Assembly: GCA_017307375.1 (NCBI GenBank)
Contig: JAFKFH010000011.1
Coordinates: 62,001 to 126,000 of the forward strand
From: Alphaproteobacteria bacterium
GTDB lineage: Bacteria > Pseudomonadota > Alphaproteobacteria > Ferrovibrionales > Ferrovibrionaceae
Direction of reading: 5' to 3'
Length of the DNA: 64,000 nt
Of the stretch, positions 1-64,000 are shown in pieces. Both the position numbers and the translations under genes were made by a program. The notes under the pieces were generated by a model that saw only the letters and a list, made by a program, of their open reading frames with translations, made no database searches and was not told where the DNA came from. Position 1 is the stretch's first letter; the number at the start of each line of letters is the position of its first letter.

Positions 1-1335
1 CAGCATGGCCTGGCTGGTGGCGGCCGGGCGCGGGGCGACCGGCTGGGCAACCTGCTGGGCGACCGGCTGGACCATTACCGGTTCCGGCGCGGCAACCGGC
101 GCCGGGGCGACCGGCTCGGCTTCGAGCTGGGCCACGACCGGTTCCGGGGCGGGCTCGGCCACGGCAGGGGCGGCAACCGGCGCCGCGACCGCCGCGGTGG
201 CGGCGCCGCCCATGGCGACCGACGTACGGGCGGCCGGGGCAGGCGCGGCCGGACGCAGCGTGGCCGCCGGGCGGACGAACGGGGTGACGACCGGGCTGGG
301 CGCCGCCGGGGTCGAGCCGACCGCGTGGGTGGTGGTCAGCGCCTCGGGCGGACGCTTCTCGATCAGCTGGGCGTCGATGCCGGTGGCGACGACGGTCACC
401 CGCATGCGGCCTTCGAGATTATCGTCGAGCGTCGAGCCGACGATGATGTTGGCGTCGGGATCGACCTCGTTGCGGATGCGGTTGGCCGCCTCGTCGACCT
501 CGTACAGGGTCAGGTCGGGACCGCCGGTGATGTTGATGAGCACGCCGCGCGCGCCCTTCATCGAGATATCGTCGAGCAGCGGGTTGGCGATGGCGCGTTC
601 GGCGGCTTCCAGCGCGCGGCTTTCGCCGTCGGCCTCGCCGGTGCCCATCATCGCCTTGCCCATCTCCGACATCACCGAGCGGACGTCGGCGAAGTCGAGG
701 TTGATCAGGCCGGGCATGACCATCAGGTCGGTGATGCCGCGCACGCCCGAATGCAGGACGTTGTCGGCCATGCGGAAGGCGTCGGTGAAGGTGGTCTTCT
801 CGTTGGCGATCCGGAACAGGTTCTGGTTCGGGATCACGATCAGCGTGTCGACGTATTGCTGCAGCTCGTTGATGCCGGCCTCGGCCAGGCGCATGCGCTT
901 GGAGCCCTCGAACTGGAAGGGCTTGGTGACGACGCCGACGGTCAGGATGCCGAGCTCCTTGGCCGCGCGTGCAATTACGGGTGCCGCACCGGTGCCGGTG
1001 CCGCCGCCCATGCCGGCCGCGATGAAGGCCATGTGGCTCGAGCGCAGATGCTCGACGATTTCGTCATAGGCTTCCTCGGCGGCCGCGCGGCCGACATCGG
1101 GGCGCGCCCCGGCGCCCAGGCCGGCCGTGACCTGCAGGCCGAGCTGGATGCGACGCTCGGCCAGGCTGTTGGCAATGGCCTGCGCATCGGTGTTGGCCAC
1201 CACGAACTCGACGCCTTCGAGGTTCGCGCTGATCATGTTGTTCACCGCGTTGCCGCCGGCGCCGCCGACGCCGACTACGATGATCCGCGGCTTGAGCTCG
1301 GTGTCCTCGGCAGGAACGCTCAGGTTGATCGGCAT
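1..1335 (-). CDS. ftsZ: Cell division protein FtsZ (3' end cut by window edge)
   Basis: Tubulin-like GTPase that polymerises into the cytokinetic Z ring. Read leftwards from the ATG at 1335 the protein begins [20 protein letters not shown], followed by the glycine-rich nucleotide loop [13 protein letters not shown]. The tubulin signature GGGTGTGA lies at about residues 109-116. The GTPase core ends near residue 330; after it comes a long linker made almost only of Pro, Ala, Val, Gln and Glu that runs to the window edge with no stop, so 445 codons are visible and the conserved C-terminal tail that binds FtsA is missing. A GGAG ribosome site sits about 8 bases before the start. It is the last visible dcw gene, 156 bases after ftsA. 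Long, proline-rich FtsZ linkers are known in Alphaproteobacteria. Confidence 0.97.
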
Positions 1336-1491
1336 TTGTCCATCTCCGCCAGTTTTATCCGTTCATAGTCCCCAGTACGTCCGAGTCCCCGTGGCATCCC
1401 CATGCCGGAAGGACCCTTCGTAATCCCCTTGGCCGATTCGGAAGCCCCGACAGCTTCCTTGAAGTCTCGGCCTCAGGGCGCAATGCCCCGT

Positions 1492-2730
1492 TTATCCACT
1501 CGCCGTAAGCCAGCGAAATACGCGGGTAAATGGTCCGGCACCGGTCGTCTCGGGTTCGGGCACTGCCGACTCGACTTCGACGCGATCCTGCAACGCATAG
1601 GATAACAATCCAGCGCACGTAGAGAAAGCGGGACCGCCCGTCGTCTCCGCCAGCCCTGCGACTCGGATGGGTCGTCCGAGTCGAACCTGCTTGTCAAGGA
1701 TGCGGGCAGCCTGCTCGCGCATTCCCTGCAGCTGCGAGGCGCCGCCGGTCAGCACGACTCGGCGGCCCGCGATCTTGTCGAATCCGGTAGCGCCGACCCG
1801 GTCGCGCACCAGTTCCAGCGTCTCCTCGACCCGCGGCTTGATGATGCCGACCAGATGCGAACGCGGCACATGCAGCGCCTGGGCATCCTCGCCCTCGCCG
1901 ACCTGCGGCACCTCGATCGTCTCGTTGTCGTCGGCGTGGCTGCCGATGCCTGAGCCGTAGAAGGTCTTCAGGCGCTCGGCATGGGCCATCGGCGTCGACA
2001 GCCCGCGGGCGATATCGGCGGTGATGTGCGAGCCGCCGACCGGCAGCGAATCGGTATGCACCAGCTGGCCATCGTAGAAGACGCTGATCGAGGTCGTGCC
2101 GCCGCCCATTTCGATCAGGGTGACGCCCAGCTCCATCTCGTCCTCGACCAGGCAGGCGAGCCCGGCGGCGAACGGCGAGATGACAAGCCCGGCAAGGCCG
2201 AGATGCGCGCGGCCGACGCAGGTGGCCAGGTTGCGCACCGGCCCAGACGCGGCGGTGACCACGTGCATGTTGACGCCGAGTCGCTCGCACCACATGCCGC
2301 GCGGATCGCGGATGCCGGTCGAGCCGTCGATCGCGTAGCCGGTAGGGATCGTATGGATCACGTCGCGCTCGGCCGGGTGATGATGGCGGCGGCCTTCGGC
2401 CAGCACCCGGTCGATATCGCCCTGCCCGATCTCGTGGCCCGACACCGGGATCTCGATGCGCGACAGATGCGATTGCGGCTGCCCCGCCGCCAGGCTGACG
2501 AAGACCTGGCGGATGGTTTCGCCACACATCTTCTCGGCGATGTCGACGGCGGCACGAATCGTGCCCTCGGTCGCCTCCATGTCGACGACGGCCCCCGACC
2601 GCATGCCCCGCGAGGCCTGCAGCCCGATGCCGACGACACGCGGCAGGCCGTTCTCGACCCGCGCGATGAAGCAGCAGACCTTGGTCGTGCCGATGTCGAG
2701 TGCCGCGATCAATCCGTTGCGTACCGCCAT
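1492..2730 (-). CDS. ftsA: Cell division protein FtsA
   Basis: Actin-like ATPase that tethers FtsZ filaments to the inner face of the membrane and recruits later division proteins. At 412 residues it has normal length. The N-terminal phosphate-1 loop reads ALDIGTTKVCC (about residues 10-20) and the second phosphate loop reads LIEMGGGTTSISVF. The C-terminus FTRVFRWLTASG is the expected short amphipathic membrane-targeting helix. It lies 16 bases after ftsQ and 156 bases before ftsZ. The 3' part of the gene holds several GANTC sites, discussed as a separate finding. Confidence 0.97.
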   Translation of the reverse strand: MAVRNGLIAALDIGTTKVCCFIARVENGLPRVVGIGLQASRGMRSGAVVDMEATEGTIRAAVDIAEKMCGETIRQVFVSLAAGQPQSHLSRIEIPVSGHEIGQGDIDRVLAEGRRHHHPAERDVIHTIPTGYAIDGSTGIRDPRGMWCERLGVNMHVVTAASGPVRNLATCVGRAHLGLAGLVISPFAAGLACLVEDEMELGVTLIEMGGGTTSISVFYDGQLVHTDSLPVGGSHITADIARGLSTPMAHAERLKTFYGSGIGSHADDNETIEVPQVGEGEDAQALHVPRSHLVGIIKPRVEETLELVRDRVGATGFDKIAGRRVVLTGGASQLQGMREQAARILDKQVRLGRPIRVAGLAETTGGPAFSTCAGLLSYALQDRVEVESAVPEPETTGAGPFTRVFRWLTASG

Positions 2731-2746
2731 GCCCCGATACCTTTCC

Positions 2747-4096
2747 TCAGCCCCGCTTCAACACGCCGGACTTCTTCTCCGGCGGCAGGCGGATCTGCGC
2801 CGCTTCCGGCGTGATCTGCACGAACATCCTGTCGGGCGCCCGCAGGTCGACCGCGACGACATCGCGATCGAGAATGCTGCCCTCGGCCTGGGCCCGGGCC
2901 AGCCGCGACCATGCCATCTCGATGCCGTCCTCCGGCAGGCGGGCGACGACGCCGTTGTCGAATACCACGTCCCAGCGCCGCTCGCGCACCGCGACCATGT
3001 CGGTGACCCGGTTGAACAGCGCCGGTTCGCGCCCCAGGCTGGCGATGACATCGGCGGCCTGGGCCGCAGCACCGGCGCCGACCACCCGGCGCAGCGACCG
3101 GAACGGCCGCTCGTCGTCGAGTTCGAGAACAACGCCCTGCTTGTCGATCAGCCGGGTCTGGCCGTTGACCTGCCAGCGGGCAAACGGCTCGCGCTCGACG
3201 ATCTCGACACGCAGGCGGCCGGGCAGCACGCGCTCGACCCGGGCCTCGGCGATCCAGCCAAGCCCCTCGAGGCGCGCCTGCAGGGCCTTGAGGTCGATCA
3301 GCAGGATGGGATCGCCGCGCTCGATGCCGACGGCATGGCGCAGCACCGACAGCGGCATCGACTGGCGCCCGGTCAGTTCGATCGCCTGCACGGTCAGGCC
3401 ACTGCGTTCCGCCGCTGCCGTCCAGATCTCGGACGCCCGCGCCCCGGCATCGGCAAACCAGCCCTGGCGCTGGCCGACCACGCCGCCGGCGATGCCGGCG
3501 ACGAGGACGACAGCGCCCACGGCGCGGAAGGTACGGCGCATCCAGCGCGGCATGCGCTTGACGGCGGGGCGCGGCGCCACCGGCTCGATCAGCACCGGCT
3601 GGATCACCGTGGAACGCTGGATCGGCCGCGCGCTCTGGTGACGGAACGGCGTCGGCTGCTCGGGCTGCTGCTCGGGCAGCACGAAACCCTTGGCCGGGCC
3701 GGCGACGTCGAAAGCCAGCCGGGCAAAATCCTGCATGCCCTCGCGATCGCGGATCGGGCGCAGGTTGTCGGACGGCGTGGCCTCGTCGACGATCGGCGAT
3801 TCGGCGGCCGGCGGGACGGGCGCCGGCTGCGGCACCGGAAGCTGCAGTTCGAGCTGCGGTTCGCGCTCGGGCGGCGTCTGCGGCGCGGCCGGATCGGCGA
3901 TGCAGATGCCGACATCGGCATCGACGGCCGGCAACGCCGGCTGCTTGCGCCCCCAGGAGAACAGGAAGCGGCGCTGCTCGGCCGGCGGATTGGGCCGCGG
4001 CTGATCCGATTTCAGCGTCGGTTCGGCACGGCGACCGGTGTCGTCGACGCTCTCGACCAGCGGGCGATCGGCGCGGTTGAGGGTCAGCGGCCGCAT
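2747..4096 (-). CDS. ftsQ: Cell division protein FtsQ with a long proline-rich cytoplasmic N-terminus
   Basis: Bitopic divisome protein that links cytoplasmic and periplasmic division proteins. The ATG at 4096 overlaps the end of ddl by 13 bases and gives 449 residues (MRPLTLNRADRPLVE...). A single membrane segment lies at about residues 191-209, after a basic stretch (RMPRWMRRTFR). The periplasmic part holds the POTRA domain (VQAIELTGRQSMPLSVL onward) and the FtsQ domain. About 190 residues precede the membrane segment, much longer than in most FtsQ proteins; they are rich in Pro, Gln and Glu. Internal methionines at about residues 121, 182 and 186 could be later starts, but they would leave a large gap in an otherwise tightly packed cluster. 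The identity is firm; the start is less so. Confidence 0.9.
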   Translation of the reverse strand: MRPLTLNRADRPLVESVDDTGRRAEPTLKSDQPRPNPPAEQRRFLFSWGRKQPALPAVDADVGICIADPAAPQTPPEREPQLELQLPVPQPAPVPPAAESPIVDEATPSDNLRPIRDREGMQDFARLAFDVAGPAKGFVLPEQQPEQPTPFRHQSARPIQRSTVIQPVLIEPVAPRPAVKRMPRWMRRTFRAVGAVVLVAGIAGGVVGQRQGWFADAGARASEIWTAAAERSGLTVQAIELTGRQSMPLSVLRHAVGIERGDPILLIDLKALQARLEGLGWIAEARVERVLPGRLRVEIVEREPFARWQVNGQTRLIDKQGVVLELDDERPFRSLRRVVGAGAAAQAADVIASLGREPALFNRVTDMVAVRERRWDVVFDNGVVARLPEDGIEMAWSRLARAQAEGSILDRDVVAVDLRAPDRMFVQITPEAAQIRLPPEKKSGVLKRG

Positions 4097-5004
4097 GACG
4101 CGTCCTCGACCATCCAGGAAACCAGCTCGGCGAACCCGATGCCCTGGTGGGCGGCGATCTCGGGCACCAGCGACAGCGGCGTCATGCCGGGCTGGGTGTT
4201 GATCTCGAGCAACGCGAAGCGCGGCTTCTGGCCCGGCTTCGTATCGTCGTAGCGCAGATCCGACCGGGTGACGCCGCGGCATTGCAGCGTCTGGTGGGCG
4301 GCGAGCGCGATACGGCAGGCCTCGGCGTAATCCTCGGCCGGGATCGGCGCCGGCATCAGATGCACCGCCTTGCCGTCGGTATACTTCGCCTCGTAGTCGT
4401 AGAAGCGCCCCTTCGGCCGGATCTCGATGGCGCCGAGCACGCGATCGCCCATCACCGCGACCTGGATCTCGCGGCCAGGCACATAGCGCTCGATCAGCAC
4501 CTGTTCGCCCCAGGTCCATTCGGTGTCCGACATCGGCTCGTAGTTGTCGCCCTCGAGCACGATCCTGACGCCGACCGACGAGCCTTCGTTCAGCGGCTTG
4601 ATGACATAGGGCTTGGGCAGCGGCACGCCCGCGCGGCGGACCTCGGCATGGCTGACCACCCGGCCTTCGGCCAGCGGCAGGCCGTGCGCGGCCCAGACCT
4701 TCTTGGCGAACGGCTTGTTGATCGCGAGGGCCGAGGCCATCACGCCGGAATGGGTATACGGGATGCCCATCACTTCCAGCAGCCCCTGCACCGTACCGTC
4801 CTCGCCGTAGGGCCCGTGCAGGGCATTGAAGGCCACGTCGGGTGCCACCTTGGCCAGCACCGCCGCCAGATCCCGGCCGACATCGATCGGGGTGACACGA
4901 TAGCCGCCCTCGGCCAGCGCCTTGGCGCAGGCATTGCCCGACGACAGCGAGACCTCGCGCTCGGCCGACCAGCCTCCGTAGAGAACGGCGACATGCTTGG
5001 TCAT
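4084..5004 (-). CDS. ddl: D-alanine--D-alanine ligase
   Basis: ATP-grasp ligase that makes the D-Ala-D-Ala dipeptide of the peptidoglycan precursor in the cytoplasm. The 306-residue protein starts [20 protein letters not shown], the typical Ddl N-terminus. It contains the family segments LHGPYGEDGTVQGLLE, KPLNEGSSVGV and EINTQPGMTPLSLVPE, the last one being the Mg/ATP-binding region. The ATG at 5004 overlaps the murB stop by 4 bases (ATGA), and the gene end overlaps ftsQ, so translation is probably coupled. Confidence 0.97.
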   Translation of the reverse strand: MTKHVAVLYGGWSAEREVSLSSGNACAKALAEGGYRVTPIDVGRDLAAVLAKVAPDVAFNALHGPYGEDGTVQGLLEVMGIPYTHSGVMASALAINKPFAKKVWAAHGLPLAEGRVVSHAEVRRAGVPLPKPYVIKPLNEGSSVGVRIVLEGDNYEPMSDTEWTWGEQVLIERYVPGREIQVAVMGDRVLGAIEIRPKGRFYDYEAKYTDGKAVHLMPAPIPAEDYAEACRIALAAHQTLQCRGVTRSDLRYDDTKPGQKPRFALLEINTQPGMTPLSLVPEIAAHQGIGFAELVSWMVEDASCGR

Positions 5005-5921
5005 GCGAGACTCCCTGCCGGCCGGCCCAGCCGCTTGATTTCCCAGTCGAGCGTCACGCCGCTCGCCGCCCTGACCCGGGTCCGCACTTCCTCGCCCAGC
5101 GCCTCGATATCGGCGGCAGTGGCGGTGCCCTCGTTGATCAGGAAGTTGCAATGCAGTTCCGAGACGACGGCATCGCCGCGGCGCAGGCCACGGCAGCCGG
5201 CCTGGTCGATCAGCGACCACGCCTTCCTGCCGGCCGGATTGGTGAAGGTCGAGCCCCCGGTGCGGCCGCGCGTCGGCTGGGTCGCCTCGCGGCTGGCGAC
5301 GATCTGGTCCATCCGCGCCGAAATCGCGGCGACATCGTCGCGGCGCCCCTGCAGCCGGCAGCCGATGAAGATCCAGTCGGCCGGGACCGCCGAATGGCGA
5401 TAGGTGAAGCCGAGTTCGGCCGGCGTCAGGCGATGCAGGCGCCCCTGGGCGTCGACCGCTTCGGCATCGATCACCACGTTCGTCATCTCGGCACCGTAGG
5501 CACCGGCGTTCATCCGCAGCCCGCCGCCGATCGTGCCGGGGATGCCGCGCAGGAATTCGAGACCGGCAAGCCCCGCGTCGCGCGCGGTCAGCGAGACATT
5601 GAGGTCGAGCGCGCCGGCGCCCGCGGCAATCACGTTGCCATCCACCGTGATCATCGCGAAGGGGCCGCCGAGGCGGATGACCACGCCGGGAATGCCGCCG
5701 TCGCGCACCAGCACGTTCGAACCGACGCCGAGCACCGTCACCGGCACGTCGGCGGGCTTGGCGGCCAGGAACGCCATCAGATCGTCGCGGTCCGCCGGCT
5801 TGAACAGCACGTCGGCCGGGCCGCCGACGCGGAACCAGGTCAGCGGACCCAGCGCCGCACCGGCGGTCAGGCGGCCGCGCACGGCCGGCAGGCGATCGAT
5901 CAGGGTGGCGTCGTGGCTCAC
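5001..5921 (-). CDS. murB: UDP-N-acetylenolpyruvoylglucosamine reductase
   Basis: FAD and NADPH dependent reductase that converts UDP-GlcNAc-enolpyruvate to UDP-MurNAc. I chose the GTG at 5921 because it overlaps the murC stop as GTGA, the pattern used throughout this cluster; it gives 306 residues starting (M)[15 protein letters not shown]. Visible family features are the FAD-binding [12 protein letters not shown] and [31 protein letters not shown] in the middle, and the catalytic serine segment GGSTFTNP near the end. This pattern fits the type II (shorter) MurB. Confidence 0.96.
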
Positions 5922-7348
5922 CGCGTCACCCCCGCCGCATCCTTGAGACGGCGCAGTTCGTCGGGCAGCGAATTGGCCCAGGCCGAGATCGAGCCGGCGC
6001 CGAGACAGATGACAAAATCGCCGGACGCCGCCTCGGCCTCGACCAGTTCGGCGAGGCGATCGGGCGACGGCAGGGCGATGACATGGCGATGGCCATGGCG
6101 GCGGATGCCTTCGACCAGCGCGTCGCGGTCGACGCCGTCGATCGGCTGCTCGCCCGCGGCATAGACGTCGGCCACGATCACCGTGTCGGCATCGTTGAAA
6201 CAGGTGCAGAAATCTTCGAACAGGTCGTGCAACCGGCTGTAGCGATGCGGCTGGACCACCGCGACGATACGATTCTGCGTCGCGGCCTGCCGGGCGGCCT
6301 TGAGCACGGCGCGGATCTCGACCGGGTGATGGCCGTAATCGTCGATCACGGTGACGCCGTCGACCTGGCCGGTCCGGGTAAAGCGCCGCTTGACGCCCTT
6401 GAAACCGGCCATGCCCTTGCGCAGCACCTCGTCCGACAACCCCATCTCGCCGGCGATCGCGACCATGGTCAGGGCGTTCTGGACATTGTGCTGGCCGACC
6501 ATCGGCAGCGACAGGCTGGCGATGGTGCGGGTCGTGCCAGTCTGGCGGTCGGTGACGACGGCGTCGAACACCGCACCCGCCGGCGAGAAGCGCGCATTCA
6601 CGGCGCGGATGTCGGCCTGCGGGTTGAAGCCGTAGGTGATGATGCGGCGATCGGTGATGCGGCCGATCAGCGCCTGCACCTCCGGATGGTCGATGCAGAG
6701 CACCGCGAAGCCGTAGAAGGGAATGTTGTCGACGAAACCGCGGAAGGCATCGCGCACCTTCTCGAAGCTGCCGTAATGATCGAGATGCTCGGGGTCGATG
6801 TTGGTGACGACGCAGATCGTCGCCGGCAGCTTGACGAAGGTGCCGTCGCTCTCGTCGGCCTCGACCACCATCCAGTCGCCCGAGCCGAGCCGGGCGTTGG
6901 TGCCGTAGGCATTGATGATGCCGCCGTTGATCACGGTCGGGTCGGCGCCCGCGGCCTCGAGCAAGGCGGCGACCATCGAGGTCGTGGTGGTCTTGCCGTG
7001 CGTGCCGCCGATCGCGATCGACCACTTGAGTCGCATCAGCTCGCCCAGCATCTCGGCGCGGCGTACCACGGGCAACAGCTTGGCACGCGCCGCCTGGACT
7101 TCCGGGTTGTCGGACTTGACGGCCGACGAGATCACCACCACCTCGGCCTCGCCGAGATTTTCGGCCGAATGCCCCTCGGCGACCGTGATGCCCAGCGCCC
7201 GCAGCCGCTTGACGTTCGCGTTCGCGGCGATGTCGGAGCCCTGCACCTTGTAGCCGAGGTTGTGCATCACCTCGGCGATGCCCGACATGCCGATACCGCC
7301 GATCCCGACGAAATGGATGATGCCGATATCGAGCGGCAGCGCTCTCAT
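5918..7348 (-). CDS. murC: UDP-N-acetylmuramate--L-alanine ligase
   Basis: First amino-acid ligase of peptidoglycan precursor synthesis; adds L-Ala to UDP-MurNAc with ATP. The 476-residue protein starts [20 protein letters not shown]. It shows the UDP-binding loop [13 protein letters not shown], the ATP loop [12 protein letters not shown] and the family segment [13 protein letters not shown]. The ATG at 7348 overlaps the murG stop by 4 bases. The three-domain Mur ligase order is intact and the length is usual. Confidence 0.97.
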
Positions 7349-8469
7349 GCCGCGATCCTCCGTGAGCCTTGTGAACCGTTGGCCAGGCCCTCGACCAGAT
7401 CGGCGAGATTGGCGGCGGCGTCGGGACGGCCGATTCCGCGCGCGGCGGCGGCCATGCGGCCGAGCGTCGCGGGATCGGCGATCCATTCCGAGATGCGGGC
7501 GGCCAATGCCGCCGCGGTGAACTGGGGCTGGGCCAGGGTCACCGCCGCGCCGGCCGCGGTCAGGGCCTGGGCATTGTCGGTCTGATGATCGTCGGTCGCA
7601 TGCGGATAGGGCACCAGCACCGCGGGGCGACCGGCGACAGCCAGTTCGGCGACGGTCGAGGCGCCCGAGCGGCTGATCGCCAGATGGCAGGCGGCCAGGC
7701 GGGCCGGCACGTCCTCGATGAACGGCGCGACGACGGCATCGATACCGGCGGCCGCATAGACTTCGGTGACGCGGGCGACGTCTTCGGCCCGGGACTGCTG
7801 GGTAACCTGCAACCGCGCCCGCACCGCCTGCGGCAGGCCGGCCAGCGCCTGCGGCACCACGTCGCTCATCACCGTGGCGCCGAGCGAGCCGCCCATCACG
7901 AGGATCCGGAACGGCCCTGCCCCGTCCGCGACCGCATAGGGCACGTCGCGGGCGGCGACGATGGCCGGCCGCACGGGGTTGCCGGTGACATTAACCTTAA
8001 TGCGATCATTAACCTTAAGAAAACGCAACTTGTCGAAAGAGGCGGCGATCGCCGCGGCCCGCCCCGCGACGAGGCGGTTGGCGCGGCCGAGCACGGCGTT
8101 CTGTTCATGCAGCACGGTGGGCAGGCCCAGCCATTGCCCGGCCAGCATGGCAGGCAGCGACGGATAGCCGCCGAACCCGACGACACAGGCGGCATCGAGC
8201 CGGCGCAGCAGCGGGCGGGCGACCAGGGTGCCGCGGCCGATCTGGGCCAGCGACTTCATCTTGCCGGCGACGCCCCGACCGGCCACGCCGGCCGAGGGCA
8301 CGACATGGATCTCGACGCCGGGGAAACGTGCCTCGTACTGCTCGGCCCGCTTGTCGGTCACCAGCACCAGCCGGCGTCCGCGGGCGCGCAGTTCGGCCGC
8401 CAGCGCCTCGGCCGGGAAGACATGGCCGCCGGTGCCGCCTGCGGCCAGGACGATCAGCCCCGCGGTCAT
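7345..8469 (-). CDS. murG: UDP-GlcNAc:lipid I N-acetylglucosaminyltransferase MurG
   Basis: Peripheral membrane glycosyltransferase (GT28) that turns lipid I into lipid II at the inner face of the membrane. The protein has 374 residues from the ATG at 8469. The N-terminal glycine loop [17 protein letters not shown], the [11 protein letters not shown] segment, the second-domain GGSLGA loop and the UDP-GlcNAc site [13 protein letters not shown] are all visible. The stretch coding for KVNDRIKVN (about residues 150-160) is strikingly AT-rich and contains TTAACCTTAA twice; see the separate entry. The start overlaps the ftsW stop by 4 bases. Confidence 0.97.
7991..8018. repeat. Duplicated TTAACCTTAA element inside murG
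   Basis: Two identical 10-base units, TTAACCTTAA, lie at 7991-8000 and 8009-8018, 18 bases apart centre to centre, inside murG. The codons used there (on the coding strand AAG GTT AAT, twice) are AT-rich choices where the rest of the gene prefers C or G in third position. This suggests a constraint on the DNA itself, for example a protein-binding site or an internal promoter element. The spacing does not fit the canonical CtrA site TTAA-N7-TTAA exactly (8 bases separate the inner TTAA pair), so no regulator is assigned. Confidence 0.5.
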
Positions 8470-9587
8470 GCCGGCCCCCCGCTTTCGGGCCGACGCCGGG
8501 TCAGGGCGAGCATCATGCCCATGCCGAGCGCCAGCGCCAGCAGCGACGAGCCACCGTAGGAAATGAACGGCAGCGTCATGCCCTTGGTCGGCAACAGGTG
8601 CAGGTTGACGCCGATATTGATGACCGCCTGCAGCCCGAACTGGGTCAGCAGCCCGGCGCCGGCGATCAGCACGAACAGGTTGTTCTCGGTCAACAGCCGG
8701 GCAAAGCCGCGCAGCACGACGAAGGCGAACAGGCCGATGATGACGAGGCAGAGCCACATGCCGAATTCCTCGCCGGCGACGGCGAAGATGAAGTCGGTAT
8801 GGGCATCGGGCAGGACCGACTTGACCGACCCCTCGCCCGGGCCGCGGCCGAACACGCCGCCGGCCGCGAAGGCTTCCATCGCGCGCTCGACCTGATAATT
8901 CTCCTTGCCGTCGCCCATGAACTTGTCGATGCGCGCGGCCACGTGCGGTAGCAGGGTGTAGGCACCGGCAAGGCCGCCGACGGCGAGCGCTGCGCCGATC
9001 AGCACCAGGATGATCGGCAGGCCGGCAATGAAGAACTGGACCAGCCACACGGCCGTCACCACGATCGCCATGCCGATATCGGGCTGGCGGAACAGAATCC
9101 CGATGATCACGGCATAGGCGACGGTCGACAACAGGTAGCCCGGCACGCCGCGCCCCGCCTTCTGCTCGGCAAACAGCCAGCCGGCGACGACCGCGAACAG
9201 CGGCTTGACGAATTCCGACGGCTGAACAGACAAGCCGCCCAGATAGAGCCAGCGATGCGCGCCCTTGACCTCGACGCCCATGAACAGCGTCAGGACCATC
9301 ATCAGGACGAACAGCGGCAGCAGCACCAGCGCCACCCGGCGGATGACCTCCGGCGCCAGCAGCGACATCGCGAACATCACCAGCACCGCCGGCACCAGGA
9401 AGACGATCTGGCGCTCGACAAAATGCATCGACGACGCACCGATACGCGTTGCCACCGCCGGCGAGGCGGCAAGGCCCAGCACGCAGCCGACGAAGATCAG
9501 CGCGGCCAGCGCGGCGAGAAGCCAGCGGTCGACCGTCCACCACCAGGCGCCGACCATCGAGGTGTCGGTACGCGACACGTTGATCAT
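8466..9587 (-). CDS. ftsW: Division-specific peptidoglycan polymerase FtsW (SEDS family)
   Basis: Polytopic SEDS-family glycosyltransferase that polymerises septal glycan strands together with FtsI. The 373-residue protein starts MINVSRTDTSMVGAWWWTVD and has about ten membrane segments. Family hallmarks are GAHRWLYLGGLSVQPSEFVK, LFRQPDIGMA, the loop AHTDFIFAVAGEEFG and LPTKGMTLPFISYGGSS. Its ATG overlaps the murD stop by 4 bases and its end overlaps murG. RodA is the alternative in this family, but position in the dcw cluster favours FtsW. Confidence 0.97.
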   Translation of the reverse strand: MINVSRTDTSMVGAWWWTVDRWLLAALAALIFVGCVLGLAASPAVATRIGASSMHFVERQIVFLVPAVLVMFAMSLLAPEVIRRVALVLLPLFVLMMVLTLFMGVEVKGAHRWLYLGGLSVQPSEFVKPLFAVVAGWLFAEQKAGRGVPGYLLSTVAYAVIIGILFRQPDIGMAIVVTAVWLVQFFIAGLPIILVLIGAALAVGGLAGAYTLLPHVAARIDKFMGDGKENYQVERAMEAFAAGGVFGRGPGEGSVKSVLPDAHTDFIFAVAGEEFGMWLCLVIIGLFAFVVLRGFARLLTENNLFVLIAGAGLLTQFGLQAVINIGVNLHLLPTKGMTLPFISYGGSSLLALALGMGMMLALTRRRPESGGPA

Positions 9588-10939
9588 GCGGCACCCCCAT
9601 GGGCATCGACCAGGGCCTGAACGAGATGGCGGAAGGCGTCGCCGCGAGCCTCGAAATCGCTGAACTGGTCGAACGAGGCACAGGCGGGCGACAGCATGAC
9701 GACGGCGCCGGCAATGCCCTCCGCCCTTGCCGCGGCGAAGGCGGCGGGCACCGCGGCGGCCAGCGTGCCGCAGCGGGTCACCGGCGCGGCATAGCCGATC
9801 GTGCGCGCGAAATCCTCGGTCGCCTCGCCGATCAGGAAGGCGCGGCGCACGCGGGAGAGATGCGGCTTGAGCTGTTCGATCCCGCCGACCTTGGCCCGGC
9901 CGCCGGCGATCCAGTAGATGTCGTCGTAGCAGACCAGCGCCTTCTCGGCCGCATCGGCATTGGTCGCCTTGCTGTCGTTGATGAAGACGATGCCGCCGAT
10001 CTCGGCCAGGCGCTCCATGCGGTGGGCGAGACCCGGAAAGCTGGCGAGCCCGGCGACGATGTCGGCCCGGCCCAGGCCGAAGGCCCGGCACGCGGCATAG
10101 GCCAGCGCTGCATTCTGCCAGTTGTGGGCGCCGGGCAGCGCGGGGAGGAGCTTGAGATCCAGCACGACATCCGGACCATCATGCAGCACGCCGTCGCGCA
10201 CCGAGACCTGGGCTGTGCCACCGACCGACACGCTGACGAGGTTGCCGTCGAGCCTGGCGGCGATCGCGCGGCAGTAGTCGTCGTCGACGCCGCAGACCGC
10301 GGTGCCGACGCGATGGAATATGTGCGACTTCACCTCGGCGTAATGGGCCATGTCGCCGTGGCGATCGAGATGATCGGGCGTGATGTTCGAGAGAACGCCG
10401 ACCCGTGCCGTCCAGGACGGGGTCAGGTCGAGCTGGTAGGACGACAGTTCGACGACATAGGCGCCGCGCATCAGCAGAGCCGGCAGGTCGAAGACGGCGG
10501 TGCCGATATTGCCACCGACCGCGACCGGCAGCCCGGCCGCCTTGATGACATGCCCGATCAGCGCCGTGGTCGTCGACTTGCCGTTGGTGCCGGTGATGCC
10601 GATCAGCCGCGACGGGTCGATCGCACCGACGAACAGTTCGATATCGCCGATCACCGGGACGCCCGCGGCCTGGGCCGCCACGACCAGTTCGTGCGGTTGC
10701 GGATGGGTCAGCGGCACGCCCGGTGCCAGCACCACGGCGGCCATGCCGGCGAGGTCGAGGCCGCGCCAGTCGGTGAGGTCGAGGCCGGCGGCAACGGCGC
10801 GCTCGCGCCCGGCCGCACCGTCGTCCCAGGCATGCACGCGGGCACCGCCGGCGATCAGCGCCTTGGCGGCGGCAATGCCCGACCGGGCCAGGCCGAACAC
10901 CACCACATCGCGATTTTCGAAGCCGGCGGGCACGATCAT
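9584..10939 (-). CDS. murD: UDP-N-acetylmuramoyl-L-alanine--D-glutamate ligase
   Basis: Adds D-Glu to UDP-MurNAc-L-Ala using ATP. From the ATG at 10939 it has 451 residues (MIVPAGFENRDVVVFGLARSG). The ATP loop GITGTNGKSTTTALIGH, the segment NITPDHLDRHGDMAHYAEVK, and INDSKATNADA and SPACASFDQF near the C-terminus are MurD family signatures. A GTG at 10948 would overlap the mraY stop as GTGA, matching the cluster's habit and adding three residues; neither start has a clear ribosome site, so the start is uncertain by nine bases. Confidence 0.96.
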   Translation of the reverse strand: MIVPAGFENRDVVVFGLARSGIAAAKALIAGGARVHAWDDGAAGRERAVAAGLDLTDWRGLDLAGMAAVVLAPGVPLTHPQPHELVVAAQAAGVPVIGDIELFVGAIDPSRLIGITGTNGKSTTTALIGHVIKAAGLPVAVGGNIGTAVFDLPALLMRGAYVVELSSYQLDLTPSWTARVGVLSNITPDHLDRHGDMAHYAEVKSHIFHRVGTAVCGVDDDYCRAIAARLDGNLVSVSVGGTAQVSVRDGVLHDGPDVVLDLKLLPALPGAHNWQNAALAYAACRAFGLGRADIVAGLASFPGLAHRMERLAEIGGIVFINDSKATNADAAEKALVCYDDIYWIAGGRAKVGGIEQLKPHLSRVRRAFLIGEATEDFARTIGYAAPVTRCGTLAAAVPAAFAAARAEGIAGAVVMLSPACASFDQFSDFEARGDAFRHLVQALVDAHGGAA

Positions 10940-10944
10940 CCGGA

Positions 10945-12033
10945 TCACCGCAGCTTCAGCGTCGACAGGCCGACGAGGGCCAGGATGACGGCGATGATCC
11001 AGAAGCGGATGACGATGGTGGCCTCGGGCCAGCCCTTCTGCTCGAAATGATGATGCAGCGGCGCCATCCGGAAGACTCGCTTGCCGGTCAGCTTGAACGA
11101 AGCGACCTGGACGATGACCGAAACGGCCTCGAGCACGAACAGGCCGCCGATCACCGCCAGTACCAGCTCGTGCTTGGTCACCACCGCGATGGTGCCGAGC
11201 GCGCCGCCCAGCGCCAGCGATCCGGTGTCGCCCATGAAGACGCGCGCCGGCGGGGCATTGAACCAGAGGAAACCGAGGCCCGCGCCGATCAGCGCGCCGC
11301 AGAAGACGACGAGTTCGCCGGCACCGGGCACATGATTGATCTGCAGATAGTTCGCGAATACCAGATTGCCGGCGAGATAGGCGATCAGGCCGAACGAGGC
11401 GCCGGCGATCATCACCGGCACGATGGCGAGGCCGTCGAGGCCGTCGGTCAGGTTGACCGCGTTCGAGGCGCCGACGATGACCAGCACCATGAACGGCGCC
11501 ATCAGGATGCCCAGATTGATCAGGAAATCCTTGACGAAGGGCACGGCGACGCCGGTGGCCAGCGGGGCGCGGGTGATATAGATGATCCATGCAGCTGCCG
11601 CCGCGGCGATCACCACCTGCAGGCCCAGCTTCAGCTTGCCCGGCACGCCGCGCGGGTTCTGCTTGGTTACCTTCAGGTAGTCGTCGTAGAAGCCGATCAG
11701 GCCGAAGCCGACGGTGACCAGCAGCACCGACCAGACATAGCGGTTCGACAGGTCGGCCCACAGCAGGGTGCCGACGCAGAGGCCGAGCAGGATCAGGAAC
11801 CCGCCCATGGTCGGCGTGCCCTGCTTGGTCAGGAGGTGCGATTGCGGGCCGTCGTCGCGGATCGGCTGGCCCTTGCCCTGCTTGGAGCGCAGCCAGTCGA
11901 TGATCGGCTGCCCGAACAGGAACGAAATCAGCATCGCCGTCATGATCGCGCCGCCGGTACGGAAGGTCAGGTACCGGAACAGGTTGAACAGGATGAAGTC
12001 GTCGGCGAGCGGGGCGAGGAGATGATAGAGCAT
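10945..12033 (-). CDS. mraY: Phospho-N-acetylmuramoyl-pentapeptide transferase
   Basis: Integral membrane enzyme that transfers phospho-MurNAc-pentapeptide to undecaprenyl phosphate, making lipid I. The 362-residue protein starts [20 protein letters not shown] and has ten predicted membrane segments. The family motifs [24 protein letters not shown] and [12 protein letters not shown] carry the catalytic aspartates, and [13 protein letters not shown] is the histidine-rich loop. One base separates it from murF. Confidence 0.98.
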
Positions 12034-12034
12034 C

Positions 12035-13468
12035 CTAGTCTTTCCTGCCCGCTGGCGTGTTCGGGTCGGTATGGGCCAGCGCCTTCAGCGCGTCGACGAT
12101 CCTGCCCATGCGGCTGCCGAGCGATCCCTTGACGAAGACGACGTCGCCGGGACCGATGGCCCGCAGCACCGAATCGACGAGATCCGCCGACGTCGCGGCG
12201 TGATCGCCACGACGCTCCGGCGGCAAAGCCCGATTCAGTGCCTGCATGAGCGGGCCGGTGGTGTAGACGAGATCGGCGCCGGCTGCAACCACATCCGGGG
12301 CCAGACCGACATGCAGCCGCTCGCCATCCTCGCCCAGTTCCAGCATGTCGCCGAGGACCAGGATGCGACGCCCCTTGACCGGCAGCGCGCCCACGACCGC
12401 GAGGCCGGCGCGCATCGATACCGGATTGGCATTGTAGCTGTCGTCGATCAGCGTGAAGTCGCCGCCGGCGACCGGCAGCGTGAAGCGCTGGCCGCGACCT
12501 TTCGACGGGCCGATGCCGGCCAGCGCGGCGGCAGCCCGGTCGACGTCGGCCCCGGCCGCCTCGATCGCGGCGAGCACGCCGAGGGCGTTGCGCACCCAGT
12601 GCAGCCCGGCGACGCCGACGCGGAAGCGCAGCCGGCGCCCATGGATCGAGGCCTCGACGTCAGAACCATCGGCCTGCAGCTCGTAGCTGACGGCGCGCAC
12701 GTCGGCAACGGCGTCCAGCCCGAACGAGACGATGCGGGCGATGCCGAGGCGGCGGGCATGGCCGAGCAGGTGATCGAACCACCTGTTGTCGCGGTTCAGC
12801 ACCACGGTGCCGCCCGGCTGCAGCCCGGTCATGATTTCGGCCTTGGCGTCGGCGATACCGGACTCGTCGCGGAAATTGCCGAGATGGGCGGCCTCGACGG
12901 TGGTGATCATCGCCACCTGCGGCTCGACCTGCGCGACCAGCGGCACGATCTCGCCCGCATGGTTCATGCCGATCTCGAACACGCCGAAATCGGTGTCCTG
13001 GGGCATGCGCGCCAGGGTCAGCGGCACGCCCCAGAGGTTGTTGTAGCTGGCGGCCGACGCATGGGTCGCACCCTGGAGCGCCAGGCAATGGGCCAGCGCA
13101 TCCTTGGTCGAGGTCTTGCCGACCGACCCGGTCACGGCAATGACCTTCGCCCCGACGCGATGGCGCGCGGCACGACCCAGTGCCTCGAGCGCGGCCTGCG
13201 TATCGGCGACCACGACCAGCGGCGCGGCCTCGCCGAGCCCTTCGGGTATGCGGGCGACGATCGCGCCGGCGGCACCGGCCTGCAGGGCCGCGGCGACGAA
13301 GCGATGGGCATCGTTGTTCGGCCCCTCGAGGGCGACGAACAGATCGTCGGGCGCCACCGTCCGGCTGTCGATCGCAACGCCCGAGGCGACAAAATCGGTC
13401 AGCACCCGGCCGCCGGTGGCGGCGGCGATCTCGGTGGCGGTCCAGAGGGCCAGCGACTGGTCGGTCAT
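12035..13468 (-). CDS. murF: UDP-N-acetylmuramoyl-tripeptide--D-Ala-D-Ala ligase
   Basis: Adds the D-Ala-D-Ala dipeptide (made by Ddl, also encoded here) to the UDP-MurNAc-tripeptide. The protein has 477 residues from the ATG at 13468. The ATP loop is [17 protein letters not shown], followed by the MurF segments [19 protein letters not shown] and [15 protein letters not shown]. The start overlaps the murE stop by 4 bases. Confidence 0.97.
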
Positions 13469-14922
13469 GCGCGCCTCGCCGCCTGCACGGAAGCCGCGGC
13501 GGCGCGCGCCACCTGGGCATCGTCGAAGGGGCGCACGACGCTGCCCACGACCTGCCCCTGTTCATGTCCCTTGCCGGCGATCACCAGAACGTCGCCGCGG
13601 GCAAGTCCAGCGACGCCTGCCGCGATCGCCTCGGCGCGATCACCGATCTCGATGGCACCGGGACAGGCGGCCAGCGCGGCGGCGCGGATGATGGCCGGAT
13701 CCTCGCTGCGCGGGTTGTCGTCGGTGACGATCGCGCGGTCGGCATGGGCGGCGACGGCCGCGCCCATAAGCGGCCGCTTGCCGGGGTCGCGGTCGCCGCC
13801 GCAGCCGAACACGCAGACCAGCTTGCCCGCGACATGCGGGCGGATCGCGGTCAGCACGGTGGCGAGCGCATCGGGCGTATGGGCGTAGTCGACGATGACC
13901 GAGGCGCCGTCGACCTCGGCCACCTTCTGCATGCGGCCGGGCACGCCGGTCAGATGGGGCAGCGCGGCGATTGCCTTGTCGGCATCGATGCCGCAGGCCA
14001 CCGCCAGCCCCAGCGCGCAGAGCACGTTATGGGCCTGGAACGCGCCGAGCAGCGGCAGATCGAAATCATAATGCCGCCCGAACAGCAGCGCGCCGAGGCT
14101 GAGGCCCGACGCGACCGGTTCCAGCCGCGTCATCATCAGGGCGTCGCCGCCGCGGCCATAGGTCCACAGCGTCAGCCCGCGATCGCGCGCGGCCCGGGTA
14201 AATGCGGCCGATTCCGCATCGTCGGCATTGACGACCGCGGTACCGTCGGCCTGCACCAGCCGCGTGAACAGGCCCAGCTTGGCGGCACGGTAGCTCGCCA
14301 TGTCACGGTGGTAGTCGAGGTGGTCGCGGCTCAAATTCGTGAAGCCGGCAGCCTGGATCGCGATGCCGTCGAGACGATGCTGGTCGATGCCGTGGCTGGA
14401 TGCCTCGATGGCGAGGAAGTCGATCTCGCGCCCGGCAAGGTCGGCGAGTTCGCGGTGCAGCCGCACCGGATCGGGCGTGGTATGGCCGAGGTCGCGATTG
14501 ACGCCCGGTCCGCGCACGCCCAGCGTGCCGAGGCTGCCGGCCCGCAGTCCTGCCTGGGCGGCGATCTCCGCCGCGAAGCTCGCCACCGAGGTCTTGCCGT
14601 TGGTGCCGGTCACCGCCGCCACCTTCGGCGGCTGGCCCGGATGGACACGGGCCGCGAGCCGGGCGAAGGCGGCGCGCGGCTCCGCCGTCCGGATCACCGC
14701 CACCCGGTTCTCGTCGACCGCGACGTCGCCGCCGACCAGGATGGCGGCGGCCCCCCGGGCCAGCGCGTCGTCGATGTAGCGCGCCCCGTCGTCACGCGCC
14801 CCGGTCAGCGCGGCGAACAGGAAACCCGGCCGGACCTCGCGGCTGTCGGCGGTCAGGCCGGCGATCTCGCGATCGCCGCTCACCTGGCCGTCGATGCCGG
14901 ACATGAGGTCAGTTAGACGCAA
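13465..14922 (-). CDS. murE: UDP-MurNAc-L-Ala-D-Glu--2,6-diaminopimelate ligase
   Basis: Adds the third amino acid of the stem peptide. The 485-residue protein shows the ATP loop AVTGTNGKTSVASFAAEIA, the segment NLSRDHLDYHRDMASYRAAK and VDYAHTPDAL. The loop TDDNPRSEDP contains the DNPR motif that in known MurE enzymes binds meso-diaminopimelate rather than lysine, as expected in a Gram-negative. The ATG at 14922 overlaps ftsI by 14 bases; a later in-frame ATG at 14904 (MSGIDG) is a possible alternative start. Confidence 0.97.
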   Translation of the reverse strand: MRLTDLMSGIDGQVSGDREIAGLTADSREVRPGFLFAALTGARDDGARYIDDALARGAAAILVGGDVAVDENRVAVIRTAEPRAAFARLAARVHPGQPPKVAAVTGTNGKTSVASFAAEIAAQAGLRAGSLGTLGVRGPGVNRDLGHTTPDPVRLHRELADLAGREIDFLAIEASSHGIDQHRLDGIAIQAAGFTNLSRDHLDYHRDMASYRAAKLGLFTRLVQADGTAVVNADDAESAAFTRAARDRGLTLWTYGRGGDALMMTRLEPVASGLSLGALLFGRHYDFDLPLLGAFQAHNVLCALGLAVACGIDADKAIAALPHLTGVPGRMQKVAEVDGASVIVDYAHTPDALATVLTAIRPHVAGKLVCVFGCGGDRDPGKRPLMGAAVAAHADRAIVTDDNPRSEDPAIIRAAALAACPGAIEIGDRAEAIAAGVAGLARGDVLVIAGKGHEQGQVVGSVVRPFDDAQVARAAAASVQAARRA

Positions 14923-16693
14923 TCTTCTTCTCCGATTGCGGCGCGTGCACGCCGAGCGACATGACCTGCTGGACCTGGGGGCTGTTGTCGTCGACCGGCT
15001 CGACCCCCAGGATCGGCGCGATGCGCGAGATCACCCGGCCCACGGTCGGGGCGGAGTTCCAGCCGGCGGTGGCGAAGCCGTAGGTTTCCTTGCGGCCCTT
15101 GGGCTCGTCCAGCACGCCGATGACGAGATAACGCGGCTTGTTCAGCGGGAAGACGCCGACGAACGAGGTCATCAGCTTCTTGCGCATGTAGCCGCCATGC
15201 GCGCCGACCTTTTCGGACGTGCCGGTCTTGCCGCCGACCAGATAGCCGTCGACGGCCGCCTGCTTGCCGGTGCCCTCGTCGACCACGAGATACATCAGCT
15301 TGCGCATCAGGTCGGACACGTCGGGGCGGACGACCCGCGTACCCGGCACCGCCACGCCTTCCGGCCGTTTCAGCAGCGTGGCCGGGCGCAGGATGCCGCC
15401 ATTGGCGATCGCCGCGGTCGCGACGCCGAGCTGCAGCGGCGAAATCGACAGGCCATGACCGAACGAGATCGTCATCGTCTCGACGGTCTTCCAGTTGCGC
15501 GGAACCAGCGGCGCGCCGACTTCGGGCAGCTCGATCTGCGCCTTCTTCAGCAGGCCGAGACGATCGAGGAAGGCGCGTTGCACGGCCGGCCCGGCTTCGA
15601 CCGCCATCTTGGCCGAGCCGATGTTGGACGAATACTTGTAGATCTCGGGTACGGTCAGCCAGCGGTTCTTGGCGTGGTCGTCCTTGATCGTGAACCGGCC
15701 GACCACGATCGGACGGCTGGCATCGTAGGAGGAATTGATCTTGGCGTTGCCGTTCTCGAGGACCATCGCCGTATTGATGGTCTTCATCGTCGAACCCATC
15801 TCGTAGACGCCGAGCGTGATTCGATTGAACCGGGCCTCGTCGCTGGCCGTGCCGGGACGGATCGGATCGAAGTCCGGCAGCGAGACCAGCCCCAGCACTT
15901 CGCCGGTATTGATGTCGAGCACCAGCCCGCCGCCGCCGATCGCGTCGAAATACTCGACCGAGCGGCCGATCTCGTCGCGCAGCGCATGCTGGACGCGCAG
16001 GTCGAGGGCGAGTTCGAGCGGTTCGCCGGCCTTGGCGGTGTCGCGCAGTTCCTCGTCCAGCGTCTGCTCGATGCCCGAAATGCCGCGGCGGTCGATGTCG
16101 GTATAGCCAACGACATGCACGGCCAGCGGCCCGAGCGGGTAGAGCCGCCGCTCCTCGTCCTGGAACATCAGCCCGGGCAGGCCCAGGCGATTGATCTCGT
16201 ATTGCTGCCGCGGCGTCAGGTTGCGTTTGAGCCAGACGAAGCTCTTGCCCGAGCCGAGCCGGCCGACGAGTTCCTCGCGCGGCAGATCGGGCAGCACCGT
16301 CAGCAGGCGGTTGGCGGTTTCGTCGGGATTGCCGATCTGGCGCGTGTCGGCATAGAGCGAGGCCATGCGCAGATTGGTCGCGATCATCGTGCCGTTGCGG
16401 TCGGTGATCGTGCGCCGCTCCATCGCCGGGGCGAAGCCGCGGGCCGAGCCGCCGTCGCCGCGCGCCATCGACGGTTCCGAGACTAGGCTGGCCGGCACGG
16501 TCAACCAGGCGAGGCGCCCGACCAGCACGACGAAGACGCCGGCAAACAGCATGCCGCCGAACACCAGCCGGCCGCGACCGGTCTCGACCGCTTCCTTCAT
16601 GCGGCCGTCGAGCTTGACCAGGCTCGGCCGGGCCGAGATGTCGGCCGGCGTGCAGGTCGGCTTCGGCTTGGGTTTGCGGAAACGGCCGATCAT
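14909..16693 (-). CDS. ftsI: Septal peptidoglycan transpeptidase FtsI (PBP3)
   Basis: Class B penicillin-binding protein that crosslinks septal peptidoglycan in the periplasm. At 594 residues it has a cytoplasmic N-terminus of about 45 residues, one membrane anchor (about 46-65), a dimerisation domain (residues 90-250) and the transpeptidase domain. The three catalytic motifs are visible: SxxK in EMGSTMKTI near residue 300, SSN in YKYSSNIGSAK, and KTGT in VGGKTGTSEKV near residue 488. The start overlaps the ftsL stop by 4 bases. Confidence 0.97.
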   Translation of the reverse strand: MIGRFRKPKPKPTCTPADISARPSLVKLDGRMKEAVETGRGRLVFGGMLFAGVFVVLVGRLAWLTVPASLVSEPSMARGDGGSARGFAPAMERRTITDRNGTMIATNLRMASLYADTRQIGNPDETANRLLTVLPDLPREELVGRLGSGKSFVWLKRNLTPRQQYEINRLGLPGLMFQDEERRLYPLGPLAVHVVGYTDIDRRGISGIEQTLDEELRDTAKAGEPLELALDLRVQHALRDEIGRSVEYFDAIGGGGLVLDINTGEVLGLVSLPDFDPIRPGTASDEARFNRITLGVYEMGSTMKTINTAMVLENGNAKINSSYDASRPIVVGRFTIKDDHAKNRWLTVPEIYKYSSNIGSAKMAVEAGPAVQRAFLDRLGLLKKAQIELPEVGAPLVPRNWKTVETMTISFGHGLSISPLQLGVATAAIANGGILRPATLLKRPEGVAVPGTRVVRPDVSDLMRKLMYLVVDEGTGKQAAVDGYLVGGKTGTSEKVGAHGGYMRKKLMTSFVGVFPLNKPRYLVIGVLDEPKGRKETYGFATAGWNSAPTVGRVISRIAPILGVEPVDDNSPQVQQVMSLGVHAPQSEKKIASN

Positions 16694-17097
16694 GGCTGCA
16701 CCATCGCAGGCTTGACGACGGGCTTGGTCACCGGACCGACCGGCCGTGCCGTGGGCTTGGGCGGCTGGCGCGGCCCGCCGGCCTTGGGCGCCTGCGCCGC
16801 CAGGGCTGCCGCGGCCACCCCCTTGAGCGGCAGGTCGGCCAGCGGGATGATCTGGCGCGCCTTGACGGTCGCGAATTCCGGCAGATAGCGCTCGACCCGC
16901 TCCTGCAGCACGTCAGGCCGGGTCATGTAGGACCATTCGGCATTCAGGACCTCGATGTTCTCGCGCTCCTGCGCCAGTTGGCGGTTCATCCCCGCCAGGC
17001 GGTCGTCGAGCCGCTGAACCTCGTAGGACAGCTGGTAGAGGCCATAGGAGACGCCGGCGGTCAGCGCCAGGGCGACGAAGGTAACGGCGCGGCTCAT
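16690..17097 (-). CDS. ftsL: Cell division protein FtsL
   Basis: Small bitopic divisome protein; partners with FtsB and FtsQ to activate FtsW/FtsI. The 135-residue protein has a membrane segment right at the N-terminus (about residues 4-22) and then a leucine-zipper-type coiled coil ([18 protein letters not shown]), as in FtsL. The C-terminal 45 residues are rich in Pro, Lys and Ala, a feature of several alphaproteobacterial FtsL proteins. Sequence conservation is weak in this family, so the call rests on topology, coiled coil and position between rsmH and ftsI. Confidence 0.88.
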
Positions 17098-18062
17098 GCT
17101 GCGGCCTCCAGGTCGTCGGCCGGCCAGGCCGGCGCGGCGGTCCGCTCGGCGGCACGCAGCTTGGCCGAACGCGCCCGCGGATTGGCCGCGGCCTCGGCGG
17201 CGGCAGGGGCGACGACGCCCTTGTGCACCAGCCGGAAAGACGGCTGGCGCGCATCCTGCGCCTGCGGCGGCAGATGGCGGGAACCGCCCCCGCCCTTGCC
17301 GCAGCGGCGATCGAGGAAATGCTTCACGACGCGATCCTCGAGGGAATGAAAGGTCACGACGGCCAGCCGACCGGCCGGCCGCAGAAGATGCTCCGCCGCG
17401 GCAAGGCCGCGGCGCAGTTCGCCCAGTTCGTCGTTGACGGCGATGCGCAGCGCCTGGAACGTCCGGGTCGCGCCGTGATGGCCGGGTTCGGAGCGCACCA
17501 CGCGGGCGACGATCGCGGCAAGCTGCGACGTGCGGGTGATCGGCGCCTCGGCGCGGGCCTGCACGATCGCGCGGGCCACGTGGCGCGAGCGACGCTCCTC
17601 GCCGTAGAGATAGATCAGGTCGGCCAATTCGGCCTCGGGCAGCGTATTGACCAGATCGGCGGCGCTGTCGCCGCGGGCGCCCATCCGCATGTCGAGCGGA
17701 CCGTCGTTCATGAAGCTGAAGCCGCGCTCGGCCTCGTCGAGTTGCATCGACGAGACGCCGATATCGAGCGCGATGCCGTCGACCGCGTCGACGCCGGCCT
17801 CGGCCAGCAGCTGCGTCATGTCGCCGAAGCGCCCCTCGATCACGGTCAGACGACCGGCCATCTCGCCGGCCAGCGCGCGGCCGATCGCGATCGCGCGCGG
17901 ATCACGGTCGATCCCGATCACCCGGCAATCGGCCGCAGCCAGGATCGCGCGGGTGTATCCGGCCGCCCCCAGCGTGCCATCGACGACGACGGCGCCGGCC
18001 TGCGGGTTCAAGGCAGCCACGACCTCTTCGAGCAGAACGGGAATGTGCGGCCGGGCGGTCAT
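17094..18062 (-). CDS. rsmH: 16S rRNA (cytosine1402-N4)-methyltransferase RsmH
   Basis: SAM-dependent methyltransferase (MraW) that modifies C1402 of 16S rRNA in the ribosomal P site. The 322-residue protein starts [20 protein letters not shown]. Family features are the SAM loop [43 protein letters not shown] and [13 protein letters not shown]. The ATG at 18062 overlaps the mraZ stop by 4 bases. The C-terminal 25 residues are Ala-rich and not conserved. Confidence 0.97.
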
Positions 18063-18490
18063 GACGGCCGCCCCATGCGCGCTTCGCGGGCACGGGCCGC
18101 GGCCTGGGCCTGGCGCTCGGCCCAGCCCTCGGGGCTCCACAGCATGAAGCTCTTGCGCATGCCGGTGAACACGACCGTGTCGGTCAGCCCGGCATGGGCG
18201 ATCATTTCCTCGGGCAGCACGATCCGCCCGCCCTCGTCCCATTCCAGCCGGCGCACGTTCGGCACCAGCGCCATCGTGCGATCCTCGCGCTCGACCTCGG
18301 GCAGGCCGTCCCATTCGGCCAGCAGGGCATCGAGATAGCTGCCGGTGCCACCCTCCACCGCCTGATGGAACAGGTTCGGGAACAGCACCGCCCCCTCCCA
18401 GCCGTCGGCCTTCAACAAGGCACGGAATTCGGCCGGGACGGAGACCCGCCCCTTCCGATCCAGCTTGTTGGTGTAGGTGCCGACGAACAT
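18059..18490 (-). CDS. mraZ: Transcriptional regulator MraZ
   Basis: AbrB-fold DNA-binding protein that in E. coli represses its own dcw operon. The 143-residue protein starts [20 protein letters not shown] and has the two SpoVT/AbrB-like halves, each with the DxxxR motif (DRKGR at residues 11-15 and DEGGR near 85). It is the first gene of the dcw cluster. Directly upstream, four ATGG(G/T) repeats at 10-base spacing overlap its promoter, fitting autoregulation. Confidence 0.97.
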
Positions 18491-18570
18491 GCGGCCGAAC
18501 TCTCCCCGCTTCCATGTCCCTTGCCGCCCCGCAGCGGCCCCCTGCCAACGGCATCGCCGGCAGGGAATTT

Positions 18571-18612
18571 ATGGGACGTCATGGGATAGCATGGTACACG
18601 ATGGGTCGTCAA
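18571..18612 (-). promoter_or_regulatory. dcw promoter overlapped by four MraZ-box-like repeats
   Basis: On the strand of mraZ a -35 TTGACG (18612-18607) and a -10 CTATCC (18589-18584) stand 17 bases apart; the bases around the -10 also fit the GCTANNNC form of alphaproteobacterial promoters. On the opposite strand four direct repeats start at 18571, 18581, 18591 and 18601 (ATGGG, ATGGG, ATGGT, ATGGG), exactly 10 bases apart. In E. coli MraZ binds TGGGN repeats separated by 5 bases, which is the same geometry. The array covers the -10, the spacer and part of the -35, so binding should block transcription. The repeats are read on the strand opposite to the gene, which should be checked against known sites. 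Confidence 0.75.
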
Positions 18613-18725
18613 CGCCACGTTAACTGTAAAACCTAGGAAAATGGCCGTTCTCAGGCGATTTCCGGTTCGGCACGGCCGTCCAGGAACCCGGGCATTCCGT
18701 CGCGATTTCGGGGGGTTGTCCCTTG

Positions 18726-18751
18726 GGAACTCATCCGCGTCCCATGGCGTT
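18726..18751 (+). promoter_or_regulatory. EcfG-type general stress response promoter
   Basis: GGAAC at 18726-18730 and CGTT at 18748-18751 are separated by 17 bases. This matches the known EcfG sigma factor consensus of Alphaproteobacteria (GGAAC, 16-17 bases, CGTT). The site lies 51 bases before the start of the DUF883 gene and reads towards it, so this pair is probably switched on in stress or stationary phase. With the dcw promoter it accounts for the 312-base divergent gap between 18490 and 18803. Confidence 0.65.
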
Positions 18752-18802
18752 GCACTGGCCGTCCTCAAGCGTCCCCGTCCCTGCCCCCAGGAGTCCCAAG
18801 CC

Positions 18803-19093
18803 ATGACCACGAAGACCGCCGCCGAGACGATCGAGAACGCCGCGCCCGACCTGGAAAAGGACCTGGCGGCGCTTCGCGACGATTTCGCCCGGGTGAAAGC
18901 CGATATCAGCCGGATCACCCAGGCCTTGGGCCAGCGGGTGGGCGAGAAGGTCGACGGGGCGGTCGAGGAAGCCGCCGTGATGGGCCGGGCCGGCATCGAC
19001 ACGGTCGAGGCGAAGATCCATGAGCGTCCGCTGACTTCGATCCTGGTCGCGTTCGGCATCGGCGTGCTGATCGGCAAGCTGGTCGACCGTTGA
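18803..19093 (+). CDS. DUF883 / ElaB-YqjD-like membrane-anchored protein
   Basis: Small stress-type protein of 96 residues. I chose the ATG at 18803 because CAGGAG precedes it and the upstream in-frame stretch does not look like protein. Residues 20-75 form a charged, heptad-like helix (EKDLAALRDDFARVKADISR) and the C-terminus is a short membrane anchor (TSILVAFGIGVLIGKLVDR) ending in a basic residue, the layout of the YqjD/ElaB family. In E. coli those proteins bind ribosomes at the membrane in stationary phase; whether this one does is not known. It overlaps the next gene by 4 bases. Confidence 0.8.
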   Translation: MTTKTAAETIENAAPDLEKDLAALRDDFARVKADISRITQALGQRVGEKVDGAVEEAAVMGRAGIDTVEAKIHERPLTSILVAFGIGVLIGKLVDR

Positions 19094-19599
19094 GCCCGAT
19101 GTTCAAGCCGCTGCTGCTGGCCGCCGCCGCGCCAGCGGTGGCGGCCGCCCGGGCCGAGGCGCGGCGCCTGGCCTGGCGCGGTGCCCTGATCCTGGCGGCG
19201 ATCGGGGTCGCCATCATCGGCATCGGTTTCGCCGCGCTGGCCGCCTACCGTGCCCTGGCGCTCGACTTGGGCGAGCCGAAGGCGGCCGCGATCATCGCCG
19301 GCAGCCTGCTGGCACTGGCGGTGTTGCTGGTGCTGGCCGAAATCTCGATCGGCCGCAGCCGGCGCCTGCTGCATCAGGTACCGCAGCATCCCGCCGGGAT
19401 CACGACGGCGGATATCGCCGCCGTGGCAATGGCCTTGCAGGCCAAGGCAGGCGCGGTCAGGACAAGCGCCGGCGACACGCTGCGCGCGAATTCGGTGCCG
19501 CTGGCCCTCGCAGCGCTGGCCGCCGGCGCCGCAGTCGGCTACAGCCCCGCGTTGCGCAACGCGCTGCGCGATCTGATCGGCATGGGGCCGAAGGATTAA
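19090..19599 (+). CDS. YqjE-like / holin superfamily III membrane protein
   Basis: Probable inner-membrane protein of up to 169 residues. The likely start is the TTG at 19090, which overlaps the upstream stop as TTGA; an ATG at 19099 is the alternative. Two adjacent membrane helices lie at about residues 30-52 and 65-85, and a third weak hydrophobic stretch lies near the C-terminus (VPLALAALAAGAAVGYS). A DUF883-YqjE pair is common in Proteobacteria and both are usually stress-induced, which fits the EcfG-type promoter upstream. The name holin reflects domain similarity only; I see no lysis genes. Confidence 0.65.
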   Translation: MSPMFKPLLLAAAAPAVAAARAEARRLAWRGALILAAIGVAIIGIGFAALAAYRALALDLGEPKAAAIIAGSLLALAVLLVLAEISIGRSRRLLHQVPQHPAGITTADIAAVAMALQAKAGAVRTSAGDTLRANSVPLALAALAAGAAVGYSPALRNALRDLIGMGPKD

Positions 19600-19601
19600 G
19601 C

Positions 19602-20004
19602 GTCAGACGGCCTGTAAGCCGGGTTCTGTTCCCCGCCGAAGCGGTTCGATGGCCATTCCTCTGGGACGTCCGTCACCGGACGCCTCGCGCGACCGACCCG
19701 GGCGGCGAGCCGGACACAGCCCCGCCCATCGTTGCCGATGGACTGCCGCCCCTACTTGGTCTTGCTCCCGGTGGGGTTTGCCATGCCGATCCCGTTGCCG
19801 GGTTCGCGGTGCGCTCTTACCGCACCTTTTCACCCTTGCCGGCGGCGCCTTGCGGCAGGCCGGCGGTTAGTTCTCTGTGGCACTGATCCCTAGGGTCGCC
19901 CCCGCCGGACGTTATCCGGCACCGTGTCTCCGTGGAGCCCGGACTTTCCTCACCCGCCCGCCCTGTGACAGGCACGCGAATGCGGCCATCCGGCCGTCTG
20001 ACCG
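19602..20004 (-). ncRNA. rnpB: RNase P RNA (class A)
   Basis: Catalytic RNA that removes the 5' leader of tRNA precursors. On the minus strand I read the hallmark blocks GAGGAAAGTCCGGGCTCC (about 19934-19951), GCCACAGAGAA near 19870-19880, and the 3' block ACAGAACCCGGCTTACAGG. The 5' TCAGACGGCC and the 3' GGCCGTCTGA pair perfectly as helix P1 and fix the ends near 20004 and 19602. The length of about 400 nucleotides is normal. It converges with the YqjE-like gene, whose stop is two bases away. Confidence 0.95.
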
Positions 20005-20010
20005 GCGCAC

Positions 20011-20038
20011 AACTAAGCTGCCACCGGCGCCGGGTCAA
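20011..20038 (-). promoter_or_regulatory. Probable rnpB promoter
   Basis: TTGACC (20038-20033) and TTAGTT (20016-20011) stand 16 bases apart, and the predicted start falls at about 20004, the 5' end inferred independently from helix P1. The -10 match is moderate. Confidence 0.5.
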
Positions 20039-20403
20039 CCACGTCGGCACCCCAGATGAAGAATTGTCCGGATACGGGCCCCCGCAGCCCCACCCCGGCA
20101 CGACTGCACCGGCAATCGCGGATTGCACGCAAGGTAAGTTGATAACAAAATCAGCCACAACTTAGAATAGGTGAAACTGCCAATTCGAAACATATTCGCT
20201 TAAAATTTTGATATATCCGACCGGCGACAACTTAATTTATTCTCCTCCTGGTATTGCTGTTCGACCATCGGTAGCAAGTACCGAGATGACTTGAAGACGT
20301 TGCCGCCAATACCCGCGACTAATTGTACTCCCCCCCGAAAAGTGAAGCGCTGGCCTGTTCGTATTGGGCTACGCTGCTTCTCAGTAAGCTATTGGGGGTT
20401 CGA
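20039..20403. other. AT-rich intergenic stretch without a recognisable gene
   Basis: No supported gene lies in these 365 bases. The segment 20161-20220 has only 19 G or C in 60 (about 32%) against roughly 70% in the flanking genes; it contains runs such as TTAAAATTTTGATATAT. It could be a remnant of transferred DNA, a nucleoid-protein binding region, or the upstream region of the EamA gene. I see no convincing promoter or strong hairpin in it. Confidence 0.5.
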
Positions 20404-21303
20404 GTGGCGGGGGGCGTTCCAGGATCAGCTTTGGTGGCCGGTGCGGCGTGGGCGATCGCGTCGGCGGCGGCTTTTTCCGCCTCGTCCGCGGCGGCAAAGT
20501 TTCTCGGCGTGCGGCTGCCGGCGTCGGAACTGGCGCTGTTTCGCGCTGCGGTAGCGCTGGTGCTGGTGGCCGCAGTGTTCCGCGAGGCGCTGGCCTGGCG
20601 CCGCGCACGCCATGCGGGCTGGTTCGTCGTGCGCTGCGCCGCCGGCGCCCTCGCGCTGCTGTCGTTCATGTACGCCATCACCGCGCTGCCGATCGCCCTG
20701 GCCACGCTGATCTTCGTCACCCGCGTCCTGATGCTGCCGCCGACGGCGCGCCTGCTGCTGGGCGAACCGATGGATCCGCGCATCCTGACGGCGGTAATGG
20801 TCGGCTTTGCCGGCATCGTCGTGGTGCTCTGGCCGACATTGGTGGTGAAGGGCGAGATCGTCGGCGCGCTTGCAGCACTGACCGCCGCCGTGGCCTCGGC
20901 GGTGTCGCAGACCGCCGTGCGCCGGCTGGCGCCGGACAATCCCGAATCGCTGATGGTCGCGATCTATTCGGTCGCCTGCGTCGTCGCCCTGGCCCCGCTT
21001 GCCGCGACCCAGTGGGTGACGCCGCCGCTCGGCGATCTGCCGGTGCTGGTCGCGCTCGGCGCCGCGGCGGCGATTTCGCAGTACACCGCGGTGACCGCCT
21101 TCCGGCGGGCGCCGGCCGCCTTCCTGGCCCCGTTCGATTTCCTGGCAGTCCCGTTCAGCGCGCTGATCGGTCTGGCCTTGTTCGGTGACGTCCTCGGCCC
21201 CGGCGATCTGGTCGGCGGCGCCCTGGTACTGGGCGCATCCGCCTATGTCGTGACCTTCGGCGCGCGCGCCGACCGGCAACGGTTCGCCGAGGCGAAAGGT
21301 TGA
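20404..21303 (+). CDS. EamA/DMT-family transporter
   Basis: Inner-membrane exporter or importer of the drug/metabolite transporter superfamily; substrate unknown. The GTG at 20404 follows a GGGGG ribosome site and gives 299 residues with ten predicted membrane helices, two EamA repeats of five. An upstream in-frame TTG at 20323 would add 27 residues that do not look like the family N-terminus. The gene stands alone, between an AT-rich gap and the low-GC PAS gene. A second EamA gene lies at 23654-24523 on the other strand. Confidence 0.8.
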   Translation: MAGGVPGSALVAGAAWAIASAAAFSASSAAAKFLGVRLPASELALFRAAVALVLVAAVFREALAWRRARHAGWFVVRCAAGALALLSFMYAITALPIALATLIFVTRVLMLPPTARLLLGEPMDPRILTAVMVGFAGIVVVLWPTLVVKGEIVGALAALTAAVASAVSQTAVRRLAPDNPESLMVAIYSVACVVALAPLAATQWVTPPLGDLPVLVALGAAAAISQYTAVTAFRRAPAAFLAPFDFLAVPFSALIGLALFGDVLGPGDLVGGALVLGASAYVVTFGARADRQRFAEAKG

Positions 21304-21360
21304 GGCGGCATTTTGCTAAAATCCGTGGCGATGTTTCGCATAGTGAACTAGGTTGTAGGT

Positions 21361-22455
21361 ATGGTGGACAATAAAGGCAGCGTAGTCGCGTCGCCCCTGC
21401 CATCAGGTGTAAGCGACGCTACAGCTTCGCTGATAGAAAGTGCCGATCGGGTGGACGGCTCGGTGATCCTGTTCGATGCCCAGGACAACATCGTCTGGGT
21501 AAATGAACGGCAACGGGCTTTGATGCCGTGCACCGACTATGTTGGCGAGACCTACTCGTCACTCTTCTGGAGAGCGCTAGATAAAGGTCTGGTGGGCAAT
21601 CCGGTCGCCGTTAGCAGGCCGCAAATGTGGCTTGAATTCATGATCCTCGAACGCGCTTCGAAAAGGCTTGGTCAAAGCATCAATCGATACGCTTGGGGTG
21701 ACATGGCGCTAACCCACCGGCGCTTCGACGATGGCAGTTCGATCCAGATTCGTTTCCCGACAAACGGTGCGGAGGCGGAAAATCCGGAACGACTACTGCT
21801 GGAAGCAGTCGAGGCTCGCCGCGAGGCAGCCTCTCTACGCCATGCTCTTGATAATCTCGACATTGGCGTTGCGATGACTGACGAGCGCGGCCGCCTGCAT
21901 CACGCGAATGCATCGATGCATAGGATCCTGTCGCAGGATCTTGGCCTTGCGTTGTCGGATGCGCGCCTCATAGAGCCGCTACATCCGGCGGACTATCACG
22001 TGTGGCAGTCGGCACTCGCCCTCGCGGCATCCGGATACGCACCGACGGTATTGATGTTGCCCGGAGGAGATGACGAACCTCCACTTCTCGCCGTATCCGT
22101 AGTACCCGGCACTCACCCGAGAACAGTCGCTTTGCTCGCCTCGCCCTTGCGAGCCGGTTTCGGCCGCAGCCATGTCGGTGGCCTGTCTGAAGCCTTTGCG
22201 ATTCCGGTTGAGGACAGCGACATCCTGGCAAAACTCGCGTCCGGCCAGACTCTTCAGGAGATAGCTGCGCAAAGGCGCAAAGAAACAGGCGGCAAAGTCA
22301 TCGCTCCATTTTTGCCGGCTGCAGGGGTGAGGCGCGCATTACGTCGCCATCACCTGACAACCGATAATCATGCCGAGATAGCCGCGCTTGTGCTTCGGGT
22401 CACCACAATCACCCGCATGTCACTCAATCAGGACGATCCAGCCACGGAGGAATGA
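21361..22455 (+). CDS. PAS-type sensor protein with a degenerate LuxR-like C-terminus (function unknown)
   Basis: A 364-residue soluble protein. Residues 25-135 look like a PAS domain (DGSVILFDAQDNIVWVNERQRALM is the start of one), residues 150-275 like a second (NLDIGVAMTDERGRLHHANASMHRIL), separated by a coiled linker rich in Glu and Arg. The C-terminal segment ILAKLASGQTLQEIAAQ resembles the first helices of a LuxR-type HTH, but the expected recognition helix is replaced by unrelated sequence, so DNA binding is doubtful. GC is clearly lower than around it (58% and 53% in two 60-base samples). Its stop overlaps the next gene by 4 bases. It may be a diverged or transferred regulator; I do not assign a ligand. 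Confidence 0.5.
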   Translation: MVDNKGSVVASPLPSGVSDATASLIESADRVDGSVILFDAQDNIVWVNERQRALMPCTDYVGETYSSLFWRALDKGLVGNPVAVSRPQMWLEFMILERASKRLGQSINRYAWGDMALTHRRFDDGSSIQIRFPTNGAEAENPERLLLEAVEARREAASLRHALDNLDIGVAMTDERGRLHHANASMHRILSQDLGLALSDARLIEPLHPADYHVWQSALALAASGYAPTVLMLPGGDDEPPLLAVSVVPGTHPRTVALLASPLRAGFGRSHVGGLSEAFAIPVEDSDILAKLASGQTLQEIAAQRRKETGGKVIAPFLPAAGVRRALRRHHLTTDNHAEIAALVLRVTTITRMSLNQDDPATEE

Positions 22456-22922
22456 ACTCGATGTTTGCCCGGACACAAACCGAAAGCTCCGTTAGTCGAC
22501 TTCCTGCACCTGTTGATACAGGCCTTTCGCCTAAAGAATTGGCGCAAGGCCAAGCTGATCTTGAGATAATTCTTCAGGCAATGGAATTGCGGCCGGATCA
22601 GAAGTTCGCCGTAACCGGCCTCGCTGACACCGTGCTCCACAGTCTGCTCGATAAGCCTGAAATGGCGCGCTACATGCAGGAAGTTTTCGGCAGCGATGCT
22701 TTTCCAGATCACAACGCGGAGGCCTGGGGTACCGAAGAATATGCCGAGGCTTGGCGGAACACGCGACGGGCGTTTGCCGAACATGGAATCGAACTAGAGA
22801 TTGATCCCGCCGCAACGCGCACTGATGGCCGAGAAGCAAAGATATGCTTCCTTAGTGCCGGCCGCGCCGGCGGCCGGGAAGCAGCGATTTGCTTCCTGTC
22901 GGTCGGCCGCCAGCCGAACTGA
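22452..22922 (+). CDS. Hypothetical protein with a C-terminal 15-residue tandem repeat
   Basis: A 156-residue protein I do not recognise. The ATG at 22452 has a strong GGAGG ribosome site and overlaps the stop of the PAS gene as ATGA, so the two are almost certainly cotranslated. The first 130 residues are acidic and probably helical (LAQGQADLEIILQAMELRPD), with no membrane segment. The end carries two copies of a 15-residue unit (GREAKICFLSAGR and GREAAICFLSVGR cores) encoded by two hairpin-forming DNA repeats. The repeats could be a late extension of a shorter original protein. The pairing suggests a signalling partner or target of the PAS protein; that is inference. Confidence 0.55.
   Translation: MNSMFARTQTESSVSRLPAPVDTGLSPKELAQGQADLEIILQAMELRPDQKFAVTGLADTVLHSLLDKPEMARYMQEVFGSDAFPDHNAEAWGTEEYAEAWRNTRRAFAEHGIELEIDPAATRTDGREAKICFLSAGRAGGREAAICFLSVGRQPN
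22833..22911. repeat. Two tandem hairpin-forming repeats at the end of the 156-residue gene
   Basis: GAAGCA at 22833-22838 pairs with TGCTTC at 22845-22850. A second copy 45 bases later has GGAAGCA at 22877-22883 pairing with TGCTTCC at 22890-22896, enclosed by an outer stem GGCGGCCG (22869-22876) with CGGCCGCC (22904-22911). The second hairpin could act as a transcription or mRNA-stability element for the PAS pair; there is no T-run after it. The 45-base period keeps the reading frame. Confidence 0.6.
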
Positions 22923-22928
22923 CCGGGT

Positions 22929-23657
22929 CTAGCCGCTCAACTCGGCGAGATGGTGGATCAGTGACACCGTCTCGCCGTCGGCGACGCCGTCGAACAGGCG
23001 TTGCCGGTAGTGGCGCTGAAAGGCGACGACCACCTGTTCCAGCGCCTCGTCGTAGAGGCCGTTGCCCTCGACGCGATAGCCGATCATGTCCAGCGCGATC
23101 TGCAGGTTCAGCACGGCCGGGCCGCTCATGCCCGGGCCGAGTGGCGGCGCATGCTCGCTGACCGCGAAATCCGGGTCGGGCCACAGCCCCAGCCCGTCGC
23201 GGGCGAGGCGTGCCCAGTCGAAATATTCGCCGGGATCTTCCTTGCGCCAGGGCGCCACGTCGGCATGGCCGACGACGCGGCGCGGATCGATGCCATGGCG
23301 GCGTACGAGCGTGCCGGTCAGGGCTGCGACGGCATCGATCTGCACTGCCGGGAACGGGCGATAGCCGAATTCGTGGCCGGGATTGACGATCTCGATGCCG
23401 AGCGACCGGGCGTTGATGTCGGTGGCGCCGCACCAGGAGGCGACGCCGGCATGCCAGGCCCGGCCGGCGTCGTCGACCAGCCGATAGATCGTGCCGTCCT
23501 CGTCGACCACATAATGCGCCGACACCTTGGAGGCCGGGTCGCACAGCCGGTCGAGCGCGGCCTGGGCGGTCCTCATTCCGGTGTAGTGGAGCACGACCAG
23601 ATCGATGGCCGTGCCGTGCGGCCTGGCGTCGAAATTGGGCGACGGCCGCTCGATCAT
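22929..23657 (-). CDS. N-acetylmuramoyl-L-alanine amidase (Amidase_2 with PG-binding domain)
   Basis: Zinc amidase that cuts the MurNAc-L-Ala bond, likely in recycling of anhydro-muropeptides. The 242-residue protein has the Amidase_2 domain at about residues 15-150 with probable zinc ligands His24 (VVLHYTG), His131 (VGHADVAP) and Asp141, and a peptidoglycan-binding type 1 domain at about 170-235 (SGPAVLNLQIALDMIGY). I see no signal peptide, so it resembles cytoplasmic AmpD-type enzymes more than secreted AmiD. The ATG at 23657 overlaps the stop of the EamA gene by 4 bases. Confidence 0.88.
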   Translation of the reverse strand: MIERPSPNFDARPHGTAIDLVVLHYTGMRTAQAALDRLCDPASKVSAHYVVDEDGTIYRLVDDAGRAWHAGVASWCGATDINARSLGIEIVNPGHEFGYRPFPAVQIDAVAALTGTLVRRHGIDPRRVVGHADVAPWRKEDPGEYFDWARLARDGLGLWPDPDFAVSEHAPPLGPGMSGPAVLNLQIALDMIGYRVEGNGLYDEALEQVVVAFQRHYRQRLFDGVADGETVSLIHHLAELSG

Positions 23658-24523
23658 GCCGTGTCCTGCCGGCGCGAGCCTTCCGGCAACGAGGTCAGCA
23701 CCGCGCCGGCCAGCGCGATGAGCCCGCCGACGATCATCTTCGGCGTCAGCACGTCACCCATGACGAAGATGCCCGCGGCCACGCCCATCACCGGCGACAG
23801 CGTCAGCATCGGCGCGACCAGGGTGACGGGATAACGCTGCAACAGGAAATACATGCCGCCATGGCCGATCACCGAGGCGCCGATGGCGGTATAGGCCGCG
23901 GCCGCCCAGACCGTCGCCGAGGCCGCCGCCATCGAGGCGGCCTGGCCGGTCTCGAAGACCAGCGAGACCAGGAACAGCCCCGGCGACGAGATCAGCGCGA
24001 TCCAGGCCTGGACGGTGAAGACGCCGAGGCCGCGCAGCCGCCGCATCAGGATCTGGCCGTAGGCCATGCTGCAGGAGGCGAGCGTGATCAGGATGACCGC
24101 ATCGATATAGGCGAAGACGCGCGGGTCGAACGACAGGAAGGCAACGCCGCCGATGGTCAGCAGGATGCCGATGCCTCGTTTCCACCGCACCCGCTCGCGC
24201 AGCATGATCATCGCCATGATCGTGGCGATCGGCGTGCCGAGCTGACTGGCGATCGCCACCGTCGAGACGTCGCCGGCGAGCTTGAGGCCCGAAAAGGTCA
24301 GGGCGAAATGCAGCACGCCGGAAAAGATCGACACCCCGAACATCGTGCCCATCTGGCCACGGCGCCAGCGTAGCGCCGGCGCCAGCAGCACGGCAACGAT
24401 CAGGAAGCGGATACCGGTGAACCAGATCGGCGGGATGACTTCGACCCCCACCTTGGCCGCGACATAGTTGAAGCCCCAGACCGCATCGACCAGGAGCACC
24501 AGCAGCAGATGCGGAAACGTCAT
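23654..24523 (-). CDS. EamA/DMT-family transporter
   Basis: Ten-helix inner-membrane transporter of 289 residues with two EamA repeats (LLVDAVWGFNYVAAKVGVE at the start is the typical first helix). Substrate unknown; amino acids and related metabolites are common for this family. It is followed by the amidase gene with a 4-base overlap, so the two are probably one transcript, but a functional tie between them is not evident. Confidence 0.82.
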   Translation of the reverse strand: MTFPHLLLVLLVDAVWGFNYVAAKVGVEVIPPIWFTGIRFLIVAVLLAPALRWRRGQMGTMFGVSIFSGVLHFALTFSGLKLAGDVSTVAIASQLGTPIATIMAMIMLRERVRWKRGIGILLTIGGVAFLSFDPRVFAYIDAVILITLASCSMAYGQILMRRLRGLGVFTVQAWIALISSPGLFLVSLVFETGQAASMAAASATVWAAAAYTAIGASVIGHGGMYFLLQRYPVTLVAPMLTLSPVMGVAAGIFVMGDVLTPKMIVGGLIALAGAVLTSLPEGSRRQDTA

Positions 24524-24622
24524 AGCCTCGGGCCGGAAATTCGCACAATCCGCCGACCATAGCGCTACGGCGTGACGGTTTGAAATGCCGCTCCGGCAGG
24601 GGAGCCATGCGCGGATACCGCA

Positions 24623-25933
24623 TCAGTCGGTCGCGATCGCCACCCGGTTGCGCCCGGCATGCTTGGCGGCATAGAGCGCACGGTCGGCGGCGGCGTTGAG
24701 CTGGGTCGGCGCCGGAAAGCGGCCGAGCGCGGCTATCCCGGCGGAAATCGTGATCCCGAAGCGCCCTGCCCCCTCGCCCAGCGCCAGATCGGCCAGATCG
24801 GCACGCAGCGCATCGATCTGGCGGGCCGCGGCGTCGGCATTCATGCCCGGCAGGATCACGGCGAATTCCTCGCCGCCGACCCGGCCGATGACGTCGGTGC
24901 GGCGAAAACGGCGCTTGAACAGCCGGGCCAGCACCCGCAGCACCAGATCGCCGGTGGCGTGGCCGTGGCCATCGTTGATCTTCTTGAAATGGTCGACGTC
25001 GACCAGCGCGTAGGCCAGGTCATGGTCGTTCTGGAGGGCCCGCGCAACCTCGCGGCCCAGCGCGTCGAACAGGCTGGAATGGTTGAGCAGGCCGGTCAGC
25101 GTGTCGCGCGTGATCAGGCCGCGCAGCCGGCGAAACCGCCGGGCACGCGAATGAACGGCGGCGATCAGCCGATCGGGGTCGATCGGTTTCATCAGGAAAT
25201 CGTCGCCGCCGTTCTCGAGCGCGCCGCGCTGCTTCTCGACATCGTCCTCGACCGACAGGAAGGCGATCGGCAGCGCCTGATAGCCCGGTTCCTGGCGGAT
25301 CGCCGCGGCGACCTCCGCCCCGGTCATGCGGGGCATGTAATAGTCCATCAGCACCAGTTCGGGCTGAAACTCAGCCAGCGCCGCCGGCACGCCGCGGGCA
25401 TCGGTCAGGGCCAGCGCGGTCATGCCGGCCCGGCGCAGCAGTGCCGCATGAAGCTGGGCATCGGAGGAGGTATCGTCGACGACGAGCACGCGGAACGGCG
25501 CCTCGCCCTCGCCTTCCGCGCCGCGCTCGATCGCATCGAGCAGCGCCAGCGGCGTCGCCGGCTCAGGCACGAAGGCGGTGCAGCCGGCCCGGACCGCGGC
25601 AACCCGCCGCTCGATATCGTCGGCGGGGCCGACATGCACGGCCGGCCCGCGGCCCGGCGCCGCCCCCAGCCAGTCGGCAATCGCCGGGAAGGCGTCGGGG
25701 CTGGCCACGACGAGAGCCGCGGGGCGACCGGCGAGCGCACCGATATCGAACTGGTCGAGCGAGGCGACCGCCACCGGCAGGTAGCCGAAGAAGCGGAACA
25801 GCGCCGTCGACGGCTCCAGCGTTCCGGGCTGGCCCCCGACCAGCACGACCGCCCGCGCTTCGTTCTCGCGTCCCACCCGATTCCCCAAGCCGTGATTGCG
25901 GCGCCAGTCTGACACGGCCGTGCAGCCCGGCAT
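24623..25933 (-). CDS. Response regulator diguanylate cyclase (degenerate REC - REC - GGDEF)
   Basis: Makes the second messenger cyclic di-GMP from two GTP under control of phosphorylation. The 436-residue protein has a first receiver-like domain (about residues 25-135) lacking the phospho-acceptor, a second complete receiver (147-262) with the acidic pair DD153-154, Asp197 (VLMDYYMP) and Lys249, and a GGDEF domain with the active motif GGEEF at 353-357. The product-inhibition site RxxD is present at 344-347, five residues before it. The layout recalls PleD, but in PleD the first receiver is the phosphorylated one. The start is uncertain; a GTG at 25876 is an alternative. Confidence 0.88.
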   Translation of the reverse strand: MPGCTAVSDWRRNHGLGNRVGRENEARAVVLVGGQPGTLEPSTALFRFFGYLPVAVASLDQFDIGALAGRPAALVVASPDAFPAIADWLGAAPGRGPAVHVGPADDIERRVAAVRAGCTAFVPEPATPLALLDAIERGAEGEGEAPFRVLVVDDTSSDAQLHAALLRRAGMTALALTDARGVPAALAEFQPELVLMDYYMPRMTGAEVAAAIRQEPGYQALPIAFLSVEDDVEKQRGALENGGDDFLMKPIDPDRLIAAVHSRARRFRRLRGLITRDTLTGLLNHSSLFDALGREVARALQNDHDLAYALVDVDHFKKINDGHGHATGDLVLRVLARLFKRRFRRTDVIGRVGGEEFAVILPGMNADAAARQIDALRADLADLALGEGAGRFGITISAGIAALGRFPAPTQLNAAADRALYAAKHAGRNRVAIATD

Positions 25934-26014
25934 AGCAGCTAGCCGGCACCGGAATAACGTTGACGAATTGTCATCGTATTATCAGAGTTGGTGCAATTGG
26001 ACAGGGAACGCGTC

Positions 26015-29592
<3,578 letters not shown>

Positions 29593-29596
<4 letters not shown>

Positions 29597-30534
29597 TCAC
29601 CGCCGCACTCGGCTATCTCGGCCGGCATGCCACACGCATGCTGGCCTTCGGCGTCGTGCTGGGGCTTGCGGTGCCGCCGCTCAGCGCGCTGGTCCATCCG
29701 CTGCTGGCCCCGCTGCTGCTGCCGCCGCTGACCATCGCGCTGATCCGGCTGGACTGGCGCGGCTTCAAACCCTATCTGCGGCGGCCGCTGGCGCTGGCGG
29801 TGCTGATGGCCTGGCTGCTCGTCGCCTCGCCGCTGGCCGTCTCGCTGCTGCTGCGTTTCATCCCGATCGACCCGGCACAATCGACGGCGGTGATCCTGAT
29901 GGCGGCGGCGCCGCCGATCATGTCCTGCGCGGCGCTCGCGCTGATCCTGCGGCTCGACGCCTCGCTCGCGGTGATCGGCAGCGTGCTCGCCACCGCCATC
30001 GTGCCGTTCACCCTGCCGCCGATCGCCCTGAACCTCGTCGGCCTCGATCTCGAGATCGGCGTCGGCGCGCTGATGCTGCGCCTGCTCGGCATCGTCGGTT
30101 TCGCCTTCGCCGGCTCGCTGCTGGTTCGCCGCCTGGTGCCGCCGCGCTGGCTGGCCGAGAATGCGCGGACGCTCGACGGCGTCTCGGTGCTCAGCCTGTG
30201 GCTGTTCGCGCTGGCGATCATGGACGGTGTCACCGCGATCGGCTTGGCACGCCCCGGCTTCTTCTTCGGAACGCTGGCGCTGGCATTCGCCGCCAACCTG
30301 GCCCTGCAGGCACTGGGCTTTCTGGTCGCCCTGCCGCTCGGCCGCATTCCGGCCCTGACGGTGGGGCTGATGACCGGCAATTGCAACATGGGCCTGGTGC
30401 TGGTCGTGCTGGCCGACAGGGCGCATCCCGATGTCGCAGCCTATTTCGCCCTGGCGCAGCTGCCGATGTTCATGTTGCCGGCCCTGATCAACCCGCTCTA
30501 TCGTCGTCTGGCGCGCAGCGGCAGGGAGGGTTGA
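29593..30534 (+). CDS. SBF (bile acid:Na+ symporter)-like transporter
   Basis: Membrane protein of 313 residues with about nine or ten hydrophobic helices, resembling the SBF/BASS family of sodium-coupled organic-anion carriers (segments such as [13 protein letters not shown] and [16 protein letters not shown]). The ATG overlaps the oxoprolinase stop as ATGA. From its place in the operon it may carry pyroglutamate or a related acid, but the sequence itself does not show the substrate. Confidence 0.65.
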
Positions 30535-30535
30535 G

Positions 30536-31228
30536 ATGCCAAAGGTGCTGATCACGGGCTGCAACCGCGGCATCGGTCTCGAACTGACCCGGCAATACCT
30601 GAAGGCCGGGTGGCAGGTCGTCGCAACCGCCAGGGAACCGGCAAACGCCTTCAAGCTGAAGGAATTGTGGCGGGCACATCAGGACGACCTGCGCATCTAT
30701 GCGCTGAACGTCGCCGACCATGTCCAGCTCGACGCGCTGGCCCGCGAACTCGGCGACGAGGCCCTGGACGTGCTGATCAACAATGCCGGCGCCATGGGGC
30801 CGCAACCGCCGCTGGGCCGGCTCGACTACATCGAATGGAACCACCTGTTCCAGGTCAACACGATGGCCCCGGCCAAGATGGTCGAGGCGTTCGGGCCATT
30901 GGTCGGGCGGGGTACGCGCAAGCTGATCGTCAACGTCTCGACCCGCATGGCGTCGATCGCCGACAATTCGTCGGGCGGGGCTTATGCCTATCGGTCGACC
31001 AAGGCGGCGTTGAACGCGGTGACAAAATCGCTCGCCATCGATCTTGCCGCCGACGGCATCACCGTGATTGCCGTCCACCCGGGCTGGGTCAGGACCGACA
31101 TGGGCGGCGACGGCGCCCCGGTCGCACCCCAGGATTCTGCGGCGGGCCTGCGCGCCCTGTTCGACCGCGTCGGCCCGGCCGAAAGCGGCCACTTCTTCAA
31201 CTTCGACGGCCAGGAACTGCCGTGGTGA
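30536..31228 (+). CDS. Short-chain dehydrogenase/reductase (C-factor-like)
   Basis: NAD(P)-dependent oxidoreductase of 230 residues. The cofactor loop TGCNRGIG is at residues 7-14, NNAG at 82-85 and the catalytic YRSTK at 152-156. The compact form and the end SGHFFNFDGQELPW resemble the CsgA/C-factor and sniffer-type subgroup. One base separates it from the transporter and it overlaps pcp by 4 bases. Its role in the pyroglutamate operon is not clear. Confidence 0.82.
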   Translation: MPKVLITGCNRGIGLELTRQYLKAGWQVVATAREPANAFKLKELWRAHQDDLRIYALNVADHVQLDALARELGDEALDVLINNAGAMGPQPPLGRLDYIEWNHLFQVNTMAPAKMVEAFGPLVGRGTRKLIVNVSTRMASIADNSSGGAYAYRSTKAALNAVTKSLAIDLAADGITVIAVHPGWVRTDMGGDGAPVAPQDSAAGLRALFDRVGPAESGHFFNFDGQELPW

Positions 31229-31872
31229 CGGTGCTGGTCACCGGCTTCGACCCGTTCGGGGGCGAGGCGATCAACCCCTCCGGCGAAGCGGTCAAGCGCC
31301 TCGACGGCCGCGAGATCGGCGGCGCCCGGGTGGTGGCCCGCATCCTGCCCGCGACCTTCGCCGGCTCGGGCCCTGCCCTGGGCCGCGCGATCGACGAGGT
31401 CGGCCCCGACATCGTCATCGCGGTGGGCCAGGCCGACGGGCGGACCGCCCTGTCGCTGGAACGTGTCGCCATCAACGTCCAGGATGCCCGCATCCCCGAC
31501 AACGACGGCGCAAAACCGGTCGATGAACCGGTCGTAGCCGGCGGCCCGGCCGCCTACTGGACCAGCCTGCCGATCAAGGCGATGGCCGCGGCGCTGCGCC
31601 AGGAAGGCATTCCTGCCGAGATCTCGCAGACCGCAGGCACCTTCGTCTGCAACCACCTGTTCTACAGCCTCGCCCATATCATCGCGACACGACGACCGGG
31701 TTTGCGCGGCGGCTTCATCCACATCCCGCTGCTGCCAGAACAGGCTGCCCGCAATCCGGCGAAATACGCCAGCATGAGCCTCGCGACGATCGTCGCCGGT
31801 CTCGAGATCGCCGCGGCCGCAGCGGTGGCCAATATCAGCGACATCAAGGTCTCGGACGGCGAGATCGCCTGA
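31225..31872 (+). CDS. pcp: Pyroglutamyl-peptidase I
   Basis: Cysteine peptidase (family C15) that removes N-terminal pyroglutamate from peptides. From the GTG at 31225, which overlaps the upstream stop as GTGA, it has 215 residues, the normal length. The catalytic triad can be placed at Glu79 (SLERVAIN), Cys142 (GTFVCNHLFYS) and His166 (GGFIHIPLLPEQ), matching the family spacing. The released 5-oxoproline would be the substrate of the oxoprolinase encoded first in the same operon. Confidence 0.93.
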   Translation: MTVLVTGFDPFGGEAINPSGEAVKRLDGREIGGARVVARILPATFAGSGPALGRAIDEVGPDIVIAVGQADGRTALSLERVAINVQDARIPDNDGAKPVDEPVVAGGPAAYWTSLPIKAMAAALRQEGIPAEISQTAGTFVCNHLFYSLAHIIATRRPGLRGGFIHIPLLPEQAARNPAKYASMSLATIVAGLEIAAAAAVANISDIKVSDGEIA

Positions 31873-31952
31873 TCGCGCCACCGCTCCCCTCGCCAGGCGC
31901 CAGCGACCGGTCCTGCCGGCGCGGATAACTTTCCCAGATCACGACCATAAAA

Positions 31953-31976
31953 TCCGCCCATCGTCCTGAGGGCGGA
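31953..31976 (+). terminator. Possible terminator hairpin after pcp
   Basis: TCCGCCC (31953-31959) and GGGCGGA (31970-31976) form a 7-bp stem with a 10-base loop. There is no T-run after it, so it may be a weak terminator or a regulatory palindrome of the following IclR operon. Confidence 0.35.
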
Positions 31977-32055
31977 AGGGCGTTTGTGACGTCTTGACGA
32001 CAAAGGTCGAGTCATGTCCCAATATTGACAACAGTGTTCCAGCAGGTGGGACAAC

Positions 32056-32859
32056 ATGAGTTCTCTGGAAACGGCAGTCTCGATCCTCAAATGCTTTTCG
32101 GCGGAGACGCCGGAACTTGCGGTCAACGAGGTTTCGCGCCAGCTGGACCTGCCCAAGAGCACGGTATCGCGCCTGTTGCGGGCGATGGCCGAACAGGGGC
32201 TGGTCGAACAGGACCCGGAATCCCGCCGGTTCAGCGTCGGCCCGTTGCCGTTCCGGCTGGGCCGCCTCTACCACGCGCGCATCAAGGTGCTCGACCTGGT
32301 CGAGCAGGAACTGGCGGCGCTGGTCGAGGAGACCGGTTTCACCGGCTATGTCGGCGTCATGAACGGGCAGGACATCGTCATCCTGCGCAAGCGCCACGGC
32401 GACTATCCGGTGCAGATGGTGCTGGAACCCGGCTTTCGTGCCGCCGCCGCCTCGACCGCCTTCGGCAAGGCGCTGCTGGCCAGGATGGACGATGCCGCGA
32501 TGGCCGCGCTGGTGCCGCCGGTCCTGGTCAACGAACGCACCGGCATCACCAAGACATCCGAAGCGATCATCGCCGAGGTTGCCGAGGTGCGCCGCCGCGG
32601 CTGGGCACTGGCCCACGAAGCCTTTCCCGACATGGCGGCGATCGGTGCCGCGGTGGGGTCGGACGATGATCAGCCGGCGGTCGGCTTCGCCTTGTCCTTC
32701 CCGCGCAAGGCGATCGAGGCCGATGCGATGACCCGGTTCGCCGATCGCCTGGTTGCGATCGCGCGCAGCGTCGCCGCCAAGACCGGCGATCCGTTCTGGA
32801 TGGAGGCGAAGCCCGCGAGCCAGCCGGCCGGGGGCAAAAGAGAGGGAGCACGACCATGA
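32056..32859 (+). CDS. IclR-family transcriptional regulator
   Basis: DNA-binding regulator of 267 residues with a winged HTH at about residues 1-65 (LAVNEVSRQLDLPKSTVSRL) and an IclR effector-binding domain at 80-250. It is the first gene of an eight-gene plus-strand run and overlaps the solute-binding protein gene by 4 bases, so it probably controls its own operon in response to the imported substrate or a breakdown product. Upstream, TTGACG (31994-31999) and TTGACA (32025-32030) are -35-like elements, but I could not pair either with a good -10. Confidence 0.88.
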   Translation: MSSLETAVSILKCFSAETPELAVNEVSRQLDLPKSTVSRLLRAMAEQGLVEQDPESRRFSVGPLPFRLGRLYHARIKVLDLVEQELAALVEETGFTGYVGVMNGQDIVILRKRHGDYPVQMVLEPGFRAAAASTAFGKALLARMDDAAMAALVPPVLVNERTGITKTSEAIIAEVAEVRRRGWALAHEAFPDMAAIGAAVGSDDDQPAVGFALSFPRKAIEADAMTRFADRLVAIARSVAAKTGDPFWMEAKPASQPAGGKREGARP

Positions 32860-33938
32860 TCGATTTCAGCCGCCAGTTCGGCCGCCGCCGGTTTCTGCAG
32901 GGGGCCGCCGGCGCCGGCCTTGCCGCCGCGTCGGGCGGTTTTGCAGGCTCGGCCCAGGCCGCCCAGGCGACCGAGCTGCGCATCCTGTTTCCTGGCGGCA
33001 CCTGGAAGGACTGGGTCGACCAGACCTTCGTCACGCCGTTCGCCGAGAAGCACAAGATCAAGCCGGTGTGGAAGACCGGCCTCGGCTACGAACCGCTGGT
33101 CATCGCCCAGCGCTCGCGCCCGCAATGGGATATCGCCCATCTCAACCAGAACACGTCGAGCCAGCAGGGCGCGCTGAATGCGGTCGTCGAGTGGAAGGAG
33201 GAACGGATCCCCAACCTGAAGGGCATCCATCCGTCGTTCCGCTACCAGTTCCTTGCCGGCAAGTGCCACACCCCGTACGGCCTGGCGGTCAATACCAAGC
33301 GGATCAAGAAGCCGATTACGTCCTGGTTCGACCTGTGGGATCCCGAATTCGCCGGCAAGGTCGCTTTTCCCGACTGGATCTGGGTCGGCGAGGAAGTCTT
33401 CCACGCCATCAATATCCTCTCGGGCGGCGATGCCGAGAACGTCGACCCCGGCGTGGCGAAGATGAAGGAGCTGTTCCAGAAGAACAAGGCGCAGGTCATC
33501 AACAACGTCGAGCATACCAAGCAGATGCTGGTGGCCGAGGAAGTCTGGATCTGCCCCTATTTCGGCGCCCGTACCGACCAGGCCCGCGACGCCGGCGCGC
33601 CGGTCGAGTTCGTGATGCCCAAGGAGGGCGGGCTGTCCTGGATCTGGAACACGGCGATCATCGCCGGCCGGCCGAAGGAAAGCATCGAGCTGTCGGAAGC
33701 CTTCGTCAACGATACGCTGGATGCCCAGAAGCAGATCGCCTTCGCCCGCCTGACCGGCTATCCGCCGACCAGCATCGAGGCGATGAAGAACCTGCCGCCC
33801 GAGCTGAAGAAGCTCGAGATGAGCCAGGAAGACCTCGACGGCATCGGCAAGCTGGCCCGCCGCTTCGACTACATGGCCCAGTTCGCCTATCGCGATCGCA
33901 ACCGCGAGCGCTGGAACAAGGAAGTCCTGGGCAAATGA
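32856..33938 (+). CDS. ABC transporter substrate-binding protein (PotD-like), Tat-type signal
   Basis: Periplasmic binding protein of 360 residues. The N-terminus has a twin-arginine-like signal (GRRRFLQGAAGAGLAAASG) with likely cleavage after AQA near residue 35. The rest is a family 1 extracellular binding protein similar to spermidine/putrescine and related PotD-type proteins (ELRILFPGGTWKDWVDQTF, CHTPYGLAVNTKRI). The ligand cannot be read from sequence. It begins the transporter block: binding protein, ATPase and two permeases, all overlapping. Confidence 0.88.
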   Translation: MIDFSRQFGRRRFLQGAAGAGLAAASGGFAGSAQAAQATELRILFPGGTWKDWVDQTFVTPFAEKHKIKPVWKTGLGYEPLVIAQRSRPQWDIAHLNQNTSSQQGALNAVVEWKEERIPNLKGIHPSFRYQFLAGKCHTPYGLAVNTKRIKKPITSWFDLWDPEFAGKVAFPDWIWVGEEVFHAINILSGGDAENVDPGVAKMKELFQKNKAQVINNVEHTKQMLVAEEVWICPYFGARTDQARDAGAPVEFVMPKEGGLSWIWNTAIIAGRPKESIELSEAFVNDTLDAQKQIAFARLTGYPPTSIEAMKNLPPELKKLEMSQEDLDGIGKLARRFDYMAQFAYRDRNRERWNKEVLGK

Positions 33939-35014
33939 TCGCCCGGGAAACCATCCTGTCGCTGGAGGGCATCACCAAGCGCTATGGCGATGCCGGTGTG
34001 GTCGGGCCGGTCGACCTGACCATCGGGAAGGGTGAGTTCCTCACCCTTCTCGGCCCTTCCGGCTGCGGCAAGACGACGACCCTGCAGATCATCGCCGGGC
34101 TGCTCGAACCGACCGACGGCCGTGTCAGCCTGAGTGGCCGCGACATCACCGATGCCCCGCCGCCCCAGCGCGACATGGGCCTCGTCTTCCAGAACTACGC
34201 GCTGTTCCCGCACAAGACGATCTTCGACAACGTCGCCTTCGGCCTGCGCATGCGCAAGGTGGCAAGGACCGAGATCGTCGATCGGGTGACGGAGATGCTG
34301 CGCATCGTCGGCCTGCCCGATATCGAGCGCCGCCTGCCCGACCAGCTGTCCGGCGGCCAGCGCCAGCGCGTCGCGCTCGCCCGGGCGCTGGTGATCCGCC
34401 CGACCATCCTGCTGCTCGACGAGCCATTGTCCAATCTCGACGCGATGCTGCGCAAGCGCATGCGCCACGAGATCCGCGAGTTGCAGCAGCGCCTGGGCAT
34501 CACCACGATCTTCGTCACCCACGACCAGGACGAAGCCTTCGAGATGTCGGACCGTGTCGCGCTGCTCGACCGCGGCCGCATCGCGCAGATCGGCACGCCG
34601 GAAGAACTCTATGATGCACCGACCACGCGGTTCGTCGCCGAATTCATCGGCGATGCCAACCTGATCGACGCCGAGGTGGTATCGGCCGACGGTCGCGGCC
34701 TCGTTCGCCTGCGAATCGCCGGGGGCAGCGAAATGCTGGCGCGCACGTCGGCGCTGGATCTGGGGCCCGGCCAGGGGGCGCTGCTGATGATCCGCCCGGA
34801 ACGGATCGAACTGGCGGATGCGGCGGCGCCAGGCACCCTTCCCGCCCGGGTCCGCCAGCGGGTATTCTCGGGCGAGCGGATCACGCTGGAACTCGATACC
34901 TCCGGCGGGCCGATCACCTGCACCAAGCCGAGCCTGCCGCAATACCGCCAGCTCGACCCGGGCATGCAAGTCTGGTTGCAGCCGGGCGACTGCCGGGCGC
35001 TGAGGGCGTCGTAA
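33935..35014 (+). CDS. ABC transporter ATP-binding protein (PotA-like)
   Basis: ATPase subunit of 359 residues. Walker A is GPSGCGKTT near residue 40, the signature is LSGGQRQRVALARAL and Walker B is ILLLDEPLSNLD. The C-terminal 110 residues form the TOBE-type domain found in PotA and MalK-type ATPases (RPERIELAD). The ATG overlaps the binding protein's stop as ATGA. Confidence 0.93.
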   Translation: MIARETILSLEGITKRYGDAGVVGPVDLTIGKGEFLTLLGPSGCGKTTTLQIIAGLLEPTDGRVSLSGRDITDAPPPQRDMGLVFQNYALFPHKTIFDNVAFGLRMRKVARTEIVDRVTEMLRIVGLPDIERRLPDQLSGGQRQRVALARALVIRPTILLLDEPLSNLDAMLRKRMRHEIRELQQRLGITTIFVTHDQDEAFEMSDRVALLDRGRIAQIGTPEELYDAPTTRFVAEFIGDANLIDAEVVSADGRGLVRLRIAGGSEMLARTSALDLGPGQGALLMIRPERIELADAAAPGTLPARVRQRVFSGERITLELDTSGGPITCTKPSLPQYRQLDPGMQVWLQPGDCRALRAS

Positions 35015-35865
35015 TGGCCGCCGCCGCCGACCGCCGCTTCGGCATCGGGCTGCTGACGCCGATCGGCCTGCTGTATCTCTTCTTCCTGATCCTGCCGATC
35101 GGCTTCTTCCTGTCGATGGGTTTCTTCAAGTACGACGTCTTCGGGCTCTACAAGCCCGAGCTGACGGGGGAGAATTTCGCCCGGCTGGTGGTCGACCCCT
35201 ACTATCTCGACATCGTCGCCCTGACGCTGAAGCTGGCCGGGCTGACCACGCTGTTCAGCCTGCTGCTGGGCTATCCCCTCGCCTTCTTCCTGACCCGGAC
35301 CCGCTCGGCCTGGCGGGGGGCGCTGATGTTCCTGGTGGTCGCGCCGCTGACCACCGGCGTGATCGTCCGCACCTATGGCTGGATCGTGCTGATGGGGGCC
35401 GAGGGCATCGTCAACAAGACGCTGATCGCCGCCGGCCTGATCGCCCGGCCGCTACAGATCCTGCATACCGAGACGGCCGTGGTGATCGCCCTCGTCCACA
35501 TCCTGATGCCCTATATGGTCTTTCCGCTGATCTCGTCGCTGGCAGGGCAGGATCCGAACCTGGAACGTGCAGCCTCGACGCTCGGCGCCAGCCGCGCCAG
35601 ATGCTTCCTCGAAGTCACGCTGCCGCTGAGCCGGCCCGGCATCCTGATGGGATCGGTCCTGGTCTTCACGCTGTCGGCCGGATCGGTCGTCATTCCCCAG
35701 CTGATCGGCGGCAAGGATGTCCAGATGATGGGGCAGAGCATCTATGAACTGGTGCTGCACACGCTGAACTGGCCGCTCGGCTCGGCCATGGCCTCGCTGC
35801 TGGTGCTCCTGCAGTTCTCGATCATCTTCGTCTACTTCCGGAGCAACCGCCGTGTCCGCCGCTGA
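35014..35865 (+). CDS. ABC transporter permease (PotB-like)
   Basis: Inner-membrane permease of 283 residues with six helices. The ATPase-contact EAA loop reads ERAASTLGASRARCFLEVTLP, as in PotB. Its start shares one base with the stop of the ATPase gene and its end overlaps the next permease by 14 bases. Confidence 0.92.
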   Translation: MAAAADRRFGIGLLTPIGLLYLFFLILPIGFFLSMGFFKYDVFGLYKPELTGENFARLVVDPYYLDIVALTLKLAGLTTLFSLLLGYPLAFFLTRTRSAWRGALMFLVVAPLTTGVIVRTYGWIVLMGAEGIVNKTLIAAGLIARPLQILHTETAVVIALVHILMPYMVFPLISSLAGQDPNLERAASTLGASRARCFLEVTLPLSRPGILMGSVLVFTLSAGSVVIPQLIGGKDVQMMGQSIYELVLHTLNWPLGSAMASLLVLLQFSIIFVYFRSNRRVRR

Positions 35866-36658
35866 CAAGGCCGGCCGCCGGGGCTGGTTCGGCCTCAGGC
35901 TGTCGGTTTTCCTGATCTACGTGTTCCTGATGGGGCCGATCGCCATCATCGTGCTGTCGTCGTTCAACGCGACGACGTCAATGGCCTTCCCGCCCCAGGG
36001 CTTCTCGCTGCGCTGGTACGGCGAATTCTTCCGCAGCGACAGTTTCGTCGACGCCTTCCTGTTCTCGATGAAGCTGGGCCTGTGCGCTGCGATCGGGGCC
36101 ACGGCGATCGGCTTCCTCGCCGCCTACGCGATCGTCCGCTTTGGCGGCCGTGCGCGCGAAGCCGCGCAGTCGGCGGCGCTGCTGCCGGCGATGATCCCGC
36201 ACATCCTGATCTCGATGTCGCTCCTGCTCGCCCTGAACTTCGTGCCGGTTCCGGATTTCACCGTCTTGCTGGCCGGCCATGTCCTGATCTGCCTGCCGTT
36301 CACCATCGCCGGGATCACCGCCAGCCTCGACGGCGTCGACGCCCAGCTCGAGGCCGCGGCCTGGACGCTCGGCGCGTCGCGCGCCCGGATCCTCGGCGAG
36401 ATCGTGCTGCCGCTGGTCGCCCCCGGGGTGCTGTCGGCCCTGATCTTCGCCTTCATCGTCTCGTTCGGCGACATCTACATCGCCCTGTTCCTGGCCGGAC
36501 CCGGCATGACCACCCTGCCGATGGAAATCTTCTCCTACGTCCAATGGGAAAGCACGCCGGTCATCGCCGCGATCTCCACCCTGCAGATCCTGCTCATCGT
36601 CGGGCTGGGGCTGATCGTGGAGCGGCTTGTCGGCCTGCGCCGCATCATGCGCTTCTGA
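35852..36658 (+). CDS. ABC transporter permease (PotC-like)
   Basis: Second permease of 268 residues, starting at the GTG at 35852 inside the end of the first. Six helices; the EAA loop is EAAAWTLGASRARILGEIVLP. Together with the previous three genes it completes an importer of the polyamine/opine/small-acid type. Confidence 0.92.
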   Translation: MSAADKAGRRGWFGLRLSVFLIYVFLMGPIAIIVLSSFNATTSMAFPPQGFSLRWYGEFFRSDSFVDAFLFSMKLGLCAAIGATAIGFLAAYAIVRFGGRAREAAQSAALLPAMIPHILISMSLLLALNFVPVPDFTVLLAGHVLICLPFTIAGITASLDGVDAQLEAAAWTLGASRARILGEIVLPLVAPGVLSALIFAFIVSFGDIYIALFLAGPGMTTLPMEIFSYVQWESTPVIAAISTLQILLIVGLGLIVERLVGLRRIMRF

Positions 36659-36672
36659 GGGAGTAAACACCG

Positions 36673-37647
36673 ATGGAAAAGATCACGATCGGCACCGCCG
36701 TCTCGACCGGCCCGGGCCGGACCGACGGCATGCTGCAGGTGGGCTGGCTGCCCGACGGCTATCCGATGGAAATACCGGTCGTCATCCAGCGCGCGGAAAA
36801 GGAGGGGCCGACCGTCTGGATCCATGGCTGCGTGCACGGCAACGAATATTGCGGCACCTTCATCATCCACAAGGCCCTGCGCGAGCTGAAGCTCGATCGC
36901 GGCACGGTGATCGCGCTGCCGGTCCTCAACATCACCGGCTTCCAGAAGCAGCAGCGGATGAGTCCGTTCGAGGGCTATAACGGCGGCGACCTCAACCGCT
37001 GCTTCCCCGGCAATCCCGGAGGCAGCCTGACCGAGCAGATGGCCTTCCATGTCTTCGAGGCGCTGAAGGCCCACGCCACCCATTTCATCGATTTCCACAC
37101 GGCCTTCACGGCGGATACCCGCTGGGCCCTGTTCTGCCCGCCCGACGGCAAGGCAGGCGAACAGGCCCAGGGCATGGCACGCGCCTTCGGCTATCGCGAC
37201 ACGCTGCCGACGCCGATGACCATCCTCGGCGGCTCGGCCCTGATCGAGGCCGCCAAGCTCGGCATTCCCGGGCTGATCGTCGAAGCGGGCGGCATCGGGC
37301 CGGCCTTCCGCCCGGAAACCGTCGACGAAGCCGTCGGGCGGCTGAACAACGTGCTGCGCCAGATCGGCCTGGTCGATGGCGCGGTGGAGAAGCACGCGGA
37401 CATCACGTTCTTCTCCAACTTCGCCTGGGTCAATGCGCGGCGTGGCGGGCTGTTCCGCCCGGCGGTGCGCTGCGGCATGACGATCGGCGAGGGCGACGTG
37501 GTCGGCCGCTACTACGACGTCCACGGCGCATTGATCGAGGAGGCGAAGGCCCCGTTCAGCGGCGTGGTGCTGGCCGTCGGCGCCGGGCCGCTGATGCCCA
37601 ACGGCGAAATTCTCGTCCATGTCGGCCTCGACCCGCGCGCGGCCTGA
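36673..37647 (+). CDS. Succinylglutamate desuccinylase/aspartoacylase family zinc deacylase (copy 1)
   Basis: Zinc hydrolase of the AstE/AspA (M14-like) family, which usually cleaves N-acyl amino acids to an acid and a free amine. The 324-residue protein has the zinc motif HGNE at residues 55-58 (HGCVHGNEYCG), a third ligand His142 (IDFHTA) and the family segment SPFEGYNGGDLNRCFPG. A glutamate in LIVEAGG (about 205) is the likely general base. DoeB of ectoine breakdown is in the same family, but no other ectoine gene is present here. The gene follows the permeases by 14 bases with a GAGG ribosome site. Confidence 0.85.
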   Translation: MEKITIGTAVSTGPGRTDGMLQVGWLPDGYPMEIPVVIQRAEKEGPTVWIHGCVHGNEYCGTFIIHKALRELKLDRGTVIALPVLNITGFQKQQRMSPFEGYNGGDLNRCFPGNPGGSLTEQMAFHVFEALKAHATHFIDFHTAFTADTRWALFCPPDGKAGEQAQGMARAFGYRDTLPTPMTILGGSALIEAAKLGIPGLIVEAGGIGPAFRPETVDEAVGRLNNVLRQIGLVDGAVEKHADITFFSNFAWVNARRGGLFRPAVRCGMTIGEGDVVGRYYDVHGALIEEAKAPFSGVVLAVGAGPLMPNGEILVHVGLDPRAA

Positions 37648-37660
37648 AGGAGTTCATCAC

Positions 37661-38650
37661 ATGATGAGAACCATCGAAATCGGCACCGCGCGATCGACCG
37701 CGCCCGGCACCACGAAGGGCTTCCTGAAGGTCGGCGACCTGCCCGACGGCCAGCCGATCCGCATTCCCGTCGTCATCGTCCGCGGTGAAGCCGACGGGCC
37801 GGTGGCCTGGATGCACGGCTGTGTCCACGGCAACGAATATTGCGGCACCTTCATCATCCACGAACTGATCCGCAGCCTGGAGCCAAAGACCCTGAAGGGC
37901 ACCGTCGTCGCCCTGCCGATCCTCAACATCACCGCCTTCGAGACCAAGCAGCGGATGAGCCCGTTCGAAGGCTATAACGGCGGCGACCTCAACCGCTGCT
38001 TTCCGGGCCAGGCCAACGGCCCGCTGACCCAGCAGATGGCGCATGCCATCTACCAGCCGCTGAAGGAATATGCCGACGTCCTGCTCGATTTCCACACGGC
38101 GCTGACGCGGGACGTGGCCTGGGCACTCTACGCCGACCTGCCGGGCGACATTGGCGCACGCGGCCGCGGCATCGCCAGGGCGTTCGGCTATCGCTCGACC
38201 CTGCCGGCGCCGGGCGACATCCTCGGCGGTTCGGCAATGATGACCGCGGCCAAGGACGGCATCCCCGCCTTCATCGTCGAGGCCGGCGGCAAGGGGCCGG
38301 CCTTCAGCGACGAGATCGTGGCCGATGCGACCGAACGCCTGCGCAACGTGCTGCGGCATCTGGGCATGCTGGAAGGCCCGGTCACCGATTACGGCGCACA
38401 GTGGCATTTCTCGAACTTCGCCTGGGTCCATGCGACGCAAGGCGGGCTGTTCCAGCGGTCGGTCGCCTGTGGCGACCGGGTCGAGGCCGGTCAGGCGATC
38501 GGGCAGTACTACGACCTGCACGGCCATCCCTCGGGCGAGGCCCGGGCGCCCGAATCCGGCATCGTGCTGGCGATCCACCCGGGCCCGGTGATGTCGTCGG
38601 GCGAAACCCTGATCCATATCGGCCTGAACCCGCGCGAGGTGCATGCATGA
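37661..38650 (+). CDS. Succinylglutamate desuccinylase/aspartoacylase family zinc deacylase (copy 2)
   Basis: Paralogue of the gene just upstream, 329 residues. The zinc motif HGNE is at 56-59 and the segment SPFEGYNGGDLNRCFPG is identical in both. Identity along the whole length is clearly high but with many differences in the middle and C-terminal parts, so the copies may act on different acyl groups or form a hetero-oligomer. The ATG at 37661 has an AAGGAG site; a GTG-like upstream extension is less likely. It overlaps the amidohydrolase gene by 4 bases. Confidence 0.85.
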   Translation: MMRTIEIGTARSTAPGTTKGFLKVGDLPDGQPIRIPVVIVRGEADGPVAWMHGCVHGNEYCGTFIIHELIRSLEPKTLKGTVVALPILNITAFETKQRMSPFEGYNGGDLNRCFPGQANGPLTQQMAHAIYQPLKEYADVLLDFHTALTRDVAWALYADLPGDIGARGRGIARAFGYRSTLPAPGDILGGSAMMTAAKDGIPAFIVEAGGKGPAFSDEIVADATERLRNVLRHLGMLEGPVTDYGAQWHFSNFAWVHATQGGLFQRSVACGDRVEAGQAIGQYYDLHGHPSGEARAPESGIVLAIHPGPVMSSGETLIHIGLNPREVHA

Positions 38651-39903
38651 ACCGCATTACCGCCATCACCGGCGGCCGCCTGATCGACGGCACCGGCGCA
38701 CCCGCCATCGCCGACAGCCTCGTGCTGATCGAGGCCGACACCATCACCTATGCCGGCCCCCGCGCCGGCCAGACCGTGCCGCGCGATGCCGAGATCATCG
38801 ATGCGGGCGGCGCCTCGGTTCTGCCCGGGCTGATGGACGTCCATGTCCATATTTCGCTGAATGCGCCGTCCGACCTGCTGCGCGAGGCAATCTCGCGGCC
38901 CGTCGGCCAGGTCGCCTTCGAGATTGCGGCGAACCTGCGCGATACCGTCGCCGGCGGCGTTACCACCATCCGCACCGTGTCCGACCTTGCCCATCTCGAC
39001 ATCGCCGCCCGCGATTCGATCGCCAAGGGCGTGATGACCGGGCCGCGCATCCACCCCTGCGGCAAGGGACTGACCACCACGGGCGGCCATGGCGACCTGA
39101 TGCCCTGCTGGCTGTGCCAGAGCCATGGCGACATCTCCGAGGTGGTCGACGGCGTCGACGCGGTGCGCCAGGCCGTGCGCCGCCAGATCAAGGCCGGGGC
39201 CAGCTGGATCAAGCTGTTCCAGACCGGCGGCGTGGTCGACCCGCACGGCCGCATCGATGCCGAGGAATTCACCCCCTCGGAATTCGACAGCGCGGTCGAG
39301 GCGGCGACCGTCGCCGGCATCCCGATCGCGGTGCATGCCCACAACAAGGCCGCGATCATGCGCTCGATCAAGGCCGGCTGCCGCTCGATCGAGCACGGCA
39401 TGCATTTCGACGAGGATTGCGCCGCCGTCGCCCGCGACCACGGCGCCTGGCTCGTCCCCACCCTGACGGTGATGGACCGCATCCTGGTCCACGGCGCCCA
39501 GCACGGCGTGCCGCAATCGACCATCGACAATGTGCGCGAGCGCACGACCAAGCACCATGAATACGTCAAATACGCCTACGACATCGGCGCCAATCTTGCC
39601 TGCGGTACCGATGCCGGCTCGATGCTGACGCCACACGGCTCGGCAGGCCGCGAGGTGGTGCAGTTCGTCCGCTGCGGATTGACGCCGCTTCAGGCAATCT
39701 CGGTTGCGACGCTGAACACGGCGAAACTGCTGCAGACCGACCAGAAGCTCGGCTCGCTGGCCGCCGGCAAGCTGGCCGACATCGTCGTCGTCGACGGCAA
39801 TGTCGAGGCCGAGGTCGAGCGGCTGGAAGCCCCCGGCAACATGCGCCACGTCCTGATCGGCGGCCGCAAGGTCGCCGCCGCCGGCCGCGCGCTGGTGCAC
39901 TGA
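38647..39903 (+). CDS. Metal-dependent amidohydrolase (imidazolonepropionase/prolidase-like)
   Basis: Cytoplasmic amidohydrolase-superfamily enzyme of 418 residues. The metal ligands are visible in order: HVH at residues 66-68, a lysine likely to be carboxylated in SWIKLFQTGG near 187, HAHN near 230, the IEHGMHF histidine near 250 and the aspartate of CGTDAGS near 325. Relatives hydrolyse Xaa-Pro or N-acyl/carbamoyl amino-acid derivatives. As last gene of the IclR/ABC operon it probably performs the amide or ring cleavage step before or after the two deacylases. Substrate unknown. Confidence 0.85.
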   Translation: MNRITAITGGRLIDGTGAPAIADSLVLIEADTITYAGPRAGQTVPRDAEIIDAGGASVLPGLMDVHVHISLNAPSDLLREAISRPVGQVAFEIAANLRDTVAGGVTTIRTVSDLAHLDIAARDSIAKGVMTGPRIHPCGKGLTTTGGHGDLMPCWLCQSHGDISEVVDGVDAVRQAVRRQIKAGASWIKLFQTGGVVDPHGRIDAEEFTPSEFDSAVEAATVAGIPIAVHAHNKAAIMRSIKAGCRSIEHGMHFDEDCAAVARDHGAWLVPTLTVMDRILVHGAQHGVPQSTIDNVRERTTKHHEYVKYAYDIGANLACGTDAGSMLTPHGSAGREVVQFVRCGLTPLQAISVATLNTAKLLQTDQKLGSLAAGKLADIVVVDGNVEAEVERLEAPGNMRHVLIGGRKVAAAGRALVH

Positions 39904-39911
39904 GGCTGCCC

Positions 39912-39974
39912 CCAGGGAAGGCGCGGACGGCACCGCGCTTTCCCTGGATCCCAGGCCTTCGCCGGGATGACGAT
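39912..39974. repeat. Strong hairpin and interspersed-repeat-like sequence between convergent genes
   Basis: CCAGGGAA-G-GCGCGG (39912-39926) pairs with CCGCGC-T-TTCCCTGG (39933-39947) as a 15-bp stem with one G-T pair and a 6-base loop. It runs into TGGATCCCAGGCC followed by TTCGCCGGGATGACG (to about 39972), which resembles a short palindromic repeat family seen between genes in many Proteobacteria (reverse strand: CGTCATCCCGGCGAAGG). It separates the amidohydrolase gene from metH and probably serves as a two-way transcription stop or mRNA 3' stabiliser. Confidence 0.5.
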
Positions 39975-39979
39975 CCTGT

Positions 39980-42900
39980 CTATACGCTGAAGTACTTCGC
40001 CTGCGGATGGTGCAGCACGATCGCCGAGGTCGACTGCTCGGGCTCCAGCTGGAATTCGTCCGACAGGGTGATGCCGACCTTCTCGGCGCCGAGCAGCTTC
40101 AGCAGCTGGGTCTGGTCCTCGAGATTGGGACAGGCCGGATAGCCGAAGCTGTAGCGCGAGCCGCGATAGCCCTGCTTCAGCATCTTTTCCATCTCGCGCG
40201 CATCCTCATGCCCGAAGCCGAGTTCGGCCCGGATGCGCTTGTGGGTATGCTCGGCCAGCGCCTCGGCCAGTTCGACCGACAGGCCGTGCAGGTAGAGATA
40301 ATCCTGGTAGCGATCCGCAGCGAACCATTCGCGCGCCACTTCCGAGGCCCGCTGGCCCATCGTCACCACCTGCAGGCCGCAGACATCCTTCTCGCCCGAT
40401 TCGATCGGCCGGAAGAAATCGGCGATGCAGAGCCCGCCTTCGCGGCGCTGGCGCGGCAGGTTGAAGCGGGCGACTTCCTTGGTGTTGTCCTGCGGGTCGA
40501 ACAGCACCAGCGCGTCGCCGTCGGAATTCGCCGGCCAGTAGCCGTAGGCGGCCTGGGGCTGCAGGATTTCGTCCCGGTAGCAGATGTCGAGGATGCGCTT
40601 CAGGATCGGCTTCAGCTCGGCATCCGCATAGGCGCGGAATTCCTCGATGCTGCGGCCGGCTTTGCGGAAGCCCCAGTGGAACTGGTAGAGCATGACCTCA
40701 TTGAGATAGGGCAGCAGCGCCTTCGGCTCGACCCATTCGATCAGCTTGGCGCCCCAGAACGGCGGCTGCGGCACCGCGGCCTCGGCGGCAAGCTCGGCCC
40801 GGCGCAGCGCGACTTCCTCGTAGTCCACCGGCCGGGTGACCGGCAGGGTCGCGGGCTGGCCCAGCCGCTTCTGGGTCGAGGGCCGCGCCTCGCGCTGGAT
40901 CCCTGCCGCCTTGACGTGATCGTCGAAGCGCCGGGTCATCACCTTGTCCATCAGGTCGAGACCGTCGAAGGCATCGCGGGCATAGGCCACCCGGCCCGAG
41001 CCGTAGGCGCGCACGCAATCTTCCTCGACATAGCGGCGGGTCAGCGCCGCGCCGCCCAGCATGACCGGGATGTCGAGGCCCTGGCGCGTCATCTCCTCCA
41101 GATTCTCGCGCATCACCACGGTCGACTTGACCAGGAGGCCCGACATGCCGATCACGTCGGCCTTGTGCTCGGTCGCGGCCGAGATGATCGTCGCGATCGG
41201 CTGCTTGATGCCGAGATTGACGACCTTGTAGCCGTTGTTGGTCAGGATGATGTCGACCAGGTTCTTGCCGATGTCGTGGACATCGCCCTTGACGGTCGCC
41301 AGCACGATCGTGCCCTTCTGCTGGCCCTCGACCCGCTCCATATGCGGCTCGAGGAAGGAGACGGCGGCCTTCATCGTCTCGGCCGACTGCAGCACGAAGG
41401 GCAGCTGCATCTTGCCGGCACCGAACAACTCGCCGACCACCTTCATGCCGTCGAGCAAGAGGTTGTTGATGATGTCGAGCGGCGAATAGGTCTTCATCGC
41501 GTCGGTCAGGTCGAGGTCGAGGCCCTGACGGTCGCCGTCGACGATACGCAGCTTCAGCCGCTCCTCGACCGTGTCGGGCCGCGCCTTGGCGGCACCGTCA
41601 TTGGCCTTGCGCGTCTCGAACAGTGCGATGAACGCCTGCAGCGGATCGTAGCCCTCGGCCCGGCGGTCGAAGATCAGGTCTTCGGCCACCCGCACCTCCT
41701 CCTCCGGAATCTTGTGCAGCGGCATGATCTTCGACATGTGCGCGATCGCCGAGGTCAGGCCGCGCCGGATCGCATGGTCGAGATAGACCGAGTTCAGCAC
41801 ATGCCGGGCCGCAGCATTGAGGCCGAAGGAGATGTTGGAGAGGCCTAGCATGATGCCGCATTTCGGCATCTCGCGGGCGATCATCTCGATGGCGTCTAGG
41901 GTGGCGACGCCCAGCAGCCGGTCGTCCTCGTTGCCCGTGCAGATCGTGAAGGTCAGCGGATCGAAGATCAGGTCCTCGGGCGGCAGGCCGTGCTGGTTCA
42001 CCGCGAAGTCGTAGAGCCGCTTGGCGATGCGCAGCTTGCCCTCGGCATCCTTGGCCATGCCGACTTCGTCGATGGTCAGCGCGATCACGGCGGTACCGAA
42101 CTTGCGGGCGAGCCGGAGCCGCCTGGCCGCGGGCTCCTCGCCGTCCTCGAAGTTGATCGAGTTGAGCAGCGCCTTGCCGCCATAGAGCTTCAGCGCCGCC
42201 TCGAGCACCGGGTACTCGGTCGAATCGATGACCAGCGGCGCATTGACCGAGCCGCGCATGCGGGTCACCGCCTCGGTCATGTCGGCGATTTCGTCGCGGC
42301 CGACGAAGGCCGTGCACAGGTCGATCGCGTGGCTGCCCTCGCGCACCTGGTCGCGCGCCATGGCGACGCAGGCATCCCATTCGCCGGCATCCTGATGCTG
42401 GCGGAATTTCTTCGAGCCGTTGGCGTTGCAGCGTTCGCCGACCGACAGATAGGCGTTCTCCTGGCGCAGCGCGACCGCACCGTAGAGCGATGCGGCCGAC
42501 GGGATCCACACCGGGTTGCGCGGCCGCGGCCGCGGGCGGAAGCCGTCCGCCGCCACGCGGCGCAGCATCGCGTCGAGCGCGGCGATATGCTGGATGTTGG
42601 TGCCGCAGCAGCCGCCGACCAGGTTGATGCCGTCTTCCAGCACGAACCGCTCCAGCCACTTGGCCATCTCGTCGGCCTGCAGCGGATAGTGGGTCTGGCC
42701 GTCGACCAGTTCGGGCAGGCCGGCATTCGGCTGCACCGAGATCAGCCCTTCCCACGCTTCGCCGAGATACTTGACGTGCTCGGCCATTTCCTGCGGCCCG
42801 GTGGCGCAGTTGAGGCCGAGCGATTCCACGTCCATCGCCTTGATGATCGTCGCCGCGGCCGCGATATCGGTGCCGACCAGCAGGGTGCCGGTGGTCTCGA

Positions 42901-43474
42901 TCGTCACCTGAACCATGATCGGGGGCCGGCCCTCCCGATCGCCCCAGGCGTTCTTGACGCCGTTGATCGCGGCCTTGATCTGCAGCGGGTCCTGGCAGGT
43001 CTCGATCAGGAAGCCGTCGACGCCGCCGGCCAGCAGGCCCTGCGCCTGGATGGTCAGCGCGGCTTCCAGCGTGTCGTACGGAACGTGGCCAAGGCTCGGC
43101 AGCCGGGTGCCGGGACCGATCGAGCCCAGCACGAAACGCTCGCGCCCGTCGCCGCTGAATTCGTCGACCGCCTCACGCGCCAGCTCGGCCGCCCGCTGGT
43201 TGAACCAGAAGGCATCGTCCTGCAGCTCGAATTCGGCCAGGGTCAGCGGCGAGCCGCCGAACGAGTTGGTCTGGACGATGTCGGCGCCGGCCTGGAGATA
43301 GCCGCGATGGATCTCGCGCACGATATCCGGCCGGGTCCGGCAGAGGATCTCGGTGCAGTTTTCCTTGCCCGCGTAGTCGCGCTCGACATCCAGGCTCATC
43401 GCCTGGACACGGCTGCCGGTGCCGCCGTCGCACAGCAGGACTCGTTCCTTCAGGGCCTCGAACAGACGCGACAT
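39980..43474 (-). CDS. metH: Cobalamin-dependent methionine synthase
   Basis: Transfers the methyl group of 5-methyl-tetrahydrofolate to homocysteine through methylcobalamin. The 1164-residue protein is complete: homocysteine domain (1 to about 325, zinc cysteines in GLNCATGP and GGCCGTN), pterin domain (about 345-610), B12 domain (about 640-885) with the cobalamin-binding DVHDIG at 731-736, and the SAM-binding reactivation domain (about 890-1164, with AYGYWPAN and YSFGYPACPNLED). Some alphaproteobacteria split this enzyme into two genes; here it is one. It lies three bases after metF. Confidence 0.97.
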   Translation of the reverse strand: MSRLFEALKERVLLCDGGTGSRVQAMSLDVERDYAGKENCTEILCRTRPDIVREIHRGYLQAGADIVQTNSFGGSPLTLAEFELQDDAFWFNQRAAELAREAVDEFSGDGRERFVLGSIGPGTRLPSLGHVPYDTLEAALTIQAQGLLAGGVDGFLIETCQDPLQIKAAINGVKNAWGDREGRPPIMVQVTIETTGTLLVGTDIAAAATIIKAMDVESLGLNCATGPQEMAEHVKYLGEAWEGLISVQPNAGLPELVDGQTHYPLQADEMAKWLERFVLEDGINLVGGCCGTNIQHIAALDAMLRRVAADGFRPRPRPRNPVWIPSAASLYGAVALRQENAYLSVGERCNANGSKKFRQHQDAGEWDACVAMARDQVREGSHAIDLCTAFVGRDEIADMTEAVTRMRGSVNAPLVIDSTEYPVLEAALKLYGGKALLNSINFEDGEEPAARRLRLARKFGTAVIALTIDEVGMAKDAEGKLRIAKRLYDFAVNQHGLPPEDLIFDPLTFTICTGNEDDRLLGVATLDAIEMIAREMPKCGIMLGLSNISFGLNAAARHVLNSVYLDHAIRRGLTSAIAHMSKIMPLHKIPEEEVRVAEDLIFDRRAEGYDPLQAFIALFETRKANDGAAKARPDTVEERLKLRIVDGDRQGLDLDLTDAMKTYSPLDIINNLLLDGMKVVGELFGAGKMQLPFVLQSAETMKAAVSFLEPHMERVEGQQKGTIVLATVKGDVHDIGKNLVDIILTNNGYKVVNLGIKQPIATIISAATEHKADVIGMSGLLVKSTVVMRENLEEMTRQGLDIPVMLGGAALTRRYVEEDCVRAYGSGRVAYARDAFDGLDLMDKVMTRRFDDHVKAAGIQREARPSTQKRLGQPATLPVTRPVDYEEVALRRAELAAEAAVPQPPFWGAKLIEWVEPKALLPYLNEVMLYQFHWGFRKAGRSIEEFRAYADAELKPILKRILDICYRDEILQPQAAYGYWPANSDGDALVLFDPQDNTKEVARFNLPRQRREGGLCIADFFRPIESGEKDVCGLQVVTMGQRASEVAREWFAADRYQDYLYLHGLSVELAEALAEHTHKRIRAELGFGHEDAREMEKMLKQGYRGSRYSFGYPACPNLEDQTQLLKLLGAEKVGITLSDEFQLEPEQSTSAIVLHHPQAKYFSV

Positions 43475-43477
43475 GGC

Positions 43478-44377
43478 TTACTCCGCGGGAGACAGCGAGG
43501 CCGGAGGACGCACGCCGAGGATATGGCAGATGGCGTAGGTCAGGTCGGCCCGGTTGAGGGTATAGAAATGGAATTCGGACAGGCCCGCGGCCTGGAGGCG
43601 GCGGCACTGCTCGGCCGCCACCGTCGCCGCGACCATCTTCCGGGTCTCGGCATCGTGGTCGAGTCCGTCGAACAGGTCGGCAAGCCACGAGGGAACGCTG
43701 GCGCCGCAGGCGGCCGAGAAGCGGCGAACCTGCTGGAAGTTGGTGACCGGCAGGATCCCCGGCACGATCGGCACGGTGATGCCGGCCGAGCGCGCGCGGT
43801 CGAGGAAGCGCAGGAATGTCTCGGTATCGAAGAAATACTGGCTGATCGCCCGGGTCGCGCCGGCATCGATCTTGCGCTTGAGATGCTCGAGCTCGGTGCG
43901 GCTCGACCGCGAATCGGGATGCAGTTCGGGGTAGCAGCCGACCGAGATGTCGAAGCCGGCGACCTTCTTCAGCCCGGCAACCAGTTCCGTCGAATTGGCG
44001 TAGCCCTGCGGGTGCGGCACGAATCGTCCCTGGCCTTCCGGCGCGTCGCCGCGCAAGGCCACGATATGGCGGATACCGGCTTCCCAGTAGCCGCGGGCGA
44101 CATCGTCGACCTCGGCCCGGGAGGCGCCGACGCAGGTCAGATGGGCGGCGGGGTCGAGGTCGGTTTCGCGCCGGATGCGGGTGACCAGCGCGTGGGTCCG
44201 CTCGCGCGTCGAGCCGCCGGCGCCATAGGTGACCGAGACGAAGCGCGGCTTCAGCGGCGCCAGGCGCTGCACGCTGCGCCACAGGCTTTCTTCCATCTCC
44301 TCGGTCTTGGGCGGGAAGAACTCGAACGAAATGGCGAGCGGGCCGCCCATCGGGGTGAAGGCGATCGGGCTGGTCAT
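43478..44377 (-). CDS. metF: Methylenetetrahydrofolate reductase
   Basis: FAD-dependent reductase that makes the 5-methyl-tetrahydrofolate used by MetH, encoded next to it. The 299-residue protein starts MTSPIAFTPMGGPLAISFEF and shows FEFFPPKTEEMEESLW, VTYGAGGSTRERTH and the ALRGD loop of the family. The ATG at 44377 overlaps the stop of the ArsR-type regulator gene by 4 bases. Confidence 0.96.
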   Translation of the reverse strand: MTSPIAFTPMGGPLAISFEFFPPKTEEMEESLWRSVQRLAPLKPRFVSVTYGAGGSTRERTHALVTRIRRETDLDPAAHLTCVGASRAEVDDVARGYWEAGIRHIVALRGDAPEGQGRFVPHPQGYANSTELVAGLKKVAGFDISVGCYPELHPDSRSSRTELEHLKRKIDAGATRAISQYFFDTETFLRFLDRARSAGITVPIVPGILPVTNFQQVRRFSAACGASVPSWLADLFDGLDHDAETRKMVAATVAAEQCRRLQAAGLSEFHFYTLNRADLTYAICHILGVRPPASLSPAE

Positions 44378-45336
44378 CGGGTCGCGTCCTCGCGTTGCAC
44401 GGCAGGCCAGAGGCCGACGGTGAGCTTGCCGCCGGCCAGATGCTGGGGAAGCGCGGGCTCGAGGCCCGCGGCGCGGAACCAGCCGGCCACCTCGCCGTCG
44501 GCAAAGCCGAGGCGCCGGTGGGCATGCTGTTCGCGCAGGAATTCGAGGTCGTGAGGCGCAAAGTCGACGACGACCAGCCGGCCGGCCGGCTTCAGCACCC
44601 GCGCCGCCTCGGCGATGGCCGCTGCCGGGTCGGTCGCGAAATGCAGCACCTGGTGCACCACGATGGCATCGGCCGAGCGTGGCGGGCACGGCAGATGGTA
44701 CATGTCGCCGTGCCGGACCTGGCAGTTGCGGGCGCCCTGGCGTTCGAGATTGGCGCGGGCGAGCTTGAGCATCTCGTGGCTCATGTCGACGCCGAGGCCC
44801 CGGGCGATTCGATCGGCGAACAGGGCCAGGATGCGGCCGGTACCGGTCCCGATATCGACCAGGTCGCCGATCTCGGCCGGGCCGAACAAGGCGACCAGCG
44901 CCTGCTCGACCTCCCGCTCATCGACATAGAGCGAGCGGATTTCGTTCCACCGTTCGGCATTGGCGCGAAAATAGGCCGCCGCCTCCTCGGCCCGGGCGGC
45001 CTTGACCTGGACCAGCCGCTCGCGGTCGCGCCCCAGGGTCGCATCGTCGCGCGGCATCAGATCGTTGAGGGTCCGCGCGAGTCGCGCCCCCGCCCCTTCC
45101 TGGGCGAGGCGGTAGAAGGCCCAAGCCCCTTCCGGCAGGCGTTCGAGCAACCCGGCCTCGACCATCAGCTTGAGGTGGCGGGATACGCGCGGCTGGCTCT
45201 GGCCAAGGATCTGGGTGAGTTCGGAAACCGTCAGCTCGCCCTCGGCCAGCAGGGCCATCAGGCGGATTCGCGTTGCCTCGCCGGCGGCACGGAGGCCGGC
45301 GGTCAGGCTGTCGACGGTGGCGGGCAGATCGTCCAT
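44374..45336 (-). CDS. ArsR-type regulator fused to a SAM-dependent methyltransferase domain
   Basis: A 320-residue two-domain protein: an ArsR winged helix at about residues 1-95 (ELTQILGQSQPRVSRHLKL) and a class I methyltransferase-like domain with the SAM loop VDIGTGTGR at 160-168. It heads the metF-metH operon with 4-base overlap. Fusions of this type beside methionine genes are known in Proteobacteria and are thought to sense SAM or S-adenosylhomocysteine, so autoregulated control of methionine synthesis is likely. I see no metal-binding cysteine pair of arsenic-type ArsR. Two overlapping palindromes directly before the start are candidate operators. Confidence 0.88.
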   Translation of the reverse strand: MDDLPATVDSLTAGLRAAGEATRIRLMALLAEGELTVSELTQILGQSQPRVSRHLKLMVEAGLLERLPEGAWAFYRLAQEGAGARLARTLNDLMPRDDATLGRDRERLVQVKAARAEEAAAYFRANAERWNEIRSLYVDEREVEQALVALFGPAEIGDLVDIGTGTGRILALFADRIARGLGVDMSHEMLKLARANLERQGARNCQVRHGDMYHLPCPPRSADAIVVHQVLHFATDPAAAIAEAARVLKPAGRLVVVDFAPHDLEFLREQHAHRRLGFADGEVAGWFRAAGLEPALPQHLAGGKLTVGLWPAVQREDATR

Positions 45337-45342
45337 GCCGTC

Positions 45343-45363
45343 GATATAAACATATCCTTATGT
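45343..45363. promoter_or_regulatory. Palindromic operator candidates of the metFH operon
   Basis: Seven bases upstream of the regulator's ATG lie two overlapping inverted repeats: GATAT-AAAC-ATATC (45343-45356) and ACATA-TCCT-TATGT (45350-45363). Both are perfect over 5-bp arms. TATACA (45372-45367) on the coding strand is a possible -10. The position in the leader is what one expects for ArsR-type autorepression. Confidence 0.55.
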
Positions 45364-45380
45364 CTTTGTATAGCCGTGCA

Positions 45381-45806
45381 TCACCCCGCCGATGGCGTCA
45401 GCATGTCCGCCAGCGCCGCCATATCGCCCTGCGCCGCCGTGGCGGCGGCGGCCTCCACCGCCCGGAATCGCCGGATGACCTCACGCCCGAAATCGGTCAG
45501 CCCCGCCCCGCCGCCCCGGCTTCCACCACGTTGCGAGGCGACCAGCGGTTCGCGGAAGCAGCGATTCAGGTCGTCCACCAGCAGCCAGGACCGGCGATAG
45601 GACATTTCGAGCTGGCGACCCGCCGCGGAAATCGAGCCGGTGCGGTCGATCTCCTCCAACAGGCGGATCTTGCCCGGACCGATGGCGCCACGCCCGCCGA
45701 AATCGACCCGCAATACCAGTTTACCGTGGTCAGGACCGCCAGCCGATGGTCGCGGCTGGGTAGGCATGGTGACCCCGCGCCGTCCGGTCGACATCTGTTC
45801 CGCCAT
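45381..45806 (-). CDS. ModE-like winged helix-turn-helix protein
   Basis: A 141-residue protein with the LysR-like N-terminal HTH of ModE (GPGKIRLLEEIDRTGSISAAGRQLEMSYRRSW, residues 42-75). The molybdate-binding C-terminal half of E. coli ModE is absent, so it may bind DNA constitutively or sense something else. GGAGTG precedes the ATG. It lies upstream of the metFH operon on the same strand with a 44-base gap; no molybdenum genes are nearby. A later ATG at 45767 is an alternative start. Confidence 0.75.
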   Translation of the reverse strand: MAEQMSTGRRGVTMPTQPRPSAGGPDHGKLVLRVDFGGRGAIGPGKIRLLEEIDRTGSISAAGRQLEMSYRRSWLLVDDLNRCFREPLVASQRGGSRGGGAGLTDFGREVIRRFRAVEAAAATAAQGDMAALADMLTPSAG

Positions 45807-46188
45807 TAATCACTCCAATCATCCCGGCCTGACCCGACAAAAGTCCGATAATCGTTGCGGGACCACGGCATAGCTCGCCTTTCGACAATCTCTATGCTAA
45901 GTGATCCTGGGCAGGTTCGCCACGGCAGCGCGACGGCGAAAAGGCGTCGTTCGCCGCTGGCGGGAACGAATTGCTGGCGCGCGGGGTTCGAGGCATCATG
46001 ACCTGTCGGTCGATGCCCAGGCCCGGCGAGCCGTATTCGTTACGGGCCTTGCATCGCGGTGGTGGCCGGGGTGGCGGGGTCTGGGCGAACCAGACGGTCT
46101 TTGGGGTGCAGGTGGCATTGGCATGCTTAAGTCGATCATGAACGTTTCCGCTGCCTCCGGGCAGGCCGGGGCCGGGAACGTCGGGGGA
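45807..46188. other. Gap between the ModE-like gene and mlaA
   Basis: About 380 bases with no supported gene (316 if mlaA starts at 46123). It must hold the divergent promoters of the ModE-like gene and of mlaA. TATGCT at 45893-45898 is a possible -10 for mlaA, but I could not pair it with a convincing -35. The stretch 45905-46120 is GC-rich and could be coding, but no family is recognisable. Confidence 0.4.
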
Positions 46189-46941
46189 ATGTTGCGGCGC
46201 CTTGCGGCGACGCTGCTGATCGGCGCGGCACTCGCCGGCTGTGCCTCCAAACCGCCGGCGAACGATCCCGAGGCGCTCGCCATCTACCGCGAGAACAATG
46301 ATCCGGTCGAACCGCTGAACCGGGCTGTGCTCGGGGTGAACGAGGGCCTGGAGTTCTGGATCCTGCGGCCCCTGGCCGTGACCTATCGCGACCTGGTGCC
46401 CAATCTGGTCCAGCGCATGGTGTCGAACTTCCTCGACAACCTGACCCAGCCGCTCTACGCGATCAACGCCGCGTTGCAGGGCAACGGCAAGGGTACCGGC
46501 AACGCGCTCGGCCGCTTCGTGATCAATTCGACAGTGGGTCTCGCGGGGCTGTTCGACGTGGTGCCGGAAGTGCCAAACGTCAAATACGATTTCGGTGCGA
46601 CGCTGGCCAAGTATGGCGTCGAGCCCGGTCCCTACCTTGTCCTCCCCGTGCTCGGCCCGTACTCGCTTCGCGACGGCGGCGGGCTGCTGATCGACGGCTT
46701 CATGGATCCGGTCGGCTGGGTCTTCGAAGCCCGCGGCGTGCCCTCGACCATCGGGATCAACAACGCGACCTGGGCGATCGGCCTGTCCAAGGCCTTCACC
46801 GGATACGCGTCCAACATGCAGACCATCGACGAGCTGCGGAACAATTCGCTCGATTTCTACGCTACGTTGCGCAGCGCCCAGCGCCAGCGCCGGGCCGAGC
46901 AGCTGCGGACGATGGGCATCACGCCGGACAAGTCGAACTGA
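46189..46941 (+). CDS. mlaA: Outer-membrane lipoprotein MlaA (VacJ)
   Basis: Outer-membrane component that removes mislocated phospholipids from the outer leaflet. From the ATG at 46189 the protein has 250 residues and begins with a textbook lipoprotein signal (MLRRLAATLLIGAALAGC, lipidation at Cys18). The body matches MlaA (NDPVEPLNRAVLGVNEGLE, NFLDNLTQPLYAINAALQG, GPYLVLPVLGPYSLRDG). An upstream ATG at 46123 has a better ribosome site (AGGTGG) and would add 22 residues before the signal; I prefer the shorter form because of the signal peptide. Confidence 0.93.
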   Translation: MLRRLAATLLIGAALAGCASKPPANDPEALAIYRENNDPVEPLNRAVLGVNEGLEFWILRPLAVTYRDLVPNLVQRMVSNFLDNLTQPLYAINAALQGNGKGTGNALGRFVINSTVGLAGLFDVVPEVPNVKYDFGATLAKYGVEPGPYLVLPVLGPYSLRDGGGLLIDGFMDPVGWVFEARGVPSTIGINNATWAIGLSKAFTGYASNMQTIDELRNNSLDFYATLRSAQRQRRAEQLRTMGITPDKSN

Positions 46942-46979
46942 CCGCCGGCGTTCTCCAGCAACAGCGTGCGAGACGATCA

Positions 46980-47597
46980 ATGCGTTTAGCCAGAAGAACG
47001 ACCTTTGCCCTTGTCGCGATGCTGGCACTGGGTTTCGGCCTTGCCGCGCCTGCCATGGCGGCAAGCCCCCAGGCTGCGACGAGCTTCATCAAGACGTTGG
47101 GCGCGGAAGCGATCTCGGTACTGGCCGACAAGTCGAAGACCCCGGCCGACCGCGAGGCCGCATTCCGCACGCTGTTCACGCAGAGCTTCGACATCGACGC
47201 GATCAGCCAGTTCGTGCTGGGCCGCTACTGGCGCACCGCGACGGACGCCCAGCGTGCCGAATACCAGAAGCTGTTCCAGGAATTCATCGTCTCGTCCTAC
47301 GCCGCCAAGCTCGGCCAGTATTCCGGCGAGAAGTTCACGGTCCGCGATGGACGCAACGATCCAGACGGCACCAGCGTCGTGCCGTCGCAGGTCGAACGGA
47401 CCGACGGCGGCCCCCCTGTGCGCATCGAGTGGCGGCTGACCGGGCCAGACAACGCCCCGAAGATCATCGACGTCGTCGTCGAAGGTGTATCGATGGCGGT
47501 CACCCACCGCAGTGATTTCGGCAGCATCATCCAGAACAACGGCGGCAAGGTCGAGGCCTTGCTCACGTCGCTGAAGAAGCGGTCCGGCCAGGGCTGA
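46980..47597 (+). CDS. mlaC: Periplasmic phospholipid-binding protein MlaC
   Basis: Shuttles phospholipids through the periplasm between MlaA and the inner-membrane MlaFEDB complex. The 205-residue protein has a cleavable signal peptide (about residues 1-27, ending APAMAA) and the MlaC (Ttg2D) domain (FRTLFTQSFDIDAISQFVLG, VVEGVSMAVTHRSDF). It follows mlaA by 38 bases. The inner-membrane complex genes are not in the window. Confidence 0.92.
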   Translation: MRLARRTTFALVAMLALGFGLAAPAMAASPQAATSFIKTLGAEAISVLADKSKTPADREAAFRTLFTQSFDIDAISQFVLGRYWRTATDAQRAEYQKLFQEFIVSSYAAKLGQYSGEKFTVRDGRNDPDGTSVVPSQVERTDGGPPVRIEWRLTGPDNAPKIIDVVVEGVSMAVTHRSDFGSIIQNNGGKVEALLTSLKKRSGQG

Positions 47598-47623
47598 CAC
47601 GCTGGTCGGCAGCAGGTTATCAA

Positions 47624-47654
47624 GGGCGGCTCGATCGAGCCGCCCTTTTCGTTT
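47624..47654 (+). terminator. Rho-independent terminator after mlaC
   Basis: A perfect inverted repeat with 11-bp arms (GGGCGGCTCGA at 47624-47634 and its complement to 47645) is followed by TTTTCGTTT. It ends the mla transcript in front of the convergent oxidoreductase gene, whose stop lies right behind it. Confidence 0.9.
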
Positions 47655-48826
47655 CAGATGATGTTGAGTTCGCGCAGCGGGCGGTTTTCCAGCACCCGCC
47701 CAAACGACAGCGGCGTCAGATCGAGGCTGCGATAGCCGCCATGGACGATCAGTTCGGCGATGCCGCGGCCGACCGCCGGCGACTGTTGCAGGCCGTGACC
47801 GGAAAACCCGTTCGCAAAGACCAGGTTGTCGACATCGGGATGAAGCCCGAGGATCGCGTTGTGATCGAAGGTGTTCATCTCGTAGTGGCCCGCCCAGGCG
47901 TTCACCACCTTCAGTGCCTCGAACGCGGGCACGCGGGTTGCCAGCGCCGGCCACATCACCTCCTCGAACAGGTGATGGTCGACGTCGAGCTCGAAACGCT
48001 CGGGATCTTCTTCCTCGGGCGGTGCCATGCCGGCAATGAAGTACTCGCCTTCCGGCCGGAACCAGATGCCCGAAATGTCGATGACCAACGGGCAATCGGC
48101 CAACTGGCGGCGGCAATCCATGACGAACACGCTGCGCCGGCGGGCCTCGACCGGCAGGGCGATTCCCGCCATGGCGGCGACGGCACGGGCGTGCGGACCG
48201 CCGGCATTGACGACATGGCCGCAGGCGAGACGCCGGCCGTCCTTCAACGTGACGGCCGCGATGCGGCGGCCATGCCGCTCCATCGCCACGGCCTCGCCAT
48301 GGATATAGGTGACGCCCAGCGCACGCGCCTTGGCGCGAAAGGCCTGCATCACCGAATAGCCGTCGAACCAGCCTTCGCCGGACAGGCCGAGCGACGCGGC
48401 GGCAATACCCTCGGCGCTGATCCACGGAAAGCGCTCGACCAGGGCGGCGGGATCGAGCAGCGCGACCTCGACTCCCTCGGCCCGCTGGATGCGATGGTTT
48501 TCCTGCAGCACCGGCAGGCCCTCGGGGCTGGCGAGATAGAGATAGCCGGGTTCGCGCAGGCCGATTTCGGGTACGCTGCCGTCCACCGCCAGATGGGTGC
48601 CGATCTCGCGCAGGAACGAAATCCCATAAGCCGAGATGGCGATGTTCACCGCGGTGGAGAATTGCTGGCGGATCGACGACGCCGACAGCGCCGACGATGC
48701 GGTGCGATAGGTCGGATCGCGCTCGACGACCGCGACCTTGCCGCCGAAGCCCGGGTCCCGGGCCAGGAAATAGGCGATGGCGCTGCCGATCACGCCGCCG
48801 CCGATGATCACGACATCGTAGTCCAT
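47654..48826 (-). CDS. FAD-dependent amine/amino-acid oxidoreductase (DAO family), possible pipecolate oxidase
   Basis: Flavoenzyme of 390 residues with the N-terminal FAD loop IIGGGVIGSAIAYFLA and the C-terminal DAO segment NGFSGHGLQQSPAVGRGIAELI. I chose the ATG at 48826 because AAGGAG lies seven bases before it; an ATG at 48832 is too close to that site. It ends an operon of lysine/pipecolate breakdown enzymes, so oxidation of L-pipecolate to piperideine-6-carboxylate (AmaA role) is the best guess; sarcosine- or glycerol-type substrates cannot be excluded. Confidence 0.72.
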   Translation of the reverse strand: MDYDVVIIGGGVIGSAIAYFLARDPGFGGKVAVVERDPTYRTASSALSASSIRQQFSTAVNIAISAYGISFLREIGTHLAVDGSVPEIGLREPGYLYLASPEGLPVLQENHRIQRAEGVEVALLDPAALVERFPWISAEGIAAASLGLSGEGWFDGYSVMQAFRAKARALGVTYIHGEAVAMERHGRRIAAVTLKDGRRLACGHVVNAGGPHARAVAAMAGIALPVEARRRSVFVMDCRRQLADCPLVIDISGIWFRPEGEYFIAGMAPPEEEDPERFELDVDHHLFEEVMWPALATRVPAFEALKVVNAWAGHYEMNTFDHNAILGLHPDVDNLVFANGFSGHGLQQSPAVGRGIAELIVHGGYRSLDLTPLSFGRVLENRPLRELNII

Positions 48827-48837
48827 CGCCATACTCC

Positions 48838-50043
48838 TTACTTCAGTACGCTGCAGGCCACGGCGATCCGCCGGCAGGCCTCGGCCAGCGTGGCGGTATC
48901 GGTGGCATAGGACAGCCGCACATGCGGCGACAGGCCGAAGGCCGAACCCGGCACCACGGCAACGTCGGCCTCTTCCAGCAGATAGGCGACCAGATCGGCA
49001 TCGCTCGCGATCAGCGCCCCCTTCGCCGTCCGCCGTCCGATCAGCCCGGCGACCGAGGGATAGACGTAGAAGGCGCCGTCGGGGACCGGGCATTCGACGC
49101 CGGCGATGCGGTTCAGCGCGGCAACGACCAGATCGCGCCGCTCGCGGAAGATCGCGTTGTGCTCGGCGATCAGGTCCTGCGGGCCCGACAACGCCGCCAC
49201 GGCGCCCGCCTGGCTCAGCGACGACGGGCTCGAGGTCGATTGCGACTGAACCACTGCCATCGCCTTGACCAGCGCGGCCGGCCCGCCGGCATAGCCGAGG
49301 CGCCAGCCGGTCATGCAATAGGCCTTCGAGACCCCGTTCAAGGTCAGCACCCGCGGCTTCAGGTCGGGGGCGACGGCGGCGATCGTCGCGAACGGCGTAT
49401 CGCCATAGCGCAGGTGCTCGTAGATGTCGTCGGACATCACCCAGACGTGGTCATGTGCCCGCAGCACTTCGGCCAGGGCCGCCAGTTCGGCGGCGCTGTA
49501 GGCGGCGCCGGTCGGGTTCGACGGCGAATTGAGGAACAGCCAGCGGGTGCGCGGGGTGATCGCCCCGGCGAGTGCCGCGGGCGTCAGCTTGAAGCCGTCC
49601 TGCTGGCTGCAGACCGGTACCACCGGCCGCCCCCCGGCGATCAGCGCGATGTCGAGATAGGACGACCAGTACGGTGCCGGGATGATCACCTCGTCGCCAT
49701 CGTCGAGCGTTGCCATCATCGCGTTGTAGATGACCTGCTTGGCGCCGGTGGCGACGGTGATCTCCTCCGGCGCGTAGGTCAGGCCGTTCTCGGTCGCGAA
49801 CTTGTGCGCGATCGCCTGCTTCAGCGCCGGCGTCCCGTCGATCGCGGTATAGCGGGTTTCGCCCCGCCGCATCGCCGCGATCGTCGCTTCCTGGACATGC
49901 TCGGGCGTGTCGAAATCGGGTTCGCCGAAGCCGAGCGCGATCACGTCGCGCCCGGCCGCCTTCAGCGCGCGGGCGCGCGCCATCACCGCGATGATCGGTG
50001 AAACCTCGATCGCGCCGAGGCGCGCGGCGGGGCGGAAGGTCAT
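48838..50043 (-). CDS. Class I PLP aminotransferase, probably 2-aminoadipate/aspartate type
   Basis: Aminotransferase of 401 residues of the aspartate aminotransferase fold. Lys240 (NGVSKAYCMTGWRLG) should bind pyridoxal phosphate, and NSPSNPTGAAYS and the C-terminal HVRLSYA carry the usual Asn and Arg. By context it would convert 2-aminoadipate to 2-oxoadipate, feeding HglS. The ATG at 50043 overlaps the aldehyde dehydrogenase stop by 4 bases. Sequence alone would also allow aspartate or another amino donor. Confidence 0.82.
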   Translation of the reverse strand: MTFRPAARLGAIEVSPIIAVMARARALKAAGRDVIALGFGEPDFDTPEHVQEATIAAMRRGETRYTAIDGTPALKQAIAHKFATENGLTYAPEEITVATGAKQVIYNAMMATLDDGDEVIIPAPYWSSYLDIALIAGGRPVVPVCSQQDGFKLTPAALAGAITPRTRWLFLNSPSNPTGAAYSAAELAALAEVLRAHDHVWVMSDDIYEHLRYGDTPFATIAAVAPDLKPRVLTLNGVSKAYCMTGWRLGYAGGPAALVKAMAVVQSQSTSSPSSLSQAGAVAALSGPQDLIAEHNAIFRERRDLVVAALNRIAGVECPVPDGAFYVYPSVAGLIGRRTAKGALIASDADLVAYLLEEADVAVVPGSAFGLSPHVRLSYATDTATLAEACRRIAVACSVLK

Positions 50044-51551
50044 GCGTCGACCTCGAACTTGATGCCCTGGGCCAACGGCAGGGTGCGTGAATAGTTCACG
50101 GTGTTGGTGGCCCGCCGCATGTAGGCCTTCCACGCATCCGAACCGGATTCGCGGCCGCCGCCGGTTTCCTTCTCGCCGCCGAACGCGCCGCCAATCTCGG
50201 CACCTGAGGGACCGATATTGACGTTGGCGATGCCGCAATCGGATCCCGCCGCCGACATGAACTGCTCGGCCTCGCGCAGGTCGGTGGTGAAGATCGACGA
50301 CGACAGGCCCTGCGGCACGTCGTTGTTCAGATCCAGCGCCTGGGCGAAATCGCTGTAGCGGATGACGTAGAGGATCGGGGCAAAGGTCTCGTGGCGCACC
50401 ACGTCGGTCTGCGCCGGCATCTCGACGATGGCCGGGCGGACATAGAACCCGGCGCCGACGCCGTCGACCCGCTCGCCGCCCGCGACCGTACCGCCCCCGG
50501 CCCTCGCCGCCTCCAGCGCCTTCTGCATCCCGTCGAACGCCCCCTGGTCGACCAGCGGGCCGACCAGGGTGCCCTCGGTCAGCGGGTTGCCGACCGGCAC
50601 GGCGGCATAGGCACGCTTCAGCCGGGGTACCAGCGCCTCATAGACGCTGTCATGCACGAACAGCCGACGCAGTGTGGTGCAGCGCTGGCCGGCGGTGCCG
50701 ACCGCGGCGAACAGGATCGCGCGCACGGCGAGATCGAGATCGGCCGACGGGCAGACGATCATCGCATTGTTGCCGCCGAGCTCGAGCAGGCTGCGGCCGA
50801 AGCGGGCGGCAACCCGCGGGCCGACCTCGGCGCCCATGCGGGTCGAGCCGGTGGCCGAGACCAGCGCGATGCGGCGGTCGTCGACCAGCGCCTCGCCGAT
50901 CGCGCGGCCGCCGATCAGCACTTCCGACAGCCCGGCCGGCACGTCGCCGAACCTGGCGGCCGCGCGCAGGAACAGGGCCTGGGTCGCCAGCGCGGTCAGC
51001 GGGGTCTTCTCCGACGGCTTCCAGACCACCGAGTCACCGCAGACCAGCGCCAGCGCGGCATTCCACGACCAGACGGCAACGGGGAAGTTGAAGGCCGAAA
51101 TCACGCCGACGGGACCCAGCGGGTGCCAGGTCTCGCGCATCGCGTGGCCCGGCCGCTCGGTCGCGATCGTCAGGCCGTAGAGCTGGCGCGACAGGCCGAC
51201 GGCGAAGTCGCAGATGTCGATCATTTCCTGCACTTCGCCCAGGCCCTCCTGGACGATCTTGCCGGCCTCGATGGTGACGAGCCGGCCCAGCGCCGCCTTG
51301 TTGGCGCGCAGTTCCTCGCCGAACAGGCGGACGAGTTCGCCGCGGCGCGGCCCCGGCACCTCGCGCCAGGCGCGGAAGGCGGCCTGCGCGCGGCCGATCG
51401 CGGCGGCCGTGCCGGCCGCGTCGATCTCCTTCAGCCGGGCCAGTTCGGATCCGTCGATCGGCGAACGCGCGACCAGCGTGCCACCCGCAAGGGCGGCGCG
51501 GTCGACGCCCAGGCTGGCGAGAAGATCGGCGGTCTCGGTGGCAAGCGTCAT
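50040..51551 (-). CDS. amaB: L-aminoadipate-semialdehyde (piperideine-6-carboxylate) dehydrogenase, ALDH7 type
   Basis: NAD-dependent aldehyde dehydrogenase of 503 residues. Catalytic Glu257 (LELGGNNA) and Cys291 (GTAGQRCTTLRR) are in place. The segments GGNNAMIV and NIGPSGAEIGGAFGGEKETG are typical of the ALDH7 (antiquitin) group, which in Pseudomonas putida (AmaB) and in animals oxidises 2-aminoadipate semialdehyde to 2-aminoadipate. Both ends overlap neighbouring genes by 4 bases. Confidence 0.9.
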   Translation of the reverse strand: MTLATETADLLASLGVDRAALAGGTLVARSPIDGSELARLKEIDAAGTAAAIGRAQAAFRAWREVPGPRRGELVRLFGEELRANKAALGRLVTIEAGKIVQEGLGEVQEMIDICDFAVGLSRQLYGLTIATERPGHAMRETWHPLGPVGVISAFNFPVAVWSWNAALALVCGDSVVWKPSEKTPLTALATQALFLRAAARFGDVPAGLSEVLIGGRAIGEALVDDRRIALVSATGSTRMGAEVGPRVAARFGRSLLELGGNNAMIVCPSADLDLAVRAILFAAVGTAGQRCTTLRRLFVHDSVYEALVPRLKRAYAAVPVGNPLTEGTLVGPLVDQGAFDGMQKALEAARAGGGTVAGGERVDGVGAGFYVRPAIVEMPAQTDVVRHETFAPILYVIRYSDFAQALDLNNDVPQGLSSSIFTTDLREAEQFMSAAGSDCGIANVNIGPSGAEIGGAFGGEKETGGGRESGSDAWKAYMRRATNTVNYSRTLPLAQGIKFEVDA

Positions 51552-52981
51552 GGCGTGGCTCCGTTGTCTGTCGTGTCGGGGGACCCGAAGCGGACGACGC
51601 CGAGGCGGCCTTCCGGATCGAGCAGTTGCTTGACGGCACCCGACAGCGCCAGGCGGTCGGGGGTGGTGTAGCGGTCGTAATAGGCCTGGTTGTAGGGGCC
51701 GACGCCATGCTCGGCGCTGAAGCTGCCGCCGTGGTCGCGCACCACGCGGTCATAGACCAGGGCCCGCACCGGCTCGACGCAGGCAGGATCGAACGGCTCG
51801 GCCGCATCATGCGGCCAGACCAGGTTGAAATGATCGCCGCCGTCGCCGCTGTGCCCGAAATCGCAGACGCGCAGCCAGGGCCAGTCGCGGGCAAGATCGG
51901 CGGTCGCCGCGGCCCGGAATGCCGGCAGGGCCGACCGCGGCATGGCGATGTCGAAGGCGATGACCTTGCCTTCTTCCTTCAGGGAATCGCTGATGGCATG
52001 CCGCAGCGCCCAGAGATCCTCGGCGCGGCCGAAGATGGCATCGGCCAGCGTATCCTCCAGCCGGGGGGCCAGGAAATTTTCCAGCATCGCCTGCAGGTCG
52101 ACGACGTCGGGGCCGCAGGATGCAGCCAGTTCGATCAGCACGGCATAGCCGGGCAGCAGGCCGCCCTGGAACGGATTGCGCAAGCGCGGGCGATGGCGCA
52201 GCGCGCAGGCCATCGCGTTGCGCGACATGCCCTCGCAGGCCGACAGGAAATCGCCGAGCGCGGCTTCGAGATCGCCGATCAGGCGCGGTACGTCACCGGG
52301 TGCGCGTGGCACCAGCAAGGCCGTCGCCGACTGGCGCGGCAGCGGGTGGACCTCGACGACGGCGCGGGTGACGATACCGAGCGCGCCGCTCGACCCGACG
52401 AACAGCTGCTTGAGATCGATGCCGGTATTGTTCTTGCGGTTGCGGTTCAGCAGGTCGAGAACGGAGCCATCGGCCAGCACGACTTCGAGGCCGAGCAGAT
52501 TGCGCCGCACGTCGCCATGGCGGATCAGCCGCGCCCCACCGGTATTGGCCGCGATCATCCCGCCGATCGACGGATCGGCCCCGAGATCGATCGGAAAGCA
52601 CAGACCATGCGGCGCCAGCGCCTGGTTCAACGCCGATAGCCGCACCCCCGCCCCGACCAGCGCCGTCCGGTCGAGCGGATCGATCTCGAGCGGACCGCGC
52701 AGCCGTTCCAGGCTCAGCACCACCTGGGTGCCCGAGGCGTCGGGTGTCGATGCGGCGACGAGGCCGGTATTGGCCCCCTGCGGCACGATCGGCAGGCCAG
52801 CCACGCGGCAGGCCCGCACCGCGGCCGCCACCCCGGCCGTGTCCGCCGGCCGGATCAGCATCGCGGCCCGCCCCTGGCCATAGCGCGCCCCCTGCTCGTA
52901 GCCGGCGAGATCGGCGCGCGCCGTCGAGACCGCCTCGGGGCCGAGGCGGTCGGCGAGTGCTGCGCGCAGCTCTTCGATCAT
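51548..52981 (-). CDS. FAD-linked D-2-hydroxyglutarate dehydrogenase-like oxidase
   Basis: Flavoprotein of 477 residues in the GlcD/D-2-hydroxyacid dehydrogenase family: FAD-binding domain at about 20-215 (VPQGANTGLVAAST, DLGADPSIGGMIAANTGG) and the C-terminal substrate domain with FGHSGDGGDHFNL. It lies directly after hglS with 4-base overlap, so it should oxidise the D-2-hydroxyglutarate made by HglS to 2-oxoglutarate. D-lactate or glycolate are possible substrates for the wider family. Confidence 0.85.
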   Translation of the reverse strand: MIEELRAALADRLGPEAVSTARADLAGYEQGARYGQGRAAMLIRPADTAGVAAAVRACRVAGLPIVPQGANTGLVAASTPDASGTQVVLSLERLRGPLEIDPLDRTALVGAGVRLSALNQALAPHGLCFPIDLGADPSIGGMIAANTGGARLIRHGDVRRNLLGLEVVLADGSVLDLLNRNRKNNTGIDLKQLFVGSSGALGIVTRAVVEVHPLPRQSATALLVPRAPGDVPRLIGDLEAALGDFLSACEGMSRNAMACALRHRPRLRNPFQGGLLPGYAVLIELAASCGPDVVDLQAMLENFLAPRLEDTLADAIFGRAEDLWALRHAISDSLKEEGKVIAFDIAMPRSALPAFRAAATADLARDWPWLRVCDFGHSGDGGDHFNLVWPHDAAEPFDPACVEPVRALVYDRVVRDHGGSFSAEHGVGPYNQAYYDRYTTPDRLALSGAVKQLLDPEGRLGVVRFGSPDTTDNGATP

Positions 52982-54009
52982 GCCGCCGCGGTCATCTTGA
53001 AGATGCCCTGGGCGTTCGAGCTGTCGAAGCCCAGGTCGAGACGGGTCTTGCCGCTGTCGGCGTCGACCATCGTCTTGCGGGTGATGAATTCGTAGAACGA
53101 GCCGGGGACGATGCGGGTGACGCGATCGCCGGACGGCAGGCGGAACCCGCGCTCGACCTCGGCCGCGCGGAACGCGGTCTGCAGCACGCGGCCCGATGCC
53201 GAAACCTCGACCTTGTCCTTCATCGGCCGGCTCAGCTGCTTCTGGCGGTCGGCCAGCGCGACGACGTCGGCGACGCGGTCGGTGGCATGGTTGAACGCGT
53301 TCCCCTCGGTGGCGATCCAGGCCATTTCGGCCGATTCGGCCAGCAGGATCTCGTAGTCGGCCAGCGCCGGTTCGTCGTGCCAGCGATCGAAGCAGGCGAC
53401 GAGGCGCGGCAGCAGCGCCACCGCATCGGCCATCGGCAGCACGCGGTCACGGGCAAGCGCGTCGAGGCGCGCCAGGTCGGCAGCATCGAGCGGATCGCGC
53501 GACGTGGCAAGCACCCGGGCGGTCGCGGCCTGGAAGCGCTCCGAGAAACGCTCGGGGTGCAGTTCGCTCAGGAAGAACTGGGCAATCTCCTCGGGGTGAT
53601 CGGCCTGGGCATAGGAACGCCCGGTCATGCCCAGCCGGTCGAGCGGATAGGTACCGGCAAGCCGATAGCCCAGCGGATCGAGAATGCGGCGGAACGCGGC
53701 CTCGCCCGGCGGCAGCGCGCCGGTGGCCGGCGCCTTGACCGTGCGCAGCGCGCCGTGATCGAACACGACCCTGGCGCCGCCGGCACGGACGTCATCGACA
53801 TAGGCGCGGCCGGCCGGCACGCGGGCCAGCAGGCCGTCGAACAGCACCAGGTTCATCGCCTGGGCCAATACCGCGCGCGACACGTTCCCGGCGGTGTCGG
53901 CAAGCAGCGCGGGATGGACGTCGATGGTCGCGAGCAGCCTGGCCGCGGGGCCGTCGCCGACGACGGCGGCAAGCAGGCGGACCAGGGTGGGCTGCGATGC
54001 GATGCTCAT
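52978..54009 (-). CDS. hglS: 2-oxoadipate dioxygenase/decarboxylase HglS (DUF1338)
   Basis: Fe(II) oxygenase that turns 2-oxoadipate into D-2-hydroxyglutarate, CO2 released. The 343-residue protein starts at the ATG at 54009, with AGGAG upstream. Probable iron ligands are His85 (VVFDHGALRTV), His241 (NHATDR) and Glu307 (SFYEFITRK); the spacing 156 and 66 is close to what I recall for the P. putida enzyme (His70, His226, Glu294), and Arg89 sits at the expected +4 from the first histidine. It is the first gene of the five-gene operon and is divergent from a LysR regulator. Confidence 0.9.
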   Translation of the reverse strand: MSIASQPTLVRLLAAVVGDGPAARLLATIDVHPALLADTAGNVSRAVLAQAMNLVLFDGLLARVPAGRAYVDDVRAGGARVVFDHGALRTVKAPATGALPPGEAAFRRILDPLGYRLAGTYPLDRLGMTGRSYAQADHPEEIAQFFLSELHPERFSERFQAATARVLATSRDPLDAADLARLDALARDRVLPMADAVALLPRLVACFDRWHDEPALADYEILLAESAEMAWIATEGNAFNHATDRVADVVALADRQKQLSRPMKDKVEVSASGRVLQTAFRAAEVERGFRLPSGDRVTRIVPGSFYEFITRKTMVDADSGKTRLDLGFDSSNAQGIFKMTAAA

Positions 54010-54074
54010 GACCAAAACTCCTGCAATTCGGCTGATGGCACCAGATTTGGCGCACCAGGGCCTCCGGTTGCAAA

Positions 54075-54105
54075 CGAGTTTAAATCCGAAGATCATGCGA
54101 ATTCG
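54075..54105. promoter_or_regulatory. Candidate LysR operator in the hglS-lysR gap
   Basis: The 118-base divergent gap contains the palindrome CGAATTCG (54098-54105), bounded by ATG and CAT in nearly symmetric positions, and an AT-rich GAGTTTAAATC stretch (from 54076). Such a dyad between a LysR gene and the operon it faces is the expected position for its binding site. Confidence 0.4.
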
Positions 54106-54127
54106 TCATGAACTACGGAGACTTGGC

Positions 54128-55003
54128 ATGCGCCGTTTCCTGCCCTCGATGGGCAGCCTGAAAGCCTTCGAGGCTTCGGCCAGGCATCTGTCGTTCAGCC
54201 AGGCCGGCGAGGAACTCGGCCTGACCCAGAGCGCGATCAGCCGGCAGATCCGGGCGCTGGAGGATTTCCTGGGCCTGCAGCTGTTCCACCGCATCCGCCA
54301 GCGCCTGGTGCTGACCGAGGCCGGCGCGGCCTACGCGCCGGAAATCCGCAACTGCCTGGAGCAGATCGAGACGACGACGCTGGAACTGCTGGCCCACCAG
54401 GGATCGGGCGGCGCCCTCAATCTTGCGATCCTGCCGACCTTCGGCACGCGCTGGCTGATCCCGCGGCTCGCCGGCTTCTCCGCCGCGCATCCCGGTATCA
54501 CGGTCAACTTCAACACCCGCAACGTCCCCTTCGACTTCGCTTCCGACCGGCTCGATGCCGCGATCCATTTCGGCGACACCTCCTGGCCCGGCGTGATCGC
54601 CCACCGGCTGATGGGCGAGGAAGTGCTGCCGGTCTGTGCGCCGACGCTGTCCCTGACCACGATCGGCGACCTGGCGCGGGCGACCCTGCTGCAGCATTCG
54701 ACCCGGCCCCGGGCCTGGGCCGACTGGCTGGCCGCAGTCGGCCATCCCGAGATCAACGGGCTGAAAGGACCGAAATTCGAACAGATCGCGATGACGATCC
54801 AGGCGGCGGTGGCGGGCCTGGGCGTCGCCATCCTGCCGCGCTTTCTGGTCGAGGAAGAGATCGCCGGCGGCCGGCTGGTGGTGCCGTTCGACCGGCCGGT
54901 CGCCTCGACCCACGCCTATTACCTGGTCTACCCGGAAGCCAAGGCGCAGATGCCGGCCCTGAAGACCTTCCGCGACTGGCTGGTCGAGGAAGCACGGCGG
55001 TAG
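54128..55003 (+). CDS. LysR-family transcriptional regulator (GcvA-like)
   Basis: Regulator of 291 residues with the N-terminal HTH (LSFSQAGEELGLTQSAISRQIRALEDFLG, residues about 20-50) and a LysR substrate-binding domain from about residue 92. It faces the hglS operon, which it probably controls in response to a lysine-pathway intermediate. I chose the ATG at 54128 (MRRFLPSMGSLKAF); an earlier in-frame ATG near 54095 is possible. Confidence 0.9.
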   Translation: MRRFLPSMGSLKAFEASARHLSFSQAGEELGLTQSAISRQIRALEDFLGLQLFHRIRQRLVLTEAGAAYAPEIRNCLEQIETTTLELLAHQGSGGALNLAILPTFGTRWLIPRLAGFSAAHPGITVNFNTRNVPFDFASDRLDAAIHFGDTSWPGVIAHRLMGEEVLPVCAPTLSLTTIGDLARATLLQHSTRPRAWADWLAAVGHPEINGLKGPKFEQIAMTIQAAVAGLGVAILPRFLVEEEIAGGRLVVPFDRPVASTHAYYLVYPEAKAQMPALKTFRDWLVEEARR

Positions 55004-55007
55004 ACGC

Positions 55008-56555
55008 TCAGCCCCCTCGCCCGCCCCGTGGCGAGGCTTCCAGCTCGAACAGCTGATGGAGGCGGTCGGCGAACCAGCGGCGCAGCCATTGCCGGGTTTC
55101 GCCGCTGCCCAACTCGGCCGTGGTCAGCATGCGGCCTGCCGCCTGGCGTTCGGCCATCGCATGGCCGAGTTCGTGCGCCAGCAGCGAACGCGCCTCCAGA
55201 ATCGGGGCGAGGTCGTCCTTGGCCAGTTCGTAGACCAGCGACGGCGCCAGCGCCGTGATCACGGCCTGGGCCCGGGCGCCGGTGAGCAGCCCGATCTCGC
55301 CGTAGTGATCGCCGGGACCGAAGCGCAGCACTTCGATGTCGCCCAACTCGCGCTTCGCGACGACGGAAAGGACGCCGCGCCCGACGATGAACAGCGATTG
55401 CAGCGCCTGATCCGGCGATACCACGACCTCGCCGCGTTCGTGAAAGACCGGCTTCAGCTTGGCCGCGATCGCAGCGCGCTCGTCCCGCGTCAGCGCGGCG
55501 AACAGCGGCATGATCTCGATGATCGCTTCGGCATGCGGCCGCTCGACCGGCAGGGTTTCGCGCTCGGACGCATGCTGGCGCCCCTGCGGGGCTGCCAGCC
55601 GCAGGCCGGCGGCAGCGGTGTGGCGGTAGATCAGGTCGAACAAGTCGTTATGTGCGGTCCCGGCCGCCCCGACCCCGTCGACGAAGGCGGTGACTTCCAT
55701 GTCGGTCTGGCCATCGGCGACGGCCACGACCCGGATCGACGGTGACGGCGCGGCCAGGATCGCCCGCGCGTTCAGCAGGGCCAGTTCGAGCACGGCGACG
55801 GCCTGGGCCGGCGGACAGGCGAAGCGGGCGTGAGCGGTGAAGCCGTGAATGCCCGACGGGAAATCGAGATTGACGATCTTGGCCTTGGCGATGGTCGAGT
55901 TCGGCAGGATGGCGAGATCGCGATTGCCGGTCAGGATATGGGTGGCCCGCCAGTTCATCTCGACCACCTGGCCCTCGGTCACCCCATCGATGCTGATGGT
56001 GTCGCCGGGCCGGAACGGCCGGCTGAAATTGAGCACCAGCCCGGAAAAGAAGTCGTTCAGCGTGCTTTGCAGCGCCAGGCCCAGGATGATCGCGATCGCG
56101 CCGGAGGTGGCGAGCAGGCCCTGGACCGGCTCGCCGAACACATAGGCGACGATGGCGAACACGGCCGCCAGATAGATCAGCGCCGACAGGAAATCGCGCA
56201 ACAGCTTGCCTTCGCGCGGCCGTTCCTCGAACACGATGACGAGGCTGATCACGCTGACCAGGAACCAGGCCGCCCAAAACCACCAGGCGACCTTCAGCAC
56301 ACCGACGATCGCATCGCGCAGCGGCACGCCGGACGGCTGCATGGGCTGATAGGGCACGATGCCGCCGCGCAGCAGCAGGACCGTCAACAGGATAAGGAAG
56401 AAGACCCGGGCCATGGCGAGCCAGGCCGGGCGCCGCCCGAAGAGCAGGCGGCTGACCACGGCCCCGACCACGATCGTCGCAAAACCGCCGGCCAGCGGCT
56501 CGTTCAGGATTGCGTCGGCGAAAGATCCGAGCCCCATCATCGCGATCGCCGCCAT
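55008..56555 (-). CDS. MscS-type mechanosensitive channel with a C-terminal cyclic-nucleotide-binding-type domain
   Basis: Inner-membrane protein of 515 residues. About four N-terminal helices are followed by the MscS pore helix and beta domain (GLALQSTLNDFFSGLVLNFS, FRPGDTISIDGVTEGQVVEM) and a cyclic-nucleotide-binding fold at about residues 335-465, with the phosphate-binding cassette GDHYGEIGLLTGARAQAVI. Channels of this bCNG type are known; their gating is by nucleotide rather than strong tension. The LysR gene ends 4 bases away on the other strand. A good promoter lies upstream. Confidence 0.88.
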   Translation of the reverse strand: MAAIAMMGLGSFADAILNEPLAGGFATIVVGAVVSRLLFGRRPAWLAMARVFFLILLTVLLLRGGIVPYQPMQPSGVPLRDAIVGVLKVAWWFWAAWFLVSVISLVIVFEERPREGKLLRDFLSALIYLAAVFAIVAYVFGEPVQGLLATSGAIAIILGLALQSTLNDFFSGLVLNFSRPFRPGDTISIDGVTEGQVVEMNWRATHILTGNRDLAILPNSTIAKAKIVNLDFPSGIHGFTAHARFACPPAQAVAVLELALLNARAILAAPSPSIRVVAVADGQTDMEVTAFVDGVGAAGTAHNDLFDLIYRHTAAAGLRLAAPQGRQHASERETLPVERPHAEAIIEIMPLFAALTRDERAAIAAKLKPVFHERGEVVVSPDQALQSLFIVGRGVLSVVAKRELGDIEVLRFGPGDHYGEIGLLTGARAQAVITALAPSLVYELAKDDLAPILEARSLLAHELGHAMAERQAAGRMLTTAELGSGETRQWLRRWFADRLHQLFELEASPRGGRGG

Positions 56556-56617
56556 CCCCCGCCATCGGCGGCGGCGCGCAGCAAGATGTGCTACCCGCCG
56601 CCCAAAACAACCTGGGC

Positions 56618-56646
56618 AATAAAGAGATGATCGACCGGCTTGTCAA
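56618..56646 (-). promoter_or_regulatory. Sigma-70-type promoter of the mechanosensitive channel gene
   Basis: TTGACA (56646-56641) and TTTATT (56623-56618) stand 17 bases apart on the minus strand, pointing at the channel gene 63 bases away. The -35 is a perfect consensus, rare in such GC-rich DNA. Confidence 0.65.
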
Positions 56647-56677
56647 TCCGCCCGGGGCCGGCGGATCAAGCCCAGGA

Positions 56678-56713
56678 CAAGGACCGGTGTCGTGGAAGGG
56701 GGAGCGGTCCTTG
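56678..56713 (-). terminator. Inverted repeat downstream of formaldehyde dehydrogenase
   Basis: CAAGGACCG (56678-56686) and CGGTCCTTG (56705-56713) form a 9-bp stem with an 18-base loop. It lies about 40 bases after the fdhA stop and before the channel promoter, so it may end the fdhA transcript, although no T-run follows. Confidence 0.4.
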
Positions 56714-56751
56714 CCCTGGTTGCCCGGCCGCGGCGCGGCGGGGAGGCGCGG

Positions 56752-57936
56752 TCAGGCGGCGAGCATGCCGTGCGGGTCGATCACGTATTTGCGCGCGGCG
56801 CCCTGGTCGAAGTCCTGGTAGCCCCTGGCCGCATCGTCGAGCCCGATGACGGTTGCGTTGACGATCTCGGCGATATTCAGCCGGCCATGCAGGATCGCCT
56901 GCATCAGGGCGCGGTTGTAGCGCAGCACCGGGGTCTGACCGGTGTGGAAATTGTGCGACTTGGCCCAGCCCAGGCCGAAGCGCAGGCTGAGGCTGCCGAC
57001 CTTGGCGGCCGCGTCGACCGCGCCGGGATCCTCGGTGACGTAGAGGCCGGGAATGCCGATCGAGCCGGCAGCCCGGGTGATCTCCATCATCTGGTTCAGC
57101 ACGACCGCCGGCTGCTCGCCCCCGGAATGGCCGCGCGCCTCGAAGCCGACGGCATCGATCGCCGCGTCGACTTCCGGCACACCCACGACCTCGGCGATCA
57201 TCTCGCCCAGCCGGTCATGCTTGCCGAGATCGATCGCGATGAAGCCCATTTTTGCGGCATGGGCGAGGCGTTCCTTGTTGAAATCGCCGACCATGACCAC
57301 GGCGGCGCCAAGGATTCGTGCCGAGGCCGCCGCCGCCATGCCGACCGGGCCGGCGCCGGCGACATAGACGGTCGAACCGACCCCGACCCTGGCCGACACC
57401 GCCCCATGAAAGCCGGTGGGCAGGATATCGGACAACATGGTCAGGTCGCGGATCCGGGCCAGCGCCTGGTCGCGGTCGGGGAATTTCAGCAGGTTGAAGT
57501 CGGCATAGGGCACCATGACGTAGCGGGCCTGGCCGCCGATCCAGCCGCCCATGTCGACATAGCCGTAGGCACCCCCGGCCCGCGACGGATTGACCGTCAG
57601 GCAGACGCCGGTATGGCCCTCCTTGCAGGTGCGGCAGCGACCGCAGGCCACGTTGAACGGTACCGAGACGATGTCGCCGACATTCAGGAGCTCGACATCC
57701 TTGCCCTTCTCGATCACCTCGCCGGTGATCTCGTGGCCGAGCACGAGGCCGGCCGGGGCGGTGGTGCGGCCACGCACCATGTGCTGGTCCGAGCCGCAGA
57801 TGTTGGTCGAGACTACCTTGAGGATGACGGCGTGTTCGATGGCCCGCCCGTCGGGCGCGGTGAATGTGGGATCTGCGATGTTCTGGACCTCGACCTTGCC
57901 GGGGCCGATATAGACGACGCCGCGATTGCCGCTCAT
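56752..57936 (-). CDS. fdhA: Glutathione-independent formaldehyde dehydrogenase
   Basis: Zinc-dependent, NAD-linked oxidation of formaldehyde to formate without a thiol cofactor. The 394-residue protein is very close to the P. putida type: NICGSDQHMVRGRT and GHEITGEV for the catalytic zinc, four structural-zinc cysteines in CGRCRTCKEGHTGVC, and the Rossmann loop VAGAGPVGMAAAA. The ATG at 57936 has a strong AGGAGGA site. It is a single-gene unit between phoB and the channel gene; the 143-base gap behind phoB holds no clear promoter that I can name. Confidence 0.95.
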   Translation of the reverse strand: MSGNRGVVYIGPGKVEVQNIADPTFTAPDGRAIEHAVILKVVSTNICGSDQHMVRGRTTAPAGLVLGHEITGEVIEKGKDVELLNVGDIVSVPFNVACGRCRTCKEGHTGVCLTVNPSRAGGAYGYVDMGGWIGGQARYVMVPYADFNLLKFPDRDQALARIRDLTMLSDILPTGFHGAVSARVGVGSTVYVAGAGPVGMAAAASARILGAAVVMVGDFNKERLAHAAKMGFIAIDLGKHDRLGEMIAEVVGVPEVDAAIDAVGFEARGHSGGEQPAVVLNQMMEITRAAGSIGIPGLYVTEDPGAVDAAAKVGSLSLRFGLGWAKSHNFHTGQTPVLRYNRALMQAILHGRLNIAEIVNATVIGLDDAARGYQDFDQGAARKYVIDPHGMLAA

Positions 57937-58079
57937 GCGCTTCCTCCTGGGTTTATTGGCCCGTACGGGCGATGCGGCGGCGACCCGGCAGGGCGCCGCC
58001 ATCATCCAATGCTGAACCCGGGAAGAAGTTTCGGCCAGAACCGAGCCGCCGCCGCCGTTGTACGGAGGCGACAGCGGCT

Positions 58080-58805
58080 TCAGGCGGTCGCGTAGCTCGC
58101 GGCGGCGGGCTGGCCGTTGATCTCCAGCGCATAGCCGGCCGAGCGGACGGTGCGGATGATGTCGGCCTCGCCCTCGCCGTTCAGCGCCTTGCGCAGCCGG
58201 CGGATATGCACATCCACCGTGCGCTGCTCGACATAGACATCGTTGCCCCACACGGAGTCGAGCAGCTGGTCGCGGCTCAATACACGGCCCGGATGTTCCA
58301 GGAAGAAGCGCAGCAGACGGAACTCGGTCGGGCCGAGATGGATCTCGCGGCCGTTGCGGGTCACCTTGTGCGCGGCCAGGTCCATCACGATATCGCCGCA
58401 GGTCAGCATTTCCTCGGCAAGCGCCGGGCGGATGCGGCGCAGTACCGCCCGGATGCGGGCGATCAGTTCGGACGGCGAGAACGGCTTGGCGACGTAGTCG
58501 TCGGCGCCGGCATCCAGGCCGCGGACCCGGTCGCCCTCCTCGCCGCGCGCGGTGAGCATGATGATCGGAATGTTGCGCGTCGCCGGATTGCGACGCAGCT
58601 GGCGGCAGACTTCGATGCCGGACAGCGACGGCAGCATCCAGTCGAGCAGGATCAGATCCGGGGGGGCCTCGGCCACCTTGAGCAGCGCCTCGCCGCCGTC
58701 GGCGGCCTCGTCGACGCGGTAGCCTTCCTTCTCGAGGTTGTAGCGGAGCATCGCCACCAAGGCACCTTCGTCCTCGGTGATCAGGATACGCGGCTTCATC
58801 ATCAT
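58080..58805 (-). CDS. phoB: Phosphate regulon response regulator PhoB
   Basis: Transcription factor of the phosphate-starvation response, phosphorylated by PhoR. From the first of three consecutive ATGs (58805, 58802, 58799) it has 241 residues: receiver domain 5-122 with Asp55 (ILLDWMLP) and Lys in VAKPFSP, and a winged-helix OmpR-type effector domain from about 135 (LGPTEFRLLRFFLEHPGRV). It follows phoU by 26 bases. PhoR is not in the window. Confidence 0.95.
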   Translation of the reverse strand: MMMKPRILITEDEGALVAMLRYNLEKEGYRVDEAADGGEALLKVAEAPPDLILLDWMLPSLSGIEVCRQLRRNPATRNIPIIMLTARGEEGDRVRGLDAGADDYVAKPFSPSELIARIRAVLRRIRPALAEEMLTCGDIVMDLAAHKVTRNGREIHLGPTEFRLLRFFLEHPGRVLSRDQLLDSVWGNDVYVEQRTVDVHIRRLRKALNGEGEADIIRTVRSAGYALEINGQPAAASYATA

Positions 58806-58831
58806 GTCACTCGACACAGGGGCAGACCGGT

Positions 58832-59536
58832 TCAGGGCGTGACCGCGAAGGCGGTCTGATCGCTCTTCGGCCGGTCTTCGTCGATGGAGCGCCCTTCGAC
58901 GGTATAGTGGACGAGTTCGGCGATGTTGGTCGCGTGGTCGCCGATGCGCTCGAGGTTCTTGGCGATGAACAGAAGATGGGTGCACACGGTGATCGAGCGC
59001 GGATCCTCCATCATGTAGGTCAGCAACTCGCGGAACAGGCTCGTGTACATGTCGTCGACTTCCTCGTCGCGGTTCCACACCGCGCGGGCCTTGGCGGCAT
59101 CGCGGGTGACATAGGCGTCGAGGACGTCCTTGATCATCTCCAGCACCACCCCGCCGATCCGCGGCAGCGCCCGCACCGCCTTGACCGGCGCCGCCTGGTT
59201 CAGCGCGATCGCCCGCTTGGCGACGTTGGCGGCATAGTCGCCGATGCGCTCGATATCGGTGGCGATGCGCAAGGCCGAGACCAGCAGGCGAAGATCGCTC
59301 GCCACCGGCTGGCGCAGGGCCAGGATGCGCACGACCAGTTCGTCGACCTCGCGCTCCAGGCCATCGATCCGCGGATCGGCCTCGAGCGTCTTGGCGGCGA
59401 GATCGGAATCGCGCCGCACCACCGCGTCGATCGCCGAGGCGAGATTGGCTTCGGCGAGCCCGCCCATGCGGGTGATCAACGCCACCAGGCCGTTGAGTTC
59501 CTGATCGAACGCCTTGACCGTATGCTGACCAGCCAT
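58832..59536 (-). CDS. phoU: Phosphate signalling protein PhoU
   Basis: Cytoplasmic adaptor that links Pst transport activity to the PhoR kinase and keeps the Pho regulon off in phosphate excess. The 234-residue protein has two three-helix PhoU repeats, each with the metal-binding pattern E-R-I-G-D-x-A-x-N (IERIGDYAANVAKR and LERIGDHATNIAEL). The ATG at 59536 has an AGGAGG site eight bases upstream; 17 bases separate it from pstB. Confidence 0.96.
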   Translation of the reverse strand: MAGQHTVKAFDQELNGLVALITRMGGLAEANLASAIDAVVRRDSDLAAKTLEADPRIDGLEREVDELVVRILALRQPVASDLRLLVSALRIATDIERIGDYAANVAKRAIALNQAAPVKAVRALPRIGGVVLEMIKDVLDAYVTRDAAKARAVWNRDEEVDDMYTSLFRELLTYMMEDPRSITVCTHLLFIAKNLERIGDHATNIAELVHYTVEGRSIDEDRPKSDQTAFAVTP

Positions 59537-59553
59537 GATGTGGTCCTCCTGCC

Positions 59554-60399
59554 TCAGCCGAACCGGCCGGTGACGTAGTCGAGCGTGCGCCCGAGCTTGG
59601 GGGTCGTGAACATCGTCTCGGTCTTGCCGTATTCGATCAGCCGGCCGAGATACATGAAGGCGGTGTTGTGCGAGACGCGCGCCGCCTGCTGCATGTTGTG
59701 GGTGACGATCACGATGGTGTAGTGGCCGCCCAGTTCGTCGATCAGTTCCTCGACCTTGGCGGTCGCGATCGGATCGAGGGCCGAACAGGGCTCGTCCATC
59801 AGCAGCACTTCCGGATCGCCGACGATGGCGCGGGCGATGCACAGGCGCTGCTGCTGGCCGCCGGACATACCCAGTGCCGACTGGTCGAGACGATCCTTGA
59901 CCTCGTCCCACAGGGCCGAGCCCTTCAGCGCACGCTCGACCGTCTCGTCGAGCAAACGCTTGTCGCGCACGCCATCGACGCGCAGCGGGTAGATGACGTT
60001 CTCGTAGATCGACATCGGGAACGGGTTCGGCTTCTGGAAGACCATGCCCATCCGCTTGCGCAGCGCGATGACGTCGGTGCGCGGGTCGTAGATGTCGACC
60101 TGGTCGAGCACGACCTTGCCTGTGATCGACAGGCCGTCGACCAGGTCGTTCATGCGGTTCAGCGACCGCAGCAGCGTCGACTTGCCGCAGCCCGACGGGC
60201 CGATCAGCGCGGTCACCAGACCGCGTTCGACCGTCAGGTTGACCCCATGCAGGGCCTGGCGGTCGCCATACCAGAGGTTGAAGTCCTTGATGTCGAGGGC
60301 GATGCCCTGATCACCCTTCTGCAGGTGGTAGACCGTCTCGCCGAAGGGTTGTTCCTGGGCGGGGGTCGCGGGCTTTTCCATCACGCTCACGGCGCTCAT
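59554..60399 (-). CDS. pstB: Phosphate ABC transporter ATP-binding protein PstB
   Basis: ATPase of the high-affinity phosphate importer, 281 residues. Walker [21 protein letters not shown], the signature [14 protein letters not shown] and Walker [14 protein letters not shown] are all typical of PstB, as is [15 protein letters not shown]. The first 35 residues are a non-conserved extension with a second methionine at residue 7 as alternative start. It follows pstA by 17 bases. Confidence 0.97.
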
Positions 60400-60416
60400 G
60401 TCAGGTATCCCTTGGA

Positions 60417-62168
60417 TTAGAACTGGCTGCCGGCGAACTTTTTCTTCAGCCGGTTACGGATGGTGATGGCCGTCGCGTTCATGATCGCGATCAGCGCGAT
60501 GAGCAGCAGGGTGGTCACGAACACCATCGGCTTGCCGGCCTCGGAGTTACGCGACTGGAAGCCGACGTCGAAGATGTGGAACCCGAGATGCATGAAGCTG
60601 CGCTCGAGATGCACGAAGGGGAAATAGCCGTCGATCGGCAGTTCCGGGGCCAGCTTGACCACGCCGACCAGCATGAGCGGGGCCACTTCGCCGGCACCGC
60701 GGGCCATCGCCAGGATCAGGCCGGTCATGATGCCGGGCATGGCGCGCGGCAGCACGATCATCCGGATGGTCTGCCACTTCGAGGCACCGCAGGCCAGCGA
60801 GCCCTCGCGCATCGACCGCGGCACGGCGGCCAGCGCCTCCTCGGTCGCCACGATCACCACCGGCACGGTCATGATCGCGAGCGTCAGGGCGGCCCAGAGC
60901 AGGCCACCGGTACCGAAGGTCGGGTTGGGCAGGTATTCGGGAAAGAACAGCCGATCGATCGATCCCCCGAGGATATAGGCAAAGAAGCCCAGGCCGAACA
61001 CGCCGTAGACGATCGAGGGCACGCCGGCCAGGTTGTTGACCGAGATGCGGACGAAGGCGACGATGCGGCCTTGCTTGGCGTATTCCCGCAGGTACAGGGC
61101 GGTCAGCACGCCGAACGGGGCGACGATCAGCGACAGAAGCACGGTCATCGCGAAGGTGCCGAAGATTGCCGGCATGACGCCGCCTTCGGTGTTGGCCTCG
61201 CGCGGTTCGTCGGTCAGGAACTCGGCCCAGCGCGAACCGTAGACGGCAAGCTTGGCGCCCAGGCCGATGTCGTTGGCATCATACGCACGCACGATGACCG
61301 AAAGCGGCAGCGACTTCTCGGCACCGCCGACCTCGGTCAGGATGATCCGGTCACGTTCGTTCCGGCCCTTGAGCGCCTGGGCCTCGGCCGAGAGGGCTTC
61401 GTACTGCTTCTTCAGTTCGGCTTCGCGCGCGGCAAACTTCGCCTGCGCCTCGCCGTAGGCCGCCGAGTCGGCACCGCTTTTCAGCAGCACCCGGCGCAGC
61501 GCCAGACGCTCCTGTTCGAGCTTGTGGTTGATGCCCCCGATCTCGTCGCGCTCCAGCTTGCGGATCTGGGCAAGCCGGGCCTGGGCCTGGCCCAGCGCAT
61601 CGCGCACCCAGCCTTCCGACGGATCGGTCACCGGCCGCTCGACGCCGTCGAGCACGACGGCCTTCAGGCGTCCGACGAACGGCCCCCATTCGCGGCGCTC
61701 GGCCAACACCATGTCGCGGGGGTAATCGACCTTGGCCACGTCATAATCGGCGACCCACTTGCTGTCGTCGCCGTAGAAGTCGAAGTTGCCGGTACGATAG
61801 AGCCGCCGCGTGGCATAGCCGTCGTCCTTGGCGATCACGGCACGCAGCTGCGGCGTCAGCTTGGCGAGCTGATCGGCGGTCGGCTTGAACAGTTCCTCGC
61901 GCGTCTGCTCGCCGGCGACGATCTTGCCGTCGGCCAGCGTGACCACGGCGATCGGCTTCGGCCAGAAGGTGGCGATGCCGTTCCACAGCACGAGGATGAG
62001 GAAGCCGGTGATCATCAGCACGCCGAAGGCCAGCGTGCCGCCCAGCGACCAGAGCTTGGGTTCGCCGCGCGCGGCCGGGTAGACGACGGCTTCGCGGCGA
62101 TGGACGCCGGCGGCGCTGTCGTAGGAGGAAGCGTCTTGCGGGTTCACGGTATCCTGCAGGGAGGACAT
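60417..62168 (-). CDS. pstA: Phosphate ABC transporter permease PstA, extended form
   Basis: Inner-membrane permease of 583 residues, about twice the E. coli length. After a 40-residue N-terminus and one helix (about 45-68), a periplasmic insertion of about 270 residues contains a coiled-coil segment ([20 protein letters not shown] onward). The classical PstA permease begins near residue 335 ([19 protein letters not shown]) with six helices and the EAA loop [17 protein letters not shown]. The same long form occurs in other Proteobacteria together with a long PstC. Confidence 0.93.
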
Positions 62169-62181
62169 GGGGGTCTCTCTC

Positions 62182-64000
62182 TCAGAGCTGCGCGGCGCGC
62201 TTGCGGAAGCGCTGGCGGACGATCTCCGAGATCGTATTGATCACGAAGGTCATCACGAACAGCACCAGCGCAGCGAGGAAGAGCATGCGGAACAGGGTCG
62301 AGTCCTTGACGGCTTCGGGCAGTTCCACCGCGATGTTGGCGGACAGCGCCCGCAGGCCGGAGAACAGGTTCCATTCCAGGACCGGCGTGTTGCCGGCGGC
62401 CATGACGACGATCATCGTCTCGCCGACGGCGCGGCCCAGCCCGACCATGACCGCGGCGAACACGCCGGAGGCCGCGGTCGGCAGGATGACCCAGATCGCC
62501 GTCTGCCAGGGCGAGGCGCCGCAGCCGAGGCTGGCGGCCCGCAGATGCTCGGGCACGGCGTTCAAGGCATCCTCGGCGATCGTATAGACGATCGGGATGA
62601 CCGCGAAGCCCATCGCGAAGCCGACCACCAGCGTGTTGCGCTGGACGTAGGTATCGACAATGCCGCCGCGCGCCGTGATGCCCACCGCCGTGAGGATGCC
62701 GGCCAGCGCCAGGGCAACAAGGAAGCCCAGCACCAGCAGGACACCCCAGCGCAGCACGTCCTGCACCGCGAGGGTCAGGCGGTCGTGGCTGCGCCCACCG
62801 GCCTTGAACAGGGTCGGGGCGAAGCGGTCGAGCACCCAGGCTGCCGCGATGAAGCCGATCGGGGTCAGGATCAGCGCCATGAACGGCACGTCCGAACCGA
62901 TCTGCCCGGCCGCCCAGGCCTTGAGGTCGCCGGCGAAGATCAGCCTCTCGAACCAGGGGCCGAGCGCATAGGCCACGACGCCCGAGACCAGCACCGCGAC
63001 GAACATCAGCAGGAACTTGGGCAGCCCGCCGTAGCGCATTGCCGTGGCCAGCGGCACCATCTGCCACAGATGGGCGGCGATCAGCAGGCCGAGCGGCAGC
63101 GCGATGAAGGCCAGGATGACCGCCGAGATCCAGGTTTCGACGATCGGGGCCAGGATCAGCGCGGCGATGAAGCCCAGTACCACCGAAGGCAGCGAGGCCA
63201 TCATTTCCATCGTCGGCTTGACCACCGCGCGCACCCGGGGATGCACGAATTCGGAGGTGTAGATCGCGGCGCCGATGGCGATCGGCACGGCGAACAGCAG
63301 CGAGTAGAAGGCCGCCTTGATCGTGCCGAAGATCAGCGGGATCAGCGACAGCTTGGGTTCGAAGCTGTCATTGCCCGACGACGACTGCCAGGTGTAGTTC
63401 GGCGCGTCGTAGCCTTCGTACCAGACCTTGCCGAAGATCGACTTCCAGGTGGTTTCCGGATGCGGCGCCTGGATGCCGAAGCCGTAATAGCGGCCATGAT
63501 CGGTGACGGCGATGATCGCATCCTCGCGCGGGCTGAGCGACAGGCCGGTGATCAGACCTGCCCCCTCGGGCAGGCGCAGCTTGAGCAGCACCTGCTCGGA
63601 AGTCGAATGGCGCAGCCAGATCCCGCCACCGGCATCGGCCGTGACGAACAGCCGCGACCGCTGCGACGGCGCGATGCCAACGATCGCGTTCTTCTGCGGG
63701 TCGAGCTTGTGGGCCAGCACCATCGCACGACCGTCGGTCGACTGGACGCCGTCGCGCGGCAGGCGGAAGAACACCGACACCGAGCCGTCCGAGCCGCCGG
63801 CGACCAGCGATTGCTCACCGATCAGGAAGCCGAGCTTGGTGAGTTCGACGCCGGCTGCCAGAAGGCGGACGGTTTCGGCCAGCAGCGGCTTCTGGAAGTC
63901 GCGGGTGTCGAAACGGTGAATACGACCACCCTTTTCGGCAACGTAGACCTGGTCGGCCTTCTGGGTCAGCAGGACCTGGGCGCCGGTCAGGTCGCCCGCG
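62182..64000 (-). CDS. pstC: Phosphate ABC transporter permease PstC, extended form (5' end beyond window)
   Basis: Partner permease of PstA; 606 codons are visible and the frame stays open to the right edge, so the start is outside. A methionine-type start at 63780 (GTG) is internal, since coding sequence continues upstream of it without a stop. The visible N-terminal 190 residues look like a periplasmic beta-propeller-type domain (repeats of the form QVYVAEKGGRIHRFDTR, SLVAGGSDGSVSVFFRL, RLFVTADAGGGIWLRH). The permease domain follows from about SLIPLIFGTIKAAFYS, with the loop NAVPEHLRAASLGCGAS. It overlaps nothing; 13 bases separate it from pstA. Confidence 0.93.
   Translation of the reverse strand, partial: AGDLTGAQVLLTQKADQVYVAEKGGRIHRFDTRDFQKPLLAETVRLLAAGVELTKLGFLIGEQSLVAGGSDGSVSVFFRLPRDGVQSTDGRAMVLAHKLDPQKNAIVGIAPSQRSRLFVTADAGGGIWLRHSTSEQVLLKLRLPEGAGLITGLSLSPREDAIIAVTDHGRYYGFGIQAPHPETTWKSIFGKVWYEGYDAPNYTWQSSSGNDSFEPKLSLIPLIFGTIKAAFYSLLFAVPIAIGAAIYTSEFVHPRVRAVVKPTMEMMASLPSVVLGFIAALILAPIVETWISAVILAFIALPLGLLIAAHLWQMVPLATAMRYGGLPKFLLMFVAVLVSGVVAYALGPWFERLIFAGDLKAWAAGQIGSDVPFMALILTPIGFIAAAWVLDRFAPTLFKAGGRSHDRLTLAVQDVLRWGVLLVLGFLVALALAGILTAVGITARGGIVDTYVQRNTLVVGFAMGFAVIPIVYTIAEDALNAVPEHLRAASLGCGASPWQTAIWVILPTAASGVFAAVMVGLGRAVGETMIVVMAAGNTPVLEWNLFSGLRALSANIAVELPEAVKDSTLFRMLFLAALVLFVMTFVINTISEIVRQRFRKRAAQL

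Follow-up and report, generated by a model that had tools for sequence, protein, structure and literature searches.

The four ATGG(G/T) boxes upstream of mraZ in the window, by which the whole analysed stretch of 64,000 nucleotides is meant, most probably form an autoregulatory MraZ operator that in Alphaproteobacteria is inverted over the core promoter and represses by occlusion, a reading to which we assign a probability of roughly 0.86. The boxes, their 10-bp period and their strand are conserved across the class; they hold a fixed relation to the promoter, whose predicted starts fit published ones in two lineages, and the array stays with mraZ.

The box array and promoter upstream of mraZ

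The array lies 81–115 nt upstream of mraZ and, with the boxes on the + strand and the mraZ reading frame on the − strand, reads opposite to the gene. Box 1 (ATGGG, 18571–18575) is the nearest to mraZ and is followed by box 2 (ATGGG, 18581–18585), box 3 (ATGGT, 18591–18595), which is one base off, and box 4 (ATGGG, 18601–18605). The initial annotation had described ATGG(G/T) four times at exact 10-base steps, with one box changed and all of them on the strand opposite to the gene, and both points are borne out, the boxes beginning at 18571, 18581, 18591 and 18601. Four TGGK words at 10-bp spacing occur once in the 7.54 Mb genome, at this array, with about 0.1 expected from base composition, and ATGGK in four copies with at most three mismatches gives three overlapping matches in the window, all at the array, where shuffled sequences lead one to expect 0.04. 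Two boxes alone are unremarkable, since the pair TGGGN6TGGG is matched once in the window, where 2.35 matches would be expected.

The array had also been described as overlapping a 17-spaced TTGACG/CTATCC promoter, and both elements are present. The −35 element TTGACG (18607–18612, − strand) has box 4 just after it, and CTATCC (18589–18584) lies 17 bases from it; if TATCCC is instead read as part of an extended −10, TG-C-TATCCC (18583–18591, − strand), the spacer is 18. This extended −10 spans the spacer between boxes 3 and 2: the last gene-strand base of box 3 falls in its TG, and box 2 (CCCAT on the gene strand) overlaps its other end. Counting 7 nt past the −10, transcription is predicted to start at 18575–18577 (− strand), adjoining box 1 and giving a leader of about 86 nt. 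A generic sigma-70 scan of 18400–18820 found no promoter; its rule requires the −10 to end in T, as neither TATCCC nor CTATCC does, and with that scan negative the promoter is called from conservation and published start sites.

The proposed autoregulator encoded downstream, MraZ (18059–18490, − strand, 143 amino acids), matches Pfam family PF02381 with an E value of 2.4e-17. It is followed on the same strand by rsmH (mraW), the second dcw gene (17094–18062; PF01795, E value 1.1e-94), by a small open reading frame placed at the ftsL position by location, with no Pfam match (16690–17097), and by a gene for an ftsI-type penicillin-binding protein (14909–16693; PF00905 and PF03717). The window protein has both conserved D-x-x-x-R motifs of MraZ (D11/R15 and D85/R89), which have a role in DNA binding, and residues D11, K13, G14, R15, D85, G88 and R89 are invariant among 11 alphaproteobacterial MraZ sequences; the relatives of solved structure identified by sequence are 1n0e, 9qlr, 9qlg and 9sx6. 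On the other side of the array, two small + strand open reading frames lie divergently within 18803–19599, between mraZ and rnpB, one of them weakly DUF883-like and below the Pfam cut-off. The RNase P RNA gene (rnpB, RF00010) precedes mraZ, in the same orientation, in the window (19599–20001, − strand), in Sinorhizobium meliloti and in genome G045, so that this neighbourhood is common to the three; its coordinates in the relatives are 2179–2576 (L057) and 2433–2813 (L014). In an Rfam scan of the loci the only matches were to RNase P RNA, in seven loci of which five are from Rhodobacteraceae; as this is the sole family matched, the mraZ leader is not one that Rfam recognises.

Conservation, strand and association with mraZ

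The survey covered 173 upstream regions from 99 families, consisting of the 53 best-matching loci and 120 fetched stretches among the MraZ matches listed; genome G115 was left out, its contig stopping 138 nt upstream of mraZ. At least three TGG boxes at 10-bp spacing, on the strand opposite to mraZ and within 350 bp, were found in 155 of the 173 regions (156 with locus L037 turned), and at least four in 132. Within the first 53 loci, 49 carried an opposite-strand array and none a gene-strand array, and arrays on the gene strand number two in the full set of 173. Periods from 6 to 15 other than 10 gave at most three loci each on either strand, and a Markov control yielded a mean of 0.36 arrays with a maximum of 2. 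The opposite strand is thus the rule in the class and not a quirk of the window genome, and the conservation expected upstream of mraZ in relatives is found.

A matrix grown from the 173 rows reads CCATTGACgCCCATnnnttCCCATGnTATCCCATnnnntCCCA on the gene strand, its most informative columns being those of boxes 3 and 2 together with the intervening spacer. It scores above 15 in 166 rows and at or below 15 in 7 of 173, and in the same regions the other strand reaches at most 1.9 against a true-strand median of 48; having been trained on those 173 rows, the matrix gives counts that describe and do not test. In the 166 sites CCA stands at index 45 (box 1) in 121, at index 35 (box 2) in 159, at index 25 (box 3) in 159 and at index 15 (box 4) in 153. 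The −10 region is preceded by TG in 153 sites and begins with TA in 155, with the complete TGnTATCC in 128, and exact TTGAC occurs 17–18 bp from the −10 in 138; at the equivalent places of the two neighbouring spacers, TG is found in only 34 and 36 sites and TAT in 17 and 22. The −35 element has two positions on the box grid, TTGAC standing at index 7 in 37 sites and at index 8 in 101, and the −10 column is fixed. Strict TGG counting undercounts degenerate arrays: 12 of its 17 misses score above 15 with the matrix, and the other five (L043, L047, L083, L109 and L148) score at or below it. By the same threshold the array stays with mraZ in 95 of the 99 families, with no locus above 15 in the remaining four.

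Variants of the arrangement occur within the class. In Tistrella (L058, record pTM3) and its apparent relatives (L067, L158 and L162), opposite-strand boxes lie about 200 nt upstream, without TGnTATCCC. In Sphingomonas and three genomes of family f13 (L289, L290, L291 and L326), the opposite-strand boxes are of CGGG/GGGG type, giving CCC at 10-bp spacing on the gene strand, the f13 rows having been read by eye; the changed box core together with a divergent MraZ may reflect co-variation of protein and operator. Among named records, Shinella, Rhizobium leguminosarum, Tistrella, Sphingomonas and two Sinorhizobium records have the boxes on the opposite strand. An exception is G029 (L292), a genome assigned to the class, in which the array is on the gene strand, some 190 nt before the match to a divergent MraZ. 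Its mraZ may be of foreign origin, and a BLAST comparison of the protein with 19 sequences, made with this in view, did not separate alphaproteobacterial from other MraZ.

The predicted promoter was compared with the dcw leader lengths given by Weber et al. (2016; PMC5089854), which are 268 nt for Rhodobacter sphaeroides, 170 nt for S. meliloti and no more than 70 nt for other species including Caulobacter crescentus. In S. meliloti Ak57, the rule of 7 nt past the −10 predicts a leader of 171 nt from the annotated start codon, against the 170 nt reported there. In Rhodobacteraceae, nearly all outside the matrix training (G039, L346, is alone in both sets), the matrix scores above 5 in 32 of 35 named-record loci and 27 of 29 other loci; loci with less than 380 nt upstream were left out (2 of 37 and 1 of 30, respectively). 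The predicted starts have medians of 268 and 270 nt (ranges 258–311 and 244–315), against the 268 nt of R. sphaeroides (PMC5089854), distances being counted from a conserved F residue of MraZ located at the start codon or a few codons past it, and the comparison being one of a published distance with other Rhodobacteraceae loci, the named ones being without R. sphaeroides itself. At least three strict TGG boxes remain in 5 of the 35 named and 2 of the 29 other loci, so that in Rhodobacteraceae the promoter is kept and the array is mostly eroded; an example of such a promoter is TTGATTTCCATGAATTCCCATGGCATCCC, at about the distance of the UpsM start (L182–L218 and L330–L359).

Eighteen alphaproteobacterial genomes have no match to the MraZ profile, a profile which did find divergent MraZ elsewhere, and rsmH was found in 17 of them. 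In the scan, L308 (G122) and L311 (G087, for which the other locus, L316, was used) were left out as no N-terminal motif was found. None of the 16 scannable genomes has an array in the 600 nt before rsmH, the best score being 0.2. That score belongs to G428 (L302), which keeps TTGACG, TGGTACCC and box 3, with boxes 2 and 4 unmatched and CCCGC at the box 1 position; its congener G298 (L300) has lost the match to boxes 1, 2 and 4, and the two genomes, being one lineage, count once. The lineage belongs to the family of G205 and is thus a case where a TTGACG/TGnTACCC promoter persists before rsmH without MraZ, most boxes having decayed. Genome-wide, exact TGGG in four copies has 55 matches in 142 alphaproteobacterial genomes outside the low-complexity genome G091, of which 45 lie within 400 bp of a listed mraZ, two lie elsewhere and eight are in genomes whose mraZ place is not listed; a backward control gave three matches outside G091 in the 142 genomes. 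The array thus has what is expected of an MraZ operator: three or more direct boxes of TGG(G) type with a 10-bp period upstream of mraZ at the dcw head, kept in relatives with mraZ and absent from the 16 scannable genomes that lack it, with few strict arrays in Rhodobacteraceae.

Outside the class the array is mostly on the gene strand. A survey of 46 rows including Escherichia coli, two of them from the class of the window, was drawn from part of the matches in the same phylum, and in it 32 of the 44 non-alphaproteobacterial genomes (E. coli included) have at least three TGG boxes at 10-bp spacing on the gene strand, one of them (L286) with a further such run on the opposite strand; the other 12 of 44 have no run of at least three TGG at this period. 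Many of these rows show a −35/−10 pair upstream of the boxes, and in E. coli K-12 the gene strand reads TTGACA, TAAACT and then GTGGGAAATTGTGGGGCAAAGTGGG. With the array of these relatives on the gene strand and that of E. coli after the −10, the alphaproteobacterial operator is both inverted and placed further upstream. Ten named records, eight of them from three other phyla (two Bacilli, two Clostridia, two Actinomycetes, two Bacteroidota, Burkholderia stagnalis and Aeromonas), all have at least three GTG at 10-bp spacing on the gene strand, Tsukamurella carrying, in addition, three TGG further up on the other strand. Of 35 plasmid records, 13 were taken into the analysis. In several rows of the non-alphaproteobacterial family f167 (e.g. 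L247 and L282), read by eye, TTGACA stands 17 bp before GATATT or AATATT and the first gene-strand box continues from it. Overlap with the −10 is therefore not wholly peculiar to alphaproteobacteria, and by the same reading the f167 layout looks intermediate between those of E. coli and the alphaproteobacteria.

Proposed mechanism and competing explanations

The proposed mechanism starts from four and sometimes five direct ATGGG boxes, one helical turn apart on the strand opposite to mraZ, which are interleaved with the promoter. TTGAC stands at the last spacer, the extended −10 TGnTATCCC begins with the end of box 3, crosses the middle spacer and reaches into box 2, and transcription is predicted to start beside box 1. 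Consecutive boxes would be engaged by MraZ, which is described as an octameric ring in mollicutes and probably binds as a ring here too, and MraZ would so cover the −35, the −10 and the start; bound MraZ would then exclude RNA polymerase, resulting in negative autoregulation by occlusion. That the array overlaps the −35/−10 region had been anticipated, and this geometry is conserved in the class.

MraZ has been reported as an activator in one mycoplasma, so that repression is not to be assumed. The array may be an MraZ site from which MraZ activates or tunes the promoter, for example with one helical face each for MraZ and polymerase; we consider this unlikely, though it is the alternative that survives best. 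The box period equals one helical turn, most of the −10 core falls within a spacer, some half a turn away from the centres of the boxes, and overexpression of MraZ in Mycoplasma gallisepticum accompanies increased FtsZ, as described in PMC8475190. However, the −10 together with its TG extends into boxes 2 and 3, and the same source (PMC8475190) describes the MraZ proteins of E. coli and M. genitalium as repressors. Since the boxes recur every helical turn and most of the −10 core is in a spacer, opposite faces of the DNA might even be used by MraZ and RNA polymerase. In a broader scenario, the operator switched strand and merged with the core promoter early in the Alphaproteobacteria, at their root or close to it, and MraZ and polymerase occupy the 42 bp together; as a whole this is slightly less probable again. 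The strand flip contained in it is supported by the survey; co-occupancy of opposite faces, with MraZ pacing initiation, is speculation.

Much further behind, and improbable in our judgement, is a role of the array for another regulator or for the divergent DUF883-like gene (18803–19093, + strand), toward which the boxes read from about 200 bp away. Other regulators do act near mraZ, as CtrA motifs and a CenR ChIP signal have been reported upstream of it in S. meliloti and R. sphaeroides (PMC3616915, PMC9275681), but the CtrA consensus given in PMC3616915, TAA-N7-TTAAC, is unlike the boxes, and in box sequence and repeat period the array agrees with the MraZ site of E. coli. Moreover, the array stays with mraZ in the 95 of 99 families and is missing before rsmH in the 16 scannable MraZ-less genomes, and in S. 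meliloti the annotated gene upstream of the array is co-directional with mraZ, leaving no divergent gene there. The divergent-gene reading was rejected, as the array tracks mraZ and is present in S. meliloti without such a gene. The idea that the repeats are a promoter plus chance or structural DNA periodicity is the least credible of all: part of the conservation (TTGAC and TGnTATCC) is indeed promoter, but boxes 1 and 4, outside the −10, still show CCA in 121 and 153 of 166 sites, the Markov control and other periods yield almost nothing, and in the single MraZ-less lineage of G428 and G298 most boxes are lost in both genomes while G428 keeps the −35 and extended −10.

Read as an autoregulatory operator inverted over its promoter, the array suggests that the lineage rewired MraZ control of the division cluster, and it provides a case in which the orientation of an operator changed while its regulator stayed. 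In many bacteria the cluster for cell division and the cell wall has mraZ at its head, and a class-wide reversed and promoter-merged operator offers a testable layout of dcw control for model alphaproteobacteria.

Comparison with known MraZ systems

Direct work on MraZ has been carried out in E. coli, Burkholderia cenocepacia, Corynebacterium glutamicum and mycoplasmas, as summarized in PMC8475190 and PMC7761207. A literature search covering few subscription journals found, among the matches listed, no description of an alphaproteobacterial MraZ operator or of a reversed strand, and none appears in the MraZ or UpsM passages of PMC3616915, PMC10469942, PMC9275681, PMC11387232, PMC8959179, PMC4414408, PMC8625941 and PMC8307010. 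The MraZ operator as a kind is known, and its reversed strand and merger with the promoter in Alphaproteobacteria appear to be new, although an earlier description is possible.

The published R. sphaeroides UpsM/dcw promoter resembles the present prediction in that the Rhodobacteraceae promoter is found at about the published distance of 268 nt, and it differs from the window in its long leader with a terminator and sRNA (PMC5089854) and in its eroded boxes; a word search of that paper finds no mention of TGGG or repeat. The class-wide operator suggests that the UpsM promoter descended from it. The mollicute site, (AAAGTGKN3)3, shares with the window 10-bp direct repeats with a TG core and is bound there by the octamer, whereas its other flanking bases differ (PMC5282649); the octameric toroid of mollicute MraZ is also noted in PMC7761207. 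For PmraBc of B. cenocepacia, EMSA is reported to show MraZ bound to a fragment with four 10-bp repeats (PMC7761207); in contrast to the window, these repeats are of GTG type and lie past the −10 and over the start, and such repeats in the surveyed B. stagnalis record are on the gene strand.

The E. coli operator at Pmra, described in PMC8475190 and PMC7761207, likewise has TGGG boxes with a 10-bp period upstream of mraZ at the dcw head, and the agreement with E. coli geometry claimed in the initial annotation holds to this extent, although the boxes there are on the gene strand and after the −10. The window does not have this E. coli-type layout of gene-strand boxes between the −10 and mraZ: three clear boxes lie on the gene strand downstream of the −10 in E. 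coli, whereas four lie on the opposite strand in the window, reaching from the −35 to about +1.
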